DNA from: Sediminibacterium sp. KACHI17
Lineage (GTDB): Bacteria > Bacteroidota > Bacteroidia > Chitinophagales > Chitinophagaceae
Direction: 5' to 3'
Assembly: GCF_040362915.1 (NCBI RefSeq)
Contig: NZ_AP029612.1
Span: 1,054,001 to 1,118,000, forward strand
Length of the DNA stretch: 64,000 bases
A model generated the notes under the pieces. The model did not search any database and was not told where the DNA came from. It saw only the letters and a program-made list of their open reading frames with translations. Shown piece after piece: positions 1 to 64,000 of the stretch; the stretch's first letter is position 1, and each line of letters starts with the position of its first letter. The position numbers were made by a program, and so were the translations under genes.

Positions 1-215
1 CCGAGGATCATGAATGTTGCCGTGCCTTCACCCCAACATTCGCCCATATTCGGACAATTGCCACTCTCACAAATGGTATGCAGTTTATGGGTATCTACTA
101 AACCACGAACGTGTTTATAGCTTTCACCAATGGGTAATTTCACACGAAGCCAGGATGGCTTTTGTATCTTGGAACTGGTAGGATCTACTTTCGCAACTAC
201 TGGTAACTCTTGCAT
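1..215 (-). CDS. lipA: lipoyl synthase, N-terminal part (cut by window edge)
   Basis: Radical-SAM enzyme that inserts two sulfurs into protein-bound octanoate to make lipoyl groups, needed by pyruvate and 2-oxoglutarate dehydrogenases. Only the first 71 codons lie in the window. The auxiliary-cluster motif C-x4-C-x5-C is visible at Cys49, Cys54 and Cys60, within [13 protein letters not shown], which is diagnostic for LipA; the radical-SAM motif would lie beyond the edge. The ATG at 215 gives the usual short lead before this motif. A pyruvate dehydrogenase subunit gene (pdhB) lies about 22 kb away and needs lipoylated E2. Confidence 0.96.
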
Positions 216-282
216 GTACACCTCTTTTTAACGACAGTTTCCGGACCTGGACTGCCTCTCACTATGAAACAACAAAAATAGG

Positions 283-1110
283 TCACTTTCGTTTACCAAA
301 AGTGAGGGCGACATAGGCGTTGAAAAAGAATGATTTTTCGGGGTTCAGCAGTAAAATGGGCATTTTCTTGGAATAGTATTCGGCATTCAATCCCACCTCG
401 AGGGCTGAGAGTACTTCATTGTAGCGGCCATAATCAAAACGCAGTGCGGTTCTAACGTGTGCTCCGGGTACAAATTTCATTTCTCCAAAGCCTTTGGTGA
501 GTCCACCCCTGCCCAGGATAATGGTGGGGTCGAGGAAGAGATTATCGTTATTATCGTATTTGATCTGCTCCTGGCGGTTGGTGCTGGGGTTTTGGATCTC
601 GATATAATAAGGTTTCAGCATGCCTGCGGTTAATCCACCACCATAGATGGCAGAAACGGCCACGCCATTTTTGTTGCCTTTACCACCGATCAAACGCTGT
701 TCACCGAAACCGAGTTTCAGGTTATAGAAATTATTGCGTTTGCCATAGATATAACTGGAAACAATGAGGAATCCACCGGAAGCACTGATGGTGGGTACTT
801 TTTCTTCTTTGGGATGTTTGTGTTCACCCAATTCAATCCACCATAAACTGGTTTTATTGATGGTTTTGTATTTTCCTCTTTCATAGAACATACCCCATCC
901 ATCGGTATTGAATTTAAAACCGAATGCACCTTGTTTGTTATATACGAGGGCTCCTTCTTCTTCCTGTTTGATCATTTGATTGATCTTCTCCTTTCTCTCT
1001 GCCTTTTTCCGGGCTTTCTCCATTTGAGCGGGCGATTGTGTACGTTGCTGTGCAACAACAGCCATTGAACTCAGGAGACCCACAACGATGAATAGCTTCT
1101 TCACTTCCAT
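283..1110 (-). CDS. exported protein of unknown function, probably an outer-membrane beta-barrel
   Basis: A 275-residue protein with a signal peptide (hydrophobic residues 6-19, probable cleavage before AQQ near residue 21). A charged Lys/Glu-rich stretch follows (about 28-52), then alternating polar and hydrophobic strands rich in Gly, Tyr and Phe up to a terminal strand ending near FGKRK. This pattern suggests a small outer-membrane or surface barrel, but I recognise no named family. It is divergent from the OsmC gene at 1150 with only 39 bases between start codons, so both promoters must overlap. It ends 67 bases before the lipA start and may be read on into lipA. Confidence 0.75.
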   Translation of the reverse strand: MEVKKLFIVVGLLSSMAVVAQQRTQSPAQMEKARKKAERKEKINQMIKQEEEGALVYNKQGAFGFKFNTDGWGMFYERGKYKTINKTSLWWIELGEHKHPKEEKVPTISASGGFLIVSSYIYGKRNNFYNLKLGFGEQRLIGGKGNKNGVAVSAIYGGGLTAGMLKPYYIEIQNPSTNRQEQIKYDNNDNLFLDPTIILGRGGLTKGFGEMKFVPGAHVRTALRFDYGRYNEVLSALEVGLNAEYYSKKMPILLLNPEKSFFFNAYVALTFGKRK

Positions 1111-1149
1111 TTGATTTGTTACTTGTAAATTTATGGCAAAATTGACGCA

Positions 1150-1557
1150 ATGACTTCACAAATTATTTATAAAGGTGAATTACGTACCATCGCTACCCAT
1201 CTGCAGAGTGGCACCAGTATTGAAACCGATGCACCTACTGATAACCAGGGTAAAGGTGAACGCTTCTCACCCACTGATCTTGTTGCCACTGCGTTGAGTG
1301 CCTGCATGGTTACCACCATGGCCATCAAAGCCCGCACCCTCAACATTGATCTCGATGGCACCCGTGTAGATACGACCAAGATCATGTTAAGTGATCCCCG
1401 CAGAATCGGTAAGATCATTGCCCATGTTTATTTTCCACCCACCCTCCAACTCGACGACAAAACCAAAGAACTCCTAGAACGCACCGCCCGCACTTGCCCC
1501 GTGGAACGGAGTTTGCATCCGGAGATGGAGTTGGATATGGCGTTTTATTGGGGTTAG
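1150..1557 (+). CDS. OsmC/Ohr family peroxiredoxin-like protein
   Basis: Cytoplasmic thiol-dependent peroxidase-like protein of 135 residues, the usual OsmC length. The two conserved cysteines are Cys52 (in SACM at the start of the core helix) and Cys116 (in TCPVERSL). The family reduces organic hydroperoxides, though the YhfA-like branch has no firmly known substrate, and this protein may belong there. The last codons and the TAG stop run directly into a short-word repeat array (from 1556), so the terminal Trp-Gly is written in the same G-rich words. A second OsmC gene lies at 13785-14195, also with an array at its end. Confidence 0.9.
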   Translation: MTSQIIYKGELRTIATHLQSGTSIETDAPTDNQGKGERFSPTDLVATALSACMVTTMAIKARTLNIDLDGTRVDTTKIMLSDPRRIGKIIAHVYFPPTLQLDDKTKELLERTARTCPVERSLHPEMELDMAFYWG

Positions 1558-1705
1558 GGTTGGGTGCTGGGTACTAGGTACTAGGTACTGGGTGCTGGGT
1601 ACTTGGTGATGGGTGATGTTTATATTGTTTTACATTACGCTAAGTATTCTTATCAAGCACCTTTTACCTTTTACCTAGTACCTAGTACCCAGTACCCAGC
1701 ACCCA
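1556..1705. repeat. facing heptad arrays (RGGTRCT) between convergent genes
   Basis: The left arm, 1556-1618, reads rightward as about eight 7-base words of the type GGGTGCT, GGGTACT, AGGTACT, starting at the TAG stop of the OsmC gene. The right arm, 1656-1705, has about seven words of the same vocabulary on the minus strand, starting 4-5 bases after the stop of the DUF2851 gene. The arms are therefore inverted around a 37-base A/T-rich spacer (1619-1655) in which I see no clear terminator hairpin. Each array lies sense-oriented to its own gene and would form part of its 3' UTR. Confidence 0.9.
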
Positions 1706-1709
1706 TGAC

Positions 1710-2966
1710 TCATCCTCTCAACAATCTGTTGCCTACGCTACAATCTAAACATCTTTTATTAACACAATATTGGGTGTGAAGTTCGAGGAGGGATTGGGTG
1801 TCGAGGGCGCTGCGGTTGGGGATGCCGGCGGATTTCCAGTAGCGGGTGATCTTGTTTTGTTCCGGTGCTAATTGGTAGAGCCAGTGAACCACTTTTTCCT
1901 TGTATGGTGTGTTGCCTTTTTCATGTCCATATGCGAATAAGATGGGTACTACTACATTGATCATGAGATGCAGGTTCATTTGCTCGCCCACAAAACGTGG
2001 CTCCTGCGATACGGGGTCATCAAAATTGAAATGCATGTTCCAATAGTGACTGGCTTTCACTTGAAATAAACGCATCACTTCTTCTGCAGTATTCATTTGT
2101 CTGATCTGATCAAAGAGATGTTCCCGCTGATGCACTAACATCGCCAATTGCGCTAAACGGATGGTCGGAAAAGAAGCAGGTCGCATGCGCAGAAATACCG
2201 GACCTCCATCTACTGCCTCCAATGCATATTTCTTTTTCAGGTGACGATGATTACGCAACAATGTTTTTGCATAAGGGTCTTTCAATTCTGCGTGTAAAAG
2301 TTTGGCTTGTCCGAATAAGAGTGCTTCTATTTCATCGAGATGATGCCGATGTCTTTTCACCACTGCATATGGAATGGATCTTGCCACTCGTTCAAAAAAA
2401 GCAGCATTCAATTTAGAACCAAAACCGGATGCCAGTTGCCACCAGAACACTTCATCCCAATGTTGTTGATTTTGTTGTAGCATCTGGAAGATCTGTTGCG
2501 ATTTTCTTTCGAGTCTTTCGATCATCAATCTCTCCTTCCATGCAAACCATGTCAATTCATTCAATACGGGCAGGTGATGATGACAAGCTACGGTGCTGAT
2601 CGTTTGCATCATGTGGGTATAACGCTCCAGCAATAATGTGGAGACCCGATTGGCTAACACGAGTACCGGAATATGTGTGGGTGTAGCACCATCATCTGTC
2701 CATACGACATGCAGGATCACATTGTTGTAATGTGTATCGCTGGAATGATTGTGTCGATGCCAATCGGATGAGCGGATATGCAATTCGATATGTCCGGCCC
2801 AGATCGTTTGTCCAATCCGAATTTTAGCCGCAGAGAAATCCGGTCCTTGATGGGTATTCAAAGTGCCGGGATGAAGGATCAGTAAAGGATCTCCACTTGT
2901 GGTCAATAAATGTTGGGATTGGAAATACTGAAACTGCCAGATGTATTGTAATAAGCGTTCATTCAT
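1710..2966 (-). CDS. DUF2851 family protein
   Basis: A 418-residue cytoplasmic protein recognised as DUF2851, a family common in Bacteroidota and without a known activity. Visible features are the N-terminal GPDFSAAKI segment (about residues 41-49), His/Trp-rich blocks such as HIELHIRSSDWHRH, and a C-terminal cysteine cluster C-x4-C-x2-C (in YCVNKRCLDC), which could bind a metal. Several acidic and histidine positions suggest a hydrolase-like or nuclease-like fold, but this is a guess. It is transcribed leftward and converges on the OsmC gene. The Maf gene ends 53 bases upstream, so the two may be co-transcribed. Confidence 0.85.
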   Translation of the reverse strand: MNERLLQYIWQFQYFQSQHLLTTSGDPLLILHPGTLNTHQGPDFSAAKIRIGQTIWAGHIELHIRSSDWHRHNHSSDTHYNNVILHVVWTDDGATPTHIPVLVLANRVSTLLLERYTHMMQTISTVACHHHLPVLNELTWFAWKERLMIERLERKSQQIFQMLQQNQQHWDEVFWWQLASGFGSKLNAAFFERVARSIPYAVVKRHRHHLDEIEALLFGQAKLLHAELKDPYAKTLLRNHRHLKKKYALEAVDGGPVFLRMRPASFPTIRLAQLAMLVHQREHLFDQIRQMNTAEEVMRLFQVKASHYWNMHFNFDDPVSQEPRFVGEQMNLHLMINVVVPILFAYGHEKGNTPYKEKVVHWLYQLAPEQNKITRYWKSAGIPNRSALDTQSLLELHTQYCVNKRCLDCSVGNRLLRG

Positions 2967-3019
2967 TGTTCAGGTTTTGCCTGAAAATAAATGTGTCGCT
3001 ATTGCGGTTTCTACCTGAT

Positions 3020-3598
3020 TTAAGCTTGTATGCGTTCTAACAATTGCACGACCCTGCTCACAGGTAATCCCATCACATTGTAGAAATCTCCTTGGATGGA
3101 ATGAATCCCTACTACACCGATCCATTCCTGGATGGCATAAGCACCGGCTTTATCATAAGGCTGGTATTTATCAACATAGAAATGGATCTGTTCTGCAGTC
3201 AAAGGATGAAACACGACCTCTGTAATATCCGAGAACGCATGTTCTTCTACTCCATTCATCACCACCACTCCTGTGATGACACGATGTGTTTGTCCGGATA
3301 AACGTTGCAGAATCTGAATGGCGTCCTCCCTATCCACCGGTTTGCCGATCACTTCATCATTCAATACCACAATGGTATCAGCTGCCAATATCCAACGCTG
3401 ATCTTCTGCCGACAACTGTTCACGAATGACTTTCGCTTTATTACGTGCAATATGAACAGGCACTTCTTCTATGGCCATGTTTGCAGGAAAAGATTCATCC
3501 GTTGCTTGCACAATCACTTCAAAAGAAATTTCAGCCCACTCAAGAAGCATTTTTCTGCGGGGGGATTGGGAGGCGAGGATGATGGGGGATTGGGGCAT
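3020..3598 (-). CDS. maf: Maf family nucleoside triphosphate pyrophosphatase
   Basis: House-cleaning pyrophosphatase that hydrolyses non-canonical or pyrimidine NTPs to NMP plus PPi (the dTTP/UTP type is most likely). The family signature IILASQSPRR occurs at residues 6-15, with LAADTIVVL and the GKPVDREDA segment following; 192 residues is the normal length. The start is odd: the ATG and first five codons (M-P-Q-S-P) are written in the same C-rich words as the repeat block upstream (3600-3660), so this N-terminus may have been shaped by that array. No start codon fits better. Confidence 0.93.
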   Translation of the reverse strand: MPQSPIILASQSPRRKMLLEWAEISFEVIVQATDESFPANMAIEEVPVHIARNKAKVIREQLSAEDQRWILAADTIVVLNDEVIGKPVDREDAIQILQRLSGQTHRVITGVVVMNGVEEHAFSDITEVVFHPLTAEQIHFYVDKYQPYDKAGAYAIQEWIGVVGIHSIQGDFYNVMGLPVSRVVQLLERIQA

Positions 3599-3599
3599 T

Positions 3600-3797
3600 G
3601 GGGGATCGGGTTATTGGGTTTTGGGTGCTGGGTGCTGGGTGCTAGGTACTGGGTACTGGGGTTATATTTTTTTTATTTTTTCTATCTGCCATGGACTATA
3701 GCCCATCGCCTATAAACTATTTGCTATGACCTATTTGCCATGAACCATGGACCATGGACTATGGACTATGGACTATGGACCATCAACCATCTCCCCC
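3600..3797. repeat. two-vocabulary repeat block between ubiA-like and maf genes
   Basis: The left part, 3600-3660, contains plus-strand RGGTRCT words (GGGTGCT three times, then AGGTACT, GGGTACT). The right part, 3682-3793, reads on the minus strand, from four bases past the TGA stop of the UbiA gene, as 16 consecutive heptads of the form NNNATRG (TCCATAG, TCCATGG, CAAATAG, GCGATGG and so on) without a break in register. A T/A-rich spacer (3661-3681) separates the two. This is the longest uninterrupted ATRG array in the window. Confidence 0.92.
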
Positions 3798-4730
3798 TCA
3801 GTCGTACAAGCGAAAGAACACCATCGACAGGATGCCTGTTAGCATGACGAATTTTATGATTGTGCTGAGGCGGTGGAAATCGGCGGGGGTGTGTGATTTG
3901 AATAGTCGCGTCAAGATCCAGATCAGGGGTGCAATGATGGCGATGAAACAATATAAAGCACTATGCCACCATCCCATGGGTAATACGTAGAACTGTAAGA
4001 TAACGAGTGCTGCGATCAATACTACTAACCATACTGCTACAAATAATTTCGCTGCATTGACGCCCCATACGATCGGCAAAGTTCTACACTCGTATTTTCT
4101 ATCACCTTCTATATCTTCCATGTCTTTCACCACTTCTCGGATGAGTGAGATCACAAATGCAAAAGAAGCATAGAGCATGGTCAGTCTGAAGAAACGCACT
4201 TCTGCATGTCCGACAGACAGTAGTTGTTTGATCTGTAATGGTTGTTTGGAAAAGAAAAGTATCAATAGTACCCAGGCTGTCAACAATGATATGACTACAT
4301 TCCCCACCAATAATTGCTTTTTGAAATTGGTGGAATAAAACCAGAGTAATAAAATGCTTCCCATATTCGCCAATACGAGATGCCAGTACAATGAAACAGG
4401 CAATGCATATACGGTGAAGAATAATCCCAGCATACTTAACAGCATATGCCAGAAGATGACCCATCGTCTGCTGATGATGGTATTCACCACTACTTTATTC
4501 GGCTTGTTGACCTGATCAATATTGAGATCAAAATAATCATTGATGATATTTCCTGCAGCTGCGATACAAACAGAAGCGATGACTATGAACCAGAATTGCT
4601 GTCTGTGCTCGGGTTCATCCGGACCATAAATGCGTTCATAGATACAGTACTCAAACAATAATTGCGTGAGTATGATGAATACCATATTGGGCCATCGGAT
4701 GAGTCGTAAAAATGCAGCGAGTATTTTCAA
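3798..4730 (-). CDS. UbiA family prenyltransferase (geranylgeranylglycerol-phosphate geranylgeranyltransferase-like)
   Basis: Integral membrane prenyltransferase of 310 residues with about eight to nine membrane segments. Two Asp-rich motifs for the Mg-prenyl diphosphate are visible: NDYFDLNID near residue 65 and KDMEDIEGD near residue 203. Bacteroidota homologues are often labelled geranylgeranylglycerol-phosphate geranylgeranyltransferase, but the acceptor cannot be read from sequence; quinone or other lipid acceptors are possible. The start is a TTG at 4730, preferred because it keeps the LIRWPN segment usual at the family N-terminus; the first in-frame ATG lies 15 codons inside. The KdsC-like gene ends 47 bases upstream on the same strand. 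Confidence 0.85.
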   Translation of the reverse strand: MKILAAFLRLIRWPNMVFIILTQLLFEYCIYERIYGPDEPEHRQQFWFIVIASVCIAAAGNIINDYFDLNIDQVNKPNKVVVNTIISRRWVIFWHMLLSMLGLFFTVYALPVSLYWHLVLANMGSILLLWFYSTNFKKQLLVGNVVISLLTAWVLLILFFSKQPLQIKQLLSVGHAEVRFFRLTMLYASFAFVISLIREVVKDMEDIEGDRKYECRTLPIVWGVNAAKLFVAVWLVVLIAALVILQFYVLPMGWWHSALYCFIAIIAPLIWILTRLFKSHTPADFHRLSTIIKFVMLTGILSMVFFRLYD

Positions 4731-4777
4731 TAGTGAAATTTATGACACAAGATAAGTAATGCAGAAAAAACAAATCG

Positions 4778-5293
4778 TTATTTCGATGCTACACTGGTAT
4801 CATCACCCCAGTCATTGCGAAGTTTGAGCACTTTCTCGATCACATCACGCGCACAACCCATCCCTCCTGTCAGATGTGAGATATACAAGGCTTTGTCTTT
4901 GATCTCTTGTGCGGCATCGGCCGGACAAGCCGGTAAACCTGCCAGCTGTATAACTTCCAGATCGGGGATATCATCACCCATGTATAAGACTTCTTGTTTG
5001 GGTATCTGGTGTTGTGTGAGATAATCGGCGAGTATTTGTTGTTTGTTGTGCGCTTTCATCCACACTTCTGTAACCCCCAACTTATTCAATCGCTCTTGTA
5101 CTTCCGGAGAATCACCACCGGAGATGATCAATACGCGGTAGCCTCTTTTTACTGCGAGTTGTAAGGCATAGCCATCTTTGATATTCATCTTTCTGGCCAT
5201 CACGCCATTGGGTAATACTAACAGTGTTCCATCTGTTAATACGCCGTCTACGTCGAAGACGAATGTGGTGATATGTTGAAAGGTATTTAGCAT
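4778..5293 (-). CDS. HAD-family phosphatase, KdsC-like (3-deoxy-D-manno-octulosonate 8-phosphate phosphatase)
   Basis: A 171-residue HAD phosphatase without a cap domain, as in KdsC. Motif I is FDVDGVLTDG (catalytic Asp14 and Asp16), motif II is ISGGDS, and motif IV is GDDIPDL. KdsC hydrolyses Kdo-8-phosphate in the cytoplasm on the way to lipopolysaccharide Kdo. The length and the tetramer-type C-terminus fit KdsC, but related phosphatases of other sugar acids share these motifs. It is followed on the same strand by the UbiA prenyltransferase gene. No other Kdo gene is in the window. Confidence 0.85.
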   Translation of the reverse strand: MLNTFQHITTFVFDVDGVLTDGTLLVLPNGVMARKMNIKDGYALQLAVKRGYRVLIISGGDSPEVQERLNKLGVTEVWMKAHNKQQILADYLTQHQIPKQEVLYMGDDIPDLEVIQLAGLPACPADAAQEIKDKALYISHLTGGMGCARDVIEKVLKLRNDWGDDTSVASK

Positions 5294-5338
5294 GAATTAT
5301 TGGGATTTGGATCTTCGTTACTAAAGGCTACTCTCTAT

Positions 5339-5565
5339 TTACTTTTTTGTCTTGACACAAAAAAGTAACAAAAAAAGTCAAGGCTCTAGAAAAAAAGCTA
5401 CCCTTCGACAAGCTCAGGGTTTCTTCGTTGCGCTACAATGGATGAAGTCTAAAACCAAGCTTTTGTTATAAATGTAACGAATCTGCACTTCATCTGTGGT
5501 ACTAAGCCAAGCATCATCCATTGCTTAACGCTTCATTGCGTAAATTTCTTAACGCTTTTTTTCTA
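5339..5565. repeat. intergenic composite of inverted repeats (384-bp gene-free stretch)
   Basis: The gap from 5294 to 5677 has no credible gene. It holds a perfect 12-base inverted repeat (TTACTTTTTTGT at 5339-5350 and its complement at 5357-5368) overlapped by CTTGAC/GTCAAG (5351-5356 and 5377-5382); a near-palindrome CCCTTCGACAAGCTCAGGG at 5401-5419, a phrase I know to recur in many bacterial genomes; and a 10-base inverted pair CAATGGATGA/TCATCCATTG at 5436-5445 and 5514-5523. These look like remnants of dispersed non-coding elements. Their mobility cannot be judged from one copy. Confidence 0.6.
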
Positions 5566-5629
5566 AGGCCGAAAACGTAAACAATTTGTAATAACCTATA
5601 TTCTGTTTTCTAGATTACATGGAGTACCC

Positions 5630-5673
5630 ATTATTAAATAGCACGAGGCTTAAGCCCCGTGCTATTTAATAAT
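5630..5673 (-). terminator. long stem-loop just past iscX
   Basis: A 20-base-pair stem with one mismatch (5630-5649 with 5654-5673) and a TTAA loop lies four bases beyond the iscX stop. It has a GC core and A/T-rich ends. It could end the fdx-iscX transcript, but there is no clear T-tract after the stem in the minus direction, so an mRNA-stabilising hairpin or a dispersed palindrome is also possible. Confidence 0.5.
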
Positions 5674-5677
5674 GATT

Positions 5678-5917
5678 TTATTTTTGATTGTCTCTCCACT
5701 CATACACCCATGCACTTTGGATCATCTCGAGATGTCCTTCGTTGCTTTCTTCGCGCTTTCCTTCGAAATTAGGGATTTGAAGGATCCATTCCAGCAGATC
5801 GGTGAAACGTATGCGATAGATTTTACTTTCTGTAAAATCATCCCCAAAACGTTCGTATAATTTCATGGCAATATCTTCATGATCTGCCCAATGTATCGGA
5901 GGTTCAAAATGACTCAT
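5678..5917 (-). CDS. iscX: Fe-S cluster assembly protein IscX
   Basis: Small acidic protein of 79 residues matching IscX (YfhJ), which binds the cysteine desulfurase IscS and iron and tunes Fe-S assembly. Recognised by PIHWADHEDIAMKLYERFG, the central IRFTDLLEWI and the SNEGHLEMIQSAWVYEW end; the enterobacterial protein is somewhat shorter (66 residues). The Isc-type ferredoxin gene lies upstream on the same strand, reproducing the fdx-iscX order of the proteobacterial isc operon without the rest of that operon. The 297-base gap to fdx contains a GC-rich element and a repeat array. Confidence 0.88.
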   Translation of the reverse strand: MSHFEPPIHWADHEDIAMKLYERFGDDFTESKIYRIRFTDLLEWILQIPNFEGKREESNEGHLEMIQSAWVYEWRDNQK

Positions 5918-5984
5918 GGTAATTTAACTTTTAAGCATTGTTCTACTTGTGTGTAACAAGCCTTAATAACCAATCAGGTTTCGT

Positions 5985-6130
5985 TTGATAACTTTTTTGT
6001 TCCTGGGCCACGGGGCCCCGTCCCTGTTTCCGGGCTGCATTGGCCTCTGATCAGATCCGCTTCGCGAGCTCTGATCTGTCTTCGCTACGCTCGACACCGA
6101 CCCCAATGAGGCCCGTCCACAGGGACTGAT
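5985..6130. repeat. GC-rich degenerate palindromic element between fdx and iscX
   Basis: A GC-rich island in otherwise A/T-rich intergenic DNA. It carries GTCCCTGT at 6020-6027 and its complement at 6119-6126, CATTGG at 6038-6043 with CCAATG at 6103-6108, a GGGGCCCC palindrome near 6012-6019, and internal GATCAGATC/GATCTG words. The whole can fold as an imperfect hairpin of about 110 bases. No reading frame is convincing. It resembles a REP-like dispersed element, but only one copy is seen. Confidence 0.5.
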
Positions 6131-6151
6131 TAAGAATGATCATTTTTATCC

Positions 6152-6214
6152 CGCCTCAGCACTCACTACTCACTACTCACTATTCACAATTGACCATTCA
6201 CCATTCACTACTCA
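6152..6214 (-). repeat. nine-unit heptad array at the end of fdx
   Basis: Read on the minus strand from the base after the fdx TAG stop, the sequence is nine 7-base words in register: TGAGTAG, TGAATGG (twice), TCAATTG, TGAATAG, TGAGTAG (twice), TGAGTGC, TGAGGCG. The stop codon itself completes the word GGAGTAG, so the register runs into the gene. The same vocabulary (TGAATGG, TGAATAG) reappears after purC at 27228. Confidence 0.9.
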
Positions 6215-6550
6215 CTACTCCCCCAAAAACTGCGTCTGATCCGGCAAAGTCACTTCAACTTCACCTGATCCATCTTGCAAAACACACTGACATCCTAATC
6301 TGGAATTCAGTCGCGGGTTAATGGCTCGATCGATGAAATCTTCTTCTTTATCACTCAACTCTTCTAAATGTTCCATCCCCTTTTCTACATATAGGTGACA
6401 GGTACTGCAAGCACATACGGCTCCACAGTTATGATGTAATTCGATCCCATTATCCAGACAAACTTCCAATAAACTTTGATCAGGTTCAATACCTGTTAAA
6501 GTAACGGGCTCCAGTCCTTTCTGTTCAAATTTTACCTTAATAGTGTACAT
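6215..6550 (-). CDS. fdx: Isc-type [2Fe-2S] ferredoxin
   Basis: Adrenodoxin-type ferredoxin of 111 residues. With the ATG at 6550 as start, the cluster ligands fall at Cys42, Cys48, Cys51 and Cys87, exactly the numbering of E. coli Fdx, in the motif NCGAVCACSTCH plus GCQC. It supplies electrons for Fe-S cluster assembly. A longer frame opens at 6583, but that start lies upstream of a perfect TAnnTTTG promoter box (6570-6577), so 6550 is preferred. iscX follows downstream on the same strand. The final codons and stop pass directly into a heptad array. Confidence 0.95.
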   Translation of the reverse strand: MYTIKVKFEQKGLEPVTLTGIEPDQSLLEVCLDNGIELHHNCGAVCACSTCHLYVEKGMEHLEELSDKEEDFIDRAINPRLNSRLGCQCVLQDGSGEVEVTLPDQTQFLGE

Positions 6551-6569
6551 ATCGGTTCCGTTTGGAGTG

Positions 6570-6577
6570 CAAAAGTA
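6570..6577 (-). promoter_or_regulatory. Bacteroidota -7 promoter box for fdx
   Basis: TACTTTTG on the minus strand matches the Bacteroidota primary-sigma -7 consensus TAnnTTTG. It lies 19 bases before the fdx ATG at 6550. I see no clear -33 TTTG at the right distance, so the assignment rests on the -7 box and position. Confidence 0.5.
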
Positions 6578-6645
6578 TCTCAAATCAGTTTCTTATGGGC
6601 ATCTAATCTGATTTTTAGGGCTAAATCATCGGTTTTCGCAACTGA

Positions 6646-7416
6646 CTAGCGTATATGTCCGAATTTGTGCAGGATACTCTGGGTCATTTCGTCATAGATT
6701 TTCAACAAAACCGGCTCATCCGCCAATAAAGACCGGTGTTTTTCGATCGTTATGCGGTCTCCCCGGAATGCGGGTCCGGCCTGTACATTTTGGGGATGTT
6801 GGGTTTTGATCTGAGCGATCACTCCTTCTATCAAAGGATAAAACCAGGAAAACTGGATCTCTTGCTCCTGACTATAATCGGCTGCCAGATGGTATAAATG
6901 ATTGGTGAAATTGGACGTGATGGCGGCGATCAAATGCATTTTTAATCGCTTGGCATCATCTGCCTCATGCACCTGATCGGAGATACTGCCTGCCAGTTCA
7001 CGGATCACTTGTAATGCCTGATCCTTATTGGCATCGATCATGATCGCACACGGACCTAAAGTTGGCATGTTTGTTCGGATCATTTTCATCGGCCATAATA
7101 CGCCATATTGATCCGCTATGCCATTCAATACCTCTTTTGATACCGCACCCGCCGCATGTACCAATACCCCTTTTTTGATAATGAGTTGTTGCGCTACTTC
7201 CTGGATTGACCGATCACTCACGGATACTACAAACAGATCCGCTTCTTGTGGTAAAGCTTGCAGATTTTCAACAGCCACCGTTCCCAGTTCATCCGCTAAC
7301 AGACGGGCTTTTTCAGGATGTCTGTTCCAGATGGCTTTGATGGTATGTCCGGCCTGTTGGAAAGTTCTTCCCAATACCGTTCCTACATTACCGGCTCCTA
7401 TCAGTACGACGTCCAT
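6646..7416 (-). CDS. Rossmann-like / DUF2520 domain protein
   Basis: A 256-residue protein with an N-terminal NAD(P)-binding Rossmann fold (GAGNVGTVLG at residues 7-16) and a C-terminal DUF2520 helical domain containing KMHLIAAITSNFTNH and the FRGDR segment. The architecture resembles ProC-type and ketopantoate-type reductases, but the substrate is unknown. It lies upstream of fdx and iscX on the same strand, 95 bases before the fdx start. It is divergent from the alpha/beta hydrolase gene with only 11 bases between start codons, so the two promoters must sit inside each other's coding region or overlap. Confidence 0.82.
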   Translation of the reverse strand: MDVVLIGAGNVGTVLGRTFQQAGHTIKAIWNRHPEKARLLADELGTVAVENLQALPQEADLFVVSVSDRSIQEVAQQLIIKKGVLVHAAGAVSKEVLNGIADQYGVLWPMKMIRTNMPTLGPCAIMIDANKDQALQVIRELAGSISDQVHEADDAKRLKMHLIAAITSNFTNHLYHLAADYSQEQEIQFSWFYPLIEGVIAQIKTQHPQNVQAGPAFRGDRITIEKHRSLLADEPVLLKIYDEMTQSILHKFGHIR

Positions 7417-7427
7417 ATCTTTATATT

Positions 7428-8288
7428 ATGGAAATGAAATTAGCACAAAGAGTTGTGATCGGCTACTATAAAACCAAACTACGTACCATCGGTATAGTCT
7501 CTCCGCGGATGGCTGCTGAGCAGGCTTTTAAAATATTCTGTACACCGTATACCAAAGGGGTACATCAAAAACAACCTCCTATTTTTCACAAAGCACATGT
7601 CAAGAACTGGTCATTTGAAGATTTGCAGATCCAAGGTTTTCACTGGCTTCCTGAAAAACCCAATGGCCAGAAAGTATTGGTGGTGCATGGCTTCAGCAGT
7701 TACAGTTATAAGTTTGAGAAATACGTTCAACCTTTGTTATCCGCCGGATTCGAAGTTTTCTTATTTGATGCGCCTGCACATGGTTTGAGTGAAGGAAAGA
7801 TCATCAACGCACTGATCTATAAAAGATTCTTGACTGCAATCGATCAGCAGTTCGGACAAATGGATGCGTTTATCGCCCATTCTTTGGGTGGACTCGCCAC
7901 TTCCCTCTTGGCGGAAGAAGTACAGGGAAAAAGAAAACTGGTATTGATCGCTCCTGCTACCGAAACCAGAACTGCGGTAAATGGATTTTATAGGATGTTT
8001 AAAATCAAAGAGCCGGTTCAGCAGGAATTTGAGTCAATGATCCAACGCATCATCGGTAAACCATTGGATCACTTTTCCATTGCCAGGGTGATGGGTAATA
8101 TCCAGCTGCCTGTTTTATGGGTCCATGATCAACAGGATCGTATTTGTCCGTATGCAGATACTCTACCTGTTCAAAAAGCCGGACATCCACATATTCATTT
8201 TTATATCACGGAAGGATTGGGTCATAACAAAATTTACCGGGATCAGCAGGTGATTAAAAAAGTGATTGGTTTCTTGACAGAGGAATAG
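7428..8288 (+). CDS. alpha/beta hydrolase
   Basis: A 286-residue serine hydrolase with no signal peptide. The oxyanion motif VVHGFSS begins near residue 85, the nucleophile elbow AHSLGG puts the catalytic serine at 152, the acid is probably Asp237 (in HDQQD) and the base His266 (in GLGHNKI). Esterase, lipase or thioesterase activity is possible; the substrate cannot be inferred. Start candidates are the ATGs at 7428 and 7434. The gene is divergent from and nearly abutting the DUF2520 gene. Confidence 0.85.
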   Translation: MEMKLAQRVVIGYYKTKLRTIGIVSPRMAAEQAFKIFCTPYTKGVHQKQPPIFHKAHVKNWSFEDLQIQGFHWLPEKPNGQKVLVVHGFSSYSYKFEKYVQPLLSAGFEVFLFDAPAHGLSEGKIINALIYKRFLTAIDQQFGQMDAFIAHSLGGLATSLLAEEVQGKRKLVLIAPATETRTAVNGFYRMFKIKEPVQQEFESMIQRIIGKPLDHFSIARVMGNIQLPVLWVHDQQDRICPYADTLPVQKAGHPHIHFYITEGLGHNKIYRDQQVIKKVIGFLTEE

Positions 8289-8327
8289 TTAGCAACTGAG
8301 ATACTCCATGTTACGTAATTGATGGGC

Positions 8328-8399
8328 CGCAGATTTTTATGATTGTTATGATTTTAGCTGATAAAACAACCAATCATAACAAATCTTATAAAATCTGCG
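8328..8399. repeat. long A/T-rich inverted repeat after the hydrolase gene
   Basis: Arms of 26 and 28 bases (8328-8353 and 8372-8399) pair with two small gaps and enclose an 18-base loop; both ends are CGCAG/CTGCG. It lies 40 bases after the hydrolase stop and could act as a 3' hairpin. The remainder of the 360-base gap before topA (8400-8648) holds no convincing gene; one 68-codon frame here covers the right arm and looks like chance. Confidence 0.7.
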
Positions 8400-8507
8400 T
8401 TCCATACCCCTCCATCATCATTCATTATCAACAGTTAAATACAGGTACTTATCTCCCGAAAATCGGGAAGAAACACTCCGTACTACCTCCTGAATTTGTG
8501 CACATTT

Positions 8508-8537
8508 TTTGTGTTTTCATGGTTTCACCTAATATTG
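8508..8537 (+). promoter_or_regulatory. possible promoter for topA
   Basis: TTTG at 8508-8511 and TAATATTG at 8530-8537 (one mismatch to TAnnTTTG) are separated by 18 bases, close to the -33/-7 layout of Bacteroidota promoters. The leader to the topA ATG at 8649 would be about 105 bases. Confidence 0.3.
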
Positions 8538-8648
8538 CAGGGTAGCAAAGCCCGATTTGATACCATATATATAGGTATGAATCAGGCGGATTTATCTACG
8601 AATGATGACAAATTAAAGTCTGCCTGAGGGCGGAAACGGAACTAGTAC

Positions 8649-11210
8649 ATGGCAAAGAATTTATTGATCGTTGAGTCTCCGGCAAAGGCCAAAACCATTG
8701 AAAAAATCCTCGGATCTGATTTCGAGGTAAAAAGCTGTTATGGTCATATCCGGGATCTGGAAAAGGATGATATGGGTATTGATGTCAACAATCAATACCA
8801 ACCCCGCTACATTGTACCTGAGGATAAAGAACGTGTGGTAAAGGAATTGCGTCAACTGGCCAAAAAAGCAGATGAAGTATGGTTGGCATCGGATGAGGAC
8901 CGTGAAGGAGAAAGTATCAGCTGGCACCTGGCTGAAGTATTAGGCCTTGACCCTAAAACCACTAAACGAATTGTATTCCATGAGATCACTGCCCCTGCCA
9001 TCAAAAAAGCAGTGGCGCAACCTCGTCTCATCAATATGGACCTGGTGAATGCACAACAGGCCCGCAGAATTCTGGACAGATTGGTAGGTTTTGAATTGAG
9101 TCCGGTATTATGGCGTAAGATCGGTATGCAGCGTAGTCTCAGTGCCGGTCGTGTACAGAGTGTGGCGGTGAGATTGATCGTTGAACGGGAAAGAGAGATC
9201 AATCATTTTGTTCCGGAGAGTAGTTATAAAATTGAAGCGCTTTTTGCTGCGAAAGACATCAACCAGCGTGATGTGGTATTCAAGGCAGATGGTCCATCTA
9301 AGATCAGCACCCAACAAACAGCATCTGATTTTCTGAAGAGCTGTAAGCATGCAGATTATAAAGTCATTGATGTTACCGTTAAGCCGGCAAAACGCACACC
9401 TGCAGCTCCTTTCACCACTTCTACCCTGCAACAGGAAGCTTCCCGTAAACTAGGGTATGGTGTGAGTAAGACCATGTTGCTGGCACAGAAACTGTATGAA
9501 AGCGGTAAGATCACTTATATGCGTACAGACAGTATCAACTTGAGTGATACGGCAATGGCTGATATCAGAAAAGAAGTGGAAAGCAGTTATGGTCAGGATT
9601 ATTATCAGCCGCGTAAATACAAAAACAAAAATGAGAGTGCGCAGGAAGCTCACGAAGCCATCCGCCCTACTTATATGAATAACAGAACGGTGGCTGATGA
9701 AGATACACGCAGACTCTACGAACTCATCTGGCGCAGAACCATCGCTTCTCAAATGAGCGATGCTGAATTCGAAAAAACCGTTGCTAAAATTTCCATCTCT
9801 ACCAATAATGATACATTAAGTGCTACCGGTGAAGTGATGAAATTTGATGGCTTCCTGAAAGTATACCTCGAAGGGAAAGATGATGAAGATGAAGATGATA
9901 CAGAAGGCATCCTTCCTCCATTGGCGGCCGGACAAACACTCAACTTCCGTGAGATGACAGCTACTGAAAAGTTTACCCGTCCTGCACCACGTTATACGGA
10001 AGCTTCTTTGGTGAAGAAACTGGAAGAACTGGGTATTGGTCGTCCTTCTACCTATGCACCTACCATTTCTACCATCATTAAAAGAAACTATGTAGAGAAG
10101 CGTGATAAAGAAGGTGTGAAGAGAGAAGTGAATGTATTGCGTCTTACACAGCAACAGGAATTAGAAAAAGAAATCCTGACGGAGAATACAGGTGCTGAAA
10201 AAGGAAAACTCTTCCCTACCGATCTGGGTATGGTAGTAACAGATTTCCTGAAGCAACATTTCGGTAAAGTGATGGATTTTGGCTTTACTGCCCGTATTGA
10301 ACAAGAGTTTGATGAGATCGCTGCCGGCAAAACACGCTGGAGCAGCATGATCGATGAATTTTATAAACCTTTCCACGAAAACATTGAGCATACCCTTGAG
10401 AATGCAGAAAGAGCCAAAGGAGAAAGAGAATTGGGTGTGGATGTAGAGAGTGGTAAGAAAGTAATTGCCAGAATGGGCCGTTACGGTCCGATGGTACAGA
10501 TCGGCAATGCGGAAGATGAAGAAAAGCCTCGCTTCGCTAAACTGAAAGCCAATCAAAGCATTGAGACCATTACCTATGAAGAGGCGATGGAACTGTTCTC
10601 TTTGCCGCGTGTATTGGGTATGTACGAAGACCAGGAATTATCGGTGAATGTCGGACGTTTTGGTCCATATATAAAATTGGGTGATCAATTCATCTCGATT
10701 CCTAAAGGTGAAGATCTGCATACCATTGAACTGGAACGTGCCATTGAATTGCTCAAAGAAAAGCAACAAGCAGATGCCCCTGTTGCCTACTATAATGAAT
10801 TGCCTGTTACCAAAGGCAAAGGCCGTTTTGGTCCATTCATTAAATGGAATGATATGTTCATCAACATTCCAAGGGCTTATGATTTTGACAATCTTACACA
10901 GGAAAATATCAATGAGCTGATCGAGAAGAAAATGGAGAAAGAAGCCAATCGCTTCATTCAACAATGGCCTGCGGAAAAGATCAGCATAGAAAATGGTCGT
11001 TGGGGTCCTTTCATTCGTTTCAATAAAAAGATGTTGAAAATGGGCCGTAAAGCCAACGGAGAAAAATACACTGCCGAAGAGCTTGCCACCATTGAACTAG
11101 ACCCCATCAAACAAATGATCGAAGCCCAGGTGCCAAATGCCTTTGCGAAGAAAGCAGTAAAGAAAGCAGCGAAGAAGGCGGGGAAGAAGGCTGTGGCGAA
11201 GAAGAAGTAG
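8649..11210 (+). CDS. topA: DNA topoisomerase I
   Basis: Type IA topoisomerase of 853 residues that relaxes negative supercoils. The Toprim metal motif DEDREGE starts at Asp82 (Asp82, Asp84, Glu86), and the active-site tyrosine is Tyr290 in ITYMRTDS. The C-terminal part has no Cys4 zinc fingers; instead it shows repeated GRxGP(Y/F)I blocks (for example GRYGPMVQIG, GRFGPYIKLG, GRFGPFIKW, GRWGPFIRF), the Toprim C-terminal repeat type. It ends in a lysine-rich tail of about 25 residues that may contact DNA or RNA polymerase. The TAG stop merges with an octad array. Confidence 0.97.
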   Translation: MAKNLLIVESPAKAKTIEKILGSDFEVKSCYGHIRDLEKDDMGIDVNNQYQPRYIVPEDKERVVKELRQLAKKADEVWLASDEDREGESISWHLAEVLGLDPKTTKRIVFHEITAPAIKKAVAQPRLINMDLVNAQQARRILDRLVGFELSPVLWRKIGMQRSLSAGRVQSVAVRLIVEREREINHFVPESSYKIEALFAAKDINQRDVVFKADGPSKISTQQTASDFLKSCKHADYKVIDVTVKPAKRTPAAPFTTSTLQQEASRKLGYGVSKTMLLAQKLYESGKITYMRTDSINLSDTAMADIRKEVESSYGQDYYQPRKYKNKNESAQEAHEAIRPTYMNNRTVADEDTRRLYELIWRRTIASQMSDAEFEKTVAKISISTNNDTLSATGEVMKFDGFLKVYLEGKDDEDEDDTEGILPPLAAGQTLNFREMTATEKFTRPAPRYTEASLVKKLEELGIGRPSTYAPTISTIIKRNYVEKRDKEGVKREVNVLRLTQQQELEKEILTENTGAEKGKLFPTDLGMVVTDFLKQHFGKVMDFGFTARIEQEFDEIAAGKTRWSSMIDEFYKPFHENIEHTLENAERAKGERELGVDVESGKKVIARMGRYGPMVQIGNAEDEEKPRFAKLKANQSIETITYEEAMELFSLPRVLGMYEDQELSVNVGRFGPYIKLGDQFISIPKGEDLHTIELERAIELLKEKQQADAPVAYYNELPVTKGKGRFGPFIKWNDMFINIPRAYDFDNLTQENINELIEKKMEKEANRFIQQWPAEKISIENGRWGPFIRFNKKMLKMGRKANGEKYTAEELATIELDPIKQMIEAQVPNAFAKKAVKKAAKKAGKKAVAKKK

Positions 11211-11413
11211 GTTATCGGGTAATCGGGTTATCGGGTAATCAGGTTATTGGGTTATTGGGTAATTGGGTATTGGGGTGAGATGAATTTTCTTTTTGTTAGT
11301 ACTAAAAAAATTGCGGGATACATTAATAATGTACCCCGCAATTTTTTTACCCGATTACCTGATTACCCAATAACCTGATTACCCGATAACCTGATTACCC
11401 GATAACCCGATCC
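11209..11413. repeat. giant inverted octad arrays between topA and desaturase genes
   Basis: The left arm (11209-11274) reads rightward as about eight 8-base words, GGTTATCG or GGTAATCR type, beginning with the AG of the topA stop codon. The right arm (11349-11413) has about eight words of the same vocabulary on the minus strand, starting right after the desaturase stop. Because the words share bases, the arms are largely complementary and could fold into a long hairpin or cruciform enclosing the terminator at 11304-11348. Confidence 0.93.
11304..11348. terminator. bidirectional intrinsic terminator between topA and desaturase
   Basis: A 14-base perfect stem (11304-11317 with 11335-11348) with an AAAAAAATTGCGGG arm, plus an inner ACATT/AATGT pairing in the loop. 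A-tract and T-tract on either side make it work in both directions for the convergent genes. It sits at the centre of the octad inverted repeat, so both arrays would be transcribed upstream of it. Confidence 0.9.
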
Positions 11414-11416
11414 CCC

Positions 11417-12493
11417 CTACGGCCTCCCCATCTGACGAAGAAACCTTACGTGTGCTACAACGGCTTTACGCATGGTGGGGTATTCGATGTATTGTAGTTG
11501 GTATTCTCTGCATACGTTACGTACGATCTCGCTGATGGCGGGATAGTGTACGTGTGATATTTTAGGGAACAAGTGATGTTCGATCTGGAAATTCAATCCA
11601 CCTACCAGCCAGCTAACCAGTTTATTCTTGGTAGCGAAGTTGGCAGTTGTTTTGATCTGGTGTGCTGCAAATTCATCAGGCAGTTTATTGGTATCAATAT
11701 CTGCGATCGGGAATTCGGTATGTTCTACGGTATGTGCTAACTGGAATACGATGCTCAAAACAAAGCCTGCAAAGAAGCTCATGATAATGAAACCGATCAT
11801 CCAATACAACCAACCAACTGTTGCGATTGGCAGCACGATGAAAACGATGGCATGATATACTTTCACACTCCAGAACTCCACATGATCATTCCAATTCATT
11901 TTTTTCAAAGGAACAGAACCGATCTTTTGTGAGAAATATTTTTTGTAATCAGCAAAGAAGATCCAGAATACATACAGGAGCATGTATAAGATCCAGAAAT
12001 ACACGTGCTGAAACTTGTGCATTTTATAATGTTTTTGTGTAGGTGCCATACGCATGAGGATACCTACTTCGATATCATCATCTACCCCATCTACATTGGT
12101 GAAGCTGTGGTGGATCATGTTATGTTTCATATTCCACATAAAGTGATTCGCTCCTAACATGCTGATAGAAGAAGCCGCAATGCGATTCACCCATTTATTA
12201 GTGCTGAAACTACCATGACTACCATCATGCATCACATTGAATCCGATAGCAGCAACGAGTCCGCCTAATATGATACACTCCAGTACGGCTAAATACCAAA
12301 CCGGTGTCATTAATAACAGATGTAGATACACAAGAACAAAAGCGATCACCATGATGATGGCTTTTGTGAAAAGCTTTGGGGTACCCGTTGCCGGTATACC
12401 TCTTTCATCAAAATACTGCTGAACTCTTTTCTTTAATTCTGTGTGAAGCGATTGTTTAACCGAGGGAAATTTGGGTGTAGTGACCTGTGACAT
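11417..12493 (-). CDS. membrane fatty acid desaturase (acyl-lipid/acyl-CoA type)
   Basis: Integral membrane di-iron desaturase of 358 residues. The three histidine boxes are HDGSH (His89, His93), HNMIHH (His124, His128, His129) and QIEHH (from Gln303; His306, His307). The glutamine in the third box is typical of front-end or linoleoyl-CoA-type desaturases, but most Bacteroidota copies have no tested regiospecificity and no cytochrome b5 domain is fused here. Four hydrophobic segments lie at about residues 45-63, 67-87, 164-181 and 215-250. It converges on topA. Confidence 0.9.
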   Translation of the reverse strand: MSQVTTPKFPSVKQSLHTELKKRVQQYFDERGIPATGTPKLFTKAIIMVIAFVLVYLHLLLMTPVWYLAVLECIILGGLVAAIGFNVMHDGSHGSFSTNKWVNRIAASSISMLGANHFMWNMKHNMIHHSFTNVDGVDDDIEVGILMRMAPTQKHYKMHKFQHVYFWILYMLLYVFWIFFADYKKYFSQKIGSVPLKKMNWNDHVEFWSVKVYHAIVFIVLPIATVGWLYWMIGFIIMSFFAGFVLSIVFQLAHTVEHTEFPIADIDTNKLPDEFAAHQIKTTANFATKNKLVSWLVGGLNFQIEHHLFPKISHVHYPAISEIVRNVCREYQLQYIEYPTMRKAVVAHVRFLRQMGRP

Positions 12494-12652
12494 GAGAATA
12501 CTAAAAAATGATAATCAACAAAATAACGCTAATTCTTTTACACTTCACTGTTAAAACCTGTTTTTTACGAAACTGTGGCAATGAACGATGAAATGTTGTC
12601 AATATTATTCTACAAACAACTGATATTTCCACAGGTACTGAATAACTTGTTA

Positions 12653-12683
12653 TTGACAAATACAAGGATTTTAATTTAGTTTG
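12653..12683 (+). promoter_or_regulatory. likely promoter of the transglutaminase-like gene
   Basis: TTG at 12653-12655 and TTAGTTTG at 12676-12683 are separated by 20 bases, as in the Bacteroidota TTG-N19-21-TAnnTTTG layout, with one mismatch in the -7 box. The ATG at 12716 would have a leader of roughly 25 bases. Confidence 0.4.
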
Positions 12684-12715
12684 ATATTATAAAGGATAGG
12701 AATAGTACCACAGCT

Positions 12716-13588
12716 ATGCAGGAAACCAAGGAAATACACGCATTATTCACCTTAATAGACGACCCGGATGAGGAAGTCTATTCTACCATCTCTGAGAAAA
12801 TCGTTGAATATGGTAAGGGCATTATCCCTAATCTGGAGCATTTATGGGAAACCACACCCAGTGAAGATGTTCAGGAAAGAATTGAAATGATCATTCATAA
12901 ACTTCATTTCACAGATCTGTGTAATGATTTTACAGAATGGAAGAATAGTGCATATCATGATCTTCTTTTTGGTGCTTTACTGGTTTCTAAATTTCAATAT
13001 CCTGATCTGCAAACCAGTCCGGTTTTAGAAGAGATCGAAAAGATCAGAAGAAATATCTGGCTTGAACTGAATAGCTTTCTCACACCTCTTGAACAAGCCA
13101 ATGTACTTTCCAGCATCCTATACAACTATTGCAATTTGAAAGGATCGGAGATCAATTATGAAAAACCGGATGAATTCTTTTTGCATAAAGTTTTAGAAAG
13201 CAAAAAAGGTAATACACTTTCCAATGGATTGATCTATCAGATCCTTTGTGATCAGTTAGATATCAATGCGCGGATCATCAATATTCCCAAGCAATGTATC
13301 ATTGCTTTTTTCCATTCTGATTTTGATCCGGCCATGCATCCGGGACATCCACAGGAAAAAATTCATTTCTATGTAGATGGCACTACCGGACAAGCATTTT
13401 CACATGCAGATATTGAAAGTTATTTCAAGCGCATATCTGTTCCTCCTGTTGCATCTTATTTCAAACCTCAATCCCACAAGCGACTCATTCAGCAACTCAT
13501 CGAAGAAGTCGCCAAATGTTTTGACAGCCCTGTGAATGCATACAAACATGCTGAGCTGCTGCAGTTGGCGGGGTTGTTGGAGGAATAG
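12716..13588 (+). CDS. transglutaminase-like (SirB1-type) family protein
   Basis: A 290-residue cytoplasmic protein that I place in the transglutaminase-like SirB1/Transglut_core2 family. An N-terminal HEAT-like or helical lead (about residues 1-60) is followed by a core with EQANVLSSILY, then KKGNTLSNGLIYQILC, a segment where the family carries its presumed catalytic cysteine, and HFYVDGTTGQAFSH with a candidate His-Asp pair. Bacterial members are not known to crosslink proteins and most are probably non-enzymatic or peptidase-like. The TAG stop opens directly into seven perfect GTGCTGG heptads. Confidence 0.75.
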   Translation: MQETKEIHALFTLIDDPDEEVYSTISEKIVEYGKGIIPNLEHLWETTPSEDVQERIEMIIHKLHFTDLCNDFTEWKNSAYHDLLFGALLVSKFQYPDLQTSPVLEEIEKIRRNIWLELNSFLTPLEQANVLSSILYNYCNLKGSEINYEKPDEFFLHKVLESKKGNTLSNGLIYQILCDQLDINARIINIPKQCIIAFFHSDFDPAMHPGHPQEKIHFYVDGTTGQAFSHADIESYFKRISVPPVASYFKPQSHKRLIQQLIEEVAKCFDSPVNAYKHAELLQLAGLLEE

Positions 13589-13784
13589 GTGCTGGGTGCT
13601 GGGTGCTGGGTGCTGGGTGCTGGGTGCTGGGTGCTGGGTAAAAGAAAAGAGAGGAGTACATGATTTATTGTACTGCTCTCTTTTTTTATTTCGGATACAG
13701 AAAAAATTTTCCCCGCATCAAAAAGACATTTACATGACCCAATACCCGACACCTAGTACCTAGCACCCAGCACCCAACACCCAA
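13587..13784. repeat. facing RGGTRCT heptad arrays with seven perfect copies on the left
   Basis: The left array, 13589-13637, is seven identical copies of GTGCTGG directly after the TAG stop. The right array, 13733-13784, reads on the minus strand as about seven more degenerate words (TTGGGTG, CTGGGTG, CTAGGTA, TCGGGTA and similar) beginning at the TGA stop of the second OsmC gene. Between them lies an intrinsic terminator. On the coding strand the left array fits the G-quadruplex pattern of at least four GGG runs with 4-base loops. Confidence 0.95.
13645..13687 (+). terminator. intrinsic terminator after the transglutaminase-like gene
   Basis: A stem of about 16 base pairs with one G-G mismatch (13645-13660 with 13669-13684), a TGATTTAT loop and a run of seven T at 13681-13687. 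It lies downstream of the heptad array, which would therefore be part of the transcript. The A-rich left flank could allow weak function in the other direction. Confidence 0.85.
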
Positions 13785-14195
13785 TCACCCCAACACCGCT
13801 TCCAAACTAATCGCCATATTATACGCTTTGCTGACGGGGCAGTTGGCTTTGGCGTCGGCGGCGCATTCTTGGAATTTTTCGGAAGAGATACCGGGTACTT
13901 TTGCAGTGAGTTGTAAATGTGAAGAAGTGATCACTCCGTCTTCTAATGTAATGGTACATTTTGTTTCAAGTGATTCCGGTGTGAAGCCGGCAGCACCTAA
14001 TACAAAACTTAACTTCATCGTGAAACATCCGGCATGTGCTGCTGCCATGAGTTCTTCAGGATTGGTTCCTACACCTTCTGCAAATCGGGAGTTGAAAGAA
14101 TATTGTGTCTTGTTCAATGTGGTACTTTGTGTGGTCAAATGGCCATTGCCTTCTTTACCTGAACCATTCCACACGGCTGTTGCTTGACGTTTCAT
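13785..14195 (-). CDS. OsmC family peroxiredoxin
   Basis: OsmC proper type, 136 residues, with the peroxidatic Cys57 in AAHAGCFTM and the second Cys119 in NCPVSKAY. It reduces organic hydroperoxides in the cytoplasm using a dithiol donor. GTNPEELMAAAHAGC is the classic OsmC helix lead. The last codons (Val-Leu-Gly, then TGA) are written in the GTG TTG GGG words of the adjoining heptad array, so array and coding sequence overlap. It is divergent from csaA with 35 bases between starts. Confidence 0.92.
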   Translation of the reverse strand: MKRQATAVWNGSGKEGNGHLTTQSTTLNKTQYSFNSRFAEGVGTNPEELMAAAHAGCFTMKLSFVLGAAGFTPESLETKCTITLEDGVITSSHLQLTAKVPGISSEKFQECAADAKANCPVSKAYNMAISLEAVLG

Positions 14196-14230
14196 GATGA
14201 TTATTTTTTAGATTTGGAAAAATAGTTTTT

Positions 14231-14560
14231 ATGATCAGTTGGGCTGATTTTGAAAAAATAGAAATACGCAGCGGAACGATTCTTGAAGTTACTGATTTTC
14301 CCAAAGCCAAAAAACCTGCTTACCAGCTAAAGATCGATTTTGGTCCATTGGGTATCAAACAATCTTCTGCACAGATCACACATCACTATACTGCTGCTGA
14401 ACTAGTCGGCAAACAGATCGTTGCAGTGGTCAATTTTCCTCCCAAGCAGATCGCCAATTTTTTTAGTGAGTGTCTTGTATTGGGTGTCTATGATCAGGAT
14501 CACCAGGTGGTATTGTTACAACCTGAACGTAAAGTAGACAATGGTCAATTGATCGGTTGA
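14231..14560 (+). CDS. csaA: CsaA-like tRNA-binding-domain protein
   Basis: A 109-residue single-domain protein of the CsaA/Trbp111 OB-fold type: DFEKIEIRSGTILEV at the N-terminus, KPAYQLKIDFG, then SSAQITHHYTAAELVGKQI and the conserved FPPKQI and SECLVLG strands. CsaA from Bacillus is described as an export-related chaperone; tRNA binding is also known for the fold. It is followed 64 bases later by ogt on the same strand and the two are probably co-transcribed. Confidence 0.9.
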   Translation: MISWADFEKIEIRSGTILEVTDFPKAKKPAYQLKIDFGPLGIKQSSAQITHHYTAAELVGKQIVAVVNFPPKQIANFFSECLVLGVYDQDHQVVLLQPERKVDNGQLIG

Positions 14561-14624
14561 TCTGTCTATTCAAAAGGATTTGTATATTGTTGTACAGTTC
14601 TACCCTTCCCAAAACATCTACACC

Positions 14625-15122
14625 ATGAGCGAACTCTATTATACTTATTATGAAAGTCCGGTAGGCTTGCTCAAGATTGGCGGCACTGATCAATACATCG
14701 GCGAACTGAGCTTTGTGGATAACCCTGATCAGTTGACTTATGGAGAACCCGGTATCAGCGAGATCATGCATCAATGCACCGAAGAGCTCATCGAATTTTT
14801 TCATGGTAGTAGAAAACAGTTTACCGTTCCTATTCATCAGGAAGGCACTGAGTTTCAAAAAAGAGTCTGGAGTGAATTAACAGAGATCCCTTATGGAAAA
14901 ACGATCAGCTATATGGACATGGCCAAACGCCTTGGCGACCCTAAAGTCATCAGAGCAGCCGCCAGTGCCAATGGCAGAAACAATATCGCGATCATCGTTC
15001 CCTGTCATCGTGTGATCGGCAGCGACCGCTCCCTTATCGGCTATTCCGGTGGCATGTGGCGTAAGAAATGGCTACTGCAACATGAGTTTAAGATTACGCA
15101 TGGGGTGCAGACTTTGTTTTAG
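14625..15122 (+). CDS. ogt: methylated-DNA-protein-cysteine methyltransferase
   Basis: Suicide repair protein that transfers alkyl groups from O6-alkylguanine to its own cysteine. With the ATG at 14625 it has 165 residues, the usual length, and the acceptor Cys127 lies in IVPCHRVIGSD. The helix-turn-helix lead TEIPYGKTISYMDMAKRLG and the recognition stretch ANGRNN are intact. An in-frame start at 14580 would add 15 residues unlike the family. The TAG stop merges with a 16-unit octad array. Upstream partner is csaA. Confidence 0.95.
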   Translation: MSELYYTYYESPVGLLKIGGTDQYIGELSFVDNPDQLTYGEPGISEIMHQCTEELIEFFHGSRKQFTVPIHQEGTEFQKRVWSELTEIPYGKTISYMDMAKRLGDPKVIRAAASANGRNNIAIIVPCHRVIGSDRSLIGYSGGMWRKKWLLQHEFKITHGVQTLF

Positions 15123-15367
15123 GTGATCGGGGTATCGGGTGATCGGGGTATCGGGTGATCGGGTGATCAGGGTATCGGGTGATCAGGAAATCGGGTGATC
15201 GGGTGATCAGGGTATCGGGTGATCAGGAAATCGGGTGATTGGGTAATTGGGGTGAGATGTTTGTTGACAGTTGACGGTTGATATGAAATAGTCTAATTAC
15301 CTCTTTTCTTTCCATGGACCATGGACTATGGACCATCGACTATGGACCATGAACCATACGCCATCCG
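15121..15367. repeat. octad array (ogt side) facing heptad array (cdd side)
   Basis: From 15123 to 15250 there are 16 consecutive 8-base words: GTGATCGG, GGTATCGG, GTGATCAG, GAAATCGG and close variants. Units 5-9 (15155-15194) are repeated exactly as units 10-14 (15195-15234), a 40-base higher-order duplication. On the other side, 15312-15367 reads on the minus strand from the cdd stop as eight NNNATRG heptads (CGGATGG, CGTATGG, TTCATGG, TCCATAG and so on), the vocabulary seen after the UbiA gene. In addition GATATGAAATAG at 15280-15291 is an inverted copy of the last codons of cdd. Confidence 0.95.
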
Positions 15368-15853
15368 CTATTTCATATCCTCACTTGTAAAACTTAGCGG
15401 TAACAGGCTTCCTGCCTGGGGTATTACGTAGACATTTCCTTCGAGGCCGGCGAGTATGAGGCGGATTGGATTTTTTACGCGCAGCTCATATTCATGTAAA
15501 CTTTGTCTACAGATACCGCAAGGTGATATCGGGTGATTACTCTTGCCTTTTGTATTATCATAGCTAATGGCAATCGATTCAATGGCAACTCCGGGATGTA
15601 AGGTTGCTGCAGCAGATAATAGTACCCTCTCTGCACAAATGCCTACCGGAAAGCTGGCATTCTCCTGATTGGTGCCTATTACCAATGCCCCATTGGCCAA
15701 TTTCGCAACGGCACCTACTTTAAAGGCAGAATAAGGTGCATATGCCTGACTCGTTACTTCTCTTGCATGATTCAACAATGTTGCATCTTCCTGTTTCAAC
15801 GCACTTGCATCAGCATACACTTCATAATCTAGTTTGTACTGTTGATGATTCAT
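15368..15853 (-). CDS. cdd: cytidine deaminase
   Basis: Zinc-dependent deaminase that turns cytidine and deoxycytidine into uridine forms in pyrimidine salvage. The zinc site is Cys73-Ala-Glu75 (GICAERVLL) with the catalytic glutamate, and Cys112 and Cys115 in PCGICRQ. 161 residues fits the tetrameric class with a short N-terminal extension. It follows lepB on the same strand, but a terminator at 15871-15902 separates them. Its stop TAG forms the end of a GAAATAG word that continues in register into the downstream heptad array. Confidence 0.95.
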   Translation of the reverse strand: MNHQQYKLDYEVYADASALKQEDATLLNHAREVTSQAYAPYSAFKVGAVAKLANGALVIGTNQENASFPVGICAERVLLSAAATLHPGVAIESIAISYDNTKGKSNHPISPCGICRQSLHEYELRVKNPIRLILAGLEGNVYVIPQAGSLLPLSFTSEDMK

Positions 15854-15870
15854 AAAAAACGCTTTTAGAC

Positions 15871-15902
15871 AAAAAAGTCCTCAAAGCTTACGCCATGAGG
15901 AC
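15871..15902 (-). terminator. intrinsic terminator after lepB
   Basis: On the minus strand GTCCTCA (15902-15896) pairs with TGAGGAC (15883-15877), followed by six T (15876-15871). It lies about 150 bases past the lepB stop and just before the cdd start, so the repeat array at 15959-16049 would be transcribed as 3' UTR. Confidence 0.75.
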
Positions 15903-15958
15903 CTATTTGGTAAGGAAAGTTAGTAAAATTTCAGAAAAAAATATGTTAAAGAGGAAAG

Positions 15959-16049
15959 AAATGAGAAATAAGGAATAAGAAATAAGAAATCAGAAAGTGA
16001 GAATCACATACTCATTTCATATTTCTTATTCCTTATTTCTTGTTTCTTA
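15959..16049. repeat. TAAGAAA heptad inverted repeat after lepB
   Basis: Directly after the lepB TAA stop the minus strand reads TAAGAAA, CAAGAAA, TAAGGAA, TAAGAAA, TATGAAA. The same words occur on the plus strand at 15963-15990. The 26-base arms (15965-15990 and 16014-16039) match at 24 positions with a 23-base loop. This is a fourth vocabulary, A-rich rather than G-rich, with the same period of seven. Confidence 0.9.
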
Positions 16050-17558
16050 TTATCTAATGCTCTTCATCAATCTCTTCCATCTCGGACCTTTATCCCAACT
16101 GAACCAGATGAGGGATGCTTTTCCTACGATATGTGTTTCGGGTACAAAACCCCAGTAACGACTATCCTGGCTGCGATGGCGATTATCACCCATCATCCAG
16201 TAGTAATTATATTTTGTAACGTAGGTATTGGTTTTTTGTCCGTTGATGAAGAACTGTCCGTCTTTCTCTTCTAAAGTATTGCCTTCATAAGTTGCGATCA
16301 GTCTTCGATACAAAGAGATATTTTGTTGGCTCAATAACAATGTATCTCCTTTTGCAGGTACACGTAATGGACCATAATTATCAATACTCCAAGGATAATT
16401 CGCTTCATCTGCAGGGAAAGTCATGCCGATATAATTCTCTGTATAAGGTGAATCCGATACGAAATTGGGTAACTTCCTAAGCTTCGCTAATTCATCTGGT
16501 GTAACATTGAATTTAAAGCTGCTATCACTCAGCATTTCCAGTTGTTGCTTCGTATCATCGAGATCAATGCCCAATTCTTCTTTTAAGAAGTCTGGATCGT
16601 AAGGTTTTTTATTGGTCACAACAACATATTCTGTTTGTGAGCCACCCGGCACCATGGCAGGTTCTCCATTCACATATAACTGTCCGTTACGGATATGCAA
16701 TACATCTCCACCTACCGCTACGCAACGTTTGATGTAGTTATCTGTTTTATCCATCGGATGAACGATGATCGGATATTCAGGACTGGCAAACAGTTCTTGT
16801 CTGTTGCCTTTGAATGTAAATCGTAACACATCATAGTAGGTTACTTTACTTCCGAACTCAGGTCTATTGATGATGGTATCTCCGGCCGGGAAATTGAAGA
16901 CCACGACATCATTTCTTTTCACTTCGGTGAATGCAGGTAAACGCTTATAGGGTATCTGTATCCATTTCAGGTAAGAAGGTGTGGTTTGAGAAAATGGCAT
17001 TGTGTTATGAACAAAAGGAAAAGACAATGGCGTTTGTGGAATTCTTGCACCATAACTCATTTTATTCACGAAGAGAAAATCATTCACCAATAAGGTCTTC
17101 TCCATACTTTCAGTAGGAATCACATACGCTTCAAAAACAAAGGTACGTATGATGGTTGCGGCAACCACTGCAAATACACCTGCATCCACCCACTCTCTCG
17201 AACCAGGTTTTTTATAGGCTTTGAATGCTTCTGCACCATGCCATTTTTCTTCTTTGGAAAAACCGAGATAAGGAAAATAAATGAAAGGCAACAGTACAGT
17301 AGCTGTATGATGAATAAGATTGAATCGTTTGAAATGCATCACGAAGATGATGGTGATCCAAATTGTGATGAATTGTCCGGCGATCGGAATCAATTGCAAC
17401 CAGAACCAGTATTTACGAATATGACATTTCTCAACGATCTGCCAGGTGTTATAAAAGGGGATCAAGGCTTTCCAGGGTTCAATACCTGCTTTTTTGAACA
17501 TGCCCCACATTCCCAGATGCCAACCAATGATGCCAACGATGAATAGAGTTAAACCCAT
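16050..17558 (-). CDS. lepB: signal peptidase I with N-terminal membrane extension
   Basis: Membrane serine-lysine peptidase that removes Sec signal peptides. From the ATG at 17558 it has 502 residues: three or four membrane helices and a DUF5684-like segment (1-100), the anchoring helix near 125-142, catalytic Ser151 in PTESMEKTL, catalytic Lys277 in [11 protein letters not shown], and the C-terminal box [17 protein letters not shown]. It is far longer than E. coli LepB (324), mainly from the N-terminal helices and an insertion after the lysine box, which is usual in Bacteroidota. The longer TTG-started frame (17612) would begin upstream of the promoter box at 17579-17586 and is rejected. 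Confidence 0.94.
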
Positions 17559-17578
17559 ATTTTGTTTTTTGCTAGAAA

Positions 17579-17586
17579 CAAAAATA
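17579..17586 (-). promoter_or_regulatory. Bacteroidota -7 promoter box for lepB
   Basis: TATTTTTG on the minus strand is a perfect TAnnTTTG match 20 bases before the lepB ATG at 17558. A TTG lies 23 bases upstream of it, slightly further than usual. Confidence 0.5.
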
Positions 17587-17703
17587 TCCTTTTCAGACAG
17601 ATACTGAAGCAATCAGATTAAAACTTTTGCTAAAACGGATGAAATCCTGCTGAATGCTGTATTTTTATACACCTGAGCGGTATCAGAACTCCAAATCTTA
17701 TTC

Positions 17704-18579
17704 ATGAATCACTTTACGATCAAGGACATTGAGAATCTGAGCGGCATTAAGGCCCATACCCTGCGTATTTGGGAACAACGGTATCAGTTGTTCATTCCCA
17801 AAAGGAAGGAAAGTAAGCACCGCTACTACGACAATGAGGACCTGAAACATATCCTTCGTATTTCTCAATTATACCACAACGGTGTCAAGATATCCAAGAT
17901 CGCTCAATTACCCGCTTCTTCCATACGCTCAATGGCCATGGAACAACCGATCGGCAAACAGAATACAGATATTTATATCCATCGTTTGATAGAGGCTTCT
18001 ATTGACTTTGATGAAGATCGATTTGAAGATTTATTTGAGCAGGCCATGAAGCAATTTGGATTGGAAGCTACGATCATTGATGTGATGTATGCTTTTCTGG
18101 AAAGAATCGGTTTATTGTGGCTGACCGATCATATCATACCCGCACAAGAACATTTTGCCAGTAATATCATCAAAAGAAAGATCATTGCTGCTTTGGATGC
18201 TTTGAAAACAAAGCCTTCCACGAGTTCGCCCAGTTATGTGCTTTTTACGCCTGAAGGAGAACAACATGAAATCCCATTACTGCTCAATCATTATTTGATG
18301 AAAGTAAGTGGAAAAAAATGTGTGTATATGGGTGTGGATGTGCCTTTTGATGACCTCGAAACTTATGTAAAACTGAAAAATCCCAAGTACTTATATTTCC
18401 ATGCCATTACCCATCTTTACGAACAACCGATAGATGATTTATTAAAACACCTGAAACAACAATTCAGTCAGCAAGAAATTATCATGTCCGGACCACTCAC
18501 CAGAGAAGTAACGAAAGATATTCCGGGTGTTACACTGCTTAGATCCATGCCGGAGATGCTGGAATTCGCGAAGAGGTGA
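17704..18579 (+). CDS. MerR-family regulator with cobalamin-binding domain, CarH/LitR-like
   Basis: A 291-residue regulator with a MerR winged helix (FTIKDIENLSGIKAHTLRIW, residues 4-23, then RYY) and a C-terminal B12-binding module. The four-helix cap shows W139-x9-E149-H150, the Wx9EH signature that covers adenosylcobalamin in CarH photoreceptors. The Rossmann part has E186-Q-H188, where CarH carries its lower-ligand histidine, although the following Gly is Pro here. In the dark, CarH-type proteins bind operators as AdoCbl tetramers; light breaks the Co-C bond and releases DNA. That this protein senses light is inference. No carotenoid or photolyase gene is adjacent. The stop leads into six GGGTGCT words. 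Confidence 0.85.
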   Translation: MNHFTIKDIENLSGIKAHTLRIWEQRYQLFIPKRKESKHRYYDNEDLKHILRISQLYHNGVKISKIAQLPASSIRSMAMEQPIGKQNTDIYIHRLIEASIDFDEDRFEDLFEQAMKQFGLEATIIDVMYAFLERIGLLWLTDHIIPAQEHFASNIIKRKIIAALDALKTKPSTSSPSYVLFTPEGEQHEIPLLLNHYLMKVSGKKCVYMGVDVPFDDLETYVKLKNPKYLYFHAITHLYEQPIDDLLKHLKQQFSQQEIIMSGPLTREVTKDIPGVTLLRSMPEMLEFAKR

Positions 18580-18736
18580 TCGGGGGTGCTGGGTGCTGGG
18601 TGCTGGGTGCTGGGTGCTGGGTGCTGGGTAAAAACTTTTGACAGATGTACCTTATTGTACTTATACTTATTTTTCCAACATCCTAAATACGATATTTCAC
18701 ATCTGCTATAAGCTATTTCCCATTCGCTATCCCCTA
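18580..18736. repeat. facing heptad arrays: GGGTGCT (left) and NNNATRG (right)
   Basis: The left array, 18584-18625, is six perfect GGGTGCT copies starting four bases after the regulator's TGA stop, with an extra GGG on both sides; it fits a G-quadruplex pattern on the coding strand. The right array, 18685-18733, reads on the minus strand from the sigma54-type regulator's TAA TAG as GGGATAG, CGAATGG, GAAATAG, CTTATAG, CAGATGT, GAAATAT, CGTATTT. The two sides use different vocabularies, so they cannot pair along their length. Confidence 0.92.
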
Positions 18737-19888
18737 TTACACATACGCACTCACATCCGCTGCGGTGATCTCTTTGCCGGATAGGATCACGAGTCTTTCT
18801 ACCACATTTCTGAGTTCACGGATATTACCTGTCCAGTCATGATTTTTGAGTGTATCGATCGCTTTTTTCTCGATTCCTTTTTTGGCTTGTCCATACTCCG
18901 TTGCAATATCATCCAGGAATTTATCTACGAGCAAGGGGATATCGTCTCTTCTTTCATTCAGTGATGGTACATGGATAAGGATGACGCCTAAACGATGATA
19001 CAGGTCTAATCGAAAATTCTTTTCTTCTACTTCTTTCAACAGGTCTTTATTGGTTGCAGCTACTACACGTACATCAACAGCAATCTCTTTATCACCTCCG
19101 ACTCTGGTGATCTTTCCTTCCTGTAAAGCCCTTAATACTTTGGCTTGTGCACTCAGACTCATGTCGCCTATTTCATCCAGGAACAAGGTGCCACCACTCG
19201 CCTGTTCAAACTTACCAATGCGTTGTTTGATCGCAGATGTAAAAGAACCTTTTTCATGACCAAACAATTCACTCTCGATCAACTCTCCGGGAATCGCGGC
19301 ACAGTTGACTTCTACCAATGGACCTGATGCACGATTGCTTTTTTCATGAAGCCATCTTGCTACCAATTCCTTACCGCTTCCATTACCGCCAGTAACCAAT
19401 ACACGGGCATCAGTAGGTGCTACTTTATCAATGGTTTCTTTGATACGTACAATCGCTTCACTCTCACCAATGATCTCCTGCACTTTAGATACTTTACGCT
19501 TGAGTACTTTGGTCTCCTGTACCAGCGTGGTCTTATCCATCGCATTGCGAATCGTGATCAACAGTCGATTCAGGTCTGGTGGTTTTGAAATATAATCGAA
19601 AGCACCTTTTTTAACCGCATCTACCGCTGTTTCAATATTTCCATGTCCACTGATGATGATCACCGGTGTATCTGATCCTGTTTCCATGACTTTTTGAAGG
19701 AACTCAATACCATCCAGTTTGGGCATTTTGATGTCGCATAAAACCACATCAAAAGAACCTGCCTGAAATTTTTTCAACCCTTCTTCGCCATCAGCTGCTT
19801 CTTCCACTTTAAAGCCTTCATTGGAAAGAATATCCTTTAATACGTTACGAATAGCTCTTTCATCATCTATGATCAGAATGGTAGGCAT
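18737..19888 (-). CDS. sigma54-type (NtrC-family) response regulator lacking a Fis DNA-binding domain
   Basis: A 383-residue two-domain protein: receiver (phospho-acceptor Asp52 in VLCDIKMP, Lys102 near ISKPPD) and AAA+ domain (Walker A GGNGSGKE at 167-174, Walker B LFLDEIGD, arginine-rich sensor further on). The sigma54-contact loop reads GSFTSA (214-219) instead of GAFTGA, keeping the Phe-Thr core. The protein stops about 20 residues after the AAA+ domain (AADVSAYV), so the usual C-terminal Fis helix-turn-helix is missing. It may act without specific enhancer binding or through a partner. A TonB receptor gene lies 33 bases upstream on the same strand, so the pair may be co-transcribed. Confidence 0.9.
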   Translation of the reverse strand: MPTILIIDDERAIRNVLKDILSNEGFKVEEAADGEEGLKKFQAGSFDVVLCDIKMPKLDGIEFLQKVMETGSDTPVIIISGHGNIETAVDAVKKGAFDYISKPPDLNRLLITIRNAMDKTTLVQETKVLKRKVSKVQEIIGESEAIVRIKETIDKVAPTDARVLVTGGNGSGKELVARWLHEKSNRASGPLVEVNCAAIPGELIESELFGHEKGSFTSAIKQRIGKFEQASGGTLFLDEIGDMSLSAQAKVLRALQEGKITRVGGDKEIAVDVRVVAATNKDLLKEVEEKNFRLDLYHRLGVILIHVPSLNERRDDIPLLVDKFLDDIATEYGQAKKGIEKKAIDTLKNHDWTGNIRELRNVVERLVILSGKEITAADVSAYV

Positions 19889-19921
19889 AATACAGTTTTT
19901 GCTAAGTTAATGATTCGGTTT

Positions 19922-21976
19922 TCAGCGTAGACCAAAATTCATGCCGAAGGTAAAATTTCTGGGGGCTGCAGCATTGTAATAGCGCCTTCCTACTGCATTG
20001 ATATCATTGCCGAGACTGTATAGCTGATTCAACCCATTATCCATACTCAAAAATATCTCAATGCCTTTTTTACGGTATCCTGTTCTGCCTTGTAGTAATT
20101 GATAAGGTGCGGCACTTGCATCATTCGCATCATTCAAAGAGATGGCTGCAGTGGCATTGAGGGCTGCATGCAGGTACCAGCCTCCTATTGTTTCAAGTTG
20201 TACCCCTGTAACCCATGTATATCGTGGCACTCCTGTCAACGGATTGTCATCATACACTGTATTGCCCTGACGATAATTTTCAAAACGATACGGCTGATAA
20301 CTAATGGATGATGTGAGATATAGTTGACTGATCCCTTTGGTTCTTCTTGCTATCAGCTTAGCTTTCAGCATTCCTTCAAAGCCTTGCTGCATAGTACTTC
20401 CCGCATTCACAAAATATTCTGCTCCGCCAGCACTATTTCTTCTAACGATGGCATTTTTCAATCGAAAGCGATACCAGGATAGATCAAATTGCAGATATTC
20501 ATTGAAAGCATATCCCTTCCATCCTATTTCAAAATTCCATCCTGTTTCTGCATTCAGATCACCATAAAAATTTCCGTCTGATGGACGAAACTCTGCCAAT
20601 GTAGGTGCAGAAAAACCTTTTGCAGCAAGGGCATACCATGTTGTGGAGGGTGTTATTTGATAAGACAATGCAATACGGGGAGTTACTACAGATCGTATGG
20701 TTTTTTGGGTATAATCAGTATTCGCAATATTGACACGCTTATAACGATATGATTGTTCATTAGAGCTGATACCCACCTGAAGCATCCATTTATGATTGAA
20801 GCGATACTGCAGTTGTGTAAATACAAACCATTGTGAAGCATGCACCCGATCACTATATTGCAAAGTATCTTTTATGCCTCTTCTGTTTCCAAAATTATCA
20901 ATGTTTGCAAATTGATATTGCCATTCGATTCCTGTGTTCCATTGTAACTGATGTATATCATTGCCCCACTTATACTGCCATTGCGTTCCCGCTCCTGCAT
21001 TATCTTCTGCACGTTCTTCAAAATTGGTGATAAAGGGATTCTTGAATGCGGTTAAACTACCTGTTACAAAAGATCGAATGGTATTGCTCTCGTTGACTGT
21101 CCATTCATGATGTACACCAACATAACCTGTCTTATTATAAATGGCTGTTTGCTGTTGTACAGCTCCGGGCAATGTTCCTGCTGGCTGTCTGGCCTGCTGA
21201 GGATTCATATTGAACTGGGCTTCATTGATACCACCGGGTGTTTGATAAAAAAGATCTGTATACATTGCCAACAATCGCCACACTTGCTTTTTCTTTTGCC
21301 AACTGGCATGCCAATTAAACCCATCTCTTCTCATTCTTGATTGCTGACGATATCCATCAGATTGCAAGTGTATCTGTTTAATCGTGCTATTGAATGAACC
21401 GGATTTGTATTCCCAACCACCCTGCAATTGAAACAATCCAAATGAGCCACCTGATAATCCACCGGAGAAATGATGCTTCCCCTGTATATTTTCTGATGGA
21501 TTGGTTTTTAATAATACAGCTCCCCCTGTTCCTGCACCATAAGCAGCAGCCACTGGACCTTTCAAAATTTCAGCACCGGTTACTTGTGTGATATCGATCA
21601 AATTCAAATAGGTATTACCGCCTCCATCGGTTAATGGCAATCCATTCCAATAGACTTTAATATTTCTAACACCAAAAGGAGAGCGAAGTAAACTTCCTCT
21701 TATAGATAAACGATAACTACCGGGCGAGCGTTCTTCCATACGAATTCCCGGAATCGCATTGAAGACAGGGATGAAGTTGGGCAAAGGACTATTGCGAAGT
21801 TCATTTTTCTGAATGATGGCAATGGATGCGGGTAATTCTTTCCATCCGGCTTTACCATGAAATGCCTGTACCACCACCTCCTTTAGTACGGAAGATGTAT
21901 CTATAAAATCTTGTGCTGATAACGCAACTGTTATTACAGATCCTAAAGCCAGTAATAAAAGTTTTATACGCTTCAT
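19922..21976 (-). CDS. TonB-dependent outer-membrane receptor
   Basis: A 684-residue outer-membrane transporter with a signal peptide (residues 1-21, ALSAQD), a TonB-box-like EVVVQAF, a plug domain (IPGIRMEERSPGSYRLSIRG, then VYWNGLPLTDGGG and AAAYGAGTGG) and a 22-strand-type barrel ending in FTFGMNFGLR. It lacks the N-terminal carboxypeptidase-regulatory domain seen in the receptor at 23232. Short length and plug sequence resemble iron- or cofactor-type receptors (FecA/BtuB-like); the ligand is unknown. The nearby CarH-like regulator needs cobalamin, so vitamin B12 is a possibility, but nothing in the sequence proves it. Confidence 0.9.
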   Translation of the reverse strand: MKRIKLLLLALGSVITVALSAQDFIDTSSVLKEVVVQAFHGKAGWKELPASIAIIQKNELRNSPLPNFIPVFNAIPGIRMEERSPGSYRLSIRGSLLRSPFGVRNIKVYWNGLPLTDGGGNTYLNLIDITQVTGAEILKGPVAAAYGAGTGGAVLLKTNPSENIQGKHHFSGGLSGGSFGLFQLQGGWEYKSGSFNSTIKQIHLQSDGYRQQSRMRRDGFNWHASWQKKKQVWRLLAMYTDLFYQTPGGINEAQFNMNPQQARQPAGTLPGAVQQQTAIYNKTGYVGVHHEWTVNESNTIRSFVTGSLTAFKNPFITNFEERAEDNAGAGTQWQYKWGNDIHQLQWNTGIEWQYQFANIDNFGNRRGIKDTLQYSDRVHASQWFVFTQLQYRFNHKWMLQVGISSNEQSYRYKRVNIANTDYTQKTIRSVVTPRIALSYQITPSTTWYALAAKGFSAPTLAEFRPSDGNFYGDLNAETGWNFEIGWKGYAFNEYLQFDLSWYRFRLKNAIVRRNSAGGAEYFVNAGSTMQQGFEGMLKAKLIARRTKGISQLYLTSSISYQPYRFENYRQGNTVYDDNPLTGVPRYTWVTGVQLETIGGWYLHAALNATAAISLNDANDASAAPYQLLQGRTGYRKKGIEIFLSMDNGLNQLYSLGNDINAVGRRYYNAAAPRNFTFGMNFGLR

Positions 21977-22000
21977 ATCAACTTTTTGTACTTACAAACA

Positions 22001-22028
22001 AAACCCAGAGTTTGTAGACTCTGGGTTT
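22001..22028 (-). terminator. intrinsic terminator after pdhB
   Basis: A 10-base perfect stem AAACCCAGAG (22001-22010) with its complement at 22019-22028 and an 8-base loop, followed on the minus strand by TTTG. It lies 22 bases after the pdhB stop and separates it from the TonB receptor gene. Confidence 0.75.
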
Positions 22029-22050
22029 GCTTTATCATAAATATCCTTGT

Positions 22051-23037
22051 TTACTTTTTCATGTACATCACTTCCTTCACCAGTTTCACAGTACGCGCAA
22101 CATCCGGAATTGCCAGTGATGTTAAGTTAGGTGCATAGTGCATCGGTGCATCTGCACTTGTGATACGACGGATCGGAGCATCTAAATAATCAAATCCTTC
22201 TTTCTGTATGCGGTATGAGATCTCAGAAGAAACAGATGCAAATGGCCACTGCTCTTCCACGATCACCAGTCGGTTGGTTTTCTTCACGCTTTCAAGGATG
22301 GTCATCCAGTCAAGTGGACGTATGGTGCGTAAATCGATGACTTCAGCGCTTACGCCTTCTTTTTCCAGTTCAGCAGCAGCACCTAATGCTACTTTCATCA
22401 TTTTATTGAATGATACGATGGTTACATCGCGACCTGATTTTTTCACATCTGCTTTACCGAGTGGAATATAATATTCTTCATCAGGAATATCACTCTTATC
22501 GCCATACATCACTTCACTTTCCATGAACATCACAGGATCTTCTTCATAACGGATGGCTTGTTTCAACAACCCTTTGGCATCATAACCATTGGAAGGTGAT
22601 ACTACTTTGATACCGGGAATATTGGCATAATAGCTTTCGAAAGCAGTAGAGTGTTGCGCGCCTAATTGACCGGCACTACCATTAGGGCCGCGGAATACGA
22701 TCGGACAGCCGATTTGACCACCGCTCATCGCCAGCATCTTAGATGCAGTATTAAGGATCTGGTCCATTGCCAATACGGCGAAGTTCCAGGTCATGAATTC
22801 AACTACCGGGCGAAGTCCATTTTGAGCTGCTCCTACAGCAACCGCTGCGAAACCAAGTTCTGCGATAGGGGTATCGATCACTCTTTTGGCTCCGAATTCG
22901 GCCAACATTCCTTGGCTCACTTTGTAAGCACCATTGTATTCAGCTACTTCTTCACCCATCAGAAACACCCTTTCATCTCTTCTCATTTCTTCACTCATGG
23001 CCTCTCTTAAAGCCTCTCTGAAAGCAATTGAACGCAT
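22051..23037 (-). CDS. pdhB: pyruvate dehydrogenase E1 component, beta subunit
   Basis: Thiamine-diphosphate-dependent E1 beta subunit, 328 residues: FREALREAMSEEM at the N-terminus, GEEVAEYNGAYKVSQG, the conserved QLGAQHS in the middle and the C-terminal domain with VIDLRTIRPLD. It works with an alpha subunit and lipoylated E2; neither the alpha subunit nor E2 is adjacent, so the complex genes are dispersed here. A perfect TATTTTTG box at 23062-23069 lies 24 bases before the ATG, so it is probably transcribed alone, with the hairpin at 22001-22028 as terminator. Confidence 0.95.
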   Translation of the reverse strand: MRSIAFREALREAMSEEMRRDERVFLMGEEVAEYNGAYKVSQGMLAEFGAKRVIDTPIAELGFAAVAVGAAQNGLRPVVEFMTWNFAVLAMDQILNTASKMLAMSGGQIGCPIVFRGPNGSAGQLGAQHSTAFESYYANIPGIKVVSPSNGYDAKGLLKQAIRYEEDPVMFMESEVMYGDKSDIPDEEYYIPLGKADVKKSGRDVTIVSFNKMMKVALGAAAELEKEGVSAEVIDLRTIRPLDWMTILESVKKTNRLVIVEEQWPFASVSSEISYRIQKEGFDYLDAPIRRITSADAPMHYAPNLTSLAIPDVARTVKLVKEVMYMKK

Positions 23038-23061
23038 ATTGTCTGTTTGTTAAATGAGGAG

Positions 23062-23069
23062 CAAAAATA
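23062..23069 (-). promoter_or_regulatory. Bacteroidota -7 promoter box for pdhB
   Basis: TATTTTTG on the minus strand matches TAnnTTTG exactly and lies 24 bases before the pdhB ATG, downstream of the terminator of the preceding gene. Confidence 0.5.
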
Positions 23070-23162
23070 GCAGATTCTAAGGAATCAGAAAAAAGAAACC
23101 CAAATGAAGAAACAAGGCTCAAGTAACAAGAAGCAAGGGGCGGAAAGCCGGGTATATGCCCC

Positions 23163-23197
23163 AAAAAAAGAGTGAGAAAGCTTTCACTTTCTCACTC
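23163..23197 (-). terminator. intrinsic terminator after the large TonB receptor gene
   Basis: An 11-base perfect stem GAGTGAGAAAG (23170-23180) with CTTTCTCACTC (23187-23197), a 6-base loop and seven T on the minus strand (23169-23163). It lies 35 bases after the receptor stop. Confidence 0.9.
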
Positions 23198-23231
23198 CTT
23201 ATTGAATAACAATATTGGTAACGACTAGGGC

Positions 23232-26150
23232 TTAGAATACATTCCAGCCATAGCTTACATAGTACAATCCGCCAATTTGTGGGTTACCCCATCCGGTACG
23301 ATAGTAGTTATTGAAGATATTGGTACCGCCAATCTTGATCATAGATTTAGTAGCAGGTAATTTATAGCTCAATACTGCATCTACCGTTCTCATATATGGT
23401 ACTACACCTGTCCCGAAAGTACCTTCATACAGGAAAGAATTAGACCATCTGTATTGGATATTGAAACCATAACGCTTACCCTTACCAAAACCTGAGTTAT
23501 TCAGGGCAGCATTTACACGGTATTTTGGTGTGTTGAAATAAGATACAAATCCGGTTGGTACATCTCCGATTTCATCATGATAAATATTACCAGAGAAAGA
23601 GAAGTTACCTGGTAACAAGTATTCAACTGAAGCACCCCAACCTGAAGTCTTTACTTCACCCGGAGCGTTTACAGAAATGCTGTACGCGATTCTTGTATTT
23701 GCATTGAGTAAATCAGCAGGGTTGAACGTAGTAGCATTTCTTGATTGAATAGCTGTAACACCACTCAAGAAATCTTTATAACGACCCCAATATGCATATA
23801 CATCGATCAATAATTTCTGTGCAACAAGACCCTTATAACCTACTTCGAAAGATCTCATAGATTCAGGCTTGAATTCACCGAAAGTCTGTTGTTGTAACAG
23901 TGCAGGGTTTGGTGCACCCGCTAAAGCACTAGCTCCGAAAGCTTGCACACTTGCCAATGTGAAAACAGGGTTTGTGCTGAACTTGTAGAAATTACGTAAT
24001 TGAGGCAGACCTCCCAATAATCTGGTACCACCACCTACCGTTAAATTGATCCACTGATTTTGAGTGGTTGGGAAACGGTAAGCTGTTTGATAAGAGAAAC
24101 GGAGGTTATGATCTTTTGCCAATTTAACTACCGCTGATGCTCTTGGTGTAAAACGACCTTTGAAGTTGGTGTTTTTATCATATCTACCAGAAACGGTCAA
24201 CTTAAGTACATCATTAAAAAGACGCTGAGAAATTTGTGTATAAGCACCAAATTCATTGATTCTGATCACACCTGCAGTATCTGCAAATAAAGTACCTTCT
24301 GAATTCAGTACATATTGTTTAGCACTTACGCCGATCAACCAATCAGTATTTGTTTTAGCGAGACCAAGATCTTCAGTAAGATTGTATTGACCATCAAATA
24401 CTTTTAGTCTTGATCTGTCTAAGAATAAACCACCACCTTTAGAGATAGGAGTTCTTGCTACAGATTTGAACAATGGGTTGTTACCGATAAAGCCGGTTGG
24501 ACGACCTTGATCTGCAAATGCTCTTGCCAAATTGTTTGATGTATTAAAGTCCCCACCGCCGTCCATGAATGTTACATAAGTAGCAATGTATTGAGGATAC
24601 CAAGCCGAACTTGGTTTCCATGCTTCATTGAACAAACGAGTGGTAATAGTTGCGTTGAATGAGTTACCCGCATTTTCATGTGTAGAATAATAACGAGCAT
24701 ACCAGTTCTTATGTTTCAGTTCATACTTAAACTGAGCGATACGCAGGTCTTTTAATGAGTAACGATCGCTACCTGTATAAACAGTATTACCGGTTCCGAA
24801 ATAAGCATTGAAAGAAGCTTCAATTTTATCGGTCAGTTTGTAATGCAGGCCACCTGTTAATTTTACATTGACAGTAGTTGGATCCACCACATCACTTTCA
24901 TAATAACCGGTACGGCTAACAAACTGATTGCCCAATAAGTTTCTTGAAGGAGATGCACCATAAATCAATGGAGATACCCCTGCATTTACTAATGCACCCG
25001 CACCAGCAAGTGTCAAGAACTGATTGAACTGAGCCAAACGTGCACCCGGATTCGCTGCTAAGAAGCCATTGAAAGCGGCCAGTTGTCCTGAAGTAAGACC
25101 TGCAGCTGCAAATACCTGAGATGCGATCGCTGACATACTCAGCGATGTTTCATCTCCATAAAAGTTAACACCATCGTAGTTAGGATCGGTATTTCTGTCT
25201 CCCGGAATTTTGAATCCGTTAGGAGTACCAATGATACGAGAATAGTTTTCGCCCTGATTTGCCAACCAGTCTTGTGCTTGTACAAACTGAGCATTGATTT
25301 TGAAAGCAAACTTTTCTGTTACTTTCTTCGCCCAACGAAGACTCCAGTCATAAAAAGGAGCAGTAGGACGTTGCTTTGAGTCAATATGATTCACCCCTTG
25401 CTTGATCTGGAAACTCAATCCCTGATATTTGAAAGGGTTTTTACTATTGATCAATACAGTACCATTCATACCACCCGGACCATACAGTGCTGAAGAGGCA
25501 CCGGGAAGTAATTCCATATTTTCAACATCCAATTCACTTAAACCGATCACGTTACCAACGGAGAAGTTCAAGCCAGGAGCTTGGTTATCCATTCCATCCA
25601 CGATCTGGTTCAAACGAGTGTTACCACTACTATTAAACCCACGTGTACCCACACTTCTGAATGTAAGACTCGCAGCTACAACGTCAACACCTTTCAGGTT
25701 GGTCAACATGTCATAATAGTTCGCTTGCGGAGTACTTCTGATCGCAGCAGTACTGATTCTTTCAATAGAAACCGGAGATTCCAGAATACGTTCCGGAACC
25801 CTTGATGCTGCAACTACAACTTCATCCCCCAATGTAAAAGCAGGAGTCAGATCCACATTTACAACTTCATTGTTACCTTTTACAGTAACTTCTTTGCTTG
25901 AATAACCAACAGAAGATATCACCAAAGTGAACGGTGGTTTCTGAACGGTAGTAAAACGAAAATTACCTTTATCGTCAGTAAAGGTTCCAACTGTTCCTCC
26001 TTTGATAGTGACAGAGATAGCAGAAAGCGCTTCCTTGGAGCTGGCATTTTTTACACTACCGGAAACGGTAGTTGTCTGTTGTGCCATAACAGGGATAGTA
26101 ATGGCAGAGGCTAGGGCCACAGACAGACATTTACTGTAGAATCTTCTCAT
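23232..26150 (-). CDS. TonB-dependent receptor with carboxypeptidase-regulatory-like domain
   Basis: A 972-residue outer-membrane receptor with signal peptide (residues 1-23, VMAQQ), an N-terminal CarbopepD_reg_2 beta-sandwich (about 26-110, VSGSVKNASSKEALSAISV), plug domain with GTRGFNSSGNTRLNQIVDG and ALYGPGGMNG, and a barrel ending in YYVSYGWNVF. The architecture is that of Bacteroidota nutrient receptors, but no SusD partner lies beside it, so it is not a typical polysaccharide locus. Substrate unknown. It is divergent from purC (144 bases between starts) and has its own terminator. Confidence 0.92.
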   Translation of the reverse strand: MRRFYSKCLSVALASAITIPVMAQQTTTVSGSVKNASSKEALSAISVTIKGGTVGTFTDDKGNFRFTTVQKPPFTLVISSVGYSSKEVTVKGNNEVVNVDLTPAFTLGDEVVVAASRVPERILESPVSIERISTAAIRSTPQANYYDMLTNLKGVDVVAASLTFRSVGTRGFNSSGNTRLNQIVDGMDNQAPGLNFSVGNVIGLSELDVENMELLPGASSALYGPGGMNGTVLINSKNPFKYQGLSFQIKQGVNHIDSKQRPTAPFYDWSLRWAKKVTEKFAFKINAQFVQAQDWLANQGENYSRIIGTPNGFKIPGDRNTDPNYDGVNFYGDETSLSMSAIASQVFAAAGLTSGQLAAFNGFLAANPGARLAQFNQFLTLAGAGALVNAGVSPLIYGASPSRNLLGNQFVSRTGYYESDVVDPTTVNVKLTGGLHYKLTDKIEASFNAYFGTGNTVYTGSDRYSLKDLRIAQFKYELKHKNWYARYYSTHENAGNSFNATITTRLFNEAWKPSSAWYPQYIATYVTFMDGGGDFNTSNNLARAFADQGRPTGFIGNNPLFKSVARTPISKGGGLFLDRSRLKVFDGQYNLTEDLGLAKTNTDWLIGVSAKQYVLNSEGTLFADTAGVIRINEFGAYTQISQRLFNDVLKLTVSGRYDKNTNFKGRFTPRASAVVKLAKDHNLRFSYQTAYRFPTTQNQWINLTVGGGTRLLGGLPQLRNFYKFSTNPVFTLASVQAFGASALAGAPNPALLQQQTFGEFKPESMRSFEVGYKGLVAQKLLIDVYAYWGRYKDFLSGVTAIQSRNATTFNPADLLNANTRIAYSISVNAPGEVKTSGWGASVEYLLPGNFSFSGNIYHDEIGDVPTGFVSYFNTPKYRVNAALNNSGFGKGKRYGFNIQYRWSNSFLYEGTFGTGVVPYMRTVDAVLSYKLPATKSMIKIGGTNIFNNYYRTGWGNPQIGGLYYVSYGWNVF

Positions 26151-26294
26151 ATTGGCAAGATTTAGTTATTATAGAGCAAAATAGCAATTGTTAGTTTTAT
26201 CTGAAAATTTAATTTGTCCACAAAATCAATGCTTTGTTAAGAAAAACGAATGGTATTCAGCTTTATTATTCAATGCACTGGCTAATTTTACGCC

Positions 26295-27227
26295 ATGAAG
26301 AGCCTCCAGTTCCCTCAGCAGACAAATGTTTATCATGGAAAAGTAAGAGATGTATACACCATTGGTCAGGATTGGCTGGTAATGGTAGCCAGTAATCGCA
26401 TATCTGCTTTTGATGTAATATTACCCAAACCCATCCCTTATAAAGGGCAGGTCTTAAATCAAATTGCGGCTTTTATGCTGGAGGCTACGAAGGATATCTG
26501 CCCGAACTGGCTCGTTGATGTACCCGCCGCCAATGTATCCATCGGCAAAAAATGCACCCCTTATAAAATCGAGATGGTAGTAAGAGGCAATGTTGTAGGA
26601 CATGCCTGGCGCACGTACAGCTCCGGTCAAAGAACACTTTGCGGAGTTACCATGCCTGAAGGGTTGAAAGAAAATGATTTTTTCCCATCACCTATTATCA
26701 CCCCTTCCACCAAAGCAGCGGAGGGACATGATGAAGACATCTCCAAAGAAGAGATCATTCGCCAGGGATTGGTGAGTGCTGCAGACTGGGAGGTACTCGA
26801 ATCATATGCCTTACAATTGTTTGCTCGAGGCAAAGAAATTGCTGCACGTCGAGGATTGATACTCGCTGACACGAAATATGAATTCGGCAAGATCGGTGAT
26901 ACCATTTATTTAATGGATGAAGTACATACACCGGATTCTTCACGCTACTTCTATGCAGATGGATTTGAACAAAGACAAGCCAGCGGCGAAAAACAAAAAC
27001 AACTGAGCAAGGAATTTGTAAGAGAATGGCTGATCGCCAATAATTTCATGGGCAAAGAAGGACAATCTGTTCCTGAAATGTCTGATGAATGGATTGACAC
27101 CATCAGCAAAAGATATATAGAACTATTCGAAAAAGTAACCGGTAAAACCTTTATCCCCGAACAACCCTCTGATGATGAAATCGTGACCTTGGTGTCAGAG
27201 GCATTGAATAAGATCGGGGCAAAGTAG
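26295..27227 (+). CDS. purC: phosphoribosylaminoimidazole-succinocarboxamide synthase
   Basis: SAICAR synthase of purine biosynthesis: ligates aspartate to CAIR with ATP. 310 residues, the longer class of PurC. Visible motifs: KVRDVYTIG near residues 17-25, [16 protein letters not shown], the aspartate/CAIR-site stretch [19 protein letters not shown] and the ADTKYEFG and [11 protein letters not shown] segments. TAATTTTA at 26283-26290 resembles a -7 box with one mismatch and ends only four bases before the ATG. The stop TAG begins a short heptad array shared with the convergent trhO gene. Confidence 0.97.
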
Positions 27228-27254
27228 TGAATGGTGAATAGTGAATGGTGACTA
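27225..27254. repeat. minimal heptad array filling the purC-trhO gap
   Basis: The whole 24-base space between the two stop codons consists of the heptads TGAATGG, TGAATAG, TGAATGG and the start of a fourth (TGA), in register with the purC stop (AAAGTAG) and ending in the complement of the trhO stop. The vocabulary is the same as after fdx, 21 kb away. Confidence 0.8.
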
Positions 27255-28286
27255 CTCCCCCAACCTCGGCCTCAACCTCACCCTACTTTTATTGAAAATA
27301 TTTTGTCCGTTCTCAATGCCTTTGCGTAATTCTTTTTGGCGCTCTACGGGCATGTGTATGGTGTCTTTGCATTCCTGACTGCAACAGCCTTCATAAGCAG
27401 CAGCGCAGCTTTCACATTGTATGAATAACAGATGGCAACCATTGTTTTTACAGTTGGTATGTGTATCAGCCGGCTTCCCACATTGGTGACATTTTGCGAT
27501 CACATCTTCAGTGATACGTTCACCTAAACGATTGTCAAAAACAAAGTTCTTTCCAATGAATTTGCTTTCCAATCCGTTCTCTTTTGCCTGTCGTGCATAA
27601 TTGATGATACCACCCTCCAGATGAAAAACATTCTTAAATCCTTTGTGCAACATGTAAGCACTTGCTTTTTCACATCGAATTCCACCGGTACAATACATGA
27701 TAATGTTCTTGTCTTCATTTCCCTTCATCATATCTACCGCCATCGGCAATTGATCTCTGAAAGTATCGGATGGAACTTCTTTCGCATTCACAAAATGACC
27801 CACTTCATATTCGTAATGATTACGCATATCGATCACGATCGTATCCGGCTGTTTCAGCAATTCATTCATTTGTTCAGCATTCACATAACGTCCTTTTCTT
27901 TCCATGCTGAAATCAGGATCATCAATACCATCCGCCACGATCTTATCACGCACTTTGATCTTTAGCACCCAGAAACTTTTTCCATCATCATCAACTGCTA
28001 TATTGAGACGAAGTCCATTCAGTGGTTCAATACCATATAAAAAACTTTTGAATGCTTCCATATAGTGCTCTGGCACACTGATCTGCGCATTGATCCCTTC
28101 TTTTGCCACATAGATTCTGCCAAAGACCCCTAAAGCATTCAATTGCTTATACAAGTGATCTCTGAACTCTTGCGGATTCTTAATCGGAAAATACTGGTAG
28201 AAACTAATGGTGACACGATGGAAAGTCTCTTCCATCAAACGTTGCTTCAACTCTTCGTTGGATACACGGTTGTGTAAAACAGGCAT
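27252..28286 (-). CDS. trhO: tRNA uridine(34) hydroxylase, rhodanese family
   Basis: Oxygen-dependent enzyme that makes 5-hydroxyuridine at the wobble position of tRNAs. Three parts are visible: an N-terminal acylphosphatase-like domain ([19 protein letters not shown] to [15 protein letters not shown]), a rhodanese domain with catalytic cysteine in [12 protein letters not shown], and a C-terminal cysteine-rich segment ([16 protein letters not shown], then [16 protein letters not shown]) that probably binds zinc. The ATG at 28286 (MPVLHN) is preferred over a TTG three codons upstream. It converges on purC. Confidence 0.92.
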
Positions 28287-28404
28287 AATTTTCAAATTTC
28301 AGCCCCATCTCTTCTCGTTTAAAACGAGCCGAAACAGGATCCATGAACAATGGAACCACTTGCAGGGTGGTCAAAATCGGTGCGAAGATAAGAGGATATT
28401 TCTA

Positions 28405-28475
28405 ATGTCAGATGGCAGATCTCAGATGTAAAATATATCTGACATCTGCCATCTGAGATCTGCCATAAAATTGTA
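28405..28475. repeat. CAGATGG-type heptad inverted repeat after the TPR lipoprotein gene
   Basis: On the minus strand, starting about 14 bases past the TAA stop, the words CAGATCT, CAGATGG, CAGATGT, CAGATAT follow in register after TTTATGG. An inverted copy gives 15-base perfect arms (28414-28428 and 28450-28464). The words fit the NNNATRG class with a fixed CAG start. This is the last array before the repeat-free part of the window. Confidence 0.85.
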
Positions 28476-29423
28476 TTACTTTTTATAGTACCTCACATAA
28501 TCAGCCTCAGATGCAATATAGCCGAAGGATGCCCATACTTTTCCTTTTAGTATTTGTTCATAGTAGGTCTTTGCTTTTTCTGTTTCACCATTGTATCGGT
28601 ACCAGTTGGCTACACCGTATGTCACTGCATCATTACTCGTGACACTACCGTTTACCATCAAAACGGAATCAACAGGAAGTAATCCTTTGTATAACAAGCA
28701 TAACTTTTGATACGCATTGTTTTCAATAATCTTCATCTCCTTTTGTATCGGACTTAGGATGCGTTGTGCTGCGGAATCATTGCCTGTCATTCTATACACC
28801 ATGTATAACCAATGAGTGGTTGATACCAGTTTATCATCGTTCTCCGATTCTTTCACCGCTCTCTCATAAACAGGCAACGCTTTTGACAGATCATTTTTCA
28901 GATAATATGCCAAACCCAAATGATACCAAATATTAGAGTGTAATGAACTGATAGGAATGTTCAGTGCATTAGGTTGTCCATCAGGTTCTATCTCGTCTTT
29001 CTTTCCTTGAATCAATGTTGCTGCTTTTTCAAGATCTGCAATAGCCCGATCAAATTCGCGGATTGAAATATAGCGATGTCCACGATGACGATACATCCTT
29101 GCATCCTGAGGAAATTTTTCAATCCCTTCTGAGAAAATCGTGATCGCTTTTCTGAAATCACCTTTGTATCCTGCCCATCGACCGTACCAGATGATTTTAT
29201 CTGCATCACCAGGAGATGCTTCATACGCGAGGCGGGCACTGTCAAACTTCAGCAAAACATTCTCATAAGGTGAATGGGGATACAAAGTATCTCCCATCAA
29301 AGAAACAGCCTGGGCACTATCGGATAAAGGTGTAAATAGAAGATCCGTATCCGTTTTTGATACTTGTTTACAACCGAATAGAAATGTAACTGCAAATAAT
29401 AAAAAGCAATCCCTTTTTTTCAT
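28476..29423 (-). CDS. tetratricopeptide-repeat lipoprotein
   Basis: A 315-residue protein with a lipoprotein signal (lipobox LFGC, Cys18). TPR-like helical pairs follow: DFRKAITIFSEGIEKFPQDARMYRHRG, then EFDRAIADLEKAATLI, SKALPVYERAVKES and EKAKTYYEQIL. It is likely anchored in the inner leaflet of the outer membrane or the periplasmic face of the inner membrane and mediates protein contacts. The specific role is unknown. The DUF5686 gene lies 65 bases upstream on the same strand. Confidence 0.82.
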   Translation of the reverse strand: MKKRDCFLLFAVTFLFGCKQVSKTDTDLLFTPLSDSAQAVSLMGDTLYPHSPYENVLLKFDSARLAYEASPGDADKIIWYGRWAGYKGDFRKAITIFSEGIEKFPQDARMYRHRGHRYISIREFDRAIADLEKAATLIQGKKDEIEPDGQPNALNIPISSLHSNIWYHLGLAYYLKNDLSKALPVYERAVKESENDDKLVSTTHWLYMVYRMTGNDSAAQRILSPIQKEMKIIENNAYQKLCLLYKGLLPVDSVLMVNGSVTSNDAVTYGVANWYRYNGETEKAKTYYEQILKGKVWASFGYIASEADYVRYYKK

Positions 29424-29488
29424 GATGGTGCGTGTAAGGATGAATAGGAAAGATAAAACATCCTGCTATCCTTTCAAACACTTATTCA

Positions 29489-31957
29489 TCAGTCATCGTT
29501 CCTGCTCTCCAGAAAAAAAGGAACAGTGATCCTGATACCGGTTGGTGATGGACCGTTCGTTTCATATCCCTTTACAAAATCTACTCGCATGATTTTTAGT
29601 ATGTTCTCCAATCCGACAAAAGCTTCGTAATAATTTTTACCTTTTTGTGTGTGCAATAGATTGGCACCTGTTACAAGAAACCAATTGAGTTTTTTGAAAC
29701 CCGGTATTTTATTGGTCAACAATCCATTCAAATGATATTCCACATGTCCGGTAACAAAAAGTTTTGACGTGTTACTATACCGGTAATAAGGTGCAAGCTG
29801 AAATCCGGATAAAGGATCATTCGCTAAAACAGTTTGGTTACCCAGCACATGCTGATAGTCTGGTATGAATACTTGTTTTGCATTCAGGAATCCACCAACC
29901 GTTGCACGATAGCTGAATGCACCACCCAATTTCATATCCAGATCATCGGTGATGGTCAAACGCCATTTGGTAAAGTCTGCATCACTTCCAAAAAGACCTT
30001 TGATACCTTGTGTGATTGCCAAATTGAAGTTGGGATAATCAGATCCGATTCCGATTTTGCGATCAGGAAGTTCTATGTATTTACCACCGGGACGCCAATT
30101 CAAAGAAGCGGTCAGCGTTGTTGCCTGATTTCTCGGCATAACTGTATTGGTAAGTTCAACCGGATAATTAGGCGTAAAAACTCTTCCTGCTATATTTTTC
30201 CAGCTCACAGGATCAGCTAAATTATTCAACCCAAATCGATCCTGAAACTGCAAACTCCAGGCAGCAGTTAATCCATTTCCGATACCTGCTGAATGTGCGA
30301 TCCTAAAGAAATTCGCTTCATAGATCTTTAGATGATTATTCTCGTACAAAAGAGTTGTGTACGTATTGATCCTGGATGTAATAGGCTGCGCATTGTTATA
30401 TTGAAACACTCTTCTACCGGCTGCGAAACTGAAATTATTAAAATACTTTTTCCCGAAATTATAACGGGCTGTCACATGACTATTAAAATGTTGGTTTGCA
30501 AAACCATATCGGAAATAAGGTGTGATTTGTAACGATTTTCTACCCTCATAATTTTTACGCCATGTTGGCGAGAAGTGCAGTACCCCACCTTCTACCGTAT
30601 TATAGTTCAGTGTATTGATCAGTGGATCAAAATTGATGAATGTTTTCTTTTTCTGCTTACTGATCGATTGTCCGGTAAGCAATAATCCGCTGATCGAAAA
30701 CTTGTTTCTTTTTCGGTCAATAGAATCGAGATACTTGGGATCTTTTCGTATTTGCTCCAGGCTATCTTTCTTTTTATAATCAAGCGCTTCCTCGCTCAAT
30801 AAAGGGAGTGGTCGAATACTATCCCAATAAGTCATCGGTTTTTTATTGGCACTATCGTATACTTTAATGATCGTATTATCAAAATACTTTTTGGCAAATA
30901 CCGGATTCAAATCAAAGCGATCATAGACCTGAACAAAACTTCCAAAAAAATCAAAGCCAAATAATTTACCGGAAGGATAGATCACCTGATTTTTTATGAC
31001 CCAAAGATTGGAGGCAGGAACATACAGTTGTTCAATGGTCAGCGTATCCAATAATTGCATTTGCTGATCTCTTACCAAATTCAATCGTAAACTATGAATG
31101 CGCCATTCATTTTCGATGATATTGATATAGCCATGAAAAAGGGGCTCATATTTTCTACGCGGGATCACTTTGATTCTACTGATCTCTACCCCATTTTCAT
31201 AAAATGTTCCTTCAAACTTATATCGGTAAAAACTGATCGCATTGGTTGCGATCGGGGAAATAAACCCTCTGGGATTCAGGTTCTCTCCTACTTGTATGGT
31301 ATTATTATAAAATGAAATGATTTGCGGACTACTAAACCCAAATGCATCACTTCTGCCACTCACTTTGTTTGAGAGCACTTCTATCTTTTCATTCTTTGGT
31401 TCTTCAACAGAATACTTGGCAATGGTTTCTGAGAGGAATAGCATTTTTCTTTTACTGGTATCCCCATCCTCAAAATCTACTTTCTGACCAAACAATCGTT
31501 TGGGATAATCACGCAATTGCAATTGTCCTTTTAGATATACATCCGCAGTAAATTTTTTGATTTCCTTCTGATGATAGGTTCTTTTCTCAATTGCTTTTCG
31601 GATAATCGCATATGCAGGATCTTCCCCTGCAGAATTCACCATTACTTCCTGTAGATTATATTGTTGCTGCTCTAACTGAAAATCTATCACCTGATTCACT
31701 CCTCGTTCTACAACGATCTTTTTTTCGGTTGATCGATAGCCTATGTATTGACAAACCAATGTGTAACTCCCGGGAGCCAATTGAATACTATAATATCCCT
31801 TACTATTTGCAGAAACACCTTGTGTGGTGCCTCTTACCAGCACAGAAGAAAAAGGTAAAACTTCTTTATTCAGATCTGTGATCGTTCCCGTGATCGTTTG
31901 TGCTTTAACATCGATCAGCGTTACAATCAAAATAATTGCGGATAAAATTGCTCTCAT
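29489..31957 (-). CDS. DUF5686 and carboxypeptidase-regulatory-like domain outer-membrane protein
   Basis: An 822-residue exported protein: signal peptide (1-19, VKAQT), a carboxypeptidase-regulatory-like domain (TITGTITDLNKEVLPFSSV to about residue 95), then the DUF5686 region typical of Bacteroidota, with Tyr/Phe-rich alternation and a barrel-like C-terminus ending in ITVPFFLESRNDD. The TPR lipoprotein follows downstream and the two may form an envelope pair. The function of DUF5686 proteins is not established. A TATTTTCG box with one mismatch to the promoter consensus lies about 20 bases before the start. Confidence 0.85.
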   Translation of the reverse strand: MRAILSAIILIVTLIDVKAQTITGTITDLNKEVLPFSSVLVRGTTQGVSANSKGYYSIQLAPGSYTLVCQYIGYRSTEKKIVVERGVNQVIDFQLEQQQYNLQEVMVNSAGEDPAYAIIRKAIEKRTYHQKEIKKFTADVYLKGQLQLRDYPKRLFGQKVDFEDGDTSKRKMLFLSETIAKYSVEEPKNEKIEVLSNKVSGRSDAFGFSSPQIISFYNNTIQVGENLNPRGFISPIATNAISFYRYKFEGTFYENGVEISRIKVIPRRKYEPLFHGYINIIENEWRIHSLRLNLVRDQQMQLLDTLTIEQLYVPASNLWVIKNQVIYPSGKLFGFDFFGSFVQVYDRFDLNPVFAKKYFDNTIIKVYDSANKKPMTYWDSIRPLPLLSEEALDYKKKDSLEQIRKDPKYLDSIDRKRNKFSISGLLLTGQSISKQKKKTFINFDPLINTLNYNTVEGGVLHFSPTWRKNYEGRKSLQITPYFRYGFANQHFNSHVTARYNFGKKYFNNFSFAAGRRVFQYNNAQPITSRINTYTTLLYENNHLKIYEANFFRIAHSAGIGNGLTAAWSLQFQDRFGLNNLADPVSWKNIAGRVFTPNYPVELTNTVMPRNQATTLTASLNWRPGGKYIELPDRKIGIGSDYPNFNLAITQGIKGLFGSDADFTKWRLTITDDLDMKLGGAFSYRATVGGFLNAKQVFIPDYQHVLGNQTVLANDPLSGFQLAPYYRYSNTSKLFVTGHVEYHLNGLLTNKIPGFKKLNWFLVTGANLLHTQKGKNYYEAFVGLENILKIMRVDFVKGYETNGPSPTGIRITVPFFLESRNDD

Positions 31958-32007
31958 ACAGGTTAAGTTCTAACGAAAATAAGTAGCACTGATCCCTTAT
32001 TCATTAC

Positions 32008-32031
32008 AAAAAGCCCCAATTAAGGGGCTTT
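32008..32031 (-). terminator. intrinsic terminator after the small membrane-protein gene
   Basis: AAAGCCCC (32010-32017) pairs with GGGGCTTT (32024-32031) around a 6-base loop, followed on the minus strand by TTTTT. It lies about 40 bases past the stop at 32070. Confidence 0.85.
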
Positions 32032-32069
32032 AACTAAATATTAATGAAAAAGTCAGCTCAGTATTCAAG

Positions 32070-32423
32070 CTACTTGTTCGTTTGACGAAGATAGCTACCT
32101 GTAAGCGCAGCCAAACCGGATACCAGTCCACCAATAACTCCGGTCAATAATATCAATACAATATAAGATCCGCCTAATGGTAGTATCTGAGCTACTTTGG
32201 TAGCCAGCAAATGTTCATTGGCGCTATCCTTTAGCAATGCCAAGATTGACCATAACAAGAATAATCCGGTGAACCCAGCCAGAAAAGCTCTTCCCGCTTT
32301 CTGATGAATGGTCACTGCTACGATCAAAGAAGTGATGGAGAAAGTCCACCAAGGTAACATGCCATACAAGCCGGCAGCAAATGCCAATAATGCGGTTAAT
32401 ATTACAGCAGATAAAAATTTCAT
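32070..32423 (-). CDS. small integral membrane protein, unknown function
   Basis: A 117-residue protein with four predicted membrane segments (about residues 3-20, 25-40, 48-66 and 82-110) and short polar links; it ends SYLRQTNK. I recognise no family. It starts 10 bases after the stop of the penicillin acylase gene on the same strand and is followed by a terminator, so it is the last gene of that operon. It could assist the acylase or be unrelated. Confidence 0.75.
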   Translation of the reverse strand: MKFLSAVILTALLAFAAGLYGMLPWWTFSITSLIVAVTIHQKAGRAFLAGFTGLFLLWSILALLKDSANEHLLATKVAQILPLGGSYIVLILLTGVIGGLVSGLAALTGSYLRQTNK

Positions 32424-32433
32424 TGCATCAGAT

Positions 32434-34896
32434 TTAATTGTTGAAAGTGATACGCCACTTGATTTGATTACTTTTTTCAGCGGCTTCTTTTTTAAGAAAC
32501 AGTATGCGATAATATTTACCCGCTGCCCAACTATCTACAAAACTATCATAATACTTACTACCTGGATTACCGCTTTGTCCACCCGGATATACACCATACG
32601 CTTCAATATCATCCGTCATATGCACGATCATGCGCCAACTTGGACCATGTACTTTGGTTGTAGCATTGATGATATGTACGCCTCCGCCAATAGGAAGATG
32701 CAATCTACTCAAGGGATCAATTTTCAATAAATGACTCACACGTGTGTCTTTGAACTTACCCCATTCCAGTTCATTCTTTTTTTCCAATTCTTTGCATTTG
32801 ATACTTGCCTTTTTAATCGCCGTCATTACAGCATCATACAAGGTTTCTGTTTTATCAGGCGTATTGGCATTATCTGCGAAATAGTAAACACTATCACGTA
32901 ACATCACTTCCAATAAAACAGGTTCATCAGGCCATGGTAATGCCAGTTTTGATTTTTCAAACTCGTCCTTCCAAACTGTAGTTTCAAGGCTATCCCAAAT
33001 AGCACGGAAAACAGTGGCGCCTTTTTCTCCAATATCATTACGCAGGTTCCAATCTTTGAGGATAGATAGATACTTTTTTCCATCAGCATCTAAGGCGGCT
33101 TCATTTACAAACTTCATCAAGGCAGGTCTTGCCATTTCAGCAAAAACGTTGTAGTTATCAGTTTGCAATCGCTGCATATCTTCTGCAGTGATATTACTCA
33201 TCGCAGCCAATCGCTTATTAATGATGATGCCACGATACAATGGAAAATCAGCAGCTGCTCCTAAATAATAGGGATAGGTATCATCTGTTGATCTTTGATT
33301 GGCACTACTGATAAAGCCACGCTCCGGATTCTTCTGCATTGGATTTTCTTCGTTCGGAATAATTCCCTGCCACATGTATCTGGTATCATCACCGGGCATG
33401 ATGAAATCTCCCTGTCGCTTCCATCGCGCAACAAATGCACCTTGTTGTTTAATAGCAATATCTCCGGTTTTGGAAATAAAAGCAAAGTTTTGTCCCGGAC
33501 AAGTCCACTTATTAATGGCATTCAAATAATCATCGAAATTTTTTGCATGATTCAATTCATAAAATGTCTGTAGACCTTGTCCGCCATCATGTGCCGTCCA
33601 TTTAACAGCTAAATATTTACCAACCGTATTATCATTCTTGTAAGAAGCATCATACATCACCGGACCCAGGGCTGTATATGCAACGCGATCAATGATATCG
33701 GGCTGCCCTTTTACTTTGATCACTTCTTCTTTGATATCCGCTTTGTTCCATAATCCATTATACCAATATTGTTCAAGGGTACTGTCTTTGAATTTCATGT
33801 CATAAAAATCGATCACATCTCTACCGGCATTGGTCACACCCCAGGCGATACTATCATTGAATCCGATGATCACTGCTGGAGAACCCGGAAAGCTTGCGCC
33901 ATAAGTACTATGTGTAGGCGTTGTGATCTGTACCTCATACCAAAGTGAAGGAAGATTTAAACCAAGGTGAGGATCATTCGCCAATATTGGTCTGCCACTT
34001 TTGGTTTTAGTTCCTGAAACCGCCCAGTTATTGCTTCCATTATTTTTATCCGGAATCATGGGTGGTGTTGCAGTATTGAATGTATTGGTCTTGCCTAAAT
34101 AAACAGAATCCACATCAGCAGGTGCGGTTACCGGTATGGCGGCGGCTGGGTAGACTGTTCCTTTGGGTATGATCGGATCTAAAGAGTCTTGAACATTGGT
34201 AAACAGTTGATCAAAATCTTCATACCCAAAATAGTTTTTTGCATTGGTCATCTGAAGATCACTACTAATGCCTCTTCCGGTAAGATCATAGGACATGAAC
34301 ATCAGGAAAAGATAGGTTTTGAACGGTGTCCATTCTTCCGGTTGATAGTCCAATAACTTGTATTCAAAAGGAATTTCATGGGGTTCGAGTGAACGGATAT
34401 AATCATTCACTCCGTTGGCGTAAGCCTCCATAGCTGCTGTGATATCTTTGTTCTTTGAAGCTTCGCGCATGGTTTTTTCAGCAGCGTATACCATGCCCAT
34501 TCTGCGAAAATATTTATCGGTATCTATGCGATCAGGGCCAACGATCTCACTCAATCTGCCAGCGGCAACATGGGTTTGAAATTCCATTTGCCACAAACGG
34601 TATTTTGCATGAAGATATCCTTGTGCATAATAAGCATCCGCATCATTCTCTGCATAGATATGCGGCACAAGTCGTTCATCCATGAACACTTCTACTTTTG
34701 ATTTGATCCCCGTTAAAGTGATCTCTGCATTATGAGAAGCATCAGCGGGTTCTGCGTTTTGCCAGAAACCTTTTTGAGGAGAGAGAAAATATCCTAGTCG
34801 AGGTGTTTTACTACCCCCTACTGGAAGTTGGGTATTGAGGGTGATGATAAGTCCGGTTGTGGCAATCACCGAAACCAACATAGGAACAATTCGCAT
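32434..34896 (-). CDS. penicillin acylase family (Ntn-hydrolase) protein
   Basis: An 820-residue exported N-terminal-nucleophile amidase. An N-terminal hydrophobic segment (3-20) is a signal or anchor. The alpha-chain region has YAENDADAYYAQGYLHAKYR; the autocleavage site is Gly287|Ser288 within NNGSNNWAVSG, which leaves Ser288 as the catalytic beta-chain N-terminus. ANDPHLGLNLPSLWYEV and AWGVTNAGRDVIDFY are standard beta-chain motifs. The family hydrolyses penicillins, acyl-homoserine lactones or other amides; the true substrate is unknown, so beta-lactam activity should not be assumed. A small membrane protein follows in the operon. Confidence 0.93.
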   Translation of the reverse strand: MRIVPMLVSVIATTGLIITLNTQLPVGGSKTPRLGYFLSPQKGFWQNAEPADASHNAEITLTGIKSKVEVFMDERLVPHIYAENDADAYYAQGYLHAKYRLWQMEFQTHVAAGRLSEIVGPDRIDTDKYFRRMGMVYAAEKTMREASKNKDITAAMEAYANGVNDYIRSLEPHEIPFEYKLLDYQPEEWTPFKTYLFLMFMSYDLTGRGISSDLQMTNAKNYFGYEDFDQLFTNVQDSLDPIIPKGTVYPAAAIPVTAPADVDSVYLGKTNTFNTATPPMIPDKNNGSNNWAVSGTKTKSGRPILANDPHLGLNLPSLWYEVQITTPTHSTYGASFPGSPAVIIGFNDSIAWGVTNAGRDVIDFYDMKFKDSTLEQYWYNGLWNKADIKEEVIKVKGQPDIIDRVAYTALGPVMYDASYKNDNTVGKYLAVKWTAHDGGQGLQTFYELNHAKNFDDYLNAINKWTCPGQNFAFISKTGDIAIKQQGAFVARWKRQGDFIMPGDDTRYMWQGIIPNEENPMQKNPERGFISSANQRSTDDTYPYYLGAAADFPLYRGIIINKRLAAMSNITAEDMQRLQTDNYNVFAEMARPALMKFVNEAALDADGKKYLSILKDWNLRNDIGEKGATVFRAIWDSLETTVWKDEFEKSKLALPWPDEPVLLEVMLRDSVYYFADNANTPDKTETLYDAVMTAIKKASIKCKELEKKNELEWGKFKDTRVSHLLKIDPLSRLHLPIGGGVHIINATTKVHGPSWRMIVHMTDDIEAYGVYPGGQSGNPGSKYYDSFVDSWAAGKYYRILFLKKEAAEKSNQIKWRITFNN

Positions 34897-35049
34897 AGCA
34901 TCAATTTGAGTGATGAATTTAAGGGATTTAGGGCATAGTTGTTCAGGCGATGCATCTAAGGTTCCGCTATAAGATCATAAAAATAAGCCAGAAAGATTCT
35001 TTCGATTAAACCTATTGGTATTCGTTGGGTCTTACCCAAAAGCCCTGAC

Positions 35050-36231
35050 ATGAAAAAAGCCCTGATTACTGGATTGTTTATCGTATCGATCACCTTACTC
35101 CAATTCTGCAAAAGCAAGGACAGCGCTGCTCCCACGTATGAATCTGTCACCAATGCATTTGGCACCAACATCAACCTCAATCAACTTGAGAATTATGCTT
35201 CCCAGGCAGTTCCGGCCTATATCACAAAAGATAATACAGCAGGAAATCCGATTACCAATGCTAAAGCAACTGTTGGCCGGGTTCTTTTTTATGACAAAAA
35301 TTTAAGTATCGATAATACTATTTCATGCGCCTCATGTCATCAGCAGCAATTTGCATTTAGTGATACGGCAATAGCCAGTAATGGGGTTAGTGGTGGACTT
35401 ACGGGCAGACATTCCATGCGTTTGGTCAATGCAAGATTTTCTGCTGAGGCTAAATTCTTCTGGGATGAAAGAGCAGGCACTTTAGAACTGCAAACCACAC
35501 AACCCATACAAGATCATGCGGAAATGGGTTTCAGTGGACAGAATGGAAGACCGGCCATCGGAGCCTTGCTGACTAAGCTTCAGGGCATCAATTATTATCA
35601 GGATCTTTTCCAATTTGCGTATGGCAATACAACCATTACTGAACAGAAGTTGCAGGAATGTCTGGCTCAATTCATCAGAAGTATTCAATCCTTTGATTCA
35701 AAGTATGATGCAGGTAGAGCGCAGGTGAATAATGAGAATCAAAACTTCCCCAACTTTACGGCACAGGAGAATCAGGGTAAAAATTTATTCCTAGCACCTC
35801 CGGCATTCGATCAGAATGGTGTGAGAACCGGTGGTGGTCTGGGATGTGGCGGTTGTCATAGAGCTCCTGAATTTGATATCGACCCCAATAGTGGTAATAA
35901 TGGTATCATCGGAAGAATCAGTGGTACAGGCATTGATATTACGAACACAAAAGCACCATCACTGAGAGATTTGGTAAATCCAAACGGCTCGCTCAATGGA
36001 AATATGATGCATACTGCTTCACTGACTTCATTACAATCTGTGATAGGTCACTATGGCAATATCAATATTGCTCCAGGCAATAACAGACTAGATCCCAGAC
36101 TCAGACCGAATGGTAATGGTCAACAATTGAATCTTACCGCCGCTGAAGTGAATGCAGTGATGGCATTTTTAAGAACATTGACCGGAACGAATCTGTACAC
36201 CGATAAAAAATGGAGTAACCCATTTAAATGA
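35050..36231 (+). CDS. di-haem cytochrome c peroxidase (CcpA/MauG family) lipoprotein
   Basis: A 393-residue periplasmic protein with a lipobox at LQFC (Cys20). The two c-type haem sites are C93-A-S-C96-H97 and C266-G-G-C269-H270, spaced as in bacterial di-haem peroxidases; RHSMRLVNARF and FWDERAGTLELQ are conserved family segments. It would reduce hydrogen peroxide with electrons from the respiratory chain, or, as in MauG-like members, oxidise another protein. It ends two bases from the convergent bioF stop, leaving no room for a separate terminator. Confidence 0.92.
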   Translation: MKKALITGLFIVSITLLQFCKSKDSAAPTYESVTNAFGTNINLNQLENYASQAVPAYITKDNTAGNPITNAKATVGRVLFYDKNLSIDNTISCASCHQQQFAFSDTAIASNGVSGGLTGRHSMRLVNARFSAEAKFFWDERAGTLELQTTQPIQDHAEMGFSGQNGRPAIGALLTKLQGINYYQDLFQFAYGNTTITEQKLQECLAQFIRSIQSFDSKYDAGRAQVNNENQNFPNFTAQENQGKNLFLAPPAFDQNGVRTGGGLGCGGCHRAPEFDIDPNSGNNGIIGRISGTGIDITNTKAPSLRDLVNPNGSLNGNMMHTASLTSLQSVIGHYGNINIAPGNNRLDPRLRPNGNGQQLNLTAAEVNAVMAFLRTLTGTNLYTDKKWSNPFK

Positions 36232-36233
36232 TC

Positions 36234-37322
36234 TCAACTCAGATGTTGGATCAACTGATTCACTTGATCGATCGTATTGAATGAATGGAGCACTAATCGA
36301 AGCCGCTCCTTCCCTTCCGGTACTGTTGGATATAAGATGGGGCGAATATCAAAATGATGGGATTGTAACTGTGTTGCCAATTCTTTTACCGCTGTATTTC
36401 CCGGAACTACAACCCCTTGTATCGGTGTATGAGAGATCAATTTTTCATAGCGTATATCTGAGGATTGAAACAGTTCTACAAGGCTTTTCAGATAGGCTCT
36501 TTCTTGATGCATCGCTGGAAAGACATCATAAGATCTACTGATCATTGCTACAGCATGCTCGGGTAATGAAGTGGAGTACATCAGACTTCTGGCAAAATTG
36601 ATGAGATAGGTTCTTAATTGTTCCGAACCCAACACCGCTGCACCATGGCATCCACATGCTTTTCCAAATGTATGTATGCGTGCAAAAACCTGTGATGCAA
36701 ATCCCAGTTGTTGTACCAACCCTTCACCCTTATCACCAACCACACCTGTGGCATGTGCTTCATCAATAATGAGATGTGCCTCATAACGTTGTGCGAGATG
36801 GATCAATGCTTCTAGTGGACAAGTATCTCCATCCATACTAAAAACAGATTCAGTAACAATAAAAATGGTACCGGTAGCCTGTTTCAGTTTTGCTTCAAGA
36901 TCATTCAAATCATTGTGTGCAAAGGAAAAAGAACGGGCAAAAGATAAACGAATACCATCTCTTATAGAAGCATGTGAGAGGTAATCATATAATATTGTGT
37001 CGCCTTTTTGCGGAACACAAGACAAGAGTCCGACATTGGCGTCATAGCCAGAATTGAAGATCAAAGCCGTTGCTGCTTCATGAAACAGGGCGATCTTTTT
37101 TTCGGTTTCATTGATCAGCGGGTAATTACCTGCGAGCAATCTTGACCCTGTAGAACCGGAAGCTTGTGATTTCGATCCTTGATTCAACAAATGATGGGTA
37201 GCGATCCCTAAATAATCATTGGAGCAAAAATCAATAGCACCGGCATGTTGCTGAAGCTGGCGTAATGACTGCTTGGACACACGTTCATCTAGTTTCCGGC
37301 GGAGAAAATCATCAGGATACAT
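36234..37322 (-). CDS. bioF: 8-amino-7-oxononanoate synthase-like aminotransferase
   Basis: PLP-dependent alpha-oxoamine synthase of 362 residues. SNDYLG (34-39), GSTGSRLLAGN (56-66), the DEAHATGVVG stretch (187-196) and the Schiff-base Lys221 in HTFGKACGCHGA fit BioF, which condenses pimeloyl thioester with alanine in biotin synthesis. Related enzymes (Kbl, serine palmitoyltransferase) share the fold, but SNDYLG and length favour BioF. No other bio gene is adjacent. It is divergent from miaE (71 bases between starts). Confidence 0.88.
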   Translation of the reverse strand: MYPDDFLRRKLDERVSKQSLRQLQQHAGAIDFCSNDYLGIATHHLLNQGSKSQASGSTGSRLLAGNYPLINETEKKIALFHEAATALIFNSGYDANVGLLSCVPQKGDTILYDYLSHASIRDGIRLSFARSFSFAHNDLNDLEAKLKQATGTIFIVTESVFSMDGDTCPLEALIHLAQRYEAHLIIDEAHATGVVGDKGEGLVQQLGFASQVFARIHTFGKACGCHGAAVLGSEQLRTYLINFARSLMYSTSLPEHAVAMISRSYDVFPAMHQERAYLKSLVELFQSSDIRYEKLISHTPIQGVVVPGNTAVKELATQLQSHHFDIRPILYPTVPEGKERLRLVLHSFNTIDQVNQLIQHLS

Positions 37323-37393
37323 GAAAGTAAAACTAAGGCAAAAAGAAAATCTAACCGCTTCAAGTATTTACTTTGCAGGTGAAATGATGCAGC

Positions 37394-38002
37394 ATGGAAT
37401 TATCTGAGCATACAAAAAATATACTAGGACTTCAATTACCGACTGACCCACGATGGGTAGATCTGGCGAGCATTCGTTTAGAAGATATACTTACCGATCA
37501 TGCTTATTGCGAGCAAAAAGCTGCACTGACCTGTATTTCACTGATCCAGCGTTATTCTCAGCGTGTAGAACTGGTGAAACAACTCTCTCCGATCGTTACG
37601 GAGGAATGGGGACATTTCAGGTTGGTATTGCATGAATTACATAAGCGAGGCTTACAATTGGGGACCCAGCGAAAAGACCTGTATGTAAACAAACTGATCG
37701 AGTTTCAAAAAAAAGGTGGCAGTGAAGAAGGAAGATTTTTAGATCAACTGCTCACGATGGCATTGATCGAAGCCAGAAGCTGTGAACGGTTCAAAAGATT
37801 AAGCGAGGGATTACAAGATGAATATCTCCGTAATTTTTATCGCCGCTTCATGGAAAGTGAAGCAGGTCACTATACTTTGTTCATCGAATTATCAGAGCTA
37901 TACATTGATAAAGCCATTGTTCGTAAACGCTGGAAGGAATGGCTGGATTATGAATCAGAGATCATGCAGGAATTGGAACTCAGAGGAGATAGAATTCACT
38001 AG
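37394..38002 (+). CDS. miaE: tRNA-(ms2io6A) hydroxylase MiaE
   Basis: Di-iron monooxygenase that hydroxylates the isopentenyl group of ms2i6A37 in tRNA. 202 residues, all-helical. Carboxylate and histidine ligand segments are visible: ILTDHAYCEQKAAL, EEWGHFRLVLHEL (ExxH) and MESEAGHYTLFIEL (ExxH); LIEARSCERFKRL is a strong family signature. It needs miaA and miaB products, which are not in the window. It converges on the GSCFA gene with five bases between stops. Confidence 0.93.
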   Translation: MELSEHTKNILGLQLPTDPRWVDLASIRLEDILTDHAYCEQKAALTCISLIQRYSQRVELVKQLSPIVTEEWGHFRLVLHELHKRGLQLGTQRKDLYVNKLIEFQKKGGSEEGRFLDQLLTMALIEARSCERFKRLSEGLQDEYLRNFYRRFMESEAGHYTLFIELSELYIDKAIVRKRWKEWLDYESEIMQELELRGDRIH

Positions 38003-38007
38003 CTGCT

Positions 38008-39012
38008 TTATTTTTTTAAACAAGATTCAAAATAAACTATCTCATCTTTCCAACTGATAAATGGATATTGTTTCTCCATCTGCACCGCTTTGTTCAAATA
38101 TGTTTGCAGGAACTGCTGATGTTGCTGTGTAGAAGGATTAAAAGGTTTATGTTGTGCTGCTAATCTGATCGCATCAATTTCCTTGAGTAAGCTTCTTGTT
38201 TCTTCAGACATACATGCATTCACCAATTTCTCCCATACATATTGTGTAGCATGATAGTTTGGATGAACAAGATCTTCAGCGTAAAAACGATAATCGCGCA
38301 GGTCATCGATCACTAATTCATAAGCCGGGAAATAATACAACCTGTCAAATTTCTCCACCAAATGATGTACGGCCTGAATCAATACCGCTTTACTTTTATT
38401 GTTCTCGATCACCCCTTCTCTCAAATGTCGCACCGGACTGATGGTGAATATGATCTGTAGTTTAGGATTGAAGTGAAACAAGCGATGGATCATATGATCC
38501 AGCATACTTAATACTTCTTCAGTGGTCAATAATTTCTTTGCGAACCAATCTGCAGGAGCTTTGTGGTTATTGGCTGCAACTGCTCCCTTTCTTGTATTCA
38601 CTGCTTTTTCGGTTAAGGTATAGACCCATGCAGAACCGAGTGTGATCATAACCTGATCGGCATGCTTTAAAAATTCATGAGCTGTTTTTGTTGATTGATT
38701 GATCTTCTCTATTGCGTCTTCCGGTGTGATGCCTGAAAAACGACTATGGTGTTTCCAGCTATGCCAACTTTCATTGAGTGTAAAAAGATCCTCGACAGCA
38801 AAGGTTTTGTTTTCGATGTATTGAGTAATAGCTTCTGATACACTTACCGGATTGAATAGTATTCCATTCGGGTTCTCTAATACGGTGAACTTATGTTTTG
38901 ATAATTTCTCTCCGATATTTTCTGTAAAGCAAGAACCGATCAATAGCAACTGTTGCTGATGACTGATCAGTTTGTCGGGAGACTGAATATCGAATTCGTA
39001 ATGAAATTTCAT
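38008..39012 (-). CDS. GSCFA domain protein
   Basis: A 334-residue protein named for its motif, here IGSCFTENIG (residues 25-34), with later blocks NPNGILFNPVSV, MITLGSAWVY and TISPVRHLREG and a C-terminal LVHPNYHAT. The family resembles SGNH/GDSL hydrolases: the Ser in GSCF and the Asp/His in EDLVHPN could be catalytic, by analogy. Function unknown; acyl or acetyl esterase activity on an envelope component is plausible. It starts six bases after the HMG-CoA lyase gene, so the two are co-transcribed. Confidence 0.88.
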   Translation of the reverse strand: MKFHYEFDIQSPDKLISHQQQLLLIGSCFTENIGEKLSKHKFTVLENPNGILFNPVSVSEAITQYIENKTFAVEDLFTLNESWHSWKHHSRFSGITPEDAIEKINQSTKTAHEFLKHADQVMITLGSAWVYTLTEKAVNTRKGAVAANNHKAPADWFAKKLLTTEEVLSMLDHMIHRLFHFNPKLQIIFTISPVRHLREGVIENNKSKAVLIQAVHHLVEKFDRLYYFPAYELVIDDLRDYRFYAEDLVHPNYHATQYVWEKLVNACMSEETRSLLKEIDAIRLAAQHKPFNPSTQQHQQFLQTYLNKAVQMEKQYPFISWKDEIVYFESCLKK

Positions 39013-39018
39013 ACCTGT

Positions 39019-39879
39019 TTATTGAAACACCTGTAATGCCATGTTGCTACTTCGCATCAGTGCATCCGGATCTAAGTCTTGTAATAATTGCTTTGACTGA
39101 AAGAAAGGGATCATTTTTTCTGAATCCATATTACCGACCAGATCATCCTGCGCCATCGGACAACCTCCGATTCCTTTCATCGCCCCATCAAAGCGATTAC
39201 AGCCTGATTCGAACGCGGCTAATAATTTCTCTTCCCAATTCTTTGCAGTAGAATGCAAGTGAACACCAATAGTAGTTTCAGGATATTGAGGAATCAATGT
39301 TGTCAATGCAAAACGTATTTGTTCCGGGCTGGCCAGTCCAACAGTATCTGCTAAGGAAATAATTTCAACTCCCTCTTTGACCATCACTTCTGTCCAATGG
39401 AGTAATATATCTTCATTGTATACATCTCCATATGGATTACCAAATCCCATACTAAGGTATACTACTAATTTTTTTTGGGTCTTTACACACAATTCCTGAA
39501 TCGCTTTGACTCTATCCATGCTTTCTTCCATAGTGCTATTGGTATTGCGCTGCTGAAAGGTGGGAGAAAGCGAAAAAGGGAATCCAAGATAACTGATCTC
39601 ATCATATACAGCTGCTTCTTCAGCACCGCGAAGATTTGCAACAATGGCTAATAACTTTGTACGATCATTGATTACCAGTTGAGGAATCACTTCTTTGGTG
39701 TCAGCCATTTGCGGTATGGCTTTCGGTGATACAAAACTTCCGAAGTCTAGTGTATGAAACCCAACTTTCAGCAATGCATTCAAATAATTCACCTTCACCG
39801 ATGTTGGAATTTGATGACTCCAACCTTGCATGGCATCACGAGGGCATTCCACCAATTGTATTTGACGATCAAAAGACAT
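39019..39879 (-). CDS. hydroxymethylglutaryl-CoA lyase
   Basis: TIM-barrel lyase of 286 residues of the HMGL-like family. The substrate-site ECPRDAMQGW (11-20), LDFGSFVSPKAIPQM, and HLHSTAKNWEEKL lead to the catalytic loop GIGGCPMAQDDLVGN with the conserved cysteine. It cleaves HMG-CoA to acetyl-CoA and acetoacetate in leucine breakdown; homologous lyases with other substrates exist, but the GGCP loop favours HMG-CoA. It lies in a minus-strand operon between rlmB (12 bases upstream) and the GSCFA gene. Confidence 0.9.
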   Translation of the reverse strand: MSFDRQIQLVECPRDAMQGWSHQIPTSVKVNYLNALLKVGFHTLDFGSFVSPKAIPQMADTKEVIPQLVINDRTKLLAIVANLRGAEEAAVYDEISYLGFPFSLSPTFQQRNTNSTMEESMDRVKAIQELCVKTQKKLVVYLSMGFGNPYGDVYNEDILLHWTEVMVKEGVEIISLADTVGLASPEQIRFALTTLIPQYPETTIGVHLHSTAKNWEEKLLAAFESGCNRFDGAMKGIGGCPMAQDDLVGNMDSEKMIPFFQSKQLLQDLDPDALMRSSNMALQVFQ

Positions 39880-39891
39880 GTAAAGCTGTTA

Positions 39892-40641
39892 TTATGATGA
39901 GTGCAATCGCTGTTTCATTGCTTCGTATAAAATGATACCGGTTGCTACCGACACATTGAACGAATCGAATTTGGTAGCCATTGGAATGGTAAAAAATGCG
40001 TCGGCTGCTTTTGCGAGATAAGGCTGTACGCCTTTGCCTTCATCACCCATAATGACACAACAAGGATCATTGAATGTAAGATCGAATACTTTTTTATCCG
40101 CACGCATTTCACTGGTAAATACCTGAATGCCATTCAAGTGTAGTGTATCTACGGCTTTCAATAAACTATTGACCCTGCAGACGTGAATATGTTCCAATGC
40201 GCCGGCACTGCTTTTCATTGCTTCCTCATTCAAAGCACCCACTCCTTTATCAGGAATGATCAAAGCCTGAGCCCCGCAACAAAGCGCGCTTCGAGCAATG
40301 GCTCCAATATTTCTTACATCTGTCACACCATCCAACATCACAAACAAAGGCACTTCACCTTTGGATACTACATGATCGATCACTTGTTGTAGGTCCATGT
40401 ATTGAACCAAGGCTGCAAATGCAATCACACCCTGGTGATTGGCACGAGTCATGCCATGCAGTTTCTCTTGGGGAACCAACTGTATCGGGATATTCTTTTC
40501 CCTTGCATGTTGACGGATCTCAGCAATGGCTTCTCCCGATATATTTTTTTGGAATAAAATTTTATCGATCGGTCTTCCCGTTTCCAGCGCTTCCAATAAA
40601 GGCTGGCGACCAATGATCAATGAACTCTTTTTAACAGGCAT
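39892..40641 (-). CDS. rlmB: 23S rRNA (guanosine-2'-O-)-methyltransferase RlmB-like
   Basis: SpoU-family (SPOUT) methyltransferase of 249 residues. N-terminal substrate domain (IIGRQPLLEALE to MTRANHQGVIAFAA), then the knotted catalytic domain with LDGVTDVRNIGAIARSA, IMGDEGKGV and the C-terminal SFNVSVATGIILYEA. It is annotated as modifying G2251 of 23S rRNA, though TrmH-like members are hard to tell apart. The ATG at 40641 is preferred over a TTG two codons earlier; that TTG overlaps a perfect -7 promoter box. Confidence 0.92.
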   Translation of the reverse strand: MPVKKSSLIIGRQPLLEALETGRPIDKILFQKNISGEAIAEIRQHAREKNIPIQLVPQEKLHGMTRANHQGVIAFAALVQYMDLQQVIDHVVSKGEVPLFVMLDGVTDVRNIGAIARSALCCGAQALIIPDKGVGALNEEAMKSSAGALEHIHVCRVNSLLKAVDTLHLNGIQVFTSEMRADKKVFDLTFNDPCCVIMGDEGKGVQPYLAKAADAFFTIPMATKFDSFNVSVATGIILYEAMKQRLHSS

Positions 40642-40644
40642 CTG

Positions 40645-40652
40645 CAAAGGTA
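40645..40652 (-). promoter_or_regulatory. TACCTTTG promoter box directly before rlmB
   Basis: A perfect TAnnTTTG match that ends only three bases before the rlmB ATG. If used, transcription would start at or just inside the ATG and give a leaderless mRNA. It could also be a chance match, because rlmB is closely spaced in an operon with the NUDIX gene. Confidence 0.35.
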
Positions 40653-40655
40653 TTA

Positions 40656-41207
40656 CTAAAGCTGACCCAAAACCTTCATCAATTTAATTTTTGTAATAGC
40701 GGCAACGGACATTGAATCAGTGATGATGCCCTTGTCAACCATCTGCCATGCTTCATCCAATGATACTTTCCTGCAATGTAACTCCTCTGTATCCTCCGGC
40801 TCTGCCTCCCCTTGCGCTAACCCCGTCGCCAAATAAATGATCGCCAATTCATCGGATACCGAATTAGATAAATGCATGGTCTGTAAATGCTGCCAAGTTG
40901 TAGCGGAGAGCCCCGTTTCTTCTCTTAGCTCTCTTTTCGCACTGTCCAGTGGATCCGTACCGATCGGCGCACCCCCTTCTGGAATTTCCCAACTATATTG
41001 ATCCAATGTAAAACGATATTGACCTACCAGCCATAACTGCTCATCCTTGTCCAATGCTACCACACCTACTGCTGTATTTTTAAAATGGACCTTTCCATAA
41101 ATCCCTTGGCCACCTGATGGATTAAGCACCGCATATTCCGTTAGTCCTATCCATTTATTTTCATAGATATTTCTTTCACTGATGATCTTCCAGGGATTCT
41201 TTTCCAT
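40656..41207 (-). CDS. NUDIX hydrolase (ADP-ribose pyrophosphatase type)
   Basis: A 183-residue NUDIX protein resembling ADP-sugar pyrophosphatases (WEIPEGGAPIG before the box). The box ends in RELREETGL, keeping the catalytic glutamates, but the glutamate normally seven residues before the REL is a threonine here (GTDPLDSAKREL). This position usually helps stabilise the box loop. Likely substrates are ADP-ribose or other nucleoside diphosphate sugars. It lies four bases after a small membrane-protein gene and 14 bases before rlmB. Confidence 0.88.
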   Translation of the reverse strand: MEKNPWKIISERNIYENKWIGLTEYAVLNPSGGQGIYGKVHFKNTAVGVVALDKDEQLWLVGQYRFTLDQYSWEIPEGGAPIGTDPLDSAKRELREETGLSATTWQHLQTMHLSNSVSDELAIIYLATGLAQGEAEPEDTEELHCRKVSLDEAWQMVDKGIITDSMSVAAITKIKLMKVLGQL

Positions 41208-41211
41208 ATAG

Positions 41212-41715
41212 CTAGTTTCTGATAATGAGTCGGCGAATGACTGTCGCTATCATGAACAAAAGTAAGATCACTACGATCATAAACTTAATGGCCGCACAAT
41301 ACCATGTTAATTGTAATGATGATACTGAATGATACCCATTGATAGACTGCAGCATTAATATATTTTCTGTGATATCCAATATTGCTGCAAGAAAAGCCAT
41401 TCGAATACCTGCAGCACCCAATTGCTGCATGAATCGATGGGTCCATTGAGCCGTACTCCTGGCAACCCCTACAACAAAAAACCAGGTATAGGCAGCAATA
41501 AAAATAAAATCAAGTAAAATATTATTCCGCACCATTTCTTTATTCCATACCGATAAAACTGTGCTTAATTTTTCAGGTGTATTGGCAAACTCCAATGCCA
41601 ATATTCCGGAAGGTGTAGAAGGCTGTATCAGTTCTTTTCCTTGCCATCTTAAAACAATGATCATGATGATGGAAAAAAGAGATGCAAGCAAAAAGTATAG
41701 GGATGATTTCTTCAT
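41212..41715 (-). CDS. integral membrane protein, unknown function
   Basis: A 167-residue protein with four predicted membrane helices (about 5-23, 67-86, 105-122 and 138-160) and a loop of about 40 residues after the first. I do not recognise the family. It is the first gene of the operon with the NUDIX, rlmB, HMG-CoA lyase and GSCFA genes, starting 28 bases after the metK terminator. A TATATTTA sequence upstream is one base off the promoter consensus. Confidence 0.75.
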   Translation of the reverse strand: MKKSSLYFLLASLFSIIMIIVLRWQGKELIQPSTPSGILALEFANTPEKLSTVLSVWNKEMVRNNILLDFIFIAAYTWFFVVGVARSTAQWTHRFMQQLGAAGIRMAFLAAILDITENILMLQSINGYHSVSSLQLTWYCAAIKFMIVVILLLFMIATVIRRLIIRN

Positions 41716-41742
41716 TAGGATGGTTTTAGATATCCTAAATAT

Positions 41743-41769
41743 AAAAAACCTCCGCAGTTGCGGAGGTTT
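41743..41769 (-). terminator. intrinsic terminator after metK
   Basis: On the minus strand AAACCTCCGC pairs with GCGGAGGTTT (stem 41760-41769 with 41746-41755, 4-base loop), followed by T residues down to 41743. It lies 20 bases after the metK stop and isolates metK from the downstream operon. Confidence 0.92.
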
Positions 41770-41788
41770 CTATGCAATATTGATCACA

Positions 41789-43042
41789 TTATTTTAAGCC
41801 GAAAGCTTTCTTCACTTTTGAAACGTAATCGAGTTTCTCCCAAGTGAACAGTTCCACTTTTACGTTCTTCTCTTTACCATCCGGTGATTTGAAAGTCTTG
41901 GTCACCACTTCACTCTTACGTCCCATGTGGCCATATGCAGCGGTTTCACTGTAGATCGGGCTGCGCAATTTCAAGCGCTGCTCAATGAAGTATGGACGCA
42001 TGTCAAACAAGCCTTCTACGATCTTAGCGATCTGTCCATCGGTCAAGTTTACTTTTGCAGTACCATAAGTATTTACGTTGATACTAGTAGGTTGTGCCAC
42101 ACCGATTGCATAAGATACTTGTACCAACACTTCGTCTGCTACTCCTGCTGCTACCAGATTCTTCGCAATATGACGAGTTGCATAGGCTGCTGAACGGTCT
42201 ACCTTACTAGGATCTTTACCACTGAATGCTCCACCTCCATGTGCTCCTTTACCACCATAGGTATCTACGATGATCTTACGACCGGTTAAGCCGGTATCGC
42301 CATGTGGACCACCGATCACAAACTTACCGGTTGGGTTGATATGGTATTTGATGTTGTTGTTGAACAGCTTCGCGTATTTCTTGTACTTCGCTTTTACTCT
42401 TGGGATCAGGATATTGATGATATCAGATTTGATCTTCGCCAACATCTTTGCTTCGGTATCAAAATCATCATGCTGGGTAGATACTACGATCGCATCGATT
42501 CTTACCGGGCGGTTGTTATCATCGTATTCCAAAGTAACCTGGCTCTTTGCATCAGGACGCAGGTATTTGATCTGCTTGTTCTCTCTTCTCAATGCTGCCA
42601 GTTCAATCAGGATCTTATGTGCCAGATCCAATGCCAATGGCATGTAGTCATCTGTTTCATTGGTAGCATAACCAAACATCATACCCTGGTCACCTGCTCC
42701 TTGCTCTTCTTTCTTCTTTCTGTCAACACCCTGGTTGATATCAGCACTCTGCTCATGAATCGCAGAAAGGATACCACAGCTGTTGGCTTCAAACATATAT
42801 TCACTCTTGGTATATCCGATCTTACGGATCACACCACGAGCAATTTCCTGTACATCCAAGTATGCCTTTGATTTTACCTCACCGGCCAATACCACCTGTC
42901 CGGTAGTCACCAATGTTTCACAAGCCACTTTAGATTGTGGGTCAAAAGCCAAAAAGTTATCGATCAATGCATCAGATATCTGGTCGGCCACTTTATCCGG
43001 ATGTCCTTCAGATACACTCTCAGAAGTAAATAAATAAGGCAT
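41789..43042 (-). CDS. metK: S-adenosylmethionine synthetase
   Basis: Methionine adenosyltransferase, 417 residues, making SAM from methionine and ATP. Motifs: [19 protein letters not shown] (residues 7-25), [14 protein letters not shown], the P-loop-like [16 protein letters not shown] and the AYGHMGR end. An insertion near [18 protein letters not shown] and a lysine-rich stretch before the C-terminus are usual in Bacteroidota MetK. SAM is used by lipA and rlmB in this window. A perfect promoter box lies 19 bases before the ATG, and an intrinsic terminator follows. Confidence 0.97.
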
Positions 43043-43061
43043 AAATGATTTTTAATGGGTG

Positions 43062-43069
43062 CAAATATA
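43062..43069 (-). promoter_or_regulatory. Bacteroidota -7 promoter box for metK
   Basis: TATATTTG on the minus strand matches TAnnTTTG exactly, 19 bases before the metK ATG. The gap of 41 bases to the DUF4270 gene leaves no room for a SAM riboswitch, and I see none. Confidence 0.5.
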
Positions 43070-43083
43070 AAAACTGTTGTCGA

Positions 43084-44574
43084 TTATATACGGGAAAATA
43101 CCAGACGTAAACGCATTCTAAAACGCGAGTGCGTACCACCGCCCAATCTAACCCTGCCCATGGCCGGATCATTTCCAACACTTGGATTCAGGTAATATAG
43201 CGCGGGTGCGGTAACCTGCGGATATGGGTTGGTATAAAATAAAGAGTCATTCACGGGAGCTGACAGCTGTAATAAGTGAGAAGTATCTTTTCTCGATACA
43301 ATACCTTGTACATATCTGCTCAGGTTAAAAGTATAAGAGGCTACACGATTATACCCTTGTGTTGTTTTGTAGAACAATCTACCTCCAAAATCATTGATAT
43401 TGGGGCCCTCTTGCGAGAAGGTATAATCATTGGGAACATTATACTTCGCGTTGGTAGTAGGTTTGAACACACTTAATAACAAGTACCTAGGTGGACTCAT
43501 TTGTTGATCGATCGTTAAGAGATTCGCATCATCGGGTATTTGTTCAGCGATCAGTTCAGCACGATGGATGATCCTATTACTTAAAGAAGCGAGTCCGGGG
43601 ATACGAATTCTCACAAACGTACCCGGGGCAGCCTGTACATACACCATTGAATCTGATCGGGGTGTAGATGTATTATTGACATAGTTCGCTACCTGACTTC
43701 CGGCGCGATTACGTGTTACAAAGTTGGCATCTCCACTTGTCAAAGTATTGAACGAGAAATAAGCTACTGCAGTATCTCTCTTCGTAGCTCCTGTTGAGCT
43801 GGAACTGTAGTACAAAGCAAACTTCGTATTGGTATCGCCGAGATTGATATTCAATAAAGCATTCGCTGGAGCAGACTGATCAACAGTTAAAGCAAAACCG
43901 GCGAAGTAAGTTTTAAAAAGAGAGTCAGACTTATAAGCATTAGTCGAATCATAGGTTTTGATGAAGCGTTGCGCCACATCATTTCTCAGACGGATCCTGA
44001 TTTGATTCTTTGCATTCTCATACCTGTTTTTTACAGAATCTCCGAGTCTGCGGATATCAATGGTAACCGGTGAAGCAAGCGGACCGGCGAGGCTTATGGG
44101 ATTAACAGCCGGATAATTCACCGGATAGCTATAATTTCTTTGTAAGCGTGTTGATTGCGATATTTCTGAAACTGTTAATCGCAAAGGCTGCATAGAGTCT
44201 CCATAAAAGCCTTTGTAACTAAGTACCAATACGGCTGAATCAACCACGATACTGTCTTTATTTCCGGGTATTGCAAAAGGGAATACCGGAGGAGTTACTT
44301 CAAAATACATGGAAGCTGAAGTACGTCCAAAAATCGGATCGTTGGTGATAGCACCTAATACATGCACGTCAGATTTATAAATACGTACAGAGTCTAGTTC
44401 CTCATATGTATCGGTGGTAACGTCGAGAATGGTATCTTTTGTAAGTACACCATCAATGGGAGGTATCAATCCCCCACCTAACTCGGTTGAAGTAATCCGG
44501 GTACAACCCGCGAGTAGAAATCCAGAAATAATACAGAAAATGAATGTATTACGCAGTGTCGAAAATAAACGCAT
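43084..44574 (-). CDS. DUF4270 domain lipoprotein
   Basis: From the ATG at 44574, 496 residues with a lipoprotein signal (ISGFLLAGC, Cys24) and the DUF4270 body: LGGGLIPPIDGVL, TKDTILDVTTDTYEELDSV, then YSAxM-type and GDSMQPLRLTVSEI segments. The family is found in Bacteroidota, probably at the cell surface, with no known function. A longer TTG-started frame (44598) would overlap the upstream gene by 14 bases and is less likely. The glycogen-synthase-like gene lies 10 bases upstream, an arrangement I believe is frequent in the phylum. Confidence 0.88.
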   Translation of the reverse strand: MRLFSTLRNTFIFCIISGFLLAGCTRITSTELGGGLIPPIDGVLTKDTILDVTTDTYEELDSVRIYKSDVHVLGAITNDPIFGRTSASMYFEVTPPVFPFAIPGNKDSIVVDSAVLVLSYKGFYGDSMQPLRLTVSEISQSTRLQRNYSYPVNYPAVNPISLAGPLASPVTIDIRRLGDSVKNRYENAKNQIRIRLRNDVAQRFIKTYDSTNAYKSDSLFKTYFAGFALTVDQSAPANALLNINLGDTNTKFALYYSSSSTGATKRDTAVAYFSFNTLTSGDANFVTRNRAGSQVANYVNNTSTPRSDSMVYVQAAPGTFVRIRIPGLASLSNRIIHRAELIAEQIPDDANLLTIDQQMSPPRYLLLSVFKPTTNAKYNVPNDYTFSQEGPNINDFGGRLFYKTTQGYNRVASYTFNLSRYVQGIVSRKDTSHLLQLSAPVNDSLFYTNPYPQVTAPALYYLNPSVGNDPAMGRVRLGGGTHSRFRMRLRLVFSRI

Positions 44575-44584
44575 GAGTTGTTGA

Positions 44585-45403
44585 TTACTTACCCGCAAGG
44601 TCGTTGTACAATTCTAAATACTCTGTTAAATCAGAATCCCATCCTTTGAAAGGAACTACCTTTTTCCCTTTCACTTTTGCGAATTCTTCTGTGAGTTTTT
44701 TATCGATCTTTTCTGCACCAAAAGTGATGGCATCAGCATAGCTGGCTCCACCTCTGAACAATGCGGTATTATTAGCTTCTTTAAAGGGTTCCAGATCTTT
44801 GTCTTTGACATTGGCATTGATAACGGCCTGTTTCAGGAAGTCACCACCCAATTTATCTTTGAACGTGTTTTCACCAATGGTAAAAATCACTTTACTATTA
44901 CCAAATACAGGCTCTTTCTTATACGCTGTTTTGATATAAGCAGGAATCAATCCTGTCATCCAGCCACTACAATGTATAATGTCAGGAGGCCATCCGAATT
45001 TCTTTACTGTTTCCAATGCTCCTTTACAGAAAAACACTGTACGAAGTGCATTGTCATCAAACCATTTCTCTTCATCATCATGAAAGATCTGCTTGCGCTT
45101 GAAGAAATCTTCGTTTTCCAAGAAATATACCTGCAAGCGTGCATTGGGCAATGAAGCGACTTTGATCTGAAGGGGATAATCATCATTATCAACTGAAACA
45201 TTGATACCCGATAATCTTACCACTTCATGCAGACGATGTCTTCTCTCATTGATCACTCCAAAGCGGGGCATGATACATCTGACTTCCAGTCCCCCGTCAT
45301 TGCTTTTGATAGCCAGTTTATTGATAACCTCGGCAAACTCTGTGAGCTCGAGGTAGGGTGACATCTCTGTGGCTATGAATAAAATTCTTTTCTTTGTTGA
45401 CAT
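44585..45403 (-). CDS. glycogen/starch synthase N-terminal (GT5) domain protein
   Basis: A 272-residue protein with the N-terminal Rossmann domain of GT5 glycogen synthases only: ILFIATEMSPYLELTEFAEV (residues 6-25), EVRCIMPRFGVINERRH, DIIHCSGWMTGLIPAYIK and a modified FTIGENTFKDKLGG. The motif KxGGLADV that binds ADP-glucose is replaced by LTEFAEV, and the C-terminal catalytic half is absent. Similar stand-alone proteins beside panC occur in other Bacteroidota as far as I recall. Real glucosyltransferase activity is doubtful. A start at 45454 is ruled out by the promoter box at 45444-45451. Confidence 0.85.
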   Translation of the reverse strand: MSTKKRILFIATEMSPYLELTEFAEVINKLAIKSNDGGLEVRCIMPRFGVINERRHRLHEVVRLSGINVSVDNDDYPLQIKVASLPNARLQVYFLENEDFFKRKQIFHDDEEKWFDDNALRTVFFCKGALETVKKFGWPPDIIHCSGWMTGLIPAYIKTAYKKEPVFGNSKVIFTIGENTFKDKLGGDFLKQAVINANVKDKDLEPFKEANNTALFRGGASYADAITFGAEKIDKKLTEEFAKVKGKKVVPFKGWDSDLTEYLELYNDLAGK

Positions 45404-45443
45404 CCTTGCGCCGTTTTTTTGCGGGACTCGTAAAATGAGTGGG

Positions 45444-45451
45444 CAAAGGTA
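45444..45451 (-). promoter_or_regulatory. Bacteroidota -7 promoter box for the GT5-like gene
   Basis: TACCTTTG on the minus strand matches TAnnTTTG. It sits 40 bases before the ATG at 45403, in the 103-base divergent space with panC, and fixes the gene start downstream of it. Confidence 0.5.
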
Positions 45452-45506
45452 CATAAAATAAACAGAACAGCATTAGTTGGCTGAATTGACCACAATCTGA
45501 ACCCCT

Positions 45507-46352
45507 ATGATTCTTTTCAGAAAAGGAGACGAATTAAAAAAATATTTAATTGCTAAAACAGGGCAAGGCCTCAACATTGGGTTTGTACCTACAATGGGGG
45601 CTCTCCATGAGGGGCATCTTTCATTGATCAGGGCTGCCAAAGAAAGGTCAGACCTGGTGGTTTCCAGCATTTTTGTGAACCCGACCCAATTCAATGACCA
45701 ACAGGATTACCTCCACTACCCTAAAACCATCGATCAGGATATTTTAGCCCTTGAAAAATCTGCCTGTGACATATTATTCATGCCAGATGTCAAGGAAATC
45801 TATCCAGACAACTATTTGCCTCTTTCTTATGACCTCGGATTCCTAGAGACTGTTCTGGAAGGAAAATTCAGACCCGGACATTTTCAGGGGGTTTGTCAGG
45901 TTGTAGACAGAATGTTGGAGATCGTCACCCCCGGCTTACTTTTTTTAGGGCAAAAAGATTACCAACAATGTATGGTGATCGAACGGCTGATTCAATTGAA
46001 ACATCCATCGACCCGCCTACTCATTGTTCCTACCATGCGTGAAAAAAATGGGCTAGCCATGAGTAGCCGAAACTTACGTTTGAGTACTACCGATAGAGTA
46101 AAAGCAGAAGCCATCTATAAAGGTTTGATGAAAATCAAAGCCCAATTACAACAGGGCACTCTTCAGCAGTTATGCGAGGAAGTAAGTAACGACTTATTGG
46201 ATGCAGGATTTGAAAAAGTAGATTATATCAGTATCTCTCATGCTACCACACTGGCCCCAGTAAACGAATGGGATGGCAAAACACCGTTGGTAGCTTTGGC
46301 AGCGGCTTTTATTTCCGGGGTTCGCTTAATTGATAACATTCCTCTCACATAA
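45507..46352 (+). CDS. panC: pantothenate synthetase
   Basis: Condenses pantoate with beta-alanine using ATP. 281 residues. Nucleotidyl-transfer motifs: PTMGALHEGHLSLI (HxGH type, residues 28-41), FVNPTQFND, and the KMSKS-like EKNGLAMSSRNLRL. GQKDYQQ is also conserved. panD follows 42 bases downstream and panB lies 5 kb further in the same orientation, so the vitamin B5 route is nearly complete in this block; a ketopantoate reductase is not seen, although the DUF2520 protein at 6646 is distantly similar in fold. Confidence 0.97.
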   Translation: MILFRKGDELKKYLIAKTGQGLNIGFVPTMGALHEGHLSLIRAAKERSDLVVSSIFVNPTQFNDQQDYLHYPKTIDQDILALEKSACDILFMPDVKEIYPDNYLPLSYDLGFLETVLEGKFRPGHFQGVCQVVDRMLEIVTPGLLFLGQKDYQQCMVIERLIQLKHPSTRLLIVPTMREKNGLAMSSRNLRLSTTDRVKAEAIYKGLMKIKAQLQQGTLQQLCEEVSNDLLDAGFEKVDYISISHATTLAPVNEWDGKTPLVALAAAFISGVRLIDNIPLT

Positions 46353-46381
46353 TCGAAGTCTTTATATCCATTTGAACAGAC

Positions 46382-46389
46382 TATTTTTG
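46382..46389 (+). promoter_or_regulatory. TATTTTTG promoter box directly before panD
   Basis: A perfect TAnnTTTG match ending five bases before the first panD ATG (46395). Its own transcript would be leaderless or nearly so. No clear -33 element is seen, and panD could also be read from panC. Confidence 0.4.
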
Positions 46390-46394
46390 CGCGC

Positions 46395-46742
46395 ATGATG
46401 CAAATTGAAGTACTCAAATCTAAAATACACCGTGCCGTTATCACGGAAGCCAATCTTCATTATGTGGGCAGTCTGACACTCGATGAAGACCTGATGGATG
46501 CTGCTAATTTCATTGAACATGAAAAGATTCAGGTAGTGAATGTGAACAATGGAGAAAGATTGGAAACCTATATCATCAAAGGTAAAAGAGGCAGTGGTAT
46601 TGTTTGTTTAAATGGTCCGGCTGCACGTAAAGGTGCGGTGGGAGATCTCGTAGTAATCATTTCTTATGCTATTATGGATTTTGAAGCTGCTAAAACATTT
46701 AAACCCTGGGTCGTATTTCCAAAAGAAGGGAATAAGTTATAG
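46395..46742 (+). CDS. panD: aspartate 1-decarboxylase
   Basis: Pyruvoyl enzyme that makes beta-alanine from aspartate for PanC. 115 residues from the ATG at 46395, or 114 from 46398. The self-cleavage site is Gly-Ser in HYVGSLTLD; with the second ATG the serine becomes Ser25 as in E. coli. [13 protein letters not shown] and VVIISYA are conserved. A strong promoter-like box five bases before the start raises the possibility of leaderless expression. Confidence 0.97.
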
Positions 46743-46791
46743 TGGTACATCCTGCTTTGTAAATTCGTAATTTACCCCTCTGATCAATCGT

Positions 46792-47805
46792 ATGAAAAAA
46801 CAACTCCTCTCTATTGGAAAGTTTGCCCTGTTTCTGGGTTTGGGATTGTTTCTCGTATGGTGGAGTTTGAGACAGATACCCGATGATAAATGGGGGGAAT
46901 TCAGAAATAGTTTACGCAATGCCAACTATTGGCTGCTGATCCCTGTCTTTGTGATCCTCATTGCCAGCCACTTGCTTCGGGCGCTTCGCTGGAAGATCCT
47001 GATGGAGCCGATGGGTTACCGGCCAAGATCCTTGAATACTTTTTTTGCTGTCATGATCGGCTATCTCGCCAATCTGGCTTTTCCTCGTTTGGGCGAAGTC
47101 TTGAAATGCACTTTACTTGCCCGCTATGAAAAAGTGCCCGCAGAAAAATTAGTAGGAACCATCGTTGCAGAAAGAGCCGTGGATGTTGTTTCATTAGGGA
47201 TCGTTTTTCTTTTGACACTGGTGACCCAATATGATATCCTGGCTGCATATGGACAAGAATTGATCGGTAAGCTGTTGGATAAAGGCGGATCTGTGCCTAT
47301 GTCTGTATTACTACTGATCGCCGGAATCATATTGGTAGGTATCATTGTAATACGCGTTTGGTTCAAGCAGTTTGCACATTTGAAGATCGTGATCATGATC
47401 AAAAAGATCATTGCAGGTGTTTGGGAAGGTTTAATGAGCATTCGTCACCTCAAGCGAAAAGGTATTTTCATCTTGTACAGTATAGGTATTTGGTTTTTGT
47501 ATACCGCCGGAACATGGGTTGGCCTACTAGCGACTTCAGGAACCGCGCATCTGGGATGGGGCGAAGGATTGAGTGTATTGGCTTTTGGAAGTATTGGCAT
47601 GATCGTTACACCCGGTGGTATTGGTGCTTATGCATTCTTTATTGCCAAACTATTGGAAGAATATAATATCCCATTTGAACTTGGCTTTGCCAATGGTAAT
47701 CTGCAATGGTTCGCTCAATTCATGATCGTTCTGCTTGCGGGTGGATTGAGTTTATTGCTACTGCCAGTTTATAATAAAAAAAACAATCAACATGAGAGCC
47801 GTTAA
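46792..47805 (+). CDS. flippase-like membrane protein (LPG synthase transmembrane-domain family)
   Basis: A 337-residue membrane protein with about eight helices of the UPF0104/YbhN family, which shares the N-terminal half of MprF. Signature segments: ASHLLRALRWKILMEPMG, FAVMIGYLANLAFPRLGEV, and the late SIGMIVTPGGIGAYA. The family is believed to flip lipids or glycolipids, but it lacks the aminoacyl-transferase half of MprF. It overlaps the rfaE2 gene by 14 bases, suggesting coupled translation and a possible link to LPS sugar handling. Confidence 0.85.
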   Translation: MKKQLLSIGKFALFLGLGLFLVWWSLRQIPDDKWGEFRNSLRNANYWLLIPVFVILIASHLLRALRWKILMEPMGYRPRSLNTFFAVMIGYLANLAFPRLGEVLKCTLLARYEKVPAEKLVGTIVAERAVDVVSLGIVFLLTLVTQYDILAAYGQELIGKLLDKGGSVPMSVLLLIAGIILVGIIVIRVWFKQFAHLKIVIMIKKIIAGVWEGLMSIRHLKRKGIFILYSIGIWFLYTAGTWVGLLATSGTAHLGWGEGLSVLAFGSIGMIVTPGGIGAYAFFIAKLLEEYNIPFELGFANGNLQWFAQFMIVLLAGGLSLLLLPVYNKKNNQHESR

Positions 47806-48289
47806 TGCAATAGAGCAAAAGATCATGACATTACCTCAGTTGCTGGCACGTGTGGCTGCATGGCGTATTACGGGAAAGAAAGTAGCTTTTACCAATGGTT
47901 GTTTTGATATTTTACATGAAGGACATATTTTCTCCCTCAATGCTGCTGCCAGTGAAGCAGATTATTTGATCGTGGGAGTGAACAGTGATAACAGCGTTAA
48001 GAAACTAAAAGGCCCTGAAAGACCTGTCAACAATGAACACAGCCGTTCATTATTATTGGCCAGCTTAGCCGTTACCGATGCCATCATTGTTTTTGATGAA
48101 GACACCCCACATACCCTTATCACTGCGATCTTACCGGATGTTTTGGTCAAAGGCGGTGATTATACCGTTGAGCAGATCGTGGGATCAAAAGAAGTGATCG
48201 CCAATGGCGGAAGAGTGGTCATCAATCCGATCGTAGAAGGGTTTTCAACAACGGGTATCATTCAACATATCAAGCAATCGTATTCTTAG
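47792..48289 (+). CDS. rfaE2: D-glycero-beta-D-manno-heptose 1-phosphate adenylyltransferase
   Basis: A 165-residue nucleotidyltransferase equal to the C-terminal domain of HldE. TNGCFDILHEGHIFSL carries the HxGH motif and GVNSDNSVKKLKGPERPV is typical. It activates heptose 1-phosphate with ATP for ADP-heptose, used in LPS core or in other heptose glycans. The kinase half (RfaE1) is not in the window. The start lies inside the end of the flippase-like gene. Confidence 0.92.
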   Translation: MRAVNAIEQKIMTLPQLLARVAAWRITGKKVAFTNGCFDILHEGHIFSLNAAASEADYLIVGVNSDNSVKKLKGPERPVNNEHSRSLLLASLAVTDAIIVFDEDTPHTLITAILPDVLVKGGDYTVEQIVGSKEVIANGGRVVINPIVEGFSTTGIIQHIKQSYS

Positions 48290-48417
48290 TATCGTGCTTG
48301 TTCGTCTTTCTTAGATAGTATTCAATCGATAAACTTAACATTCCACTCTCCTTCTCTTTTTTATATTTGAATGGTTAGATTGATTATGCCCTAGGCTTGG
48401 ACTAATAACTATTTTTT

Positions 48418-50508
48418 GTGAAAAAGCATCTTATACAGCGTGACATCAGTTGGCTCAGTTTTAATGCAAGGGTTTTACAAGAAGCGAATGACCCTTCAGT
48501 TCCCTTAAAAGAAAGGATCCGCTTTCTGGGTATCTTTTCCAATAATACCGATGAATTTTTCAGGGTTCGTGTAGCTACTCTAAAACGCATGGTAGAATAT
48601 GCGGATAAAAGACGTAAGCTCAACATGCATATGGAAGATGATCCACAATCCATCATCGATCAGATACAAACCATCGTCCTTCAGCAACAAAATGAATTCA
48701 ATCGTATTTGGGATGACATCATCAGAGAGTTGAAAAAAGAAAAGATCTTTTTGATCAATGAAAAGCAACTGAATAAAGAACAGAAAAGATATGTAAGCGA
48801 TTTTTTTGATGAACAGGTTCGTTCCAATATCATCCCGTTGATGATCGAAAGCTTACCACAACTACCTTATCTGCGAGATAAAAGTATTTATCTGGGTGTA
48901 GTGATGCGCAAAAAAGATTCTGCATACGATCAGAAATATGCATTGATCGAAGTTCCGGCCAAAGATGTTGGAAGATTTGTATTGCTACCTTCTAAGCAAG
49001 GTGAAAAGCACATCATTTTATTGGAAGATGTGATCAGACATAACTTGCCTGAGATCTTCACTTATTTTGATTACGATTATTTTGATGCACATGTTTTCAA
49101 AGTAACCAAAGATGCTGAGATCGATATTGACAATGATGTAAGTACCACCTTCGTTGAAAAGATCGAAAAGGGATTGAAGAACAGACGCAAAGGAAAACCG
49201 GTTCGCTTTGTATACGACAAAGAAATGGATGCGGGTTTATTGGAATACCTGATCCGTCGTTTGAACCTCAACCGGAAAAGTAATATCATTCCGGGTGGAA
49301 GGATACATAACTTTCGCCATTTCATGGATTTTCCGGATGTGTTTGACAGTAAGAACACACGTCGCCCTTCATTTACACATCCGGCCATACAAGGCAGTAT
49401 GCGTGTTACAGATGTGGTATTGAAAAAAGATGTGATGCTGCATTTCCCCTATCACTCTTTCCATACGGTTATCGATTTATTACGCGAAGCGGCCATGGAT
49501 CCTGATGTCAAATCGATCAAGATCACTGCCTATAGACTTGCTTCGAATTCGAAAGTCATCAATGCATTGATCAATGCTGCACGTAATGGCAAAGAAGTGA
49601 TCGTAATGCTGGAACTAAAAGCCCGATTTGATGAAGAAGCCAATCTCGAATGGAAAAAAATTCTGGAAGAAGAAGGTGTTCGTGTGTTATTGGGAATTCC
49701 TAAAATGAAAGTGCATGCCAAACTCTGCATCATTAAAAAAAGGAAAGGAAACAAAACAGTACAATACGGATTTGTAAGTACCGGCAACCTGAATGAAAAA
49801 ACAGCGAAGGTTTACGGAGATCATTGCTTACTCACAGCCAACAGAATGGTGATGGCTGATATCAACCGGATCTTCAACTATCTCGAAAACTGGAAGACCG
49901 CTGCTGCACAGCTAAAACAGTGCAAAACATTGATGGTGTGTCCAACCAATATGCGACAAGAACTGACCACCCTGATCAATCGGGAAGTAAAGGCAGCCAA
50001 AGCAGGGAAAGAAGCTGTTATTACACTAAAAGTGAACTCACTGAGTGATGCAGCACTGATCGATAAATTGTATGCTGCAGCAGCTGCAGGTGTTGAGATC
50101 AGATTGATCGTTCGTGGTATCTTCTGTGCAGTGATCGATCATAAAAAATTCAAACAACCTATTCGTGCCATCAGTATTGTAGACGAATACCTGGAACATG
50201 CAAGGGTGTTGATGTTCCATAATGGCGGACATGAAAAAATTTATATCTCCAGCGCCGACTGGATGGTAAGGAATCTGGATCATCGCATTGAAGCAGCTAT
50301 TCCCGTCATGGATACTGCGATTCGCGAGGAATTGAAACAGATTATCCACATTCAATTAAGAGACAATGTAAAAGCACGCATCCTCGACAAAGAATTAAAA
50401 AACAACTATGTACCTTCCGCAGGTAAAAAAAGGGTTCGCTCTCAGATCGAAACCTATCAATACTTACACCGGAAAAACATAGCAACTGTTGAGGCTCGCC
50501 GCAATTGA
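48418..50508 (+). CDS. ppk: polyphosphate kinase 1
   Basis: Reversible polyphosphate synthase, 696 residues. The start is a GTG (48418) that places RDISWLSFNARVLQEA at residue 8, as in other PPK1; no ATG fits. FFRVRVATLKRM, FPYHSF, and two phospholipase-D-like catalytic regions follow; the phosphorylated histidine is expected in KVHAKLCII, with the second region in the late GGHEKIYISSADWM. It overlaps the ppx gene by 20 bases. Confidence 0.96.
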   Translation: MKKHLIQRDISWLSFNARVLQEANDPSVPLKERIRFLGIFSNNTDEFFRVRVATLKRMVEYADKRRKLNMHMEDDPQSIIDQIQTIVLQQQNEFNRIWDDIIRELKKEKIFLINEKQLNKEQKRYVSDFFDEQVRSNIIPLMIESLPQLPYLRDKSIYLGVVMRKKDSAYDQKYALIEVPAKDVGRFVLLPSKQGEKHIILLEDVIRHNLPEIFTYFDYDYFDAHVFKVTKDAEIDIDNDVSTTFVEKIEKGLKNRRKGKPVRFVYDKEMDAGLLEYLIRRLNLNRKSNIIPGGRIHNFRHFMDFPDVFDSKNTRRPSFTHPAIQGSMRVTDVVLKKDVMLHFPYHSFHTVIDLLREAAMDPDVKSIKITAYRLASNSKVINALINAARNGKEVIVMLELKARFDEEANLEWKKILEEEGVRVLLGIPKMKVHAKLCIIKKRKGNKTVQYGFVSTGNLNEKTAKVYGDHCLLTANRMVMADINRIFNYLENWKTAAAQLKQCKTLMVCPTNMRQELTTLINREVKAAKAGKEAVITLKVNSLSDAALIDKLYAAAAAGVEIRLIVRGIFCAVIDHKKFKQPIRAISIVDEYLEHARVLMFHNGGHEKIYISSADWMVRNLDHRIEAAIPVMDTAIREELKQIIHIQLRDNVKARILDKELKNNYVPSAGKKRVRSQIETYQYLHRKNIATVEARRN

Positions 50509-51379
50509 TATTGGAAGTAATGCTGCTCGTTTACTTATTTCTGAAGTAACACATGATGCAGCAGGTAATCCGCGATTCAATAAACTGAATCTTGTTCGTG
50601 TACCCCTGCGCTTGGGTTTTGATGTTTTTGAAAAAGGAGAAATTTCCAAAGAAAAAAGAGGAATGGTTTTACAAACCATGAAGGCCTATGGACATTTGAT
50701 CAATGCCTATGGTGTTCAGCATACCATTGCCTGTGCAACCAGCGCCATGCGTGATGCACGTAACAGTGCTGACCTTATCAGAAAAATACGATTAGAGACA
50801 GGACTTGAAATTGAGATCATCAGTGGTGATCTCGAAGCATCGATCATTTATGAAAACCATGTGGCAGAAAACATGGATACCGATCATAGCTATCTGTATA
50901 TTGATGTAGGAGGCGGTAGTACAGAACTTACTTTTTTTGCCGAAGACAGACTGGTTTTCAAACAATCTTTTAATATCGGTACGATTCGATTACTGAAAGA
51001 TATGGTAGAGGATCATCACTGGAATGAAATGAAGGAGATGATCAAAACGAAAACCAAAGGATATAAGAAAATTGTAGCGATTGGTACCGGGGGAAATATC
51101 AATAAAGTTTTTTCTCTCAGTAAAAAGAAAGATGGCAAGCCATTACCGATCGATCTGTTGAAAGATTATTACAAAGAAATTTCCAGCTTCACGCTGGAAG
51201 ACCGGATCAATATTTACAAGTTGCGTGAAGACCGTGCAGACGTAATTGTACCTGCCTTACAGATCTATATCAATGTGATGCGATGGGCAGATGCCGATGA
51301 GATCTATGTACCCAAAATTGGTTTAGCTGACGGGCTTATTCAACACCTTTACTCTGAATTAACCTTACAACAACAGTAA
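50489..51379 (+). CDS. ppx: exopolyphosphatase / Ppx-GppA family phosphatase
   Basis: ASKHA-fold hydrolase of 296 residues that degrades polyphosphate or pppGpp. LAAIDIGSNAARLLI (3-17) is the first phosphate motif, YLYIDVGGGSTELTFF the second, and VAIGTGGNINKV the third. It is the short, single-module form without the C-terminal HD-like part of E. coli Ppx. The start is a TTG (50489) inside the last 20 bases of ppk, so the two opposing activities are translationally coupled. Confidence 0.93.
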   Translation: MRLAAIDIGSNAARLLISEVTHDAAGNPRFNKLNLVRVPLRLGFDVFEKGEISKEKRGMVLQTMKAYGHLINAYGVQHTIACATSAMRDARNSADLIRKIRLETGLEIEIISGDLEASIIYENHVAENMDTDHSYLYIDVGGGSTELTFFAEDRLVFKQSFNIGTIRLLKDMVEDHHWNEMKEMIKTKTKGYKKIVAIGTGGNINKVFSLSKKKDGKPLPIDLLKDYYKEISSFTLEDRINIYKLREDRADVIVPALQIYINVMRWADADEIYVPKIGLADGLIQHLYSELTLQQQ

Positions 51380-51463
51380 TTCGTTTGTAAACATTTGGGT
51401 AATCCTAAAATCTGCCTACTTTGCACTGTTTCCGATCCGGAAAGATGATTAAAAACCAATGTC

Positions 51464-52279
51464 ATGTCTGTTCATAAAGATGTCAAGAAAATCACTACCA
51501 ATACATTGCTGAAAATGAAGGCTGCGGGAGAGAAGATCTCCATGATCACAGCCTATGACTATTCCTTTGCACGTTTATTTGATGAAGCAGGTATCGATGT
51601 TGTTTTGGTGGGTGACAGTGCCAGTAACGTGATGGCCGGACATGAAACAACGGTGCCGATCACATTGGATCAAATGATCTACCATGCGCAGTGTGTTGTA
51701 AGAGGGATCGACCGCTCATTGGTAGTCGTGGATCTGCCTTTTGGGTCCTATCAATCAAACTCAGATATTGCCCTTGCCTCTGCCATACGTATCATGAAAG
51801 AAAGTGGCGCACATTCCATAAAGCTGGAGGGAGGATCAGAAGTGGTGGAAAGCATTCAAAGAATTGTATCAGCAGGCATCCCTGTTATGGGGCATCTTGG
51901 CTTGACGCCACAATCGATCTATAAATTCGGGACCTATAATGTGAGAGCCAAAGAAAATGAAGAGGCTGAAAAACTGAGAAAAGATGCCAAGTTATTAGAA
52001 GAAGCGGGCTGCTACGCGATCGTTTTGGAAAAAATACCCGCAGCATTGGCAACTGAAGTCAGCAACTCATTGACCATTCCTACTATTGGTATCGGTGCAG
52101 GCTCAGGCTGTGATGGACAGGTTTTGGTGATGCATGACATGCTGGGTATCAACAATACTTTTAAGCCTCGTTTTTTAAGACAGTACTTGAATTTACAGGA
52201 ACAGATACAGGGTGCTGTGGGTCAATATATTAAAGATGTAAAATCCGGAGATTTCCCATCAGAAAAAGAATCTTACTAA
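51464..52279 (+). CDS. panB: 3-methyl-2-oxobutanoate hydroxymethyltransferase
   Basis: First committed enzyme of pantothenate synthesis; makes ketopantoate from alpha-ketoisovalerate and methylene-THF. 271 residues, TIM barrel. [36 protein letters not shown] (Mg-binding Asp), [15 protein letters not shown] and [18 protein letters not shown] are all family motifs. A TACTTTG box (one base shorter than the consensus) lies about 50 bases upstream, so it probably has its own promoter after ppx. Confidence 0.97.
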
Positions 52280-52357
52280 ATCTTTACCGATGAAGACCCC
52301 TTCTTCACCCAAAATGATTGTTTATTTTCATCAGGAAAAATAGATTTGAGAAACACT

Positions 52358-53164
52358 ATGTTTCGATACAACGTCATACTCCTCATTTTTCTATCGCTGG
52401 GTATTATCCGGGTTTCCGATATACAGGCCAATGACTTTTGTGACACCCTACCCTTAAAGCATATTACTAACGGAGAATTAGATGATTGGGATCCGGCCTC
52501 CTTTGATATTGACGAAGTTTCAGGTATTCGTTTTGCTACAGAAAATGACAAGGAGAAATTATACGTTGCAATGTATATTGTCAATAAATCCGTGCAATCT
52601 AGAATTTCACAAGCGGGTATGCAGTTAATGATCGATATAAAAGGGAAAAAAAGAGAATCAACTTATATCGAATTCCCCGTTAAAAAAGAACCTTTAACTG
52701 CTTCCTTCAATCAAAATGTACAAGGGCAAGATCAATCATTTACCGATCGACTTGCAGCCAGTATGTTATTCTTGAAGAAAAAAGGATTCAAAGATCAGTT
52801 ACAAGATATAGAAATAGAGCCGGTTGGAACTGCTTCCGATATCCAACTATCATTTGGATGGGATGAAAGAAATATACTTTATATCGAGTATGAAATTCCA
52901 TTTAAAAGATTAGCATTAATGGAAGGTTTAACTGGCAAGGAAATCTCAGTTGGCTTTAAATTGAATGCACAAGAATCGCTTCCGCAGCCACCCTCCCCTG
53001 CTGTACCGATTGGATCATTCAATGCCAGACTGGTAGCTGTTCCAGCAGGGAGTATGCCCCCAGCTAGCAGCAGAACAAATGGTATTCAAAACAGCAACGC
53101 TGGTTCTACTAACAAAATATTGGAACCGCAACAATTATTTTGGATGAAACACGTGCTTAATTAG
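52358..53164 (+). CDS. exported protein of unknown function
   Basis: From the ATG at 52358, 268 residues with a signal peptide (hydrophobic 6-19, probable cleavage near QANDF). A TTG four codons earlier is possible. The body has LDDWDPASFDID, an AMYIVNKSVQSRI strand, then SFGWDERNILYIEYEIPF, which is reminiscent of DOMON or CBM9-like beta-sandwich domains that bind haem or sugars, but I cannot assign it. The end is Pro/Ser/Asn-rich and probably disordered. It precedes the LytS/LytTR pair by 44 bases and could be part of that signalling unit. Confidence 0.7.
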   Translation: MFRYNVILLIFLSLGIIRVSDIQANDFCDTLPLKHITNGELDDWDPASFDIDEVSGIRFATENDKEKLYVAMYIVNKSVQSRISQAGMQLMIDIKGKKRESTYIEFPVKKEPLTASFNQNVQGQDQSFTDRLAASMLFLKKKGFKDQLQDIEIEPVGTASDIQLSFGWDERNILYIEYEIPFKRLALMEGLTGKEISVGFKLNAQESLPQPPSPAVPIGSFNARLVAVPAGSMPPASSRTNGIQNSNAGSTNKILEPQQLFWMKHVLN

Positions 53165-53208
53165 TATTATTATATAACCTTATTCATTACCATCATTAAT
53201 CTGATCTT

Positions 53209-54294
53209 TTGACAAACGATAAAAAAATAATTACAGTCTTCACGCACATGGTTGCATGGGCTTGTTTTTTCTTTGTGCCTTATCTGGTCTTCTTTCCTCG
53301 TTTGAGAGAATTCAGTATGAGTGACAACATGCTCGCAACCATCATCTGCAATAATGTTTTCATTGTACTGTTCTATTATTTCAATACACATGTTCTCGTA
53401 CCGAAATTGTTGATCAATAAAAGATGGGGATGGTATATTCTTTCGATAGCAGCCTGTTTAACAGCTTTTCTGTTTTTGCCTAAAGAAATTGCCAATCTGA
53501 TTGTTGAACCTGAATTCATTCGTCAGAACAATGAGTTCATCCGAAACCCTGATTTCAAAGGCACTCCAAAACTTACGAGAGCACCCAGAAGAGCCAGACC
53601 TATTGCGGATCCATATAATACAGTCTTGTTCTTATTGGTATTTGCGTTTGGAACCTGTATCTCTGTAACCCAACGTTGGCTTAGAACAGAACAAACCAAA
53701 AAAGAAACAGAAAACGAAAAACTGAATACAGAGTTATCATTTCTGAAATCACAGGTAAACCCGCATTTCTTTTTCAACACCCTGAATAATATTTATTCGC
53801 TTGCAGTGGTAAGAAGTGAAAAAACAGCGCCTGCTGTGATGAAACTTTCATCCATTATGCGTTATATCCTTACAGAAACGGAACGTGATCTGGTACCTTT
53901 GAATAATGAGGTGGATTTCATTCATAACTTTATTGAATTACAACAAGTAAGACTAACAGATAAGGTGACCTTGCACTTTTCTGCCAAGGGAGATGTTGAC
54001 ACTATGTTGATTGCCCCTTTAATGTTCATACCATTTGTAGAGAATGCTTTTAAATACGGAGTGAGTACCAAAGAAGTATCAAAGATTGATATCTCAATTG
54101 ACACCAAGGACAACATCATTTATTTCTCAGCCACTAATAATATTGTTGCAGCGGATAATAGTTTAATGGAGAATACTGGCATTGGTATCAACAATGTTAA
54201 AAGAAGATTGGAACTAATGTATCCTGATCGCCATAAACTCATTACAACCATTGAAAACAACATTTACATTGTAAAATTGGAGATTACAACATGA
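53209..54294 (+). CDS. LytS/YehU-family sensor histidine kinase
   Basis: A 361-residue membrane kinase: four membrane segments (about 10-29, 42-58, 75-90 and 138-155), a coiled linker (160-180), and the His_kinase domain with phospho-His186 in NPHFFFNTLNNIYSL, then an HATPase region with PFVENAFKYGV and NTGIGINNVKRRLEL. The start is a TTG at 53209 because upstream codons hit a stop; an ATG 13 codons later would cut into the first helix. It pairs with the LytTR regulator that overlaps it by four bases (ATGA). Confidence 0.92.
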   Translation: MTNDKKIITVFTHMVAWACFFFVPYLVFFPRLREFSMSDNMLATIICNNVFIVLFYYFNTHVLVPKLLINKRWGWYILSIAACLTAFLFLPKEIANLIVEPEFIRQNNEFIRNPDFKGTPKLTRAPRRARPIADPYNTVLFLLVFAFGTCISVTQRWLRTEQTKKETENEKLNTELSFLKSQVNPHFFFNTLNNIYSLAVVRSEKTAPAVMKLSSIMRYILTETERDLVPLNNEVDFIHNFIELQQVRLTDKVTLHFSAKGDVDTMLIAPLMFIPFVENAFKYGVSTKEVSKIDISIDTKDNIIYFSATNNIVAADNSLMENTGIGINNVKRRLELMYPDRHKLITTIENNIYIVKLEITT

Positions 54295-54989
54295 TTCATT
54301 GTATTGCCATTGATGACGAGCCACTAGCATTACAACTGGTTCAGGAATATTGCGCGAAGATCTCTTTTCTGAAACTGGAAAAGACCTTTACCAATACCGA
54401 TGAAGCCATTGCCTATATGCAATCCAATACGGTCGATCTTTTATTTCTGGATATTCAAATGCCTGATATTACCGGTATTCAGTTTTATAAAGGTTTATCT
54501 GAAAAACCGCCGGTGATCTTTACCACTGCATATAAAGATTTTGCAGTAGAAGGTTTTAATGTAGACGCGGTTGATTATCTGCTCAAGCCTTTTGAATATG
54601 ATCGTTTTTTAAAAGCTTGTTATAAAGCTAAGGAATACATCGAATTCCTTAGCTCTCAGGAAGTGCAGCTGAATTCACTCTTTATAAAAGTGAATTATGA
54701 GATCATGAAGATCAACCTGAAAGACATTGATCTGATTGAAGCACTCGATGATTATATCAAGATCTATATCAAACCCAACCCGGTACTAACGCTGATGACA
54801 TTAAAAAGTATTCAGGAAAAATTACCGCCGCGTGATTTTGTGAGGGTTCACCGTTCATTCATCATTCCTATTGCAAAAATTGAAAAATTCAGCAAATCAA
54901 AAGTATGGATCGCAGGTAAAGAAATACCTATCGGCAGCAGCTACAGCAGTGTGTACGATCAGTTATTAGAAATTTCAAAAACAAAGTAG
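54291..54989 (+). CDS. LytTR-family response regulator
   Basis: A 232-residue response regulator: receiver domain (IDDEP at 8-12, phospho-acceptor Asp54 in LLFLDIQMPD, Lys near LLKPFEYDRF) and a C-terminal LytTR DNA-binding domain (IKVNYEIMKINLKDIDLIEA to FVRVHRSFIIPIAKI). It is coupled to the kinase gene by an ATGA overlap. In Bacteroidota such pairs usually act on neighbouring genes; the exported protein upstream is the nearest candidate. A two-step terminator follows at 55103-55144. Confidence 0.94.
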   Translation: MIHCIAIDDEPLALQLVQEYCAKISFLKLEKTFTNTDEAIAYMQSNTVDLLFLDIQMPDITGIQFYKGLSEKPPVIFTTAYKDFAVEGFNVDAVDYLLKPFEYDRFLKACYKAKEYIEFLSSQEVQLNSLFIKVNYEIMKINLKDIDLIEALDDYIKIYIKPNPVLTLMTLKSIQEKLPPRDFVRVHRSFIIPIAKIEKFSKSKVWIAGKEIPIGSSYSSVYDQLLEISKTK

Positions 54990-55102
54990 CCATTCCCCGA
55001 TTTTGATAAGCCCCTCACCTATCAATCGGCGAAAAAAATAAACAAAAAGATAGTTTTACTCTGTAAATGCTGAAAGGCGTTTCATGCAGGGTTTTAGATA
55101 AT

Positions 55103-55144
55103 AAAGTATCACAAAGTTGTTCTCAACACGGTGATACTTTTTTT
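55103..55144 (+). terminator. intrinsic terminator after the LytS/LytTR operon
   Basis: AAAGTATCAC (55103-55112) pairs with GTGATACTTT (55131-55140), with an inner GTTG-TTCT-CAAC hairpin in the loop, followed by T residues to 55144. It lies 114 bases after the regulator stop and before the aldehyde dehydrogenase gene. Confidence 0.9.
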
Positions 55145-55208
55145 ATGCCTGTCAATCTCTTCAGGTGCTCTTTTTTGAATCCATTACCTTTACCAAAATT
55201 TAACCTGC

Positions 55209-56732
55209 ATGGATTTTTTAGCACAATTAGGTATTCAGTCTGTAAATCCCGGTGCATCTACCGGTACTCAATGGATCGATAGTAAAGCCTCTGTTATCAG
55301 CTCCTCTTCTCCTGTTGATGGTAAATTGATCGGTACAGTTCAGTCAACTGATGAAGCTACTTATCAAACAGTTGTACAACAGTCTGCAAAAGCATTTGAA
55401 AGTTGGCGTGAATGGCCTGCACCCAAACGTGGTGAAGTAGTTCGCCAGGTAGGCGAAGCTTTGCGCAAGTACAAAGAGTCTTTAGGTAAATTGGTGAGTT
55501 ATGAAATGGGCAAAAGTTTACAAGAAGGATATGGAGAAGTTCAGGAGATGATCGATATCTGTGATTTTGCAGTGGGATTATCCAGACAATTACATGGTCT
55601 GACCATGCATAGTGAAAGACCCAAACACCGTATGTATGAACAATGGCATCCATTAGGTATCACCGGTATTATTTCTGCTTTTAATTTCCCTGTTGCAGTA
55701 TGGAGCTGGAATGCAGCCTTGGCATGGGTTTGTGGCAATACTACGATCTGGAAACCCAGTGAGAAAACGCCGCTTTGCTCTATTGCTGTACAAAATATTG
55801 TTGCAGAAGTTTTCAAAAACAATCAGGTTCCTGAAGGCGTGAACTGTCTGATACAAGGAGCCCGCGAAGTAGGTGAATGGATGAGCAATGATAATCGGAT
55901 TCCATTGATCTCTGCAACAGGTTCTACCAGAATGGGTAAGATCGTTGCCGCAACAGTGGCTGCCAGACTTGGAAAAACCATTTTGGAATTGGGTGGTAAT
56001 AATGCCATTATCATTTCAAAAGAAGCAGATCTGGATATGGCTTTGATCGGTTGCGTATTTGGGGCCGTAGGTACTGCCGGACAACGATGCACCACTACCC
56101 GTAGATTGATCATTCATGAATCGGTATATGAAACCTTCAAAGCGAAATTGGTGAAGGCTTATGGACAATTGAGGATTGGTGACCCATTGGATACAAAAAA
56201 CCATGTAGGGCCATTGATCGATCAGGAGGCAGTACAATTGTATCTTAAGTCGATCGAAGCCTGTAAAGAACAAGGTGGTCGATTCATTGTGGAAGGGGGT
56301 GTATTAAATGGTAGCGGATATGAAAGCGGTTGTTATGTAAAACCATGTATCGCTGAAGCAGAAAATCATTTCCCGGTAGTACAACACGAAACATTTGCTC
56401 CGATCTTATACATCATGAAATATAGCGATCTGAATGAAGCGATCTCTTTTCAGAATCATGTACCGCAAGGACTTTCTTCTGCGATCATGACCTTAAACAT
56501 GCGAGAAGCAGAACAATTCCTTTCACATGCAGGAAGTGATTGTGGTATCGCGAATGTAAATATTGGTACCAGCGGTGCTGAAATTGGTGGTGCTTTTGGT
56601 GGTGAAAAAGAAACCGGTGGCGGAAGAGAAAGTGGCAGTGATGCATGGAAAGCTTATATGCGTCGCCAAACCAATACCATCAATTGGAGTACACAATTGC
56701 CTTTAGCTCAAGGCATTCAATTTGACCTTTAA
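55209..56732 (+). CDS. aldehyde dehydrogenase, antiquitin (ALDH7)-like
   Basis: NAD(P)-dependent aldehyde dehydrogenase of 507 residues. The general base is in ILELGGNNAIII and the catalytic cysteine in GTAGQRCTTTRR; FNFPVAVWSWN and WKPSEKTPL line the cofactor site. NIGTSGAEIGGAFGGEKETGG near the end is typical of antiquitin/alpha-aminoadipic semialdehyde dehydrogenase, a lysine-catabolic enzyme; a related role on another semialdehyde cannot be excluded. The start gives the usual N-terminus. The DinB gene follows 10 bases later. Confidence 0.92.
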   Translation: MDFLAQLGIQSVNPGASTGTQWIDSKASVISSSSPVDGKLIGTVQSTDEATYQTVVQQSAKAFESWREWPAPKRGEVVRQVGEALRKYKESLGKLVSYEMGKSLQEGYGEVQEMIDICDFAVGLSRQLHGLTMHSERPKHRMYEQWHPLGITGIISAFNFPVAVWSWNAALAWVCGNTTIWKPSEKTPLCSIAVQNIVAEVFKNNQVPEGVNCLIQGAREVGEWMSNDNRIPLISATGSTRMGKIVAATVAARLGKTILELGGNNAIIISKEADLDMALIGCVFGAVGTAGQRCTTTRRLIIHESVYETFKAKLVKAYGQLRIGDPLDTKNHVGPLIDQEAVQLYLKSIEACKEQGGRFIVEGGVLNGSGYESGCYVKPCIAEAENHFPVVQHETFAPILYIMKYSDLNEAISFQNHVPQGLSSAIMTLNMREAEQFLSHAGSDCGIANVNIGTSGAEIGGAFGGEKETGGGRESGSDAWKAYMRRQTNTINWSTQLPLAQGIQFDL

Positions 56733-56742
56733 TTGTATTGAT

Positions 56743-57264
56743 ATGCATATCTCCGTATCAGATGCCGTCAACCTCTTAAGCAGAACACCTCAATTATTAG
56801 AAGATCTGCTGCTGGATATTCCCGACGCTTTACTTCATGCCAATGAAGGAGGTGATAGCTGGAGTCCTTACGATGTGGTGGGGCATCTGATACACGGAGA
56901 AAAAACAGATTGGATACCGAGGATGAAGATCTGTTTATCGGATGACAATCATAAAACCTTCACTCCTTTTGATCGCTTTGCACAATTTGAAGATAGCAAG
57001 GGTAAAAGCATTCTTGAGTTACTGAAAACATTTCGCTCACTTCGTGAAGAAAATCTCACCATACTGAATGATTTTCAGCTCAGTCCTGCAGATTTTGAAA
57101 GAACGGCCATCCACCCTGCTTTCGGAACAGTGACACTTCAGCAACTATTGGCTACATGGGTGGTACACGATCAGAATCATATTTATCAGATCACAAGAAC
57201 CATTTCACATCAATACCGGGAAGAGACAGGACCTTGGAAAGCGTATCTCAGAATCATACAATAA
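56743..57264 (+). CDS. DinB-like protein
   Basis: A 173-residue four-helix protein of the DinB/YfiT superfamily from the ATG at 56743. Candidate metal ligands are the His in VVGHLIHGEKTDW and the two His in VVHDQNHIYQI, the positions where the fold binds a divalent metal. In this superfamily some members are thiol (bacillithiol or mycothiol) transferases; the substrate is unknown here. It closely follows the aldehyde dehydrogenase gene. Another DinB protein lies at 59658. Confidence 0.85.
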   Translation: MHISVSDAVNLLSRTPQLLEDLLLDIPDALLHANEGGDSWSPYDVVGHLIHGEKTDWIPRMKICLSDDNHKTFTPFDRFAQFEDSKGKSILELLKTFRSLREENLTILNDFQLSPADFERTAIHPAFGTVTLQQLLATWVVHDQNHIYQITRTISHQYREETGPWKAYLRIIQ

Positions 57265-57320
57265 ACAACTGAACCTGTTCAAGTGTAGATTGTAGTACAG
57301 AAAAATACAACACTGTAACT

Positions 57321-57800
57321 ATGGTAATAAAAAAGAACGCCATCATCGATCAGTCTGATGGCATGCACTTTATTGGCATTGATACACCAACAGCAGAAAA
57401 GTTTAGTAAAAAGGGAATCAAAAGATGTATTTGTATACTCAATGGGAAATCGAGTTTACATGTTGCATTACAGTCTAGAAAAGAAGAGGGTTATATTATT
57501 TATATTAGTAAGCGGGTATTAAAAGAATTGAACCTGAAAAAAGGAGTAACCGTACAACTTGAATTAAAAGAAGATAAAAGTACATTTCAATTTGAAGAAG
57601 CCATAGAATGGACTGAAGTGCTTGAAACAGATCCTGAGGCTAAAATTATCTTCGATCAACTCACTCCCGGTAATAAAAGAAGTATTCTCTATTTGATTAC
57701 CCGTATAAAATCTTCCGATAAAAGAATCGAACGGTCTTTGCATATTGCCGAGCAACTCAAAAGGGGTATACACAGTGCAGCTAAGCTGCTGAAAAAATAG
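57321..57800 (+). CDS. YdeI/OmpD-associated (DUF1905) family protein
   Basis: A 159-residue protein: N-terminal DUF1905-like beta-barrel (FIGIDTPTAEKFSKKG to VTVQLELKEDKS) and a C-terminal helical YdeI-type region (SILYLITRIKSSDKRIERSLHIAEQL). The family is called bacteriocin-protection in some annotations, but the evidence for that role is thin and I do not assign it. It stands alone between the DinB gene and the subtilisin-like protease gene; the 162 bases after it contain no repeat array and no clear terminator. Confidence 0.8.
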   Translation: MVIKKNAIIDQSDGMHFIGIDTPTAEKFSKKGIKRCICILNGKSSLHVALQSRKEEGYIIYISKRVLKELNLKKGVTVQLELKEDKSTFQFEEAIEWTEVLETDPEAKIIFDQLTPGNKRSILYLITRIKSSDKRIERSLHIAEQLKRGIHSAAKLLKK

Positions 57801-57962
57801 ACCTTGATCCACTCCCGAAATTTGTTAAGAAAAACTAAAAAAAGAAGTGTTATCAATAGGGCGCTATTGCAACTGCGCCAAGATTTTCCTAAATCACGCT
57901 GCAGCGGTTAATTTTTCATTATCATTACGGAAATTTGTGCTGATCGTTAAACTATACATTCG

Positions 57963-59651
57963 ATGCTTCGCGGGATACTCAGTTTATTAGCCATACCCTT
58001 TTCTGCGCTTATTGTACATGCGCAACAGGTACCTAAGGCCTGGTTTCAAATGGATTACAATAAGGATTCATTCTACGGGATCAGTTTATACAAAGCCTAC
58101 GATTTTTTAAAAGAGCGTAACAAAAAAAGTGAACCGATCATTGTTGCTGTATTGGACTCAGGTATCGATACAACGCATGAAGACTTAAAGCCGGTGCTTT
58201 GGCGCAACCCAAAAGAAATTCCTGGAAACAATAAAGACGATGACGGTAATGGATATATAGATGATGTGTACGGATGGAATTTTTTAGGAAATAAAGATGG
58301 TAGAAATATTAAAAAAGCATCCGATGAGCGCTCAAGGGTTTTTCATAGATGGAAAGATCAGTTCGCTAATAAAAATTTGAATCCGGAAGAAATGACGGAA
58401 AAACAGCGTGAACAATTCTTTATCTGGAAAAAAGCCTTGAACCAGATGAATTTCAGTCATGAAGAGCAAATGGAATTGATGTTTGTTGAAGTGACTGCGA
58501 AAGCCTTAAAAAAGCATGATAAGATCTTACGTCAGGAAATGGGCTGTGAAGAATATACCTGTGAAAAATTGGAGCAGTTTCAACCCGTCAGTAAAATGGG
58601 TAAAGAAGCAAAGCTGGGTTTTCTTACCTGCATGAAGATGATCGGATTGGATGCTGAAGAAAAAAACACGGTACTGTTAACACAGTTGGAAGAATATATT
58701 GATGGGAAAAAGACAGCTTTTGAATCCAAAGAAAAAGCACCAAGAGATTATCGCGCTGAGATCATCGGCGATAATTACTACAACTTGAATGACCGCTTTT
58801 ATGGTAACGGAGATGTAATGGGACCCAACCCTGATCACGGCACCCATGTTAGTGGACTGATCGCTGCTCAGCGAAACAATGGTATTGGTATTGATGGTGT
58901 TGCAGATAATGTACGCATCATGATGTTGCGTGTGGTTCCGGATGGTGATGAATATGATAAAGATATTGCTCTGGCCATTCGTTATGCAGTAGATCATGGT
59001 GCCAAAGTGATCAACATGAGTTTCGGAAAATCTTTCTCCCCGGAAAAGAACTGGGTAGACAGTGCAATACGCTATGCAGAGCAAAAAGATGTATTGGTAT
59101 TACATTCATCCGGAAATGATGGAGACAATATTGATGAGAAAGAAGTTTATCCAAACCCATGGCTGCAAGAATGGAACACTTTAGCCAGCAACTATATTAC
59201 GGTTGGTGCCAGCAGTGATCCAAAGATCACAGGCAGTATCACGGCTGAATTCAGTAATTATGGTAAAGAAAAAGTAGATCTTTTTGCACCAGGTGTGAAG
59301 ATCTATTCTACAATGCCCGGAGGGAATAAATATGGTAACCAGCAAGGAACCAGTATGGCCACTCCAATTGTAAGTGGTATTGCAGCGATGATACGTTCGT
59401 ACTACCCGCAACTATCAGCGGTACAAGTAAAACAGATCATCGAAAAATCGGTATTGATTCCGGAATCATCTGCCTACTGTTTCCGTCCGGGTGAAAAAGC
59501 CAGTATTGTTCCATTTAATCAATTATCCAGAACCGGAGGTATTGTGAATGCCTACAATGCCATGGTGGCGGCTGAGCAGTGGATACAACAAGCGAATAAG
59601 CCTGCAACAGAAACCAAGACCACGAACGTTAAGAAAAATAAGTCCCACTAA
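57963..59651 (+). CDS. subtilisin-like S8 serine protease, exported
   Basis: A 562-residue secreted protease with a signal peptide (about 1-20, IVHAQQ). Catalytic triad: Asp65 in VAVLDSGIDTTHED, His292 in DHGTHVSGLIAA and Ser464 in GTSMATPIVSG; Asp and His are 227 residues apart, against about 30 in subtilisin, because of a charged helical insertion (about 105-270). There is no obvious propeptide and no type IX secretion C-terminal domain, so it probably stays in the periplasm. The second DinB gene follows six bases after the stop. Confidence 0.93.
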   Translation: MLRGILSLLAIPFSALIVHAQQVPKAWFQMDYNKDSFYGISLYKAYDFLKERNKKSEPIIVAVLDSGIDTTHEDLKPVLWRNPKEIPGNNKDDDGNGYIDDVYGWNFLGNKDGRNIKKASDERSRVFHRWKDQFANKNLNPEEMTEKQREQFFIWKKALNQMNFSHEEQMELMFVEVTAKALKKHDKILRQEMGCEEYTCEKLEQFQPVSKMGKEAKLGFLTCMKMIGLDAEEKNTVLLTQLEEYIDGKKTAFESKEKAPRDYRAEIIGDNYYNLNDRFYGNGDVMGPNPDHGTHVSGLIAAQRNNGIGIDGVADNVRIMMLRVVPDGDEYDKDIALAIRYAVDHGAKVINMSFGKSFSPEKNWVDSAIRYAEQKDVLVLHSSGNDGDNIDEKEVYPNPWLQEWNTLASNYITVGASSDPKITGSITAEFSNYGKEKVDLFAPGVKIYSTMPGGNKYGNQQGTSMATPIVSGIAAMIRSYYPQLSAVQVKQIIEKSVLIPESSAYCFRPGEKASIVPFNQLSRTGGIVNAYNAMVAAEQWIQQANKPATETKTTNVKKNKSH

Positions 59652-59657
59652 TTATTT

Positions 59658-60167
59658 ATGAGCAGACCGCAACCCGGTGAGTACAACTCATTTTTTGAGC
59701 GATACATCAACCAAACAAAAGCACAGAATGCACATGCATTGCTGGAAGAATTGACTACCGTTCTCGAACACTTCTATACAACATTACCCGAATCAAAAGC
59801 TGATTATGCTTATGCGCCCGGTAAGTGGACCTTAAAAGAAGTGTTACAACATGTAACAGATACAGAAAGAATCTTCAGCTATCGCTTACTAAGGATAGCC
59901 AGAAAAGATACTACTCCTCTCCCTTCTTTTGAAGAGAATGATTATGTAGCCAATGCTGATGCCAATCGCAGAAGTTTTGATGCGATCAAACAAGAGTTTT
60001 TGGCTGTCAGAAAATCCAGTAATCTACTGATCGAATCACTTACAGAATCACAACTAAATAATAGAGGTATTGTAAGTGGCACAGAAACTTCAGCCAATGC
60101 CATCGCTTTCATATTGTTTGGACATTTGATGCATCATAAGGCTGTGATTGAAGAGCGATACCTTTAA
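59658..60167 (+). CDS. DinB family protein
   Basis: A 169-residue four-helix DinB-like protein. YAPGKWTLKEVLQHVTDTERIFSYR carries the first metal His, and FGHLMHHKAVIEERYL at the end carries the other ligands, the usual HxxxH-type arrangement of the superfamily. Function unknown. It is close behind the S8 protease gene (six bases) and probably co-transcribed. It differs clearly from the DinB protein at 56743, so this is not a recent duplication. Confidence 0.88.
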   Translation: MSRPQPGEYNSFFERYINQTKAQNAHALLEELTTVLEHFYTTLPESKADYAYAPGKWTLKEVLQHVTDTERIFSYRLLRIARKDTTPLPSFEENDYVANADANRRSFDAIKQEFLAVRKSSNLLIESLTESQLNNRGIVSGTETSANAIAFILFGHLMHHKAVIEERYL

Positions 60168-60183
60168 ATACATTTTCCTATAA

Positions 60184-60219
60184 AAAAGAAAAGGACTTCA
60201 ATTGAAGTCCTTTTCTTTT
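60184..60219. terminator. bidirectional terminator: perfect 36-base palindrome
   Basis: Positions 60184-60219 form a perfect palindrome of 18 base pairs (centre between 60201 and 60202). It has a GC-containing core GGACTTC and A- or T-rich ends, so it can stop transcription from the DinB side and from the yceI side. Unlike the convergent pairs before 28 kb, no short-word array accompanies it. Confidence 0.9.
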
Positions 60220-60235
60220 ATGCGATCAGTTATGC

Positions 60236-60796
60236 TTATTTAGCAAACAAATGAATTGCCAATTGTACGTCTTTAGCAGGGCCATTGTACAAGATTCCGA
60301 ATGCAGTTCTGTCTACGCTGAAATAAGCCTGACCAAACAGACCTTTTTCACTTGCGCTACGAATATTTGCATTGAATTTTACTGCAACAGTAGCTCCTTT
60401 GATGTTCAGGTTACCGCTGATCTCGCAAGTACCTTCTCCGGTATAATTTACACCTGTAATAGTGTAAGTAGCTTCACCAAATTTAGCTACATCAAAAAAG
60501 TCAGCAGACTTCAGGTGACCAGCCAATCTGTCTCCGGCACCATCTGTTACTTTCAGGTTAGCCAGGTCAATTACAAAGCTACCACCAGTCAGTTTACCGT
60601 TCTCAACTTGTACTTGTCCACTTTTTACAGTGAAAGAACCGGTATGAAAGTCGCCGGCTTTAGAACCGATCCAATCAACACGGCTTTTCTCAGCCACAAC
60701 ATTCAAAGTGGTAGGTGCTTTTTTGTTTTCACCCGTAAAAGAAGAAAGGCCGATCAATAATGCGGCACTCATCAAGGTCAAAAATGCTTTTTTCAT
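60236..60796 (-). CDS. YceI family periplasmic lipid-binding protein
   Basis: A 186-residue protein with a signal peptide (residues 1-22, LIGLSSFTGEN) and a lipocalin-like YceI barrel: KSRVDWIGSKAGDFHTGSF, GGSFVIDLANLKVTD, LAGHLKSADFFDVAKFGEATY and FGILYNGPAKDVQLAIHLF. YceI proteins bind polyisoprenoids or similar lipids in the periplasm; the physiological ligand is unknown. Single gene, ended by the palindromic terminator, divergent from sucC. Confidence 0.92.
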   Translation of the reverse strand: MKKAFLTLMSAALLIGLSSFTGENKKAPTTLNVVAEKSRVDWIGSKAGDFHTGSFTVKSGQVQVENGKLTGGSFVIDLANLKVTDGAGDRLAGHLKSADFFDVAKFGEATYTITGVNYTGEGTCEISGNLNIKGATVAVKFNANIRSASEKGLFGQAYFSVDRTAFGILYNGPAKDVQLAIHLFAK

Positions 60797-60920
60797 AATG
60801 TTTTTCGTTTTTACAGTTTTTGAAGCTTCCGTAAAATTAGGGGAATTAATGTTACAACAATAAAATTTCGCCTTAAATCTGAATGCCTGATTCTCTTATC
60901 TTCGCAAAAATTTTTCCCGT

Positions 60921-62132
60921 ATGAATCTTCATGAATATCAAGCCAAGGAATTGCTGAAAAAATACAATGTACCGGTGCAGGAAGGCATTGCGGTAGACAC
61001 GGTAATGGCGGCCGAAGAGGCATATCGCCAAATCAAGACCCAAACCGGTAACAATTTTGCTGTTATAAAGGCTCAGATCCATGCCGGTGGACGTGGTAAA
61101 GGAAAAATAGAAGGTACTGAGCAGCGTGGTGTTGCCGTGGCTAAGAGTGTTGAAGATGTGGCTACGATTGCCAAAAACATACTCGGGGGTACACTGGTGA
61201 CCATTCAAACCGGTCCTAGCGGTAAAAAAGTAAATAAGATCCTCATCGCTCAGGATGTATATTATCCGGGTCCTAACCCTGTAAAAGAGTTCTACCTCTC
61301 TATCCTTCTGGATCGTGCGAAGGGTATGAATGTAATCATGTATAGCACTGAAGGTGGAATGGATATTGAAGAAGTAGCACACAATACCCCTGATAAGATC
61401 TTCAAAGAGTGGGTGCATCCAGGTGGTGGCTTACAGGGTTTCCAGGCACGTAAGATCGCCTTCAACCTGGGACTTAGCGGAGAAGCATTCAAGAATTGCG
61501 TAAAATTCGTGACCAACTTATATAACGCTTATGTTGGACTGGATTGCGGTATGCTGGAGATCAATCCTTTGTTCAAAACAAGTGATGAAAAGATCATCGC
61601 GGTAGACTGTAAAATGAACATTGATGATAATGCATTGATGCGTCATGCTGATACAGCTGCTTTACGTGATGTATCAGAAGAAGATCCTACGGAAGTAGAA
61701 GCCGGACAATACAACCTCAACTTCGTAAAACTGGATGGTAACGTAGGTTGTATGGTAAATGGTGCAGGTTTGGCAATGGCGACCATGGATATGATCAAAT
61801 TAAGTGGTGGTGAACCTGCCAACTTCCTGGATGTAGGCGGTACTGCGAATGCTCAAACCGTGGAAGCAGGTTTCCGTATCATCATGAAAGATCCAAACGT
61901 AAAAGCGATTTTGATCAACATCTTTGGTGGTATCGTTCGTTGTGACCGTGTTGCTGCTGGTGTGATCGAAGCATACAATAAATTGGGCAATATTGAAATC
62001 CCTATCATTGTAAGATTACAAGGTACCAATGCTGTTGAAGCGAAGAAACTGATCGATGAAAGTGGATTGAAAGTTCAATCTGCTATTGAACTCAGTGAAG
62101 CGGCAGAGCTGGTTAAAAAAGCAGTAGCTTAA
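60921..62132 (+). CDS. sucC: succinyl-CoA synthetase, beta subunit
   Basis: TCA-cycle enzyme converting succinyl-CoA, ADP (or GDP) and Pi to succinate, CoA and nucleotide triphosphate. 403 residues: ATP-grasp N-terminus MNLHEYQAKELLKKYNVPV, QIHAGGRGKGKIEG, then MLEINPL and the C-terminal CoA-ligase domain with FLDVGGTANAQTVEAGF and IFGGIVRCDRVA. The alpha subunit gene is not adjacent. A TATCTTCG box at 60897-60904, one base off consensus, lies 16 bases before the ATG. Confidence 0.97.
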   Translation: MNLHEYQAKELLKKYNVPVQEGIAVDTVMAAEEAYRQIKTQTGNNFAVIKAQIHAGGRGKGKIEGTEQRGVAVAKSVEDVATIAKNILGGTLVTIQTGPSGKKVNKILIAQDVYYPGPNPVKEFYLSILLDRAKGMNVIMYSTEGGMDIEEVAHNTPDKIFKEWVHPGGGLQGFQARKIAFNLGLSGEAFKNCVKFVTNLYNAYVGLDCGMLEINPLFKTSDEKIIAVDCKMNIDDNALMRHADTAALRDVSEEDPTEVEAGQYNLNFVKLDGNVGCMVNGAGLAMATMDMIKLSGGEPANFLDVGGTANAQTVEAGFRIIMKDPNVKAILINIFGGIVRCDRVAAGVIEAYNKLGNIEIPIIVRLQGTNAVEAKKLIDESGLKVQSAIELSEAAELVKKAVA

Positions 62133-62152
62133 TCGAAGCTTTGAAAAAATAC

Positions 62153-62185
62153 AAAAGCTCTGGCTAGAAGCCGGAGCTTTTTTTT
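62153..62185 (+). terminator. intrinsic terminator after sucC
   Basis: AAAGCTC (62154-62160), a T-G wobble and GGCT pair with AGCC and GAGCTTT (62174-62180) around a 3-4 base loop, followed by T residues to 62185. Four A on the other side could allow weak function toward the convergent SprT gene. Confidence 0.9.
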
Positions 62186-62202
62186 GCTTGAAACGAGTAA
62201 TG

Positions 62203-62835
62203 CTATTGATGTGAATGAATCATTTTAACCTCCATCACTGCGCTGAATGAATAACGCAGTCCTGTAGACAATTCCACACATTCATATCTTTTTCTTCTCA
62301 GTTTTCCGCGTCGAAAGACCCGACCATTATCCATCTGGAATAATTCTCCCTCTGCAATATCCGCTACGTGTGCATATCCACTCCTTTGTTGTTTATTGTA
62401 TTTCCGAAGTACCAGCAATAAAGCTGTTTCACCATTCGCAGTGGCTGCGGGATTCATGACCGAATACTGCAGCGCCTGTTCAACATCTTCCGGAAATACA
62501 CCCAACTGAATAAAATGCAGGAGCAGCTTTGCATAACAGGCTTTCCATTCCGCCCCATGTGCTTCTACCCGATTACGATATTGCTCAAAAGTGAGGAGAT
62601 GCGCTAATTCATGTAACAGTGTGATCAAAAACTCATAAGGATTCAGATCACCATTGACCGTGATCCGATGGTTCTTTCCTGCAAATGCATGGCGATAATC
62701 GCCCAGTACCGATTTGCGTTTTCTTGTAATGGTAAGATGAACCCGGTACTGTTTGATATAAGCCACAACTTCCTCAAAACTACCTTCGGGAAGAAATGCG
62801 GCCAATGCCTGCATGGGATGTTCAGATACGGGCAT
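62203..62835 (-). CDS. SprT-like metalloprotease-domain protein
   Basis: A 210-residue protein of the SprT-like family. The zinc motif is HELAH (His75, Glu76, His79) with His93 in EAHGAEW as third ligand, followed by a C-terminal beta region rich in Arg/Lys (RVFRRGKLRRKRYECVEL) in place of the zinc ribbon of SprT. By homology it may cleave DNA-protein crosslinks as Spartan does, but bacterial members are untested. It overlaps the upstream membrane-protein gene by 14 bases, so it is the last gene of the AtpZ operon. Confidence 0.87.
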   Translation of the reverse strand: MPVSEHPMQALAAFLPEGSFEEVVAYIKQYRVHLTITRKRKSVLGDYRHAFAGKNHRITVNGDLNPYEFLITLLHELAHLLTFEQYRNRVEAHGAEWKACYAKLLLHFIQLGVFPEDVEQALQYSVMNPAATANGETALLLVLRKYNKQQRSGYAHVADIAEGELFQMDNGRVFRRGKLRRKRYECVELSTGLRYSFSAVMEVKMIHSHQ

Positions 62836-63220
62836 TCTTTTTGGGATTCTGCCTTAAGAATAAACGAACTTCAATCCAGGTATAGACTACGTACAACCCA
62901 AGGGCTGCATAGATCGAATACACACTTTTATCTTTTCCTACCATGGACAGATAAATGATTAGTGCGGCGCCAAACCCGAGCAATTTCAAACCCATACCCG
63001 CCATCACAGCACGTACGATTGCATTGGGATTCGGATTTTTAGATGCATTCAGTTGCATCAATAGCCCAACCAACGAGAACAAGAACAGTAAAATATTCGC
63101 AATGATCAATACATCTTGCTTCATTCCCCATGCAGCAATCTTCTTATCTCCTACGATCGTGAGCGCATTGACGATCAAAAAGAATAAAACAAGTGGTCTG
63201 ATTTTTTTTCCCATAATCAT
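62822..63220 (-). CDS. membrane protein downstream of atpZ, unknown
   Basis: A 132-residue protein with four predicted membrane helices (about 9-22, 34-50, 67-84 and 96-117). It may correspond to the hypothetical protein that often follows atpZ in Bacteroidota ATP-synthase loci, but I do not recognise a named family. It overlaps atpZ by four bases (ATGA) and the SprT-like gene by 14. Confidence 0.78.
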   Translation of the reverse strand: MIMGKKIRPLVLFFLIVNALTIVGDKKIAAWGMKQDVLIIANILLFLFSLVGLLMQLNASKNPNPNAIVRAVMAGMGLKLLGFGAALIIYLSMVGKDKSVYSIYAALGLYVVYTWIEVRLFLRQNPKKNARI

Positions 63221-63435
63221 TTCTTTGATGTACCTGACGTATCTCTGACCAGTTTGATCAGTGTTCCAGCCAATGCCAATAACGGCAAAAGCCAGATCAA
63301 TACAGGTTTTGAAAAGCTAAAATATTGATCTGCCCACTTTCCACCATATATGGTTATACACAACAATATGATCAATTGTGTGGCGAGTGAAGCATAGCTA
63401 AGTAAGGTTTTATCAGGACGTTGATCGGATGCCAT
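63217..63435 (-). CDS. atpZ: AtpZ/AtpI family protein
   Basis: A 72-residue membrane protein with two helices (about 16-30 and 45-62) and the AtpZ signature GGKWADQYF between them. AtpZ and AtpI help c-ring assembly or act as a Mg/Ca channel with F-type ATP synthase; they are usually encoded next to atpB and atpE. No ATP-synthase structural gene is seen here. It overlaps the gene before it by one base (TAATG) and the gene after it by four, indicating coupled translation. Confidence 0.87.
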   Translation of the reverse strand: MASDQRPDKTLLSYASLATQLIILLCITIYGGKWADQYFSFSKPVLIWLLPLLALAGTLIKLVRDTSGTSKK

Positions 63436-63830
63436 TATTCGCTCGATATATCTGTCTTGGGAATGGCCAGAGAAATGGTGTCTAGTTGAGAAGGGGTATC
63501 TCCTGCCAGTACTTTTTTTACTCCATCGATATATTGTTCCTTATATCGGATCGCTTGCTCCAGTGAGTCGGTACGCATTTTCAGCATTTGAAGTGCGGCC
63601 CTGCTTTCACGAGTTCCATAACCCGGTATATAATATTTCAATGGAGAAAAAGCGATCAATGCAATGGTAAGTCCGACCAATAATACGAATACAGTACTCA
63701 ATCCTATATACACACTGAGACGTGATAATCGGAAAGTGACCACTTCTTCATACGTATCATCATTCATCACTACGAGACGATAGTTATTTCTGATACGCTT
63801 AAGATTATTATTACTATCGGAATTGACCAT
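63435..63830 (-). CDS. single-span membrane protein resembling the N-terminus of M23-type peptidoglycan hydrolases
   Basis: A 131-residue protein: basic cytoplasmic lead with NYRLVVMNDDTYEEVVTFRL (residues 16-35), one membrane helix (about 38-62), SPLKYYIPGYGTRESRAAL, then a coiled coil (80-110) and a short tail. The same N-terminal pattern precedes LytM/M23 peptidase domains in some Bacteroidota proteins, but no peptidase domain follows here. The one-base overlap with atpZ shows the stop is genuine and not a frameshift. It may be a bitopic scaffold for envelope or cytoskeletal proteins. Confidence 0.75.
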   Translation of the reverse strand: MVNSDSNNNLKRIRNNYRLVVMNDDTYEEVVTFRLSRLSVYIGLSTVFVLLVGLTIALIAFSPLKYYIPGYGTRESRAALQMLKMRTDSLEQAIRYKEQYIDGVKKVLAGDTPSQLDTISLAIPKTDISSE

Positions 63831-63913
63831 AGACTAAAATCAGGTTAAAGGTAATGATGAATTAGGTTTTCAGCGCTGCCGAAAGGGAAATAACTGTATT
63901 TTTAAGTGATTTT

Positions 63914-64000
63914 ATGCAGATCTACCATCGAATAAGATTTTCCGGGATGATTTTACGTTCTATTCTACCATGCTTGTCACTGATTTTTCTGTTTTTAACC
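63914..64000 (+). CDS. start of an exported protein (cut by window edge)
   Basis: An ATG at 63914 opens 29 codons without a stop to the edge. The sequence begins MQIYHRIRFSGMILRS and continues with a hydrophobic stretch (ILPCLSLIFLFLT) typical of a signal peptide. It is divergent from the 131-residue protein gene, with 83 bases between starts. A start at the second ATG (63947) is also possible. Identity cannot be told from this fragment. Confidence 0.5.
   Translation, partial: MQIYHRIRFSGMILRSILPCLSLIFLFLT

Follow-up and report, generated by a model that had tools for sequence, protein, structure and literature searches.

Stop-codon-anchored heptad repeats, mostly arms of long hairpins, in intergenic DNA of the Sediminibacterium clade

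Results

Intergenic DNA of this genome, which its named relatives place in Sediminibacterium, carries degenerate tandem repeats of period 7 (sometimes 8) that begin at stop codons, the stop codon often being the first unit; the class is found clade-wide. Most arrays make up a long hairpin together with a second arm, which is their reverse complement and lies before the next start codon or at a convergent stop. The genome is a single contig of 3.14 Mb. Statistics on period, anchoring, and hairpins were taken from 864 kb (28%) of it, as stretches including the 64,000-nucleotide stretch analyzed here (the window), and genes were called with a simple script using open reading frames and codon usage rather than with a standard gene finder.

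The UbiA-Maf junction

The array under study lies in the following context.

3682-3793, minus strand: 16 NNNATRG heptads after UbiA
3798-4730, minus strand: UbiA prenyltransferase gene (Pfam PF01040); its TGA stop (3800-3798) is followed by GGGG and then the array
3583-3660, plus strand: G-rich octads and GGGTGCT heptads on the far side of the junction, antisense to Maf and reaching into its start
3020-3598, minus strand: Maf gene, its first codons inside the G-rich array

An earlier note on this DNA had described an unbroken series of 16 heptads here, and this is confirmed: 16/16 consecutive heptads fit NNNATRG on the minus strand (CYATNNN on the plus strand). The minus strand is the sense strand of UbiA, and the array sets in four bases past the stop. 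Nine of the 16 cores are ATAG and seven are ATGG. Column entropies are 1.42, 1.50, and 1.75 over the three free positions and 0, 0, 0.99, and 0 over ATRG; equal entropy across the heptad, the outcome that the earlier note said would speak against its reading, is rejected at P <= 5e-5 under a null that spreads the 30 non-consensus letters evenly over the heptad. The predicted RNA fold of the array is weak (z -2.3), and the far side of the junction belongs to a different, G-rich family.

The gap between UbiA and Maf is only 3-35 nt in 29 sampled congeners, which we count as a sign of recent insertion in favor of the explanation preferred below. Among named relatives, Desfum bin_7, Gen4, and SW22112_bin_1 have ATRG arrays in the gap, Con.Enr.2020-3 has a perfect (TTGACCA)12, and S. 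goheungense has a perfect (TTTTTGA)14, both of these perfect runs reaching the Maf ATG; in S. roseum, the gap is longer and has no clear array. The UbiA array appears to be a weakly paired member of the class that lengthened a tight junction.

Three further observations concern this junction. Because the first Maf codons (MPQSP..., 3583-3598) fall within the G-rich array, the Maf N terminus has seemingly been changed by repeat growth. About 170 nt past the UbiA stop of SW22112_bin_1, the array is interrupted by sequence unlike that of other species, containing a new reading frame (MARVDQLKLTSTERQ...) and looking like a mobile element. The pure (TTGACCA)12 and (TTTTTGA)14 runs before Maf could vary in length and alter its expression.

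Other arrays in the window

Similar arrays occur at many other gene ends; hairpins listed with both arms are given without a strand.

1563-1708: one arm of GGTACTA/GGTGCTG heptads and the other its reverse complement, in a gap bounded by two convergent stops
6155-6217, minus strand: TGARTRG heptads after the ferredoxin gene, the first unit being the gene's TAG stop
11208-11274, plus strand: GGTNATCG octads from the topA TAG stop; partner arm at 11347-11415
11347-11415, minus strand: partner octad arm after a convergent desaturase-like gene; the two arms enclose a terminator-like hairpin
13586-13639, plus strand: (GGTGCTG)7, starting at a TAG stop
13737-13787, minus strand: GGGTGCT-class arm after a convergent OsmC-like gene
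15120-15251, plus strand: GGTGATCG octads from the TAG stop of an MGMT-like gene
15312-15370, minus strand: ATRG heptads after cdd, the TAG stop occupying the core slot
15956-16051: AAGAAAT heptad hairpin after lepB, both arms
18584-18629, plus strand: (GGGTGCT)6 after a MerR-like gene
18693-18739, minus strand: degenerate ATRG heptads after a response-regulator gene
27225-27251, plus strand: TGAATRG heptads occupying all of the gap that separates the convergent stops of purC and a rhodanese-like gene
28395-28470: CAGATGT-class heptad hairpin after a TPR-like gene

The core had been said to recur after fdx, cdd, the response regulator, and purC; ATRG is indeed present at the last three, whereas fdx carries the close variant TGARTRG. 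Positions 1-30000 of the window gave no Rfam match at gathering score. Judged by sequence, G-tracts are present in the GGGTGCT and GGGTNATC arrays, but ATRG units have no regular GGG and so lack the G-tracts of a G-quadruplex. The window also holds repeats of other kinds. Those at 5326-5585 and 5985-6148 are dispersed, MITE-like or REP-like rather than heptads, and match many places in related genomes at 73-90%; a palindromic repeat at 8314-8428 matches many loci of relatives, on both strands, at about 80-90%.

Period and anchoring at stop codons

Runs of five ATRG heptads number 175 genome-wide versus 12 for the reversed pattern, and the UbiA array proved to be one of a genome-wide set after stop codons. 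Over the 864 kb, intergenic coverage at a strict threshold was 3516 nt for period 7 and 650 nt for period 8; it was zero for period 6 and periods 9-13, and period 5 did not exceed the shuffled expectation. Several heptad families coexist (NNNATRG, TGARTRG, GGTGCTG/GGTACTA, CTNCAAG, CAGATGT, AAATAAG, AAAAGTC, GATTTTT, and TTGACAG), together with octads such as GGTNATCG.

Of all genes, 6.0% have a strict period-7 window setting in at the stop itself (offset 0) and 0.7% one that abuts the start; at stops, period 8 is weak and the remaining periods are close to 0. Where tandem gaps leave 60 nt or more to spare, 27 arrays directly adjoin the stop versus 2.1 expected under uniform placement, the companion count for the start being five; the 2.1 is rough because undetected second arms count as free space, but the asymmetry between stop and start stands. 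Among gaps of at least 60 nt, arrays occupy 70/242 (29%) of tandem, 21/58 (36%) of convergent, and 6/86 (7%) of divergent ones.

The stop codon is often itself a repeat unit, its likeness to the triplets at +7 and +14 being 0.49 and 0.48, versus 0.33 and 0.32 in other genes. Genes with arrays end in TAG in 37/92 cases and the remaining genes in 87/577 (odds ratio 3.8, p = 1.4e-7). When close species are compared, 38 of the 68 array-bearing 3' ends have kept the same stop codon versus 69 of the 83 others (p = 3e-4).

Hairpin architecture

The best downstream inverted-repeat score has a median of 15.5 for genes with arrays, 9.8 for those without, and 7.3 for shuffled sequence; where inverted repeats are strong, the median distance from the stop's first base to the start of arm 1 is 9 nt. 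Median RNA fold z-scores are -4.3 with arrays and -1.9 without. The arms complement each other (0.86) better than successive units resemble one another (0.72). A strong hairpin (score >=14) is missing at 38% of array 3' ends, and only 7 of the 53 hairpins have a T-run behind them, as an intrinsic terminator would. Where both partners of a pair changed between species, the result was Watson-Crick in 224/317 cases versus 296/985 with slid partners; these counts are not independent, as species pairs, the two directions of comparison, and the two members of convergent gene pairs all enter them.

Conservation of the ATRG core

In gapless blocks of orthologous ATRG arrays, changes per site were 0.22, 0.14, and 0.28 at the three N positions, 0.02 at A, 0 at T, 0.22 at R, and 0.04 at G, the R toggling between A and G from species to species. 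Overall, 9 of 432 A/T/G core sites changed versus 123 of 576 N/R sites (P = 5e-12 with the core rate expected at half the free rate, allowing for block choice; P = 1.6e-5 in blocks of at least 85% identity), with the reservation that species pairs are not independent and that aligning non-orthologous units within an array would look alike. NARG arrays showed no core constraint in the same comparison.

Of 144 patterns (median 3%), WRG ranks highest, 34% of stop-anchored arrays containing it five times in phase; in-phase TRG reaches 24% on the sense strand versus 7% for its complement CYA. A constant core with freely varying flanks had been proposed; the core is constant in the UbiA array, but the NNN positions are skewed genome-wide (TCC 28%, ACC 15%, second base C in 70%). 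When all period-7 arrays were tested blind to motif, the columns were only modestly uneven (p<0.05 in 12% of windows), and equal entropy is thus rejected only weakly for arrays at large; the sharp core is therefore a trait of the ATRG family and not of every array.

Comparison across relatives

Relatives rich in arrays (90-291 ATRG matches) are Gen4, SW22112_bin_1, Desfum bin_7, Con.Enr.2020-3, and S. goheungense; those poor in them (0-1 matches) are S. magnilacihabitans, S. soli, S. roseum, S. ginsengisoli, and S. salmoneum. A separate congener (G023) has 197 matches of the reversed pattern, which are GATA-type heptads, e.g., AAGATAA. Array presence matches this genome at most 3' ends of the three closest species (12+20/36, 18+27/52, and 21+36/63) and at 35/50 in S. 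goheungense.

Where species encode near-identical proteins, the orthologous 3' ends often carry another heptad family while position, period, and hairpin form are retained, and in close Sediminibacterium such swaps change both hairpin arms together. The OsmC/DUF2851 junction, for instance, is built of GGTACTA here, AGCTACT in Gen4, GAGCTNC in SW22112_bin_1, AGCTTGT in Con.Enr.2020-3, and CAGATGT in S. goheungense, across which OsmC is 95-99% identical. Since relatives retain array sites, often with another word, place and shape are more conserved than spelling. The MGMT and cdd stops lie 4 nt apart in S. goheungense, a spacing that we again count as a sign of recent insertion in favor of the preferred explanation. 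Some palindromes are dispersed, matching further loci in related genomes at 95-100% over 35-41 nt.

In 20-60 kb samples from other families of the order, period-7 intergenic arrays were present in G055, G056, G057, G052, and, weakly, G048, and absent from those of G038, G054, G044, and G040; one array in G057 is of the ATRG type and runs from a TAG stop.

Candidate generators and permissive factors

A RAYT/Y1 transposase is ruled out as generator, there being no match to PF01797 in this genome. Reverse transcriptase was rejected as well, as none is present in four array-rich close relatives; this genome has one weak match (C1:1206846-1207559, in a 547-aa frame), which those four lack. For the hairpin nuclease SbcD, none of the Sediminibacterium genomes tested gave a match over cutoff, and neither did G055, G056, and G057, which bear arrays; its loss is not the rule as a permissive cause, however, because array-poor congeners likewise gave no such match and SbcD is present in array-bearing G048 and G052. 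Presence of an RRM protein does not track arrays.

Discussion

We give about even odds to the explanation that these are heptad-built intergenic hairpins that would arise by slippage and template switching and be kept as 3'-end or intercistronic RNA structures, a reading based on sequence comparison. Replication slippage would multiply a 7-mer, a template switch from one strand of the fold to the other would copy one arm onto its partner, and arrays would be retained where the transcript tolerates, or gains from, a hairpin directly past the stop. This appears the most economical origin, as it would account for the high arm complementarity, the paired changes, and the replacement of both arms at once; hairpins are known to be created and maintained by this process (PMC8794818, on template switching). 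The paired changes could stem from template switching without selection for RNA. As to function, a 3'-end or intercistronic RNA structure is preferred by analogy: the hairpins may act as REP/BIME hairpins do between cistrons, blocking 3' exonucleases and buffering adjacent genes from each other. Counted against the explanation are the ATRG core constraint, which hairpin form alone does not account for, the weak fold of the UbiA array, and the 38% of array 3' ends without a strong hairpin.

The strongest rival, which we regard as possible, is that slippage heptads are neutral or selfish simple-sequence repeats that fill tolerated non-coding space, are halted by coding sequence at the stop, and do nothing. 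Fast turnover and family swapping, the homogeneous (TTGACCA)12 and (TTTTTGA)14 runs, and stop codons that swap freely along with the array are all as expected of such repeats, and heptads are the commonest of the 5-11 nt bacterial repeats, for which slippage has been proposed (Mrazek 2007, as cited in PMC4679880). They would not be expected, however, to adjoin stops directly in 27 cases (2.1 expected) and starts in only five, to have arms that pair better than their units repeat, or to hold a core that resists change across species. To the earlier note, a conserved core with free flanks looked like a recognition motif rather than simple slippage. The core is indeed kept beyond what slippage and random mutation would leave, within the array and between species, but a motif as its cause is not supported in that form, and as a general rule it is disfavored because the family is often replaced while position, period, and hairpin are kept; the idea survives mainly for TRG-bearing families. 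In the version we consider doubtful, the sense arm would offer WRG (mostly UAG/UGG) every 7 nt to an RNA- or single-strand-binding protein. Core retention and the excess of in-phase WRG and of sense-strand TRG fit this, and the genome encodes a single RRM protein; yet that gene is equally present in array-less genomes, TRG-less families (CAGATGT, AAATAAG, and GATTTTT) occupy the same sites, and NARG arrays lack the constraint. Slightly less probable still is a 3'-end code used throughout the genome, in which a UAG/UGG (or AAG/AGG) ladder with a 7-nt step, phased from the stop, would bind a small RNA-binding protein, one per heptad, and the hairpin partner would open or close the ladder.

Transcription terminators are unlikely: the hairpins sit at 3' ends and are mostly missing from divergent gaps, but so few are followed by a T-run, separate terminator-like hairpins lie between the arms at 11.3 and 13.7 kb, and arrays occupy apparent operon junctions such as UbiA-Maf. 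Mobile REP/RAYT-type palindromes inserted past stops, which we think quite improbable, would explain the dispersed copies, the 3' location, and the insertion into tight junctions; against them stand the missing Y1/RAYT transposase and many unrelated heptad families without fixed consensus or ends. Backup stop codons in all three frames had been implied by the earlier note. The ATAG cores of the UbiA array do place TAG in each frame, and TAG stops are enriched at arrays, but 7/16 cores are ATGG, and the claim that translation past the stop would be halted quickly fails as a general rule, neighboring GGGTGCT arrays having few or no stop codons. Because the sense arms of several families (GGGTGCT, CTNCAAG, CAGATGT) have no regular stops and ATGG makes up half of the ATRG cores, this reading is very improbable indeed.

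The closest described repeats are the G-rich intergenic heptads GGGAATC of Xanthomonas and GGGGA(T/C)T of Nostoc (PMC4692102; Rehm 2015), whose placement is nearly the same, and the TAACTGA direct repeats of Beggiatoaceae, Cyanobacteria, and some Bacteroidetes (PMC4679880). Like the former, the present arrays are tandem 7-nt intergenic units near stops on the sense strand and rare between divergent genes; in both, heptads lie within 50 bp of the stop, some overlapping it, are antisense near starts, include some inverted pairs, and vary greatly in length and sequence among close relatives. Xanthomonas and Nostoc are, however, described as having one G-quadruplex-capable motif per genome, whereas several unrelated families coexist here, most of which (including ATRG) lack G-quadruplex G-tracts; their arms make long hairpins, and they take one another's place at orthologous sites. 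TAACTGA repeats are likewise intergenic heptads with stops in three frames and a sporadic spread that includes Bacteroidetes, but they have one exact motif, mostly directly upstream of start codons, whereas the arrays here are degenerate families of other units past stops. With REP/BIME they share extragenic hairpins past stop codons, also between operon genes, but they have tandem heptad arms of many families, no fixed 20-40 bp palindrome consensus with a GTAG tag, no common end, and no RAYT in the genome. Long simple sequence repeats of the 5-11 nt class, as far as citations of Mrazek 2007 in PMC4679880 and PMC4692102 describe them, are also intergenic and dominated by heptads; the arrays here differ from that description in being degenerate with a conserved core, in having a hairpin partner, and in their anchoring at stops. 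No paper on Sediminibacterium arrays was found in the literature searched, whose scope took in few subscription journals. As far as checked, what is new is the several families per genome, the long hairpins, family replacement at fixed sites, and stops absorbed into the repeat.

Heptameric intergenic repeats have long been noted in bacteria. In Sediminibacterium, which are freshwater bacteria, hundreds of genes have loose heptad repeats that begin at their stop codons and usually fold into a hairpin, and across the clade neighboring repeats rewrite the stop codons. Because the same 3' ends carry different heptads within the same hairpin architecture, the clade is a natural experiment in which position, shape, and spelling can be separated, and it offers a bacterial case of RNA hairpins that may be built and kept up by template switching genome-wide.
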